33,055 nt of DNA from a bacterium. GTDB taxonomy: Bacteria > UBP6 > UBA1177. Position numbers and translations under genes: made by a program. The notes below the pieces were generated by a model. The model saw only the letters and a program-made list of their open reading frames with translations. It did not search any database and was not told the DNA's origin. The DNA lies in assembly GCA_017961325.1 (NCBI GenBank), contig JAGCXM010000022.1, positions 1-33,055 of the forward strand, given 5' to 3'. Shown in pieces: positions 1 through 33,055 of this stretch. Within the stretch, counting starts at the first letter, position 1; the number at the start of each line of letters is the position of its first letter.

Positions 1-1
1 G

Positions 2-502
2 CAAAAACTGGAAGAGTGTCTGAAATTCAATCAGGAAGGAGAGCAGACAGAATATCTTTATTTTGATAAAGAAAATGAAAACAGGTTCGTTTATTATGAC
101 ACATTCAAAAGAAAAATCGTTCTTGTCGAAAGAAACGGAGATAAGTTTGAAAGAAGAGATCTTATAACAGATTTTACTGAAGAGTCTGCTCCACAAGCCT
201 CTTCAATTCCGCCGAGAATGCTTCGCGGGAATCTTCTTTTGTATGAAGAAATAACTTATAAAGATGGTGTTGGTTCAGGTGGCAGACTTTGTTATTATCG
301 AATTGATAAGAACAAAAAATACTGCATGAAAAAAATGGAAAAAGACGAAACTTATTCTGATGGATCAACAATTTTTCCATACGGTTATGCAGAATTTGAA
401 GGAAAGTGGCTGCTTTATCAGCAGAGAAATTCGACACCATTTATATTGAGAGATATGGAATGTTATTGCAAGGAAGAGGGTGTTTGCCCGTTTGAGGAAT
501 AA
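2..502 (+). CDS. Hypothetical protein, C-terminal part (5' end outside window)
   Basis: An open frame enters from the left edge and ends at TAA 500-502, giving about 166 residues of the C-terminus. I do not recognise the family. The visible part is rich in Tyr, Lys, Glu and aromatic residues, with short alternating hydrophobic stretches (for example LYFDKENENRFVYYD and YGYAEFEGKWLLYQQ). This looks like beta-strand repeats, possibly a propeller or a periplasmic or surface beta protein. The tail has three cysteines (CYCKEEGVC), which fits an exported protein with disulfides. There is an internal ATG at 218, but the frame and its composition run unbroken back to the window edge, so that ATG is not the likely start. 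The next gene begins 19 nt downstream on the same strand, so the two may be co-transcribed. No signal peptide can be judged because the N-terminus is missing. Confidence 0.6.
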   Translation, partial: QKLEECLKFNQEGEQTEYLYFDKENENRFVYYDTFKRKIVLVERNGDKFERRDLITDFTEESAPQASSIPPRMLRGNLLLYEEITYKDGVGSGGRLCYYRIDKNKKYCMKKMEKDETYSDGSTIFPYGYAEFEGKWLLYQQRNSTPFILRDMECYCKEEGVCPFEE

Positions 503-521
503 TTTTTTAATGGAGAGAGAA

Positions 522-3500
522 ATGAAGAAAATTATCTGTTTAATTGTTGTTTGTTTTATGTTTCCGATTTTTGCTGACGGAAAGATAGATATTCTTCCGA
601 AACCTATGAAGATCGAGATTGTTCCTAGACCTGTAAATGACATCATTGTAGGAACAGACAGAATCGTTGTCCGTGGGTTTTACAATTCAAACGGAAAAAA
701 ACTTAAAATCACTGTTGAAAACTCAGATTCTAACAAAGATTATTTTCCGATAATTTTAGATAGTATTGACGAAACGCACGAAGGTTTTTATCAGTACGGA
801 GTCACACTTTCCAAAGGTAATAATCGTATAACACTTAAAGAATTGGCAAATGGCGATTGGAAGAATGTGGATAGCAGGAATATCTTATATGAAGCTGACA
901 GTTTAAATGGGTTAAAATCACTTTGGGGAAGAATTGCGAATGAAGAGCATCGGGGAGAAGAACAGAGAGCTGTCTTCTTTTATCCCGGAACGAGATTTCC
1001 TATAGGTGATAAAAGAGGCAATTCATTTAATAGTGAACGTAATATTTCTACAGAAGAATTTTATGAAAACATTACACTACAGTTGGAAAATCAACCTTTT
1101 TCTCCATCATTTAAGCCATATATTCTAACCATTTCTTCGGATAGTGAAACATACCTCAGCAAAGATTTTCTTGATACAAAAGGCCCGGACAGTTCAAAGG
1201 ATAATTGCTGGTCATCCAAAGAGAGAATCGGTGAAATGATGGACGAAATAGTGAAAGCAAATGCAAATATTTTGATTTTTGTTTATTGGGGTGACCATCA
1301 TGCGACATTGAAAGATGATATTGATCAATACAATTTTCCTGACTCTGTTAAGGATTTACCAGACAATTATTGGAAAATATCTCCCGCTCCTACATTTCCG
1401 GAAACATGCAATTATAAGCTTGTTACAGATGAAAACATATGCGTGAATCATGCTGACAAATTTTATCTTGATGACACATATAAACAATCATTTAGAACTT
1501 TTGCTCCTTGTCAATGTGATTCCTCTCAGAACAATGCATTGGGAGGAAATTCCAAATGTGGATTTGGTTATACATGTCATATGGGGTGGTGCTTCAAGCC
1601 ATGTGTTTTGGGTTTATGTACTAATAATAACGAAAGATGCGCCTGCTTAGAAAGTGAAATTTTGGGCCATGAATGTAAGCTTTTGGAAGATGGAGTTTGT
1701 ATTGATAAAGAAGATAAAAACAAGCTTTGGACATCATATTATTATTATAAAACAGAAGGTTGTGAAAAAATATATTCACAGCAGGACTATAAGGATTCTG
1801 GAATGAATACCAACTATCGGGAATCTGATGCGATAGACCAGATGTTTAAGGCGGCTAAGGATAAGCAATTGCTTATAGTTCCGACAATCGAACATAATCA
1901 ATTTCACCCTTTGTGGAATGAATTCCCGCATAATTTAGATCCTGTAAAACAAACAATACGCAAGATGCTTGAAAAATACGGCAACTATACAAATTGGTTA
2001 AAAGTTTACGACAAAAATGGTGTGGCTAAGAAAGCTATCATGATTTCTCAGGCATTGGGAATACCATCAGGTAAATACAAAAGATATCCGAACGGGAAGA
2101 CAAACCAACAAAATTATGAATTTGAAGAAATAGAAATTAAGCCAGAAGATTACAGCAATGCAATAAGAGAATTGGCGGATGAATTTAATGTTGCATTTCT
2201 GCTGGATAACACTTCAATGCCGGATGATTCTACAATGGCAAATTATTTCATCCCAGATGTTTCTGATTTGCATAAAATAGGAGACAAACTGCTTGGGGCA
2301 AGTATTTTCGGCTATCCTTTTGACGAAATGCTTGGAGTATTCGGGAAAACGGTTTCCTATCATGATGCAACACAGGGAGCAGAAGATCCACACTTTGAAC
2401 CATTGGAAAAACATATGATAAAAAAAGCTAAAAATTGGCTTGATGGGTGGCGAAAAAACACTCGGGAAGAAGAAAAATATATTCCTTTAATAGCGAATGT
2501 ACTACCAGGATTCGATGATCGCTGGCGAGGAACATCTAAGATTCCGGTGTTCAGTATATACGGAGACAATGAGGAGTGGCATAAAAAACAAGCTGACTTG
2601 GCATTTTTATACAATACGGCAGGAATAAATTTAGCAATATGGAACGGCTACGGCGAAGGATATGTCTGGGTTCCATATAGAAAGAGGGTTTTTGAAAATC
2701 GGAATGGATATGTTATACATGAGTCTTTTCAATCTGGTTCTCTCCAAATTCCAGAATCTTATGCCAATTTAAATTTATCCGTTGATAAACAAGGAAATCC
2801 CGAATATGAAGACGACATTATCAATGACAACTACTGTTTCGCCAATTATTTGTTTAGTGCTCGTGATGGAGACAAGGACGGAGTTCCTGATGCCTGTGAC
2901 AACTGTCCGGATGTTTATAATCCGATGGTTATAAACAATGAAGAAATCGTTGCCGCGCCCTGTGAAAACAGTAAAGTTGGTGGAGCCGCTTGTATGCCTC
3001 GTACAAGCACAAGTGCATATAAAGATAATTTTGGCAACTATTGGTGGCAGCCGGATCACGACCTTGACGGAACAGGTGATGCTTGTGACAAAGACACTGT
3101 TTGGAGTGATTTCAAAGGAATTCCGGCAGGAACATCAGTTGAAAATGGTATCACATATCAGGATAAAAACTTGAAAGTTGTTTCGATGAGAAGGAACGAA
3201 ACTCTTTCTGTAGCAATAGATATGCTGAAATCTGAACCGACTCCAATAAGCACTGAAATTGCAACGACAAGATACTGCTGGGTACCAGAGTGGGACATAA
3301 ATTTATGGGGAATGGACGGATACTGTACGACTGAAGCAGGACATACAAAAGGAGCCTGTGATACGAATTTCGGATACAGCCACGGAAGTGATCCTGTGCC
3401 TGTAAATACAGAAAAAGTTCTAAACTGGAAATTCATCAAAAACAAAGAAGATTCTAAAAAAAGCGACGAATTCACAGACATCGAAACTGGAAGCAGCGAA

Positions 3501-5696
3501 ACTGTCGACTGGAACTGGAGATATGATTTTATACAAGACAATAGGCTTTTCGAAGACGCTTTAACAACAGCTCCCGAATGCACAAATTTTTCCTTGGGAG
3601 TTTGTCAGGATGCAAATGTTCCGAAATTTTATTACACGATGTCAACGGGAGTTCATGACACAGATCCCAAATATCTCACATCACAAAATGAAATAAACCC
3701 GGACTTCTTTCAAAATAAACAGAAATACGCCCGTTCTTCAAGACTTACTCTCTTTCCTGTCGTGATTTCCTATCATACAGAACCTTTTATTATTTTCTCA
3801 CCTATCGACGATTATTGCACAGGTCGTTGCGATTTCATATTGGAAGAATATCAGGAAATGATAATTAACGAACTTATAAACGGTCCGCGTCCTTACGAAA
3901 TGCCCGGCATGGATCACTATTTCAAGAATGCTTATGGCTCAGATTTGATCAATACCGGAGTTTCATTCAGGGAATGGAGCAGCAATGCTGCCGGTATGCC
4001 TTCTGTTTCCGAGAAAAACCGCCCGATGTATCTTGCAACGATAACCAAAAACGCGGCAGGAGCAAATGTAGGTATTGCTGCTCAAATCAACAACAGCACT
4101 ACACAGCTCCGCAGCATGCAGAGCTCGGCAGGCGTAACATTTGAAATAGCCGAAATGGATCCGAATTCAAACGGCGACTGGAGAACGAAAGGTATTTTGG
4201 AAGATGTTCCTGCAGGATTTGCGCCGACTGCATCTGTTCACCACAACGGAAATCTTTATGTCGTCAGCAACGGTGAAAAAGAAACGCAGGTGTATGAGAT
4301 CAAATCAACAGGTCAGACAGTTATGCCTGAAGATGGATACAACATCTGTTTTCATCCTGTTAAGATTGTCAACCCCATACAGATCGGTACTTTGCCGAAT
4401 AATCTTTCGGGCATAACGCTTCATTCCGTTGGAAATAGTCTCATGGCTCTCGGCAAAGGCGGAAACGGAATGGAAGTCTACAAATTTTCGAAAAAAGGCT
4501 TTGAAAACATTACAGGTGCGAATTCGCCGCAAATCAGGGATATCTACAATGTTGAAGTCAAAGACGGTGTTCTTTACCTTGCAGGCGGAGCAGAGTTGAG
4601 CAAGGATTCTGTCGATTTAAAGACAGATTTCTGGAGTTTCAGCGAAACGGACGGCTGGCAGCTTGTCAGAGATGACTTAAATCTTTTCCCGTTAACTCTG
4701 AGAATAGATTTTGACGGAGAAAACGTAATTCTTACAAACAGGGCAATCAGACACAATGCAACCACCGACAGAGCTATATTCAATGCTGACGGAACAGGTA
4801 ACATCACGCTTGAAACAATCAAAGTTGAAGGTGCGCCGGTTCAGAAATATGAAGAATCTTTCTGCATTTCCGAAACCGACAATGTCATTTTCCCGGGCAT
4901 TACGAATTTTTACGGCGAATGCGTGAAAGTCGAGAACTACGACTTCGACGAAGTTACTTTCCCCGATTACAAGCTGAGCGTCGCAGGTTATAAAAACAGC
5001 CTTTACCTCGGAGGTCTGACCGGAATCCGCAGGGTCGAAACCGGAGAGAACGGCGAAATCACAAAGAAAGAGATGATTTACAGCGGAGAATCGAACAATC
5101 TGGCAGTTTACGGCAATACGCTTTATGCCACCAATTACAGTGAAATCGACATTTTCGAAATTGCCGAAGACGGCTCGATTGAAAGGAAATCATCAGTAAA
5201 AACAAATGATTGCAAAAACGTCAGAATAAACAGCGGCAAACTTTTCGCAGCAGAAAACAAACGGGTCAGAATATTTAACTTGAACGATCCTCTTTCACCG
5301 GAACTGCTGAAAACCATTTCACTCAGCAACGCTGCTGAAGACCTTGAAGTTGCAGACAGCAGACTCTTTGTTTACGAAAATCTGAACGGACTTCTGACAA
5401 GAAAGGGAAAAATCACTGTTTTTGACATTTCAGACATCACAAATCCGCAGAAAGTCAATGAATTCAATCAGTATTGCAATGATCCTGAGATGCAGAAATC
5501 AGAAAACAGCGTATACCTCGGCTGCAAGAACGGTGTTTTCAAGATTGAAGAAAACGGCCTGAAATCAATCAGCGGCTCGAAGAACTATCTGCGTGAAGGT
5601 TATGTCTTCGACGGAATACTGTATCAGGTCTTTGGCGGAACATTGCATAAATCGGCAATAAAAGCAGAAGAAGTTGAAGAAGACGGGTGGTTATAA
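522..5696 (+). CDS. Large secreted multidomain protein: hydrolase-like region, Cys-rich module, thrombospondin type-3 repeats, beta-propeller-like C-terminus
   Basis: The product is 1,724 residues. I chose ATG 522 over the upstream GTG 480 and ATG 510 because it has GGAGAGAG just before it and opens a clean signal peptide (MKKIICLIVVCFMFPIFA, cleavage near residue 18). Residues about 225-730 resemble a glycoside-hydrolase-type TIM barrel: FVYWGDHH, LIVPTIEHNQFHP, and PLIANVLPGFDDRW, which recalls GH99/GH71-like proteins. The fold is an inference. A Cys-rich EGF-like insert lies at about 328-385. Two calcium-type thrombospondin-3 motifs follow (DGDKDGVPDACDNCPD near 782; DHDLDGTGDACD near 845). 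From about 1,225 to the end are repeated 'G.LY...' strands and 'I.IFNLNDPLSPE' / 'ITVFDISDITNPQ' motifs typical of LVIVD-like beta-propellers. No sorting signal was recognised at the C-terminus. The first two thirds are clearly more AT-rich than the last third. The gene is probably exported to the surface or medium; the substrate is unknown. Confidence 0.8.
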   Translation: MKKIICLIVVCFMFPIFADGKIDILPKPMKIEIVPRPVNDIIVGTDRIVVRGFYNSNGKKLKITVENSDSNKDYFPIILDSIDETHEGFYQYGVTLSKGNNRITLKELANGDWKNVDSRNILYEADSLNGLKSLWGRIANEEHRGEEQRAVFFYPGTRFPIGDKRGNSFNSERNISTEEFYENITLQLENQPFSPSFKPYILTISSDSETYLSKDFLDTKGPDSSKDNCWSSKERIGEMMDEIVKANANILIFVYWGDHHATLKDDIDQYNFPDSVKDLPDNYWKISPAPTFPETCNYKLVTDENICVNHADKFYLDDTYKQSFRTFAPCQCDSSQNNALGGNSKCGFGYTCHMGWCFKPCVLGLCTNNNERCACLESEILGHECKLLEDGVCIDKEDKNKLWTSYYYYKTEGCEKIYSQQDYKDSGMNTNYRESDAIDQMFKAAKDKQLLIVPTIEHNQFHPLWNEFPHNLDPVKQTIRKMLEKYGNYTNWLKVYDKNGVAKKAIMISQALGIPSGKYKRYPNGKTNQQNYEFEEIEIKPEDYSNAIRELADEFNVAFLLDNTSMPDDSTMANYFIPDVSDLHKIGDKLLGASIFGYPFDEMLGVFGKTVSYHDATQGAEDPHFEPLEKHMIKKAKNWLDGWRKNTREEEKYIPLIANVLPGFDDRWRGTSKIPVFSIYGDNEEWHKKQADLAFLYNTAGINLAIWNGYGEGYVWVPYRKRVFENRNGYVIHESFQSGSLQIPESYANLNLSVDKQGNPEYEDDIINDNYCFANYLFSARDGDKDGVPDACDNCPDVYNPMVINNEEIVAAPCENSKVGGAACMPRTSTSAYKDNFGNYWWQPDHDLDGTGDACDKDTVWSDFKGIPAGTSVENGITYQDKNLKVVSMRRNETLSVAIDMLKSEPTPISTEIATTRYCWVPEWDINLWGMDGYCTTEAGHTKGACDTNFGYSHGSDPVPVNTEKVLNWKFIKNKEDSKKSDEFTDIETGSSETVDWNWRYDFIQDNRLFEDALTTAPECTNFSLGVCQDANVPKFYYTMSTGVHDTDPKYLTSQNEINPDFFQNKQKYARSSRLTLFPVVISYHTEPFIIFSPIDDYCTGRCDFILEEYQEMIINELINGPRPYEMPGMDHYFKNAYGSDLINTGVSFREWSSNAAGMPSVSEKNRPMYLATITKNAAGANVGIAAQINNSTTQLRSMQSSAGVTFEIAEMDPNSNGDWRTKGILEDVPAGFAPTASVHHNGNLYVVSNGEKETQVYEIKSTGQTVMPEDGYNICFHPVKIVNPIQIGTLPNNLSGITLHSVGNSLMALGKGGNGMEVYKFSKKGFENITGANSPQIRDIYNVEVKDGVLYLAGGAELSKDSVDLKTDFWSFSETDGWQLVRDDLNLFPLTLRIDFDGENVILTNRAIRHNATTDRAIFNADGTGNITLETIKVEGAPVQKYEESFCISETDNVIFPGITNFYGECVKVENYDFDEVTFPDYKLSVAGYKNSLYLGGLTGIRRVETGENGEITKKEMIYSGESNNLAVYGNTLYATNYSEIDIFEIAEDGSIERKSSVKTNDCKNVRINSGKLFAAENKRVRIFNLNDPLSPELLKTISLSNAAEDLEVADSRLFVYENLNGLLTRKGKITVFDISDITNPQKVNEFNQYCNDPEMQKSENSVYLGCKNGVFKIEENGLKSISGSKNYLREGYVFDGILYQVFGGTLHKSAIKAEEVEEDGWL

Positions 5697-5735
5697 ATAT
5701 GAAGATAAACATCAATTACTTTTTGAGGTAATATC

Positions 5736-6431
5736 ATGAAATTATTTGCAAAAATGTTCGTTTTGGCACTTTGTGCGCTTATTCTTTTCTCATGCGCTTC
5801 GGCTCCGAAAAACGAAGGAAACGGAAAAGCTGACGACGGTTCGATGAGCGCTGAGGAACTCAGCTACATAAACGACACCGAAAGAAGACATCTTCTGCAA
5901 AACGATGTCGAAAAGGATAACGAGATCCTGCGCAAAGTCTCGATTCCGGCAAAACTGGGGGCAGAAGGTTACGACGTCCTTGAAAAGTTCATGCTCGAGT
6001 CTTTGGGTACCGGAGTAGGGATCGCGGCTCCTCAGGTCGGCATAAACAGGCGCGTCATCATGGTCAAGAGATTTGACAAGGAAGAAAAGCCGTTCGAATT
6101 TTTTTACAACATAGAAATCAAAAAGACATACGGTGAAAAGGTTGTCGGCTGGGAAGGCTGCCTCTCTATTCCGGCAGGTTTCGGACAGGTGGAAAGGTGG
6201 CAGGATATAGACATAGAATACGATGCCGAAGCTGACGGGAAAATAGTCCGCAAAAGTGAGAACATCAAAGGTTTTACTGCCGTTATTTTTCAACACGAAA
6301 CTGACCATTTAAACGGTGTTCTGTTCATTGATATAAAGACAGCTGATCCGCTGATGACTGCCGAAGAATACCGTGAAATGAGAATGAAAGAAAAGGCGAA
6401 AAAAGAGGCCGAAGAGAAAAAAGACGAATAA
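5736..6431 (+). CDS. def: Peptide deformylase domain on a predicted lipoprotein
   Basis: This 231-residue protein has all three peptide deformylase motifs: GVGIAAPQVG (93-102), EGCLS (140-144, metal-ligand Cys142) and HETDH (187-191, two metal-ligand His and the catalytic Glu). The enzyme family removes the formyl group from N-terminal Met of new proteins in the cytosol. Here the catalytic domain is preceded by an extension of about 50 residues that starts with a lipoprotein signal: hydrophobic MKLFAKMFVLALCALILFSC, with lipobox Cys20 followed by a flexible AS-APKNEGNG stretch. The C-terminal 25 residues are a charged Lys/Glu helix. The ATG has GAGGTA upstream, and no other start would remove the signal without an unusual RBS. 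It follows the large secreted-protein gene by 39 nt and precedes rsmE by 20 nt. If the signal is real, the enzyme would face the periplasm, and a second cytosolic deformylase should exist elsewhere. Confidence 0.88.
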   Translation: MKLFAKMFVLALCALILFSCASAPKNEGNGKADDGSMSAEELSYINDTERRHLLQNDVEKDNEILRKVSIPAKLGAEGYDVLEKFMLESLGTGVGIAAPQVGINRRVIMVKRFDKEEKPFEFFYNIEIKKTYGEKVVGWEGCLSIPAGFGQVERWQDIDIEYDAEADGKIVRKSENIKGFTAVIFQHETDHLNGVLFIDIKTADPLMTAEEYREMRMKEKAKKEAEEKKDE

Positions 6432-6451
6432 ACCGGGGATGAAAAAGTTCT

Positions 6452-7162
6452 ATGAATTTGCTTTTACTTAATCGAAGTGATCTGATTGCCGAAAACAAGG
6501 CTGAAATTTCAGGTGACAAAGTTCGTCACCTCAACGAAATTCTTAAGGCTGAACCGGGAAACGAAGTGAGAGTCGGGCTTTTGGGCGGAAAAAAGGGGAA
6601 AGCCGTAATTGAAAAAATTGAAACGGAAAAAGCTCTTCTTTCTTTCAACTTGAATGAAGATCCGCTGCCGAAAATCCCTCTTTCAGTGATCGTTGCGTTA
6701 GTGAGACCGAAGGTCCTTTCGCGCCTGATTTCCGACCTTGTTTCCTACGGAGTTTCAGGAATAGAAATTATTCAGACTTATTTCGGAGACAAAGGTTATT
6801 GGGAAAACGAACTGTTTACAGAATCTGGACTCGCTGAAGCTGTTGTCAAAGGGCTTGAACAGAGTATGGACACAATTCCGCCGAAAATAAGTCTGATCAA
6901 ACGTTTCGGTCCGTATTCAAACGATATTCTTCCTGAATATGAAGCAAAATCAAACTGTTATATCGCTTTACCCGGAGATTTCAAAAAAATCGGAGAAATA
7001 GAGAAAGGGAAATCTAACATTATCGCGATCGGCCCCGAAAGAGGCTGGACAAAATACGAAGCCGCGCAGTTTTTGAAAGCCGGCTTCAAACCTGTTTCGT
7101 TAGGGAGCAGGATAATAAGGACCGAAGCGGCAGTCCATGTTTGTGCTGCGCATTTTATTTAA
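6452..7162 (+). CDS. rsmE: 16S rRNA (uracil1498-N3)-methyltransferase
   Basis: The product is 236 residues, the usual RsmE length. RsmE is a SPOUT (knotted) methyltransferase that uses S-adenosylmethionine to methylate N3 of U1498 in 16S rRNA on the assembled 30S subunit. An N-terminal PUA-like part (GDKVRHLNEILKAEPGNEV) recognises RNA. The C-terminal knot carries the family signature IAIGPERGWTKYE followed by SLGSRIIRTEAA, which bind the cofactor. The ATG at 6452 has only a distant GGGG upstream. A 10-codon frame (6439-6471, with stop) overlaps the start and could couple translation, but this is not shown. The gene probably belongs to the same transcript as the deformylase before it and the peroxidase after it. 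No key motif is missing. Confidence 0.95.
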   Translation: MNLLLLNRSDLIAENKAEISGDKVRHLNEILKAEPGNEVRVGLLGGKKGKAVIEKIETEKALLSFNLNEDPLPKIPLSVIVALVRPKVLSRLISDLVSYGVSGIEIIQTYFGDKGYWENELFTESGLAEAVVKGLEQSMDTIPPKISLIKRFGPYSNDILPEYEAKSNCYIALPGDFKKIGEIEKGKSNIIAIGPERGWTKYEAAQFLKAGFKPVSLGSRIIRTEAAVHVCAAHFI

Positions 7163-7180
7163 TAATTCCGGAGGTGAGTG

Positions 7181-7720
7181 ATGGCTGTTTACGATTTTAC
7201 AGTCAAAGACAGAAAAGGTAATGATGTCCCGATGTCAAATTTCAAAGGCAAAGTGCTCCTTATCGTGAACACGGCAACGGGCTGTGGTTTTACTCCGCAG
7301 TATGAAGGGCTTGAGAAACTTTGGCAGGAATATCACGACAAAGGCTTGGAAATATTGGATTTTCCATGTGACCAATTTGGTCATCAGGCTCCAGGAACAG
7401 ATGATGAGATCCATCAGTTCTGCATGGCGAGATACGCCACGAGCTTTGACAACTTCAAAAAGATCGAAGTCAACGGCGAAAATGCTGAACCTCTCTACGA
7501 ATATCTCAAAAGCCAGAGAGGTTTTGCGGGTTTTACCGGCAGAAAAGGGTGGCTGATGGGACTTTTCAGCATGATAAGAGACCGCAAATACAAAACCAGT
7601 GCCGATATCAAATGGAATTTCACAAAATTTCTCGTGAACCGTGAAGGCGAAGTCGTGGAACGTTTTGAACCGACAGCGGAACCGGCTGAAATCGCTGATA
7701 AAATCGCAGCACTGCTGTAA
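7181..7720 (+). CDS. Glutathione peroxidase family protein (Cys type, BsaA-like)
   Basis: This 179-residue thioredoxin-fold peroxidase reduces hydroperoxides. The peroxidatic residue is Cys35 in NTATGCGFT, the position filled by Sec or Cys in this family. The second signature reads FPCDQFGHQAPG (61-72), where most members have FPCNQFGxQEPG, so Asn is Asp and Glu is Ala here. The catalytic Gln65 is kept. The Trp/Asn pair is seen in IKWNFTKFL. Bacterial Cys-type members usually use thioredoxin rather than glutathione, so the family name may not describe the true reductant. The start is ATG 7181 (product MAVYDF) because GGAGG lies 6 nt upstream; the GTG one codon earlier is inside that spacer. 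No signal peptide is visible, so it is cytosolic. It is the last gene of the plus-strand run before a degraded stretch. Confidence 0.93.
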   Translation: MAVYDFTVKDRKGNDVPMSNFKGKVLLIVNTATGCGFTPQYEGLEKLWQEYHDKGLEILDFPCDQFGHQAPGTDDEIHQFCMARYATSFDNFKKIEVNGENAEPLYEYLKSQRGFAGFTGRKGWLMGLFSMIRDRKYKTSADIKWNFTKFLVNREGEVVERFEPTAEPAEIADKIAALL

Positions 7721-7728
7721 GTGATTGG

Positions 7729-8022
7729 TTAGTCTCCGAATGAATCATTCCAATTTTGTCGAACGAGTTTTATGAACGGGTTTATGCCGGTGAAGTATAT
7801 ATTTTCAAACGAATCTATTTCTGAAATCATTTGAAATGCGGTACTATCGATCCATTTTATACATTCCAAAAGTTGGGCGTGTCGGACCTCTTTTTGTTTC
7901 TCATCAAATTGCAAAAAAACTTTTTTCGATGATCTAAATAGTTTGCAGTTTTGTATTTGTAAAGTTTGTTGGAATTTTATTTTTAAATAATTGATTATAT
8001 GTTTTAAAAATTGAAACCATGT
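7729..8022 (-). pseudogene. Possible gene remnant without a start codon
   Basis: On the minus strand, a frame of about 97 codons is open from 8022 (just after a stop at 8023-8025) to TAA at 7729-7731. It contains no ATG or GTG near the 5' end; the first usable start is TTG at 7914, which would give 61 residues. The last 60 residues look protein-like (mixed Trp, Cys, His, Glu, Asp: for example HAQLLECIKWIDSTAFQMI and FTGINPFIKLVRQNW), whereas the upstream part is Lys/Gln/Phe-rich, as expected from AT-rich DNA. I recognise no family. It converges with the peroxidase gene, 8 nt apart. Alternatives are a short TTG-initiated gene or chance. Confidence 0.3.
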
Positions 8023-8104
8023 TTAAATGAAACTGCGCACCCCTTCACATTATAATGTAATATACTGAAATAATTAAATATTTCTTTGTGACCTGATGCT
8101 GAAA

Positions 8105-8159
8105 ATACACTTTTCCAAGCGAGTTTTGCGCATAATCATACACTTTTCCAAGGGAGTTT
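8105..8159. repeat. Pair of 22-bp direct repeats, 33-bp period
   Basis: Two copies (8105-8126 and 8138-8159) share ATACACTTTTCCAAG followed by S-GAGTTT and differ at one base (C/G). They are separated by 11 bp. Repeated ACTTTTCC-type motifs are characteristic of IS21-family element ends, so this may be an insertion-sequence remnant. No transposase is present, and this reading is speculative. Confidence 0.5.
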
Positions 8160-8284
8160 CGGTAAATTTAGCAGCTTATTCGGATCTGTTTTGTCTCATT
8201 ATTGCGAAAAATACCGCCCATGCGAGAACCGCGAGCGGGGATGTTGCAATCACTGTTGGTCTTCAGGGCAAGAGAAAATTTTCC

Positions 8285-8863
8285 TTATAAGAAAAGCCGA
8301 AAAAATACGGCAATTATTCCTAAGAACATCGCTAAGATTATCGGTACGGCAAACATTGCAGCCACAATCACAAAAAGATGTTCTGCAAAATTTCCGGCTG
8401 CTCCTTCAGCAAAGACAAACGGTTCGATGCAGGCAGCCACACCGAATATGATTGCAGTCAAAAAACAGATAAGCAAAGCGAAAGATGCAGGAGAGTAGAA
8501 GAAAACTTTACGGAGTTTTTCACTAAAAGAATCGTCATACTCGAAAGATTTTTTGCCGAATTCCTTCTTACATCTTCCAATCGTTTTTGGGATTTCAGCT
8601 AAAATCTTGATGATTGCGATTAGAATAAAAAGAATGATGTCGCAGCCAAGTATCACGTGAAAAGCTTCGGTATAAGAATAGGCAAGTTCAGGATCGTTGT
8701 TTCGCGGGTCAAAATACCAGAGCAATGTGAAGAAAAGCCAGATCAAAAAGAGAAGGGTTAAAATGTAGCGCTTCTTGAAAAAGCCGAGAATGCCGCCGCG
8801 CTTCACTTTTCCATCTTTATAAGAAATGTTTTCCAAAGTTCTTCTCCATAAATAATCTGCCAA
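8285..8863 (-). CDS. Small inner-membrane protein of unknown function (4 TM)
   Basis: The product is about 192 residues if it starts at TTG 8863. No in-frame ATG lies near the N-terminus, and an in-frame stop lies just upstream, so the true start is TTG 8863 or a slightly later TTG. Four hydrophobic segments are visible: RYILTLLFLIWLFFTLLWYF, then one around FHVILGCDIILFILIAIIKI, one around FALLICFLTAIIFGVAACIE, and a C-terminal one around VPIILAMFLGIIAVFF. Between segments 2 and 3 is a basic/acidic loop (CKKEFGKKSFEYDDSFSEKLRKV), likely cytosolic. I recognise no family and see no catalytic motif. The gene stands alone, divergent from the carboxyltransferase gene, with 129 bp between them. 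Confidence 0.6.
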   Translation of the reverse strand: MADYLWRRTLENISYKDGKVKRGGILGFFKKRYILTLLFLIWLFFTLLWYFDPRNNDPELAYSYTEAFHVILGCDIILFILIAIIKILAEIPKTIGRCKKEFGKKSFEYDDSFSEKLRKVFFYSPASFALLICFLTAIIFGVAACIEPFVFAEGAAGNFAEHLFVIVAAMFAVPIILAMFLGIIAVFFRLFL

Positions 8864-8921
8864 AAAAGCGAAAAATTATAGGGTAAAAGATCTATTTAGC
8901 AAGATTAAAACTCAATTTAAG

Positions 8922-8949
8922 TTGAAAATAAAAAGTCAGCGGTTACAAT
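8922..8949 (+). promoter_or_regulatory. Predicted sigma70-type promoter for the carboxyltransferase operon
   Basis: TTGAAA (8922-8927) and TACAAT (8944-8949) are separated by 16 bp in the AT-rich gap before the ATG at 8993. Transcription would start near 8956, leaving a leader of about 37 nt. This is recognition by eye only. Confidence 0.5.
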
Positions 8950-8992
8950 GCCGTGCTTTTTTGTTTTTTATTATTTTTTATATAGGTGTGCT

Positions 8993-10642
8993 ATGGCAAA
9001 AAAACTTCTTATCAGAGACCTCACGTTAAGAGACGGTCAGCAGTCGCAGTTCGCGACCAGAATGAATCAGAATCAGGTTGACAGGCTCTTGAAATCATTC
9101 AACAAAGCTCATTTTTACGCAATGGAGGTCTGGGGCGGAGCGGTTCCCGATTCCGTTATGCGCTACCTCGGCGAAGATCCGTGGGACAGGCTTGAAAAAA
9201 TCAAAGCCGGCGTCGGCAGTGCAAGCAAACTCACCGCACTTTCGAGAGGAAGAAACCTTTTCGGCTACAACCCCTACCCCGAAGACGTCATCGAAGGGTT
9301 CAACCGCAACGCAATAAAGTCCGGGATCGACATCATGCGTATTTTTGATGCTCTGAACGACATCGACAACATGCGTTCGACGATAAAATACGTCAAGGAA
9401 AACGGCGGAATGACGGACTGCTGCATCTGCTACACGGTTGATCCGAAATTTTCCGGCAAAGACAAGCTGAAGGCCCTTTTCAGCGGCAAAAAACTGCCGA
9501 ACAACCTCTTTTCGATAGATTATTTCGTCAAAAAGGCGGTCGAGCTTGAAAAGGCCGGCGCAGACATGATTTCAATCAAGGATATGGCCGGTCTCATCGA
9601 TCCGGCAACAAGCGCAAAACTCATTCCGGCTCTTAAAAAAGCGGTCAAAATCCCGATAGACCTGCATACTCACTGCACTCCGGGCTACGGTCTGGGCAGC
9701 GTTCTCATGGCGATGGTGAACGATGTCGATATAGTCGACAGCGTAATCATGCCTTTTGCCGGCGGTCCGGCTGCTCCGGCATTCGAACTTATTCAGGTTT
9801 TTGCTGCCAAACTCGGACTTGAAACAAATGTCGATCTTGATGCAGTTAAAGAAATCAGAACAGAACTTTTCAAAATCAGGCATGAACTTGCAAAATTCGA
9901 CCAGTACAAGCTTTTCCCGAAGGATTTCGATCCGACCGACAAGCTTCCGGCAGATGTCGAAAAACTTTTCGACGATGCTATCGCAGCCGCAAAGAAAGGC
10001 GATACCGAAACAGTAACCAACCTGACTCAGCAGATCGAGCGCCACTTCAACTTCCCGAAACCGAACGAAGTCGTCCGCATGGCGCAGATTCCCGGCGGAA
10101 TGTACACGAACATGCTGGCACAGCTCCAGGCCGGAAAGATCGAACATCTTCTGCCGAAAGTCATGGAGATGGTCCCGATCGTAAGACTTGCTGCAGGCGT
10201 TCCGCCGCTTGTAACTCCGACAAGCCAGATCGTCGGAACTCAGGCTGTAAGCTGCGTCATCAACCTCAATTCCGGAAAGGCGATGTATGAAAACACCTCC
10301 GTTCAGTTCGTAAATCTGGTAAAAGGCGGTTACGGACACACGCCGTGGCCCGTTGATCCGGCTTTCAGGGAAAAAATCTCCGGAAAACGCGAAGAACAGC
10401 CTTACGATACGTCGAAACACGTCAAACAGACAAACGAAACTATTGACGAATTCGGCGGCGTAAAGCTGGCGGCGACAGAAAAGGAAGAACTTCTTCTCGA
10501 ACTTTTCCCGGCAGTCGCAAAACCTTTTCTGAAATCGAAACGCGAAAAGGATTTCAGAGCCGAGCAGCAAAAAGTTCAGGACAAACTTGACGAAGAAAGA
10601 GGAAAACTCGTTTCCGCACTTGAAGGAAACGTCTTGGAATAA
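8993..10642 (+). CDS. Biotin-dependent carboxyltransferase subunit (pyruvate carboxylase subunit B / oxaloacetate decarboxylase alpha / transcarboxylase 5S type)
   Basis: This 549-residue protein belongs to the HMGL-like/PYC_OADA family, which moves CO2 between carboxybiotin and pyruvate/oxaloacetate. The TIM barrel shows the metal site: Asp14 (LTLRDGQQS), Lys196 (SIKDMAG, the carboxylated lysine position) and His225/His227 (HTHCTPGYG). Later family blocks are present (QIPGGMYTNM, GVPPLVTPTSQIVGTQA). The usual RDAHQS motif reads RDGQQS here. The protein ends at ...SALEGNVLE with no biotinyl domain and no (A/V)MKM site, so a separate biotin carrier must be encoded elsewhere, as with transcarboxylase 5S. 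ATG 8993 is chosen over a start at 8948 because AGGTG sits 4 nt upstream and homologous residues begin at MAKKLLIRD. A DnaJ-domain gene follows after 2 nt. Which exact reaction it serves cannot be decided from sequence. Confidence 0.9.
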   Translation: MAKKLLIRDLTLRDGQQSQFATRMNQNQVDRLLKSFNKAHFYAMEVWGGAVPDSVMRYLGEDPWDRLEKIKAGVGSASKLTALSRGRNLFGYNPYPEDVIEGFNRNAIKSGIDIMRIFDALNDIDNMRSTIKYVKENGGMTDCCICYTVDPKFSGKDKLKALFSGKKLPNNLFSIDYFVKKAVELEKAGADMISIKDMAGLIDPATSAKLIPALKKAVKIPIDLHTHCTPGYGLGSVLMAMVNDVDIVDSVIMPFAGGPAAPAFELIQVFAAKLGLETNVDLDAVKEIRTELFKIRHELAKFDQYKLFPKDFDPTDKLPADVEKLFDDAIAAAKKGDTETVTNLTQQIERHFNFPKPNEVVRMAQIPGGMYTNMLAQLQAGKIEHLLPKVMEMVPIVRLAAGVPPLVTPTSQIVGTQAVSCVINLNSGKAMYENTSVQFVNLVKGGYGHTPWPVDPAFREKISGKREEQPYDTSKHVKQTNETIDEFGGVKLAATEKEELLLELFPAVAKPFLKSKREKDFRAEQQKVQDKLDEERGKLVSALEGNVLE

Positions 10643-10644
10643 TT

Positions 10645-12012
10645 ATGGATTTCATCTCACCGTATATCAACAGTGAAAAAAAGCTCCACATTCGTTTTGA
10701 AAAACTCTTCGCCCTGCTCTCTTCCTGCGATTTTTCCGGAAAAATAACTGTTTTCAGCGGCGGAGAAACTTTTCCGGTTATTCTTGCAAGTGATAAGGTT
10801 TGGTCAGACAACCAACCGAATTCATTGGGAAATTTATCAAAAAGTGCCGTGTTCAAAGTCGAAAGTACCATAAACGAAGTGATGAAAAAGGGAATGAAGG
10901 AATACGACGGCAGGGAATTTCTTTATCATATCATTTTAAATATGCCGAGGGAGCGCGTTCTTGAAGTTCTGAAACCTTATGCGACCGAATTTTTTTCGAT
11001 AAAGCCCGATGCGGCCAAACTCCCCTTTGTTCGCGAAGAATTGAAACCTTTTGTCGGTCAGAAAAAGATTGAAATTTTTTCCAGCCTTAAAAAAAGTTAC
11101 CGCGTGATATATTTTCTTTTGATTTCACAGCTTGCCGTTCTTCTTCCCTCAACTGACGAAGAAAAGGTAAAAATCACAGAAAAGCTCAATAAATCCGACA
11201 TATTTTCGGAAAAAGCGGCGGCCGAAGAAGTTGCTGAGAAAAAGAAGACCGAAATAAACAGCGAAACAAACCAAAAAATATCGGAAGAAGACGAAATCAA
11301 AACTTTCCTCAATGCAAACGAGCGTTACACGGACGTATTTCAGCTTTTCGGGCTTAAAGACAAGTTCGATGACAAAATTGCCCGCCGGGAATACATTAAG
11401 ATTATGCAGAAAATCCACCCCGATAAACTCGTCGGAGTTTCACCGAATACGGCCATCCGCGCCAAAGAGTTTCTGCAGCTTACAGGTGAATGTTATGAAC
11501 TTATCCGCGATCCGGAAGTCGCCGCCGATATCGAATATTTAATGAAAAAATACGGCCCGATAAAGTCGAAAAGCGAATATCTCAAAATAAAGGAATACGA
11601 TTCTGCGATGATGAAAGCGACGGCTCTGGCAAAAATCGGTTCATACGAATCTGCTGCAAAAGTCTTTGATTACATTTACAGAGAAACGAAAAATCCAAGT
11701 GCTCTTGAGCAGAAGAATCTTGTTCTCTGGAAGCTTGCACCGAGATGGAATAAACTCGAAAAAGCCGACAAATACAAGGAAATCAGAGATGATCTGGTAA
11801 AAATTTCGATGGTAAAAGAACTCTCTTTCGAATCAATGTATATTTTAGCCGAAATTTACGAATATCTCGAAGACATCGCGGACGGATTGAAAATTCTTGA
11901 TGCCATTCTCAAAGCAAGGCCGGACGATTTCAAAGCAGCCGGAATGAAAAAGAGAATGATTTATTACAACAATCTGAAAAACAACATAAATTCTGAAAAT
12001 TCAAAGAAATAG
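10645..12012 (+). CDS. DnaJ-domain protein with N-terminal unknown domain and TPR-like C-terminus
   Basis: The product is 455 residues and apparently cytosolic. A J-domain spans about residues 225-290: DVFQLFGLKDKFDDKIARREY, then the invariant HPD at 258-260, then AKEFLQLTGECYELIRD. J-domains stimulate the ATPase of DnaK/Hsp70. The N-terminal 150 residues (SGKITVFSGGETFPVILA near 32) resemble the DUF4388/PATAN-like modules often joined to J-domains in myxobacteria; this is a weak match by eye. Residues about 170-220 are Lys/Glu-rich (linker). The C-terminal third has helical repeats of TPR type (SYESAAKVFDYIYRETKNP, EDIADGLKILDAILKARPDD). It starts 2 nt after the carboxyltransferase stop without a strong Shine-Dalgarno, so translation is probably coupled. 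No zinc fingers are present, so it is not classical DnaJ. It converges with the TonB receptor gene. Confidence 0.85.
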   Translation: MDFISPYINSEKKLHIRFEKLFALLSSCDFSGKITVFSGGETFPVILASDKVWSDNQPNSLGNLSKSAVFKVESTINEVMKKGMKEYDGREFLYHIILNMPRERVLEVLKPYATEFFSIKPDAAKLPFVREELKPFVGQKKIEIFSSLKKSYRVIYFLLISQLAVLLPSTDEEKVKITEKLNKSDIFSEKAAAEEVAEKKKTEINSETNQKISEEDEIKTFLNANERYTDVFQLFGLKDKFDDKIARREYIKIMQKIHPDKLVGVSPNTAIRAKEFLQLTGECYELIRDPEVAADIEYLMKKYGPIKSKSEYLKIKEYDSAMMKATALAKIGSYESAAKVFDYIYRETKNPSALEQKNLVLWKLAPRWNKLEKADKYKEIRDDLVKISMVKELSFESMYILAEIYEYLEDIADGLKILDAILKARPDDFKAAGMKKRMIYYNNLKNNINSENSKK

Positions 12013-12044
12013 CACGCCTACTTTTCTTAAAAAGACTGGTTAAA

Positions 12045-14162
12045 TCAAAGATTTACCTTCAAACCGATCCACGGCGTGATGCCGGCCGTGCCGTATTCGA
12101 CCGAATAGGCGTAATCGTCGTTGTCAAGCATATTTTCGATTTTCGCGAATATCGTCACATAACTGTTGATTTTGTAGGAAACTGCGAAATTGAGAATGAC
12201 AAAATCTTCAGCCGTAATAAGATAAGGAGTTTTCGGATAGTTGTAAACTTCGTCTTTACGCTTGCCCACATAGTTGAGCTCCAATGAAACATTCAGCATT
12301 TTCGCATAGTTATAGTTTAAAACGGCGTTGAATGAGTGCTTCGGTCTTCTTAAAGTCGGCGTTTTCGCCTTGTATTTTTCCCCTTTGTATTCGACAACTT
12401 TGTATTCCTGCATTTTGAAAATCCATGTGTATGCGCTTCTGAGACTAACTCCCCAGAACGGTTTCGTGTGAAAAGAGATTTCAAGTCCGTGGTTTTCGAT
12501 TCTGTATCTGTTTGAATATATTCCGCTTTTATCCAAATCGATGCTGTTGATCTTGAGTTCGTAGAAGTATCCGGCTTCAAGAAGGATTTTTCTGTTCACG
12601 AAATACTGCTGAACCGCTCCGTCGAATCCGTAAGCCGTTTCAGGCTGAAGTTCCTGATAAAGATTTGCGTAGCGGCTGAACCTCTGAAAAAGCGTCGGAG
12701 TCTTCGTTCCGCGGGCGAATCTCGCCTTAAAACCGAGTTCTACAGGCGTTTCGTAAGCCGCTCCGGCCGAAAAAGTGGGCTCAAAACTCTTTTTCGTCTC
12801 CTCTTGAAGCGGCTGATCAGTCTCTCTGTCGAGCAGCGAAATCTGATAGAAATTGCTCTGCAAGCGGCCTCCGGCATTGAGTTCGAGTTTCTCAACAGGC
12901 CTGAAAATGTTAAAGGCGTAGGCATCAAAACTTATGTCGGGATTTGGAACGAAATCCATATTGAAATAGCGTCCTGCTGAATAATCTTCGTAGTCTGCCG
13001 TCCCCCACTCCGCGCCGAAATCAAGACCGGCAGCAAGTTCATACCAGTAAACAGGAGTTACCGTGTTTTTCCAGTTGACTGCAAAAGTCATCGAACGGTA
13101 GCGGCTTTTCAAATCGCCGGCCATTTTACCTGAATCAGCCGGATCTTTATCACCGAGCGAGCTTAAAAGCATTGAAACATCAAACTTCAAGTTCCATATT
13201 TTATTGAATAAATTCGAATCAACACCAGTTTTTAAAAGCAGATTCCCGTTCAAAAGATTCCGGTTCGGATCATCCATTCCAAGCCCTGGTCCGTCGTCGA
13301 TTTCAGCTTTTGCGACATTGCCGCGGAGAATCAATTCCCAGGTATTGTCAGAATCGATGTCGACTCCGCCGCGGAAGTAGAGCGAACCTTTGATGACCGA
13401 ATCGTTGTCAGGCCTCTTCGCGTAGATATTTTCCTTAACTCCCTTGTATGAATCGGCCATCGAAATTCCTTTGGTATTGAAAAAAGAACCGCCGCCTGAA
13501 TAGAAAAAACGGTTTTTCGAGCCGCTTACATTCGCGCTGAAACTGGTCGTGTCAGGAATGTACCGGCTGCTGCTCATGTCAAGAACCGCAGTTGAAACAG
13601 ATGACGTAAATTTCGGTTTTCCGTGCCCTTTTTTAGTTTTTATGTCGAGAACTCCGGCAAGTGCTCCGCTTCCGTAAAGAACTGGCTGAGGTCCCTTTAA
13701 AAGATCTATTTTGGCAATGTTTTCAGGGCTTAATGATAAATCTGCAGCGCCGTTCGGACTAAGAGGATTGCGCATTTCTACTCCGTCAATCAGCACAAGA
13801 ACGTCTGCGCTTCTGAAACCTCGCACGAAAAGAAACTGCGACTGCCCCGTTCTTCCGTCGCCGTTGACATAGACTCCTGTCATCTCCTTGACCGCATCAC
13901 CCGTCGTAACAGACTGTTTTTCCTCGATTTCCGTTGCGTTAACCGAATCCTGCGCCGCCGCGGCGTCATTCGATGCCGTTTTTCTGCGTGAACCTTTGAC
14001 GATTATCTTGTTTTCTTCGCTTTTTGCTGCCTGTTCCGGTTTCTGCGAAGACGTTTCATGAAACGTCTCTACGTTTGCATCCGGTCCGGATTCATCTGCG
14101 AAAACAGTGCCGGTAGTGCCGATAAATATAAAAAAAACAAAAAATAATCGGAAAAATTTCAT
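12045..14162 (-). CDS. TonB-dependent outer-membrane receptor (BtuB-like)
   Basis: The product is 705 residues. It has a signal peptide (MKFFRLFFVFFIFIGTTGTVFA, cleavage near 22), a linker of about 30 residues, a TonB-box-like IIVKGSRR near 54, a plug domain (SVTTGDAVKEMTGVYV; FLFVRGFRSADVLVLIDGVE; LLKGPQPVLYGSGALAGVLDI) and a long beta-barrel with alternating aromatic strands ending in ITPWIGLKVNL. Such receptors import siderophores, cobalamin, sugars or metals using TonB-ExbBD energy; the ligand cannot be read from sequence. The plug motifs resemble the BtuB/vitamin-receptor branch more than large siderophore receptors. The ATG overlaps the stop of the upstream methyltransferase gene (ATGA), so the two are translationally coupled. 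Residues 31-39 (VETFHETSS) are encoded by a copy of a palindromic repeat also found at 16128-16155. No TonB or ExbBD gene is in the window. Confidence 0.93.
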   Translation of the reverse strand: MKFFRLFFVFFIFIGTTGTVFADESGPDANVETFHETSSQKPEQAAKSEENKIIVKGSRRKTASNDAAAAQDSVNATEIEEKQSVTTGDAVKEMTGVYVNGDGRTGQSQFLFVRGFRSADVLVLIDGVEMRNPLSPNGAADLSLSPENIAKIDLLKGPQPVLYGSGALAGVLDIKTKKGHGKPKFTSSVSTAVLDMSSSRYIPDTTSFSANVSGSKNRFFYSGGGSFFNTKGISMADSYKGVKENIYAKRPDNDSVIKGSLYFRGGVDIDSDNTWELILRGNVAKAEIDDGPGLGMDDPNRNLLNGNLLLKTGVDSNLFNKIWNLKFDVSMLLSSLGDKDPADSGKMAGDLKSRYRSMTFAVNWKNTVTPVYWYELAAGLDFGAEWGTADYEDYSAGRYFNMDFVPNPDISFDAYAFNIFRPVEKLELNAGGRLQSNFYQISLLDRETDQPLQEETKKSFEPTFSAGAAYETPVELGFKARFARGTKTPTLFQRFSRYANLYQELQPETAYGFDGAVQQYFVNRKILLEAGYFYELKINSIDLDKSGIYSNRYRIENHGLEISFHTKPFWGVSLRSAYTWIFKMQEYKVVEYKGEKYKAKTPTLRRPKHSFNAVLNYNYAKMLNVSLELNYVGKRKDEVYNYPKTPYLITAEDFVILNFAVSYKINSYVTIFAKIENMLDNDDYAYSVEYGTAGITPWIGLKVNL
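14045..14072. repeat. Palindromic repeat copy inside the TonB receptor gene
   Basis: This stretch matches the perfect 28-bp palindrome at 16128-16155 at 25 of 28 positions. The right-hand 23 bp (14050-14072) are identical, and the three mismatches fall in the outer left arm. A 20-bp core here is still a perfect palindrome (half-site AGACGTTTCA). It lies in frame, coding residues 31-39 of the receptor, between the signal peptide and the TonB box. Confidence 0.8.
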
Positions 14163-14788
14163 AATTTCAAACTGATTGTCAGTCCGTGACCTATAGGCAG
14201 AATCGTGCTGAAAAGTTTTTTGTGTGCGAAAACGGCGCGGTTGTAGTCGTGAGTGTAGTCCCCTAACCCGCTCCGCACTGTTTCAGTTACTCTGAAAAGC
14301 GAATCGTCCGCCGCGATGATTCCCCCTTTCTTGCAGAGTTTCACCGTCAATTCAAGAAGCATCGGGTATAAATATTTGCCGCAGTCCTGAAAAATGAGGT
14401 CGAATTTTTCACCTTTTTCGAGAAGTTCGGCAACTTTTGCTTCAGCCTTGCCGTGAACAAGTTCGATTATGTCGCCGAAACCTGACGCCGCTATATTTTT
14501 TTCAGCCTCGGCAAAAATCCTGTCGTGACCTTCAACCGTGATTATCTTTCCGCCGGTTTCTTTTAGTGCCGAAGCCATCCAGATCGCCGAATACCCGTTG
14601 CTCGTGCCGAGTTCGAGGACCGATTTGATCTTCTTCGCACGAATCAGAAAAACGAGAAATTTCCCTACTTCGATTTCAATCATCGGCTGAATGTCGTTTC
14701 TGCTTCTGTTCGATTTTTCAAGTCCGTCCAGAAACTCAGTATCATGTTTTATGAAATCCCTTAAATACTGCGCCGTTCTTGCATCCAT
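14159..14788 (-). CDS. SAM-dependent O-methyltransferase
   Basis: The product is 209 residues, the usual size for the O-methyltransferase/Methyltransf_24 family. The cofactor-binding motif I is VLELGTSNGYSAIWMA, followed by an acidic strand end (IITVEGHD) and LIFQDCGKYLYP, then a GGIIAADDSLF segment typical of metal-dependent, catechol-type O-methyltransferases. Two Asp residues (AADD) could be metal ligands. I take ATG 14788 (product MDARTAQYL) because GGGGAGCAGG precedes it; the frame is open further upstream to 14902, but that extension is Phe/Tyr-rich and not family-like. The TGA overlaps the ATG of the TonB receptor gene. The acceptor is unknown; coupling to a receptor gene might suggest a small molecule such as a siderophore or cofactor, but this is inference. 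Confidence 0.85.
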   Translation of the reverse strand: MDARTAQYLRDFIKHDTEFLDGLEKSNRSRNDIQPMIEIEVGKFLVFLIRAKKIKSVLELGTSNGYSAIWMASALKETGGKIITVEGHDRIFAEAEKNIAASGFGDIIELVHGKAEAKVAELLEKGEKFDLIFQDCGKYLYPMLLELTVKLCKKGGIIAADDSLFRVTETVRSGLGDYTHDYNRAVFAHKKLFSTILPIGHGLTISLKL

Positions 14789-14815
14789 AACCTGCTCCCC
14801 AAAACAAACCGCCGA

Positions 14816-14843
14816 TTTATAAAACATGGAGAAAAAAATCCAA
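14816..14843 (-). promoter_or_regulatory. Possible promoter for the methyltransferase-receptor operon
   Basis: Read on the minus strand, TTGGAT (14843-14838) and TATAAA (14821-14816) are separated by 16 bp, about 28 nt before the ATG at 14788. This is a by-eye match of moderate quality. Confidence 0.35.
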
Positions 14844-14880
14844 ATATTTTTGAAATAAAAATAAGTAAACCGCTCATTTC

Positions 14881-14908
14881 TTGACTCAAAAACGCCTCTC
14901 AATAGAAT
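14881..14908 (+). promoter_or_regulatory. Predicted sigma70-type promoter of gmd
   Basis: TTGACT (14881-14886) and TAGAAT (14903-14908) with a 16-bp spacer lie 33 nt before the gmd ATG. The short leader contains a TGCGTTT repeat and then GGAGG at 14931-14935. Confidence 0.55.
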
Positions 14909-14941
14909 TTTGCGTTTTGCGTTTCTTTTCGGAGGTCAAAA

Positions 14942-16081
14942 ATGGCAAAAAAAGCTCTCATTACGGGAATTACCGGACAGGACGGCTCGTATCTGGCGGA
15001 ATTCCTTCTTGAAAAAGGCTATGAAGTTCACGGCATAAAAAGGCGCAGTTCGTCGTTCAACACCGACAGAATCGACCACATTTACAAAGACATCCACGAC
15101 AAAAACAGAAAATTCACGCTGCACTACGGCGACCTCACCGATGCTACGAACCTGATAAGAATCATGCAGGAGGTGCGTCCTGACGAAATCTACAACCTGG
15201 CGGCGCAGTCGCACGTCAAGGTATCGTTTGAAACGGCGGAATACACTGCGAATTCCGATGCTTTGGGAACCCTGAGGCTTCTTGAAGGAATCAAAATCCT
15301 GGGAATGGAAAAATCGACCCGCTTCTATCAGGCCTCGACTTCGGAACTTTTCGGAAAAGTTGCGGAAATTCCGCAGAGCGAAAAAACGCCGTTTTATCCA
15401 CGAAGTCCTTACGCGGCGGCAAAAATATACGCTTACTGGATAACGGTGAACTACCGGGAATCATACGGGATCCATGCAAGCAACGGAATACTTTTCAACC
15501 ACGAATCACCTAGGCGCGGTGAAACTTTCGTCACGAGAAAGATCACCCGTGCGGCTGCAAGAATCATTCTCGGTCTTCAGGAGATGCTTTACCTCGGGAA
15601 CCTTGACGCAAAGCGTGACTGGGGACATGCAAAGGATTATGTCAAGGCAATGTGGCTTATTCTTCAGCAGGACAAACCGGACGATTTCGTCATCGCTACG
15701 GGACGGACTTCATCGATCCGCGACTTTGTGAAAACTGCATTCGGGTGCGTCGGAATAAAAATCAAATTTGTAGGCAGCGGAGTTGAGGAAAAAGGAGTTG
15801 TCGAAGAGATTGATTCGACAGAACTCATGAAAATCACTGACAAAATTCATGTAAAAGAAGGCCAGCAGATAATAAGCGTCGATCCGCGCTACTTCCGTCC
15901 GACAGAAGTTGACATTCTTCTCGGAAATCCGGCGAAAGCAGAAAAAATCCTCGGCTGGAAAGCTGAAACAACAATGGAGCAACTCGCTGAAGAAATGATG
16001 TTTTCCGATATCGAAGAAGCAAAAAAAGAGGCGCTTCTCATCGGTAACAATTACTTTGTCCGTGAAAACTACGGCGAATAA
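14942..16081 (+). CDS. gmd: GDP-mannose 4,6-dehydratase
   Basis: The product is 379 residues. This short-chain dehydrogenase/reductase converts GDP-D-mannose to GDP-4-keto-6-deoxymannose, the precursor of GDP-fucose, GDP-rhamnose and related sugars for surface polysaccharides. The NADP-binding motif is [20 protein letters not shown] at the N-terminus, followed by the family-specific [16 protein letters not shown]. The catalytic residues are in QASTSELFG (Thr-Ser-Glu) and [12 protein letters not shown] (Tyr-x3-Lys). [16 protein letters not shown] binds the nucleotide. It is slightly longer than most homologues (about 345-370) because of extra residues around [11 protein letters not shown] near 310. 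GGAGG lies 6 nt before the ATG. It stands alone: no fucose synthetase or glycosyltransferase gene is adjacent, so its partner enzymes must be elsewhere. Confidence 0.97.
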
Positions 16082-16127
16082 TATTGACCTTGTTCTAGGC
16101 AACACATCAATTTTATTGACATTTTCT

Positions 16128-16155
16128 GTAGAGACGTTTCATGAAACGTCTCTAC
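16128..16155. repeat. Perfect 28-bp palindrome, intergenic copy
   Basis: The half-site GTAGAGACGTTTCA is followed directly by its reverse complement. It lies between the convergent gmd and gspF genes. There is no T-run on either side, so it is not a classical intrinsic terminator, although a hairpin could still form in both transcripts. A near-identical copy is inside the TonB receptor gene at 14045-14072. Confidence 0.85.
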
Positions 16156-16175
16156 GATTAGAGGGAGAATTAATT

Positions 16176-17405
16176 TTATCCGACAGCGTCGTTGAGCTGG
16201 AGAATCGGCATAACGACCGAAAAGACGATGAAGCCGATGACGCCGGCAAGGGCGACGATCATCATCGGTTCGAGCATCGAAGTAAGTTTTTCCATCGTGT
16301 AGGTAACTTCCTTTTCGTATGATGACGCCAGAGTTTCAAGCATCTCCTCAAGTTCGCCGCTCTGCTCGCCGATCGCTATCATCTGAATTACGATGGGCGG
16401 AAATTCGCCGCTTCTTTTGAGAGGAACGGCAATCGATTCACCCTCTTTGATGTTTTCACGGGCAACTCCGACTGCATTTTCAAGGATTTTGTTGTCGATA
16501 ATCTTCTTTACGATGTCTAGTGCGCTCAGAATCGGAACGCCTGAATGAAGAAGAGTCGACAAAGTCTGTGCAAAACGGCTGATTGCAACCTGTCTGTTTA
16601 CTCTGCCGAGGACTGGAGCATTGATTTTCACTCTGCTCCACCAGATTTCCCCTTTCGGGGTTTTGATATACTTGTTGAAAGCGACTATTCCGCCGAAAAT
16701 CATGATCGCGATGAGCCACCACCAGCTTCCGATGAAACCCGAAAGCCAGAGAAGGATCTTCGTCTGTATCGGCAGCGACATCTTGACGTCTTCGAACATT
16801 TTGGAAAGTTTCGGGATTACGACCGTGAAAAGGACACCGACGACCAGAACCGCAACGATCATCAGAACTATCGGGTAAGTCATCGCGCTTTTGACCTTGT
16901 TTTTGAGATCTACCTGCGATTCCATGAATCCGGCAAGTCTCATCAGAACTTTGTCAGTCGCGCCCGACTCCTCTCCGGCAGCAATCATATTGCAGAACAA
17001 GTCATCGAAAATATTGGGAAATTCCCTAGCGCTTTTACTAAAGCTGTAACCTTCGTTCATCTTTCCCTTGATGATGATTAGGGCATCTTTCATTATCGGA
17101 TTTTCCTGCTGCTGCGCAACCGCGTCAATCGCTTCGACAAGCGGAATCTTAGCCTTCTGCAGCGTCGCCAGAAGCCTTGTCATCGAAGCAACTTCGTCAA
17201 GCGGCACTTTTTTCGCGCCGAAAGAGAACATTTTCCGCAGAAAATCGAAACTGAAACCCTGTGAACCGGACTTTTCGCTGATCTCGGTGATGTAGTAACC
17301 TTCCGAAAGGAATTTCGTCTTGACCGCAGCCTTGTTAGGACACTCGATCGTCCCCTTCTTCTCCTTGCCGTTTGCGTCGACTATTTTATAGGCAAAAAGA
17401 GGCAT
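16176..17405 (-). CDS. gspF: Type II secretion inner-membrane platform protein
   Basis: The product is 409 residues, normal for GspF/PilC. It has an N-terminal region (MPLFAYKIVDANGKEKKG) typical of the family, then two homologous cytosolic helical domains (LLATLQKAKIPLVEAIDAV and AQTLSTLLHSGVPILSALDIV). Three membrane spans follow the usual layout: about 170-195 (PIVLMIVAVLVVGVLFTVVI), about 220-240 (WWWLIAIMIFGGIVAF) and the C-terminus (MMIVALAGVIGFIVFSVVM). GspF forms the membrane platform on which pseudopilins are assembled and contacts the GspE ATPase. Its ATG overlaps the gspE stop by one base (TAATG), showing tight coupling. It is the last gene of the gsp operon here; the pseudopilin genes gspG-K, which often follow, are absent, and the convergent gmd gene ends nearby. 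Confidence 0.96.
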   Translation of the reverse strand: MPLFAYKIVDANGKEKKGTIECPNKAAVKTKFLSEGYYITEISEKSGSQGFSFDFLRKMFSFGAKKVPLDEVASMTRLLATLQKAKIPLVEAIDAVAQQQENPIMKDALIIIKGKMNEGYSFSKSAREFPNIFDDLFCNMIAAGEESGATDKVLMRLAGFMESQVDLKNKVKSAMTYPIVLMIVAVLVVGVLFTVVIPKLSKMFEDVKMSLPIQTKILLWLSGFIGSWWWLIAIMIFGGIVAFNKYIKTPKGEIWWSRVKINAPVLGRVNRQVAISRFAQTLSTLLHSGVPILSALDIVKKIIDNKILENAVGVARENIKEGESIAVPLKRSGEFPPIVIQMIAIGEQSGELEEMLETLASSYEKEVTYTMEKLTSMLEPMMIVALAGVIGFIVFSVVMPILQLNDAVG

Positions 17406-19099
17406 TACTTATCCTCCTGAGTTCTGAGAAGGACTTCTTCGGGTGAGGTTATTCCCTTGATCGCCTTGAGTGCACCGTCTTCACGGAGGTTGAGCATTCC
17501 GTTTGCAGCCGCGATCTTGCGGATGTCGCTCGCGTCCTGACGCGCAACTACGGCGCGACGCAGCTCTTCGTCAATCATCAGAAGCTCGAAGATGCCGCTT
17601 CTTCCCTTGTATCCCGAATATCCGCATTCCGGACATCCGACAGCCTTGTAGAACGGATGGTTCGCGTACTCTTCCGGATCGAGACCGAGCTCTTCAAGAA
17701 TCGCAGCCGGCGGAAAATATGCCTCTTTGCATGCCGGACAGAGCTTTCTGACAAGTCTCTGGGCCAGAACGCCGACAACAGTCGAAGAAATAAGGAAAGG
17801 TTCGATTCCCATATCAATAAGTCGCGTGAACGCCGTCGGAGCGTCGTTCGTGTGGAGTGTCGAAAAAACAAGGTGACCGGTAAGAGATGCGTTTATCGCG
17901 ATGTCTGCCGTCTCCTTATCACGGATTTCACCGACCATGATGATGTCGGGGTCCTGACGGAGGATCGAACGGAGACCGCTCGCGAAAGTGAGACCGATTT
18001 TCGAATTGATGTGGATCTGATTGACGCCTTTGATCTGATATTCTACAGGATCCTCGACCGTGATTATCTTGACGTCAGGTGAATTTATCTCGGTTAAAGC
18101 CGAATAAAGCGTCGTCGTTTTACCGCTTCCGGTAGGTCCGGTGACAAGGAAAATCCCGTGTTTCATGTGGATTATCTTCCTCATCGTTTCGAGGTCGCGT
18201 TTTGTGAAACCGCTTTCGTCAAGAGAAAGCTTCTGAGATCTTTTATCCAGAATACGGAGAACTATCGATTCGCCGTGGACGCTCGGAAGTGTCGAAACAC
18301 GGAAATCGATGTCGTTTCCGGCGATTTTGACCTTGATGTTTCCGTCCTGAGGAAGCCTTTTTTCAGAAATGTTGAGGCGGCTCATGATCTTGATTCTAGT
18401 GATGAGACCTGCCTGAGCGGCCTTCGGAACGCGCTGGACGATAGAGAGTTTGCCGTCTTTTCTGAAACGGACTATGACTTCGTCTTCGTACGATTCAAAG
18501 TGTATATCGCTGGCCTTTTCCTTGACTGCCTTGGCAATAGTATTGTTCACGAATTTAATGATCGGGGCATCGTCGTTCGAGTCGATAAGATCCGGGATCG
18601 TATCGTCGGCATCGGCCATTTTGCCGAACTCTTCGGCGTTCAGCGACTCTTCCTTGTTGTCTACACTGCTGTACGCCTGATTTATGATATCGTTTATCTT
18701 CGTAGGCGAACAGAGAAGCGAAACGACGTTTTTGCGGTAAATCATGAAAAGCTGGTTGAAAAGAAGCATGTCGATGTCCGTTACGACAACGTGAAGATCC
18801 GTGTCCACATAAAGCGGAAGCGCCTTGAATTTTTTGGCCAAAGCTATCGGAAATTCAGCCAGCACCGCCGTATCAAGCTTTTTAAGGTCATCTTCGGCAA
18901 CGATTTTTATCCCGCTCTGCTCCGAAAAAGCCTCAGTAACCTGCTCTGCCGTAACTTTGTCTTCCGAAACTAGAAACTGTCCGATTTTGCCGGTTCCCTG
19001 TCTGTCGGCATGCTGCGCGGCAAGGGCTTCGGAAAGCTGCGCCTCGTCGATGTAACCTTTTTCGACAAGGATTTCACCTATTTTGCGCCTTGCTGCCAT
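17405..19099 (-). CDS. gspE: Type II secretion ATPase
   Basis: The product is 564 residues. This cytosolic hexameric ATPase powers pseudopilus assembly. The N-terminal MshEN-type domain (RKIGEILVEKGYIDEAQLSEAL) is the part that in homologues binds GspL or c-di-GMP. The ATPase core has Walker A GPTGSGKTTT near 320, an Asp box, Walker B DIIMVGEIRDKETA and a His box (GHLVFSTLHTNDA). A four-cysteine zinc element is present near 452-492 (LCPACKEAY ... VGCPECGYSGYKGR), as in GspE rather than PilT. It starts 2 nt after gspD and overlaps gspF by one base. No GspL, its usual membrane anchor, is in the window. All catalytic motifs are intact, so the protein should be active. Confidence 0.97.
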   Translation of the reverse strand: MAARRKIGEILVEKGYIDEAQLSEALAAQHADRQGTGKIGQFLVSEDKVTAEQVTEAFSEQSGIKIVAEDDLKKLDTAVLAEFPIALAKKFKALPLYVDTDLHVVVTDIDMLLFNQLFMIYRKNVVSLLCSPTKINDIINQAYSSVDNKEESLNAEEFGKMADADDTIPDLIDSNDDAPIIKFVNNTIAKAVKEKASDIHFESYEDEVIVRFRKDGKLSIVQRVPKAAQAGLITRIKIMSRLNISEKRLPQDGNIKVKIAGNDIDFRVSTLPSVHGESIVLRILDKRSQKLSLDESGFTKRDLETMRKIIHMKHGIFLVTGPTGSGKTTTLYSALTEINSPDVKIITVEDPVEYQIKGVNQIHINSKIGLTFASGLRSILRQDPDIIMVGEIRDKETADIAINASLTGHLVFSTLHTNDAPTAFTRLIDMGIEPFLISSTVVGVLAQRLVRKLCPACKEAYFPPAAILEELGLDPEEYANHPFYKAVGCPECGYSGYKGRSGIFELLMIDEELRRAVVARQDASDIRKIAAANGMLNLREDGALKAIKGITSPEEVLLRTQEDK

Positions 19100-19101
19100 A
19101 A

Positions 19102-21747
19102 TTAATCCTCTTCAAGTGCCGGAACAAGTCTGTCTTCGGCGTCTTCCTTCGGTTTTTTTGATTTTTCTTTTAAATCGTCGCTGTTTTCTATGACTTTCTC
19201 TTCGCCGTCAGGAGTGACCATAATCGAATTTTCCTTCTTGTTAGCCGCTTCGATCCGCTGCAGTTCCTCCTTTTCAAAAACATGCTGTTTGTCGACTTCA
19301 TTGACTACTGAAAGCAATGCACCGCGTTTTTTGTCGAGATACATGGTCTCTTCAAACGAAGTGTCGCCGCCGTAATATTTGCGTGCGAATTCGTCGCGTT
19401 CCTCCATTTTCTTACGCAGGATCCGCTCGAAATCCTCCTTGCTGTCAACAACGTGAGGAGTAAGTATGAGAAGAAGATTTACTTTGGTTTTGCTTATTTT
19501 TTTGTACTTAAAAAGGTTTCCGATAACGGGAATGTCGCCCAAAAACGGAATTTTGTTTTCGCCTTCGGTGACGGTATCCTTCATTAGTCCGCCGATGACT
19601 ATCGTCTGCTCGTTTTCGGCGTTGATTTTTGTCTTAGCCTGCCTTTTGGTCGTTTTGTAACCGTAATCGGTCTGTGCACCGAGTTCCGTCATTTCCTGAT
19701 TGATTTCAAGAGTCATATAACCAGATTCGTTGATCTGCGGCTTTATTTTGAGTTTCAGAGCGACATCTTCACGGGTATAGGTGATCGTGCTTCCGGTCGT
19801 GCTGGTCAAAATGTTTCCCGACGGGAAGGGAACAGTTTCACCGACCGTGATTTCCGCTTCCTCGTTGTCCGTCGTGAGAAGGTGCGGAGTCGAAACTACG
19901 TTTACCGTTGAATCGTTCTGCGCCGCGTTCAGAATGAGTCCTATCGAAGGAACGCCGTCAACAAGAGAAATACCGGAAATTCCCGCCGTTCCGTCAATCG
20001 AAGCTCCGACCATTCCGGCAACAAGTCCCGGTGTCGGTGTGGACAAAGCCTTGCCGAAGAAAAGGGGAACTTTCTCGCCGGCTACCGTAACTTCGTAACC
20101 CATCGCGCTGTATGCGTTGCCGTATTCAAGGTTGTTGTCAATGCTGACTTCGAGAATCGCAGCTTCAACGAAGACCTGTTTGCGCTTGACGTCAAGTTTT
20201 TCGATAACTTTCTTGAGGTTTCTGTAATCCTGCATAGAAGAGACTACGACGAGTGAATTGGTCGAATCGTTTGCCGAAATCTGGACATCGCCTTCAAAGA
20301 CGTCGGTTCCTTTGCTGCCGCTCTTCGAAGAGCCGGATGATTTTTTATTTTTCGACAGTGAATTCAAGGTCTTGAGCATGTCTTCCGCTTTGGCGTTCTG
20401 AAGTTTTACAACATGAATTTCGCCTTCGCCTTCGACTTCGCGGTCAATATTCTGGACGATCTGCAGAATCAGATTGTAAGTAGCCTTGTTGCAGAGAACG
20501 ATTATCTGCTGGCTTCTTTCGTCTGCAACGATGTGAATGTACGTTTCACTCAAACCCTCGCCTTCATCGTTGTTATTGTTGCCCCACGCAGGAGGAAAGG
20601 GCGGACGGGGCGGAAAATTGTTGTTCTGCCCTGCCTGTCTTCCTACACCGCCGAGAGAAGGAGTATTGTCGTTGTTTTTCCCTTTCTTTGTTCCTTTTTT
20701 AGAGAAATCCTTGAAAATATCCTCTATGATCTTACGGGCATCGGCTGCAGCGACATGCTTCAAATTGATAAAATAAAGTTCCGCCTTGTCAGACTCTGAC
20801 GGCTGGTCGAGTTCTTTCACCAGAGTCATAATTTTCCGGATGTTTGTCGCATAATCAACGACGATCAAGGTCTTGTCGTCAAAAACGACAGATGTTGCGC
20901 CTTTATCTCTGAATAATTTCAACACCTTGTCAATATCGGTCGCGGTAACGTATTCAAATTTCATAATCGTCGCGACCATCTTAAAAAGATCGGGAACTTC
21001 CGAAGCGCCTTTATAAAAAGGGATTTTCATTTCCTGAATATTCTTTTCTTTCGTGATTATCGTGTATGAACCGTCTTCAGAAACGCTGAAATCGTTGACT
21101 GCAAGAAGGGTCAAGAAAGTTTTATAAGCCTCTCTGACCGTTACCTTCTGAGGCGAAAGAAGATTGACCTTAGCCTTGCCCAAATTTTCGGGAATTATGA
21201 AGTTTTTCTGAAGCAGATCAGAAAAAAGCTTAACTACGTTCATCAGCTCTTCGTCTTTAAAGTCAAGTCTGATCTTGAGATCCATATTTGCCGCCTTCGG
21301 CTCGTTTATTTCGACCTTTACGGCATCAATAAGTTTATTTTCATCAGGATTTTTCGGCTGTTCCTTGTCCAAAATCGTTTTCGGCTGCGGCGGCGTAACG
21401 GTTCTCACATCCCCGTTGTTTTTCGGCTGCGGAGTTAAGCTCTCACTGCTTCCGGCAGCCTTGTTTTCTGCATTTTTATTTTCTTCAGTTTTCTTTTCCT
21501 CATCCTTTTCTTCGTTTTTATTTTCTTCACCACCCTTGTTCACATTGGCAAATTTTAAAGAAGGATTTTTTTTCAAAACGGGTCTGTTGCTGTTCAACAT
21601 CATCCGATCATTCTTCATTATCGGAACTTTTACGTTTTCAGCCTGCTGCTCTTCCGGCGCATCCTCAGCCGAAACAAAATCAAAAGCAAAGACCGCCAGC
21701 GCAAAAATCAAACACAAAATCTTGAATTCAAGCCGATTTCTTAACAT
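19102..21747 (-). CDS. gspD: Type II secretion outer-membrane secretin
   Basis: The product is 881 residues, longer than typical GspD (about 650-700). It has a signal peptide (KILCLIFALAVFAFDFVSA), then a Lys/Glu/Asn-rich low-complexity linker at about 65-150. The N0 domain begins near 156 (LKIRLDFKDEELMNVVKLFSDLL). N1-N3 follow, interrupted by a Gly/Asn/Pro-rich loop (PPRPPFPPAWGNNNND) near 385. The secretin core starts near 530; diagnostic segments are VNVVSTPHLLTTDNEEAEI, VGETVPFPSG, and IPFLGDIPVIGNLFKYKK with LLILTPHVV near 760. The last 110 residues are charged and Lys/Glu-rich, possibly the pilotin-binding S-domain position. The protein forms the outer-membrane channel. The start has AGGTGCAGG upstream, 9 nt after gspC. 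The extra linker may span a thick periplasm, which is inference. Confidence 0.97.
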   Translation of the reverse strand: MLRNRLEFKILCLIFALAVFAFDFVSAEDAPEEQQAENVKVPIMKNDRMMLNSNRPVLKKNPSLKFANVNKGGEENKNEEKDEEKKTEENKNAENKAAGSSESLTPQPKNNGDVRTVTPPQPKTILDKEQPKNPDENKLIDAVKVEINEPKAANMDLKIRLDFKDEELMNVVKLFSDLLQKNFIIPENLGKAKVNLLSPQKVTVREAYKTFLTLLAVNDFSVSEDGSYTIITKEKNIQEMKIPFYKGASEVPDLFKMVATIMKFEYVTATDIDKVLKLFRDKGATSVVFDDKTLIVVDYATNIRKIMTLVKELDQPSESDKAELYFINLKHVAAADARKIIEDIFKDFSKKGTKKGKNNDNTPSLGGVGRQAGQNNNFPPRPPFPPAWGNNNNDEGEGLSETYIHIVADERSQQIIVLCNKATYNLILQIVQNIDREVEGEGEIHVVKLQNAKAEDMLKTLNSLSKNKKSSGSSKSGSKGTDVFEGDVQISANDSTNSLVVVSSMQDYRNLKKVIEKLDVKRKQVFVEAAILEVSIDNNLEYGNAYSAMGYEVTVAGEKVPLFFGKALSTPTPGLVAGMVGASIDGTAGISGISLVDGVPSIGLILNAAQNDSTVNVVSTPHLLTTDNEEAEITVGETVPFPSGNILTSTTGSTITYTREDVALKLKIKPQINESGYMTLEINQEMTELGAQTDYGYKTTKRQAKTKINAENEQTIVIGGLMKDTVTEGENKIPFLGDIPVIGNLFKYKKISKTKVNLLLILTPHVVDSKEDFERILRKKMEERDEFARKYYGGDTSFEETMYLDKKRGALLSVVNEVDKQHVFEKEELQRIEAANKKENSIMVTPDGEEKVIENSDDLKEKSKKPKEDAEDRLVPALEED

Positions 21748-21756
21748 CCTGCACCT

Positions 21757-22737
21757 CTATTCTATCGTATATTCCAATGTTTCATTTTGTCCCTTTCTTA
21801 CAATACTAACCGAAAGGTTTGAAGCGTTCTGAAGCCTCGAATAAGCCTGCATGGCCTTGTCCGGACTTGAAAGTTCGATACCGTTTACCGATTTGATAAC
21901 ATCTCCGTTCTGAATTCCCAACTTGCTGAAAATACTGTCTTTCGTTATCGAAAAAATCTTAAATCCGTTCTCTTTTTTAGCAGGAACGATCCTTGCCTGA
22001 GACGAAAGCGCACCCAGATTACTCGTGAACTTGTTGATATCTGAACGTCTGAGCGCATACTGGTTCGGACCGAGGTTTCTTATATCAACATCGTCGTCCC
22101 CGTGCGGATCAGAGTGAGACTCCTCGGCAAATTTCGATTCCGGAACGGGCAAAGGTCTCGAATCACTGCCGACACCTTCACCGATGCATTTTATACCGCC
22201 CGTCGTTCTGAAAATCGCTATATTCCTCCAGACAAAAGCAAGAACCACGCCTTCCTGAACTTCGGTACCGGTTCGCGTAACGGCGCCGCCGGAAGAACCT
22301 CTGGCACCTTTGATGATCGCAAATGAAAAATCGTTGTCCTTGGCGACGATCGTTCCGGTCAGCTCGTAACCGGGAAGCAGCACGCATTTGTCTGGATTTT
22401 CGAGATAGAAAAATATATCCTCCTTACTGACTTCAGGCACTTCAGCAGCTTTTTCTTCAACACTGCCGGCCGTATGCTGCTCGGTAAGCGCAATATATCG
22501 CGACGATGAATCAAAAATATTCGCAGCACTCATATTGTTCGGATTTCTACCGAAATAAAAACTTTCCTTTTTCTCTTCTTCGGTATTGTCTTCCATTGCC
22601 TTATAGTAACTTTTGCCGACAGGAACATAAACCTGATTTCCCTTCACGACAAAAGTGAGGATGAATCCCATCAGTGAAAGTACTGCAGCTATTATCGCGA
22701 TGAACAACGCTATATTCAAAACCGTCCTGCTTTTCAA
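21757..22737 (-). CDS. gspC: Type II secretion inner-membrane coupling protein with PDZ domain
   Basis: The product is 326 residues. It has one N-terminal membrane span (about 6-30, LNIALFIAIIAAVLSLMGFI), a homology region in the periplasm (for example YELTGTIVAKDNDFSFAII near 105-125) and a C-terminal PDZ domain (FSKLGIQNGDVIKSVNGIEL). GspC links the inner-membrane platform to the N0 domain of the secretin. The start is not an ATG: TTG 22737 has AGGTG four nt upstream, the same arrangement as before the carboxyltransferase gene at 8993. A longer frame from TTG 22782 would add 15 residues. Residues about 190-225 form an acidic, His/Asp-rich linker (SHSDPHGDDDVD). It is the first gene of the gspC-D-E-F operon, divergent from yebC. 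Confidence 0.9.
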   Translation of the reverse strand: MKSRTVLNIALFIAIIAAVLSLMGFILTFVVKGNQVYVPVGKSYYKAMEDNTEEEKKESFYFGRNPNNMSAANIFDSSSRYIALTEQHTAGSVEEKAAEVPEVSKEDIFFYLENPDKCVLLPGYELTGTIVAKDNDFSFAIIKGARGSSGGAVTRTGTEVQEGVVLAFVWRNIAIFRTTGGIKCIGEGVGSDSRPLPVPESKFAEESHSDPHGDDDVDIRNLGPNQYALRRSDINKFTSNLGALSSQARIVPAKKENGFKIFSITKDSIFSKLGIQNGDVIKSVNGIELSSPDKAMQAYSRLQNASNLSVSIVRKGQNETLEYTIE

Positions 22738-22809
22738 AGCACACCTCGCAAACAACAAAAACCGTTTTTTAAAGCAACTCAAATGCCAAAAAAATTCATA
22801 AATAATATC

Positions 22810-22839
22810 AATATATTACAGCAAACTAGAAAATGTCAA
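22810..22839 (-). promoter_or_regulatory. Predicted promoter of the gspC-F operon
   Basis: Read on the minus strand, TTGACA (22839-22834) is a perfect -35 box and TATATT (22815-22810) a good -10 box, with an 18-bp spacer. The leader to TTG 22737 would be about 65 nt. Confidence 0.5.
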
Positions 22840-22842
22840 ATC

Positions 22843-22861
22843 GACAATTTGACAAATTGTC
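22843..22861. promoter_or_regulatory. 19-bp inverted repeat, candidate operator between gspC and yebC
   Basis: GACAATTTGACAAATTGTC is a perfect inverted repeat with a single central A. It sits 3 bp upstream of the -35 box of the predicted gsp promoter, and further TGTCAAA copies flank it on both sides (22834 and 22859). Such symmetry suits a dimeric transcription factor. The factor is not known, and chance formation in AT-rich DNA cannot be excluded. Confidence 0.45.
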
Positions 22862-22991
22862 AAACTTTTTACAAGGCTTTGTTTAAACTCAAAAAACCGC
22901 TGTTTTCATCCGTTTTCAAAAAAACTTGCAGATTTATCAGTTTTATGATAATCAGCCACGGCTTTTTTTAACAACTCTCAGGAGGTTTTCT

Positions 22992-23738
22992 ATGTCAGGC
23001 CACAATAAGTGGAGCACGATTAAGCACAAAAAAGGTGCTGCAGATGCAAAAAGAGGCAAAATTTTCACAAAACTCATCAAAGAAATCACGATAGCTGCGA
23101 AAGGCGGAGGAGGAGACCCTGACGGCAACCCGCGTCTTAAAACCGCGATACAGTCGGCGAAAGCGGCTAACATGCCTCTCGACAACATTACCCGCGCAAT
23201 CAAGAAGGGAACGGGAGAACTTGAAGGTTCGAGCTACGAAGAGGCAACATACGAGGGATACGGTCCGGGCGGAGTCGCAGTTATGGTTGACTGCCTTACC
23301 GACAACAAAAACAGAACCGTTTCTGAAATCAGAAGAATCTTCACCAAAGCCGGCGGCAATATGGGTAACAACGGCTGCGTAAACTGGATGTTCAGCCAGA
23401 AAGGCCAGATCATCATCCCGAAAGAGGGCGTTGACGAGGAAAAACTTATGGAAGACGCTCTTGAAGCAGGTGCTGAAGACGTCATCGACAACGACGAAGT
23501 TTGGGAAATCAGAACCGAAATGAGCGATGTTTACGCCGTTTCAGGTATTCTCACCGAAAAAGGATACCAGTTCGAAGAAGCAAAAATCGCACGTATTCCG
23601 CAGAATTTCGTAAAAGTCGAAGGAAAAGTGGCTGAGCAGGTTCTCAAACTCATGGAAGCTTTCGACGACAGCGACGACGTTCAGGATGTCTATGCGAACT
23701 ACGACATAGATTTCAGCCAGCTGCCAGAGGAAGAATAG
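22992..23738 (+). CDS. yebC: YebC/PmpR family protein (TACO1-like)
   Basis: The product is 248 residues, standard length. The family signature is complete: [68 protein letters not shown], then [20 protein letters not shown]. Members were long annotated as transcriptional regulators; recent work on YebC/TACO1 assigns a role in translation of proline-rich or difficult stretches on the ribosome. ATG 22992 is the start because AGGAGG lies about 6 nt upstream, although the frame is open to 22926. The gene leads the yebC-ruvC-ruvA-ruvB cluster, an order found in many bacteria, with ruvC only 8 nt downstream. Confidence 0.96.
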
Positions 23739-23746
23739 TTTAAGTC

Positions 23747-24226
23747 TTGGATAACAAAGGCTACATCATTTTAGGAATCGACCCCGGCAGCATCAAGACG
23801 GGCTACGGCTTGATTAATGCTGTCGGGCGTTCTTTTTTTCACATTGACAACGGTCTCATAATGCCGCCGAAAGGGCTTGATTTCAAAGACAGAATCGGCT
23901 TTATTTTCCGCGGTGTTTGCGACGTTATGGATGAATTCAAGCCTGATGCAGTCGCCTTGGAAGACGTTTTCATCGCGAAAAACGCCCAGAGCGCACTGAA
24001 ACTCGGTCATGTAAGAGGTGCAGTAATGAGTGCCGCGGCAATTCACGGACTTCCACTTTTCGAATACACTCCGACAAGGGTCAAACAGTCGGTCACTGGA
24101 AACGGCAGGGCTGAAAAATTCCAGATTCAGGAAATGATAAAAATACTTCTCAGGCTCAAGGAAGCGCCTTACGAAGACGCGGCGGATGCACTTGCAATAG
24201 CAATAACTCACGCATTTACGGTGTAA
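23747..24226 (+). CDS. ruvC: Holliday junction endonuclease RuvC
   Basis: The product is 159 residues. RuvC is a dimeric, Mg2+-dependent nuclease of the RNase H fold that cuts four-way junctions moved by RuvAB. The acidic catalytic residues are visible: Asp12 (LGIDPGS), Glu72 (ALEDVF), and Asp144/Asp147 (YEDAADALAIA). The basic TPTRVKQSVTGNGRAEK segment matches the DNA-binding region. The start is TTG 23747 (product MDNKGYIILGIDPG): there is no ATG or GTG between the yebC stop and the conserved GIDPG, so a rare start is required. RBS strength is poor (AGAGGAAG is about 13 nt away), so translation may depend on coupling with yebC. ruvA begins 2 nt after the stop. Confidence 0.95.
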   Translation: MDNKGYIILGIDPGSIKTGYGLINAVGRSFFHIDNGLIMPPKGLDFKDRIGFIFRGVCDVMDEFKPDAVALEDVFIAKNAQSALKLGHVRGAVMSAAAIHGLPLFEYTPTRVKQSVTGNGRAEKFQIQEMIKILLRLKEAPYEDAADALAIAITHAFTV

Positions 24227-24228
24227 AA

Positions 24229-24834
24229 ATGATAGGTTATCTCAAAGGAACAGTCGTTGCGAACGAAGAACGCGAGCTCACGGTCCTCACTGAAGGAGGC
24301 GTCGGTTACGTTGTCGGCGTAACTCCGACTCTCAACGTTAAATATCCCGAAGGCGAGGCGGTTTCGCTTTTCGTCCAGACTTTCGTCCGCGAAGACGCTA
24401 TCGTTCTCTTCGGTTTCGAGCGTATTGAGGAAAAGCACCTTTTCAACCTGCTCTGCGAAGTGAACAAGATCGGGCCTAAAACGGCGCTTTCGATTCTAGC
24501 AGCGGCTCCGATTGAGGAGATCGTTTCGGCTATAATTTCAGGGAATGCCCAATTCTTCAAAAAAATCAGCGGCGTAGGCGCAAAAACGGCTGAAAAGATC
24601 ATAATCGATCTCAAAGATAAAACCGATAAATTCTCGGCGATCCGGGGTTCGGCCCCGGCGGATGCACCGGCTCTTTCAAACGACAGGCAGACTAAAGAAG
24701 CCGCAGAAGCTCTCACCGCTCTCGGCTACAATCCGCTTCAAATCAGGCATGCTCTGGCGAAAGTCGCCGACAAAGAGTCGAAAAATGCGGGAAATATCGT
24801 CAGAGAGGCACTTAAAATTATCAGAAACAGCTGA
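24229..24834 (+). CDS. ruvA: Holliday junction branch-migration subunit RuvA
   Basis: The product is 201 residues, typical length. RuvA binds four-way DNA junctions as a tetramer and loads the RuvB motor. Domain I is the OB-fold (MIGYLKGTVVANEERELTVL ... GVGYVVGV). Domain II has two helix-hairpin-helix motifs (CEVNKIGPKTALSILAA and ISGVGAKTAEKIIIDLKDK). After a flexible linker (RGSAPADAPALSND), domain III (KEAAEALTALGYNPLQIRHAL) contacts RuvB. It starts 2 nt after ruvC and is followed by ruvB after 12 nt. Nothing is missing. Confidence 0.97.
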   Translation: MIGYLKGTVVANEERELTVLTEGGVGYVVGVTPTLNVKYPEGEAVSLFVQTFVREDAIVLFGFERIEEKHLFNLLCEVNKIGPKTALSILAAAPIEEIVSAIISGNAQFFKKISGVGAKTAEKIIIDLKDKTDKFSAIRGSAPADAPALSNDRQTKEAAEALTALGYNPLQIRHALAKVADKESKNAGNIVREALKIIRNS

Positions 24835-24846
24835 TTGGACTGAAAT

Positions 24847-25866
24847 ATGAACGAAGAAAGATTGCTCAATTCGCAGGAACTTCCAGAAGATTCATCGCTT
24901 GAAGGCGGTTTGAGACCAAAAAATTTAAGCGGCTACATCGGACAGAAAGCTGTCGTTGACAACGTAAAAATATTCATCGAAGCGGCAAAAAAAAACGGCA
25001 GACCGTTAGATCATCTGCTTCTTGCAGGACCTCCCGGACTCGGCAAAACTACTCTCAGCCAGATAATCGCCAACGAAATGGGCGTAAACATGCTGACCAC
25101 TTCCGGTCCGGTCATCGAAAAAAAAGGTGATCTCGCGGGACTTCTTACCGCTCTGCAGGATCACGACGTCCTTTTTATCGACGAGATCCACCGACTCAAT
25201 CCGGCTGTAGAAGAAAGTCTTTATCCGGCGATGGAGGATTTCCGATTCGACATCATGCTGGGTGAAGGTCAGCACGCGAAAAGCATGCCGCTTCCGATAG
25301 CCCCTTTCACCCTCATCGGTGCAACAACGAAAACGGGACTGCTTTCAAGCCCGCTCAGAGACAGATTTCAGATAGTTTTCAGGATGGACTACTATACCGT
25401 TGAAGAGCTTGAAACAATCGTCAAGCGCTCATCAAAAGTTCTCGGAATAACTATTGACGACGACGGTGCGCACGAAATTGCAAGGCGTTCGCGCGGAACT
25501 CCGCGAATCGCCAACAGGATTCTGAAACGCGTCCGCGATTTCGCCCTCGTCAAAGGAAACGGAAACATCGACCTTGCGATTGCGAGATACGCTCTGAATC
25601 AGATGGAAATCGATGAAGACGGGCTCGACCAGATGGACAGGACGATACTCATGACGATCATTGATTCATTCCGTGGCGGTCCTGTCGGGATCGAGGCGAT
25701 TGCTGCAAGCGTCAGCGAGGAAAAACGGACGCTCGAAGACGTTTACGAACCTTACCTTATCAAGTCCGGATTTATCGCGAGAACTCCGAAAGGAAGAATC
25801 GTCACGAAAAAAACTTTGGATAAATTCGGAATAAAAGCGAGCGAAATTCAGGGAGAACTCTTTTGA
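24847..25866 (+). CDS. ruvB: Holliday junction branch-migration ATPase RuvB
   Basis: The product is 339 residues, typical length. This AAA+ hexameric motor pulls DNA through the RuvA-junction complex. It shows Walker A (GPPGLGKTT, 61-69), Walker B (DEIH, 112-115), sensor 1 ([19 protein letters not shown]) and the C-terminal winged helix ([34 protein letters not shown]). The N-terminal [12 protein letters not shown] motif is also as expected. The TGA overlaps the TTG start of the next gene in a TTGA arrangement, so the downstream unknown gene is likely co-translated. No residue change of note is seen. Confidence 0.97.
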
Positions 25867-27086
25867 GAAAATTTTACGAAGACCTGAAAAAGATTGAGGA
25901 TTTTTCAAATTTTAACCGTTCGGAACTCCTTGACTACATCCACAGGCAGAAATTCGAGGCAGCGGCGATCTGCGGAATTGACGCAAAATTCTGGGTCGAA
26001 CTCGATTATCTTATTCAGCTTACACTGCTATGCGCATCAAACGATTCGAACGAAAAGCGCAATTTTTTCATAAATTACGTAATTCCTGTAATAACTTCCA
26101 AGATCAGTGAAATCGATGCGATTCTGAAGCATCTTCCCGAGAAGGAATTTTTTTATCTGAAAAAAGACCTCAGACTTTTCAAGCACATATTTTCACACTC
26201 GTCCAACCTGAGAGGCAAAAAACTGGATTATTTCATCCCGTTTCCACTTTTTTCGTCGGCAATAAAAACAATGACCGTCCTCTATCCCCTGTGCGATAAG
26301 ACGTGCGATATCGGAACTCTTGCAAGAAAAAACTACACCATTCTGCTGACAAGGTACGTGGCCAACGATTTCTCTAGTAAAATAGTTGAAATAATTGACT
26401 TTTTTATCTGGGTTCTCGCCGTTTCGAGAATAGCTCCGGAGAACGACATAAAGCATTTCAGGGAAGAAATCGTCCGGAAACTTTCAGATTTTACCGAATC
26501 GGAATCGGTTTTTAACAGCAGCGAAGACTATTCGGCGAAAACTTTCGTCCTCGAACTTCACGAAGTTCTGACCGAAATCAATATAAAAAACAGCATCCGT
26601 GAACTGCTCGACAAGATTCTGACAGTCCAGATCAGCATCGGCGAATGTCTGAAGACCATCTCTTCGATTTTTCTCGATATTGAGAAAATTCCGGGACAGA
26701 GTTACGTTTTAAGAGACCTCACGGTTGTCACCGATCTGGCGTCGTCGGTCGTAGCAAATATGAAAAACGGCAGCAACCGCGCCCTATACGAGGACATTTA
26801 TCTCGCAAAAGCGTTGAAACCTTATTTCATGCAGGTTTCGCGCTATATGCTCGATGCGGCGAACGACATCGAAATATGCCGTTTTTTTGAAATCATGTAC
26901 TATGTCGAAGAAACTTTCCCGTCTTTTGTAATGCACAACAGCATTATCCCGCTTCTGGAAAAATCCATAGCAATTTTCGAGCATCAGAAATCAATACTGC
27001 CGAACGCAGAAGACATCGGTTTCGCCAAAGAATCGGCTGAACTTTTCAAGGCTAAGGCAAAACAGATTTACGCCGGAAAAATCTAA
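25863..27086 (+). CDS. Unknown alpha-helical protein coupled to ruvB
   Basis: The product is 407 residues. It begins at TTG 25863, which overlaps the ruvB stop (TTGA, 4 nt); no ATG lies near the N-terminus. I recognise no family. The sequence looks wholly helical and cytosolic: no signal peptide and no clear membrane span ([18 protein letters not shown] near 178 is hydrophobic but short and amphipathic). It is rich in Phe, Ile, Lys and Glu, with few Pro or Gly and four to five scattered Cys. No nuclease, ATPase or DNA-binding motif stands out. Its stop overlaps the mutS2 stop from the other strand by 3 nt. Position at the end of a yebC-ruvCAB operon suggests a role in recombination, or simply a lineage-specific gene carried along. 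Base composition matches its neighbours. Confidence 0.8.
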
Positions 27087-29401
27087 AATCTGACTACCGT
27101 AACGGAATCGCCGCCCTCTTCGCTGCTGCCGGGCGCAAACGTGAATTTGTATTTTTTCTGCAAATCGGGAAGAAAGTCACGGATGAATTTTTTGAGTTTT
27201 CCGCTTCCCTGACCGTGGATTATCGTAAGCGATACCGCCCCGCCTCCGAACGCGGTGTCAAGCGATTTTTCGATCTTCTCTGCCGCATCTTCGACGAACA
27301 TTCCTCTGACGTCGCACATTTCGATATATTTTGATTCAATCGTGCTTTTTGAAGTTTTAGCTTTGATTTTCTGCGGATCTTTTGCAACGATGAGCCTCTC
27401 CACCGGCGCGACGAGCTGTTTTCCGCTAACGGTGTATTCTGCTCTGCCTCCTTTGACTTTCTGCAGAATTCCTTCCAATTTCAACAGCTTATCATAAATA
27501 ACTGTCTTCCCCGGAACGATTTTGTCAAGAACGTCCTCAAGTTTGTCACCCTCTTTCGTATCAAGTGCGACGGTCTGTCTGTTTATTGCATCCTGAATAG
27601 TCTCTTTCTCTTTTTTTATGAGAACGACACGTTGTGCCGCCTCTTTCTCTTCGACTTTCGATATTTTTTTCTTCAATTCGGCTTCCTCCATCTCGACAAG
27701 TTTTTTGAGCGAGCGAAGACGCTCCTCCTCGAACCGTTTTTCCTTCGTTTCGAGCTTTCTGCGAAGTTCAACAATCTCCTGTTCTTCCGCTTTGATAGTA
27801 GCTTTCGCCGCCTCGACCTCTTCCGTCAGCTCCGCCAGCTGCTCCTCTTTTTTGTGAAGGCGGTTGATCAGAGGTTCGACTCCGCTTTCTTTCGCAAGGA
27901 GAAGCTTTTCCAGCTTTTCGATGAATTCCTGCGGAAATCCGATCTTTCTAACAAGCGAAAGCGCGTTGCTGGAACCCACTATGTTGTATGAAAACTTGTA
28001 TGTCGGCTTGTCTTTCGCTTCATCAAAACCCATTGCAACAGGAATGAATTTTTTATTCTGCAGTGCGATCGACTTGACTTCGGCAAGGTGGCTCGTAACG
28101 ACTGAAAAGCACCCTTTTTCCGCAACGAATTCAAGATAAGCACCTGCAATCGCGCCGCCCTGAAGCGGATCCGTCCCCGTTCCGATTTCGTCGATAAGGA
28201 CTAAATCGCGGCTGTTGAGTTTTTTCGCCGTCGCGCTGAGAAGTCTCAGATGGCTCGAAAAACTCGATTCTCCTGCGAATGCGTCCTGATTGTCGCCCAG
28301 AATAAGAAAAATATTTTCAAAAAACGGAAGTCGCGCATAGCTTGCAGGAACCGGAAATCCGCGCACCGCAAGTTCCGCTATCGCCGCAACAGTCTTGATC
28401 GAAACGGTCTTTCCTCCTGCGTTGGGACCGCTCACGACCATGATTTTTTCTTCATCGCTGAATACGAAATCGTTCTTTACCAGATTTTCACCGCGGCTCA
28501 GATAAACAGGCGGAAACCACGCGTTTTCGAGCTTCATCGAATCTTCGGTAAATTCGGGGATCGTGCAGCCGTTTTCCTTCATCCAGAAGTATTTCGTAAA
28601 AATGTTTTCGATATGTACAGCCCTTTCGACGCACTTTTCAAGATAGCTGTAATTCCTGAAAAGAAGTCCGCGGAGTTCACGCAGGATCCTGATTATCTCT
28701 TCAAGTTCGCGCGCCGCAAGAAGCGAAAGCGAGTTGTTGTGCTCAATGAGAGTCATCGGCTCTAAAAACGCCGTCTGACCTGTGCGGCTGTAGTTGTGGA
28801 TGACCCCTTTCACCGTTCTTTTGTAGACCGATTTGAAGGGAAGCACATATCTGTCATCGCGAATAGTAAACCAGTCTTCCTGCAGAAAACCGCCGTATTC
28901 TGGCGAATTTATCATCTTTTTGATCTCTTCGCCGATATTTCTGTGCGTGTCGGCAAGATGGCGCCTGATCGCGGCGAGCTCCGGACTTGCGTTTGAATTT
29001 ATCTCCCCTTTTTCGTTTACGACCTGCTTTATCGTCATCTCCAGACTGACGTTGTATTCGAAATTGAGAAGCGAGTGTATTTTCGGCGTGAATCCGTGCC
29101 TTTTCAGCTCTTCGCCGGTTTTTCTGACAACGCCGAGAAAGTCGCCTATCACCCTGTAATCCGCGGCTTCCAGGGGCTCATTGTCCTCAAACTGAGACAT
29201 GACGCGGCGCACGCTGTCTAGATTGAACGAAAAAAGCGAGCGGTATTCAGCCGAAAGTGCAGCAGCCTCGCCGATCAGCGCGAATTCTTTTTCGCAATCA
29301 TCCATTGAGAGCCTTTCGGTCTCGCGGAGAGAGGCTTTTCCGTATTCAGAAAGTGATTTTTCACCGATCCAGTCGATTATCGAATTCCATTCAGTCAGCA
29401 T
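27083..29401 (-). CDS. mutS2: MutS2 family ATPase with Smr domain
   Basis: The product is 772 residues, close to Bacillus MutS2 (785). MutS2 is not a mismatch repair protein; it acts on branched DNA/recombination and, in Firmicutes, on collided ribosomes. The MutS core/lever helices are followed by the ATPase: Walker A GPNAGGKTVSIKT near 325, GDNQDAFAGESSFSSHL, Walker B LVLIDEIGTGTDPLQGGA and TSHLAEVKS. A long coiled coil (about 500-620, Glu/Lys-rich) leads to a KOW-like region and a C-terminal Smr domain (CDVRGMFVEDAAEKIE ... LTIIHGQGSGKLK), whose DxR and HGxG motifs match nuclease-active types. GGAGG lies 4 nt before the ATG. It follows the aminopeptidase gene by 37 nt and is convergent with the ruvB-linked unknown gene. 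Confidence 0.96.
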   Translation of the reverse strand: MLTEWNSIIDWIGEKSLSEYGKASLRETERLSMDDCEKEFALIGEAAALSAEYRSLFSFNLDSVRRVMSQFEDNEPLEAADYRVIGDFLGVVRKTGEELKRHGFTPKIHSLLNFEYNVSLEMTIKQVVNEKGEINSNASPELAAIRRHLADTHRNIGEEIKKMINSPEYGGFLQEDWFTIRDDRYVLPFKSVYKRTVKGVIHNYSRTGQTAFLEPMTLIEHNNSLSLLAARELEEIIRILRELRGLLFRNYSYLEKCVERAVHIENIFTKYFWMKENGCTIPEFTEDSMKLENAWFPPVYLSRGENLVKNDFVFSDEEKIMVVSGPNAGGKTVSIKTVAAIAELAVRGFPVPASYARLPFFENIFLILGDNQDAFAGESSFSSHLRLLSATAKKLNSRDLVLIDEIGTGTDPLQGGAIAGAYLEFVAEKGCFSVVTSHLAEVKSIALQNKKFIPVAMGFDEAKDKPTYKFSYNIVGSSNALSLVRKIGFPQEFIEKLEKLLLAKESGVEPLINRLHKKEEQLAELTEEVEAAKATIKAEEQEIVELRRKLETKEKRFEEERLRSLKKLVEMEEAELKKKISKVEEKEAAQRVVLIKKEKETIQDAINRQTVALDTKEGDKLEDVLDKIVPGKTVIYDKLLKLEGILQKVKGGRAEYTVSGKQLVAPVERLIVAKDPQKIKAKTSKSTIESKYIEMCDVRGMFVEDAAEKIEKSLDTAFGGGAVSLTIIHGQGSGKLKKFIRDFLPDLQKKYKFTFAPGSSEEGGDSVTVVRF

Positions 29402-29438
29402 TTATCCTCCGAAAAACAGTCTGAAGCAGACAAGAGAT

Positions 29439-31217
29439 TTAGATAGCAGCAGTCATCTTTTTGAGCCAAGCCTTTTCCTCTTTGCCAAGCATCGGAGACA
29501 AAGTTTTGAAGACAAGTTTGTGGTAGTCGTTGAGATATTTCTTTTCCTCGTCGCTCATAAGCGCAGGCTCGATCGCACGGATGTCTATCGGGCACATCGT
29601 GAGGTTCTCGAAACCGACGAACTGCCCCCATGCAGTCTTTTCTTTCGGAACGGAAAGAACTAAATTTTCGATCCTGATTCCGTACTGGTTCGGCTCGTAG
29701 TAGCCGGGTTCGTTCGAAACTACCATTCCGGGCTCGATCTTCGTATCGCTTCTGCGTGTTGAAATGCTCATCGGACCTTCATGAACGCTGAGGTAAGCAC
29801 CGACACCGTGGCCTGTTCCGTGGAGATAGTTCTTGCCGTCTTTCCAAAGTGCCTCTCTTGCAAAAGCGTCGATATTGGCGCCGGTCGTGAATCCCTGCGG
29901 GAACTTAGCGAGAGCTATTCTGATGTGGCCTTTGAGAACAAGCGTGAAATCTCTCTTCATGTTTTTGGTGAGTTTTCCCATAGCGACGGTTCTCGTGATG
30001 TCGGTCGTGCCGAAATAATACTGCGCGCCGCTGTCAACGAGGTAAAGTCCTGCCGGTTTGAGCTCGCAGTCGGTCTCCGGAGTTGCGCTGTAGTGGATTA
30101 TTGCGCCGTGAGCGCCGTAACCCGAGATCGTGTCGAAGCTGAGTCCGACAAAGCCTTCGCCCTCTTTGCGGAACGCTTCGAGTTTGTCGCTTGCCGAAAT
30201 CTCGGTAATTTTGGTTTTGCCGATATTTTTGTCGAGCCAGCAGAGGAATTTTACCATTGCAACGCCGTCGATGACGTGAGCTTTCTTCATTCCTTCGATC
30301 TCGGTCGCATTTTTGATTCCCTTCATTATCTGCGAAACGTTTTCACCGTTTACGACTTCCGCTTTTTTGCAGTCGACTGCATCAAGAAGGCTCTGAGAAG
30401 TTCTCGCCTTGTCGATGAAGATCTTTCCTTTGAGTCCTTTGATGAAAGCGTAAATTTCTTCGTATTTATGAATAGTTACACCGTCTTTTGCGATAGCGTC
30501 GGAATCTTTTTTAGAAAATTTGCCCTCTTTTACGAAAAGGTCGGCAGTTTTTTTGCCGATAACGCCGAAACCCATTACTACCGGGTTGCATTCGACGTCG
30601 TTTCCGCGTATGTTGAAGATCCAAGCAAGGTCGTCAAGAGATGCGAAAAGGTGGTAGTCAACGCCTATTTCAGCCATTTTTGCGCGGATCCTCTCGAACT
30701 TTTCCTTTCTGCCGACGCCGGCATATTTAACGGGATGCTGAACCGCTTTTCCGCTCGGGAACGCAGGACGATCCTTCCAGATTTCGTCAATAAGGTCTTC
30801 GCTGGAAGCAACTTTGATCCCTTTGGGTTCGAAAGTCTTTTTCAGATCGTCAACGTCGTTTACCGACATTACAGCCGCGTCAAAACTGACGACATCGCCT
30901 GTTTTGAGTTCACCGCCGATCCACTCGGTGTAGCTCGGAGTTTCGGGAAGTCCCATTTTGAAAAGGGTTATCGTGCTTTCTTTGAGCTGGTTTTCAGCCT
31001 GAAGGAAATATCTTCCGTCAGTCCAGAGTCCCGCTTTTTTCATTGTAACTACGACCGTTCCGGCAGAACCGGTGAAACCGCTTATCCACGCTCTCGATTT
31101 CCAGCGCGGTGCAACATATTCACTCTGGTGCGGATCGGCACTCGGAATGATGTAAGCCGCAATGTTTTTCTTCTTCATCAAAGCTCTGAGCTCAACAAGT
31201 CTTGAAACGATCTGCAT
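29439..31217 (-). CDS. Xaa-Pro aminopeptidase (M24B, long form)
   Basis: The product is 592 residues. It is a metallopeptidase of the pita-bread fold that removes N-terminal residues preceding proline. It is the long, three-domain form seen in eukaryotic APP1 and many bacteria, rather than the 440-residue E. coli PepP. The N-terminal creatinase-like domain is clear (LRALMKKKNIAAYIIPSADP; WISGFTGSAGTVVVT; GLWTDGRYFLQAENQL). In the catalytic domain, the metal ligands lie in YLVDSGAQYYFGTTDITRT (two Asp), HGTGHGVGAYLSVHEGP (His), NEPGYYE (Glu) and GIRIENL (Glu). ATG 31217 is chosen because GGAGGG lies 4 nt before it; the TTG 12 nt earlier is part of that RBS region. No signal peptide is seen, so it is cytosolic and serves peptide turnover. 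It is likely co-transcribed with mutS2. Confidence 0.95.
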   Translation of the reverse strand: MQIVSRLVELRALMKKKNIAAYIIPSADPHQSEYVAPRWKSRAWISGFTGSAGTVVVTMKKAGLWTDGRYFLQAENQLKESTITLFKMGLPETPSYTEWIGGELKTGDVVSFDAAVMSVNDVDDLKKTFEPKGIKVASSEDLIDEIWKDRPAFPSGKAVQHPVKYAGVGRKEKFERIRAKMAEIGVDYHLFASLDDLAWIFNIRGNDVECNPVVMGFGVIGKKTADLFVKEGKFSKKDSDAIAKDGVTIHKYEEIYAFIKGLKGKIFIDKARTSQSLLDAVDCKKAEVVNGENVSQIMKGIKNATEIEGMKKAHVIDGVAMVKFLCWLDKNIGKTKITEISASDKLEAFRKEGEGFVGLSFDTISGYGAHGAIIHYSATPETDCELKPAGLYLVDSGAQYYFGTTDITRTVAMGKLTKNMKRDFTLVLKGHIRIALAKFPQGFTTGANIDAFAREALWKDGKNYLHGTGHGVGAYLSVHEGPMSISTRRSDTKIEPGMVVSNEPGYYEPNQYGIRIENLVLSVPKEKTAWGQFVGFENLTMCPIDIRAIEPALMSDEEKKYLNDYHKLVFKTLSPMLGKEEKAWLKKMTAAI

Positions 31218-31392
31218 GATACCCTCCAAAAAAATTGATATAAAAACCTGTTTTTTCAGTTTCTGCTTTAAATAAACTGCAAAACGCGTGACAATATAAT
31301 ATCTTTTAAATTTTTGTGTAGTTTATTGTGAAAATTAAAGCAAAAATAACAAATTGCACTCAACAGTTAAAGCGTTAAATATGAGATTGATT

Positions 31393-32748
31393 TTAAAACG
31401 CGCAGTCAGTCGAAAAAGTTACATTTGTAGGTGCGCTTTCAAGTCCGTTTTTAGTTTCATTGAAATTGCCGCTGAAATCCCAGAAAGCTATCGTGTCATC
31501 ATCAGCGCTAAGTTGCGTCGGAGTGAAGTCTGCCGTATATTTTTCACTGCCTGAAATTCTGATCGAATCAATCAAACCTTTGAAATATTTTTTGCTGACA
31601 CTCCAAGAACTATAAAGGTTTGCACCGAGAACAAGAGGTTCGTTGACTTCTAGCAGATTCATTGACCTCCTTGGTTCATACGTTTTTGAATTTACTTGTT
31701 TGCCGTTCACATATAGAGTACTTTTATAAGTTGTTGATTGAGCCACATTTGTGTTGTGAACAAGAGCAATATGAGTCCAGCCGCCGGAAAATTCATTGAA
31801 TGTCCCGTCAACCTGAAGATTTTCTGTAGTGCTTGTGGAAGTGGATTTATATGTTGTTGCACCTGTAACTGTATAGGTAACGTTACCCCATGACTGCTGC
31901 TTTCTGTATCCCGTTAAAACATAAGGAGGATTTTCTGAAGTTCCTTTGCGAAGAATAGGAGTATAATCGGAAGTCAAATCTCCTGCATCCTGCTTAATCC
32001 AAGCTTCAATCGTCCAAGAATCTGAACCGAGATTCAGCAGGTCATTGCTTGCAACTTCGATTCTTGACGATTCTCCGTTGAAAACTGCCGCGCATTCCTT
32101 AGGTTGAGGTTTCGGATTGCATTCGCCATTTTCATAAACGTAATCATTTATGCACTTGTATTGACAAGGCTGCGGTTCACCGTCACCGTACTTCGTCGTA
32201 TAAGTTACGACATCCCAATTACCCTCTTCAAAATTGTAATACATGTCATAGCCGGAATCACCGTTCCACTCGGAATTTGCAGGTTTGTGTTCCGTTTCAC
32301 AGTCCGCATGAATATAACATTTCTTAGCTTCATCAACACCGTCTGCACCGTTCCATGTTCCGCCTGCCTTATTACATTTAATTTCCGGAGAATCGGGGAT
32401 TACGTCTTCGTCCTCTCCGCCGGCCGGTTCATCATCCGTTGAATCGTCGTTTGCCGGCTCTGAGTCAGAAGAATCGCCTTCATTCGGCTCCGTATCAGAA
32501 GAATCATCATCTGCCGGCTCTGAGTCGGAAGAATCGTCATCCGCCGGTTCTGAGTCGGAGAAATCATCGTCAACCAGATCCCCGTCTTCCGTATCGGTTA
32601 AATCGGAATCATCTTCTTCAACGTCTTCGTCCGTCTCCGCCTCTTTATCTCCTTCATTTTCAGGAAGAACCCTTTTAGCTCCATTTACAGAATCACACGC
32701 GGCAAAAAAGAACAGAAGAACTAACAAAAAACAATTGAACCATTTCAT
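31393..32748 (-). CDS. LamG-like (concanavalin-fold) surface lipoprotein with acidic repeat linker
   Basis: The product is 451 residues. The lipoprotein signal MKWFNCFLLVLLFFFAAC has lipobox Cys18. It is followed by a strongly acidic linker (30-118) with five imperfect 10-residue repeats of the SDSEPADDDS type. Then comes a Cys-containing module (about 124-225: CNKAGGTWNGADG ... CYIHADC ... PCQYKCINDYVYENGEC) that may be disulfide-bonded. The C-terminal 230 residues are a LamG/laminin-G-like jelly roll: AAVFNGESSRIEVA, DSWTIEAWIK, WTHIALVHN, LYVNGKQV, FKGLIDSIRIS and TIAFWDFSGN. Such domains bind carbohydrates or proteins; no catalytic residues are seen. ATG 32748 has GGAGGG just upstream, inside the codons of an earlier ATG (32760). 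A partial homologue lies upstream on the same strand. The linker probably extends the lectin-like domain from the outer membrane. Confidence 0.88.
   Translation of the reverse strand: MKWFNCFLLVLLFFFAACDSVNGAKRVLPENEGDKEAETDEDVEEDDSDLTDTEDGDLVDDDFSDSEPADDDSSDSEPADDDSSDTEPNEGDSSDSEPANDDSTDDEPAGGEDEDVIPDSPEIKCNKAGGTWNGADGVDEAKKCYIHADCETEHKPANSEWNGDSGYDMYYNFEEGNWDVVTYTTKYGDGEPQPCQYKCINDYVYENGECNPKPQPKECAAVFNGESSRIEVASNDLLNLGSDSWTIEAWIKQDAGDLTSDYTPILRKGTSENPPYVLTGYRKQQSWGNVTYTVTGATTYKSTSTSTTENLQVDGTFNEFSGGWTHIALVHNTNVAQSTTYKSTLYVNGKQVNSKTYEPRRSMNLLEVNEPLVLGANLYSSWSVSKKYFKGLIDSIRISGSEKYTADFTPTQLSADDDTIAFWDFSGNFNETKNGLESAPTNVTFSTDCAF
32410..32559 (-). repeat. Five imperfect 30-bp tandem repeats coding acidic SDSEPADDDS units
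   Basis: Residues 64-113 of the LamG lipoprotein consist of five 10-residue units: SDSEPADDDS twice, then SDTEPNEGDS, SDSEPANDDS and TDDEPAGGED. The first copies are nearly identical in DNA (CTGAGTCGGA-AGAATC pattern on the plus strand), and the last is the most diverged. Slippage could change copy number. Confidence 0.8.
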
Positions 32749-32782
32749 ATTTCCCTCCATATAAACAACTCACAAACGCGCC

Positions 32783-32810
32783 ATTATAGAGTGTTACGGA
32801 AATTTGTATA
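32783..32810 (-). promoter_or_regulatory. Predicted promoter of the LamG lipoprotein gene
   Basis: On the minus strand, a perfect TATAAT (32788-32783) has TATACA (32810-32805) 16 bp upstream. The leader to ATG 32748 is about 30 nt and carries GGAGGG. Confidence 0.5.
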
Positions 32811-32841
32811 GTTTTTATTATAAAAGATTGCTAAAACTGAA

Positions 32842-33055
32842 TTATTGTTTGCAGTCAGCTGAATAAGTTATGCTGTCAGCAGGTACGCCGTTAAGATGGT
32901 TTTCCGATGAATCATCTGCGTTGCCGCTGAAATCCCAGAAAGCTATCGTGTCATCGCCGCCGGCAGAAAGTTTTGCGGGGGTGAAGTCCGCTGTGTATTT
33001 TGCGGTGTTGGAAATCTTTATTGAATCTATAAGTCCTTTAAAATACCTGCCATCA
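32842..33055 (-). CDS. LamG-like protein, C-terminal fragment (cut by window edge)
   Basis: A minus-strand frame enters from the right edge and ends at TAA 32842-32844, giving the last 70 or so residues. It reads DGRYFKGLIDSIKIS, then KYTADFTPAKLSAG, DDTIAFWDFSGN and a final TYSADCKQ. It aligns along its whole visible length with the C-terminus of the neighbouring lipoprotein (KKYFKGLIDSIRIS, KYTADFTPTQLSAD, DDTIAFWDFSGN, FSTDCAF). The two genes therefore form a tandem pair of paralogues on one strand, 93 nt apart. A 35-bp block coding the AFWDFSGN region is identical in DNA. The N-terminus, and so the presence of a lipobox and linker, cannot be seen. Confidence 0.85.
   Translation of the reverse strand, partial: DGRYFKGLIDSIKISNTAKYTADFTPAKLSAGGDDTIAFWDFSGNADDSSENHLNGVPADSITYSADCKQ

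Follow-up and report, generated by a model that had tools for sequence, protein, structure and literature searches.

How did a short palindromic repeat come to lie in frame within the gene of a TonB-dependent receptor, and does it belong to a family that moves? The window, i.e., the whole stretch of 33,055 nucleotides that was analyzed, is contig 2 of a 2.35-Mb rumen MAG of the phylum UBP6, which is 97.9% complete. It carries on its minus strand (12045-14162) a gene for a BtuB-like receptor of 705 amino acids. The Plug domain of the protein was recognized by Pfam PF07715 (E=1.9e-22), and the NCBIfam model TIGR01779 (TonB-B12) matched with E=6.8e-42, yet with a score under the cut-off of that model. 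A cobalamin riboswitch is located upstream of the BtuB-like receptor in all three orthologous loci tested (L033, L044, and L047); a search of the window for this riboswitch gave no match at the gathering score. In the window, a methyltransferase-like ORF (14159-14902) lies upstream of the receptor gene and overlaps it, and the upstream neighbors at this locus (methyltransferase and GDP-mannose dehydratase) are missing from the sister loci.

The in-frame element occupies positions 14045 to 14072, where the letters of the window are GCGAAGACGTTTCATGAAACGTCTCTAC, and is read from the minus strand as codons 31 to 39, VETFHETSS. On the coding strand it consists of V31 (GTA), E (GAG), T (ACG), F (TTT), H (CAT), E (GAA), T (ACG), S (TCT), and S39 (TCG), followed by a single C. 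The GTAG foot at the 5′ side of the coding strand is intact, while the other foot is degenerate, with TCGC in place of CTAC. The preliminary description had placed residues 31 to 39 between the signal peptide and the TonB box, in agreement with the translation, in which the element follows the signal peptide (~residue 22) and precedes the TonB-box-like NKIIVKG (~residue 51). Its match to an intergenic palindrome (16128-16155), given there as 25 of 28 positions, was reproduced; the run of contiguous identical bases had been put at 23 and is in fact 24 (14049-14072). The element would lengthen the disordered tether between the signal peptide and the TonB box, and the insert probably has little effect on transport by the receptor.

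The intergenic copy, as read directly, is a perfect 28-bp palindrome without strand, GTAGAGACGTTTCATGAAACGTCTCTAC, and sits at 16128-16155 between the convergent genes 14942-16081 (plus strand) and 16176-17405 (minus strand). It conforms perfectly to the definition of a GTAG “double-foot” REP, a palindrome of 20 to 40 bp with GT[AG]G at its 5′ end and C[TC]AC at its 3′ end. As single-stranded DNA it forms a hairpin of −10.8 kcal/mol, and none of 200 shuffles was as good. The 14-base half-site, with two or fewer mismatches, has three matches in the window versus 0.23 expected, a number reached by 0 of 100 shuffles. In the whole genome, 32 copies of the 22-base core were counted with three or fewer mismatches, while the reversed 22-base core, used as a control in the same search, gave none. 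The repeat is thus not confined to the two copies compared in the preliminary description, which had named absence from the rest of the genome as grounds for giving up its claim. Additional copies with different middles were found with a looser pattern, in which the arms were fixed and the middle was free. All 15 genomes of the genus contain the repeat, with 1 to 38 copies each, and it was found in 0 of the 26 genomes searched outside the genus. Many intergenic copies are placed between convergent genes. The palindromes at three loci (L092, C26:42455; L093, C29:12504; L106, C38:7639) have other cores; each is preceded by a TATAAT-like box and followed by a ribosome-binding site, which would place it in the transcript as a 5′-UTR hairpin. 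A literature search on the arm sequence found no relevant paper among the 20 listed.

An initial Pfam Y1_Tnp search of the genome was negative. Once the cluster of palindromes on contig 47 was read, it revealed a gene for a REP-associated tyrosine transposase (RAYT, or TnpA-REP), an ORF of 201 amino acids near the contig end (C47:68674-69276, minus strand), and the absence of a Y1 transposase was therefore rejected as a false negative, the RAYT being split by an internal palindrome. A Y1-type transposase gene, which the preliminary description had suggested looking for, is thus present, and it is bracketed by the palindromes studied here, at C47 68601 and 68650 on one side and at 69302, 69415, and 69480 on the other. 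The gene carries its own in-frame palindrome at C47 68898, between the HUH and Tyr motifs. Its product matches NCBIfam NF047646 (REP_Tyr_transpos) with E=3e-15 in two stretches separated by the internal REP; the score of 56.4 bits is below the curated cut-off of 80, and the score against Pfam Y1_Tnp, 22.8, is just below the cut-off of 23. All 14 aligned RAYT homologues match NF047646, and none of the HUH, W, and Tyr residues varies. The motifs are NHIH (HUH), W163-Q164 (WQ), and YIENNV (Tyr), and the distance from HUH to Tyr is 99 amino acids in this RAYT (G000) and 92 to 141 across the genus. Every complete RAYT gene of the genus has a palindrome inside, while RAYTs with short spacing (53 to 70 amino acids), sampled by means of the family model, have no internal palindromes clearly above chance, in a comparison of long and short spacing that is exploratory and built on a sample picked by similarity. 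The AlphaFold model of the RAYT has a mean pLDDT of 73, with values below 50 in the loop that contains the internal palindrome, and it matched IS200/IS605-type transposases in Foldseek. The match to 4ER8, the REP-bound TnpA-REP of Escherichia coli (E=3e-5), had an rmsd of 3.6 Å, the lowest among the Foldseek matches with E<0.001. In six congeners (G001, G002, G005, G011, G012, and G013), several of them incomplete, palindromes but no RAYT were detected, and dispersal may thus be largely past.

A RAYT tree, computed after the palindrome insert had been cut out, contains three clades with support values of 100/99, 100/99, and 99/99, each of which has a single palindrome core inside and beside the gene. 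Clade 1 (the genome studied here and G003b) is paired with core TTTCATGAAA, clade 2 (G007a and G008, with G004 placed by the protein tree) with core TTTCCTGAAA (= TTTCAGGAAA), and clade 3 (G003a, G006, G007b, G009, and G014) with core TGACCTGACA. Coevolution of REPs and RAYTs is known from other bacteria (PMC2817692), and the pairing of RAYT clade and core in this genus is, as judged from sequence, coevolution of the kind described elsewhere. G009 is a mismatch, with nine perfect CATG-core copies versus a detected RAYT in the TGACC clade. The RAYT loci of G006 and G009 (L108 and L113) share 98% identity across 1.2 kb, flank included, compared with 81% for their TonB genes, a similarity that probably stems from recombination between species. 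Near-identical RAYTs in different species were considered as proof of recent jumping and rejected, since several of the loci are syntenic and the match between G006 and G009 runs into the flank.

Very probably, the segment in the receptor gene is a GTAG double-foot REP, an element of the form GTAGAGACG-N10-CGTCTCTAC, that was dispersed by the cognate RAYT of contig 47. The RAYT, a HUH/Tyr single-strand transposase, would bind the single-stranded DNA hairpin through the GTAG foot, cut beside the hairpin, and join it elsewhere, as the biochemistry of other TnpA-REP proteins suggests. Cleavage of REP single strands has been shown for the TnpA-REP proteins of E. coli, Stenotrophomonas, and Marinomonas (PMC8266576), and by analogy with these proteins we infer that the RAYT of contig 47 may cleave REPs as well. 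Insertions into genes would survive only where the open frame V-E-T-x-x-E-T-S-L falls in a flexible linker.

About 11 of the ~41 distinct copies located in the genome are in frame within long coding frames. They reside in the TonB receptor, a SPOR-domain protein (two copies), FtsY, an HlyD-like adaptor, an M23 peptidase, a 288-aa protein (two copies), a DUF6029 protein, a 295-aa protein, and the RAYT itself. The ten copies outside the RAYT share a single reading frame, V-E-T-x-x-E-T-S or close variants of it, because the second frame opens with TAG where the GTAG foot is intact and the third usually hits TGA in the middle of the element. In-frame copies lie mostly within Lys/Glu/Pro-rich linkers, and, by approximate TOP-IDP values, their flanks are more disorder-prone than random sites in the same proteins (0 of 20,000 draws as extreme).

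Presence and absence of an intergenic copy were judged at C33:46691, since synteny was unusable for the 16128 copy owing to the upstream neighbors missing from the sister loci. Here (L084, in the genome studied) and in G009 (L200), palindromes are found at the 3′ end of one gene, which looks like a diguanylate cyclase gene, at different offsets, while five congeners are without a palindrome at the orthologous site. Both palindromes provide the TAG stop of the gene and shorten the acidic C-terminus that the congeners have. The DUF6029 gene contains the in-frame copy in nine genomes of the genus (the own genome included) and a partial copy in G007; the copy is absent in G014, G010, and G002, where it could have been deleted. 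In the TonB receptor, the palindrome is present in 11 of the 15 genus genomes, again including the own genome, and a degenerate trace is left in two; the receptors of two basal congeners (G005 and G011) and of two other genera have no insert. On the receptor tree, the insert in 13 species is accounted for by a single gain, after which the core type changed. The TonB insertion is old, being ancestral to the 13-genome clade, and hence is not evidence of recent movement. The comparison of orthologous receptors, proposed at the outset as a check on mobility, gave a mixed answer for this one site, with occupied or traced sites in 13 of 15 genomes and empty sites in the two basal congeners and the two other genera. 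In all three genes examined (TonB, DUF6029, and M23), one and the same site has different core types in different species, which implies insertion followed by mutation, conversion, or replacement. G014 carries one doubled palindrome, whose core differs (ETHHGT..ETHHGTSLQ), in both its TonB gene (L039) and its unrelated M23 gene (L140), at sites where its close relatives have other cores or none. As to the family as a whole, its dispersal, the further in-frame copies, the occupied and empty orthologous sites, and the cognate Y1 transposase flanked by the repeat support the initial view of a small mobile repeat that coding sequence tolerates, and mobility of the palindromes is supported at the level of sequence comparison.

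Other readings of the palindrome deserve consideration. It could be a selfish repeat like the Rickettsia palindromic elements, spreading without a transposase of its own; palindromes in frame in unrelated proteins, as described for Rickettsia (PMC3733652), would fit, as would the first, negative Y1_Tnp result. That search, however, overlooked a real RAYT, and the GTAG/CTAC feet, the bracketing of the RAYT by the repeat, and the co-variation of clade and core make spreading of this kind most improbable. Numerous intergenic copies between convergent genes, together with those situated downstream of a TATAAT-like box and upstream of a ribosome-binding site at C26:42455 and C29:12504, might instead point to a regulatory or signal sequence, such as an operator, terminator, or uptake sequence, with incidental presence in genes. 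We find such a role hardly credible: the inner ten bases vary freely, no T-run follows the palindrome, the one intergenic site tested is not conserved between species, and convergent placement agrees with that published for REPs (PMC3733652).

The later fate of the segment is a separate matter. Tentatively, it may by now be an ordinary linker kept for protein function (length, charge, or TonB tether), the palindromic DNA being a relic of one ancestral insertion that subsequently changed by mutation or by gene conversion among copies; this concerns later fate only and is compatible with a REP origin. The one gain that explains 13 species, a TonB site that stays occupied while its core changes, and the different doubled palindrome of G014 in two unrelated genes are in line with a retained linker, but at other sites related species differ in whether a copy is present, and only degenerate traces of the insert persist in the TonB genes of two congeners. 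It seems doubtful that, in this genus, the linkers between signal peptide and TonB box, membrane anchor and M23 domain, and signal peptide and DUF6029 barrel repeatedly serve as sites of landing or conversion, with REPs of one subtype taking the place of another in frame as species diverge; if they did, the RAYT system would continually rewrite the disordered tethers of envelope proteins.

The in-frame REP phenomenon itself is already published, and the system described here is of a known kind. According to Di Nocera 2013 (PMC3733652), GTAG REPs occur inside many genes, favor convergent and unidirectional intergenic sites, and supply TAG stops with their ends. Quentin 2018 (PMC6006769) assigns to TnpA-REP subclass 2.4, which equals Bertels RAYT group 4, double-foot REPs, in-frame REPs between HUH and Tyr, the motifs NH[IFV]H (HUH), WQ, and YIxNNP (Tyr), and a median HUH-Tyr distance of 88 amino acids; for subclass 2.4 systems, REPs in frame both in other genes and within the RAYT gene have been published. 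Internal REPs in RAYT genes, which we had considered as a new finding, are thus already on record. Like the GTAG double-foot REPs of both sources, the elements of this genus are dispersed 28-bp palindromes that begin with GTAG and end with CTAC, often lie between convergent genes, provide TAG stops, have in-frame genic copies, and bracket a RAYT. The host phylum is different, since UBP6 is not among the REP hosts named in the accessible parts of the two papers, and 1 to 38 copies per genome is a modest number for GTAG double-foot REPs. The RAYT resembles subclass 2.4 in NHIH, WQ, the long HUH-Tyr distance, the in-frame REP between HUH and Tyr, and the flanking double-foot REPs; its Tyr motif keeps the Tyr and NN, with the final P changed to V. 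As for the likeness to Rickettsia palindromic elements drawn in the preliminary description, the mode of occurrence is shared, i.e., short palindromes in frame in unrelated proteins, while membership is contradicted by the GTAG/CTAC feet and the RAYT: RPE-4 and RPE-6 carry the CGTC tag, and repeats of the CGTC class lack an associated transposase (PMC3733652). The genus, with 15 genomes in which in-frame sites are either occupied or empty and with three RAYT lineages that have matching palindromes, offers a compact comparative set that could serve to study the conditions under which in-frame REP insertions survive and the possible exchange of copies by conversion.

The same outer arms are found on cyanobacterial plasmids (L314, L315, and L316), in frame in genes for a Planktothrix type I PKS (VETLHATSLQ), a Halotia NRPS (VETFHETSLQ), and a Nostoc CHAT-domain protein (VETFYETSLQ). 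The Halotia peptide is nearly that seen here, though from a different phylum. The arms also occur in 109 stretches of viral contigs, some of them in frame in long candidate ORFs. Elsewhere in the window, an exact 35-nt direct repeat is located at 31466-31500 and 32921-32955, and a 30-nt tandem repeat (32425-32574) would code for an acidic, serine-rich stretch.
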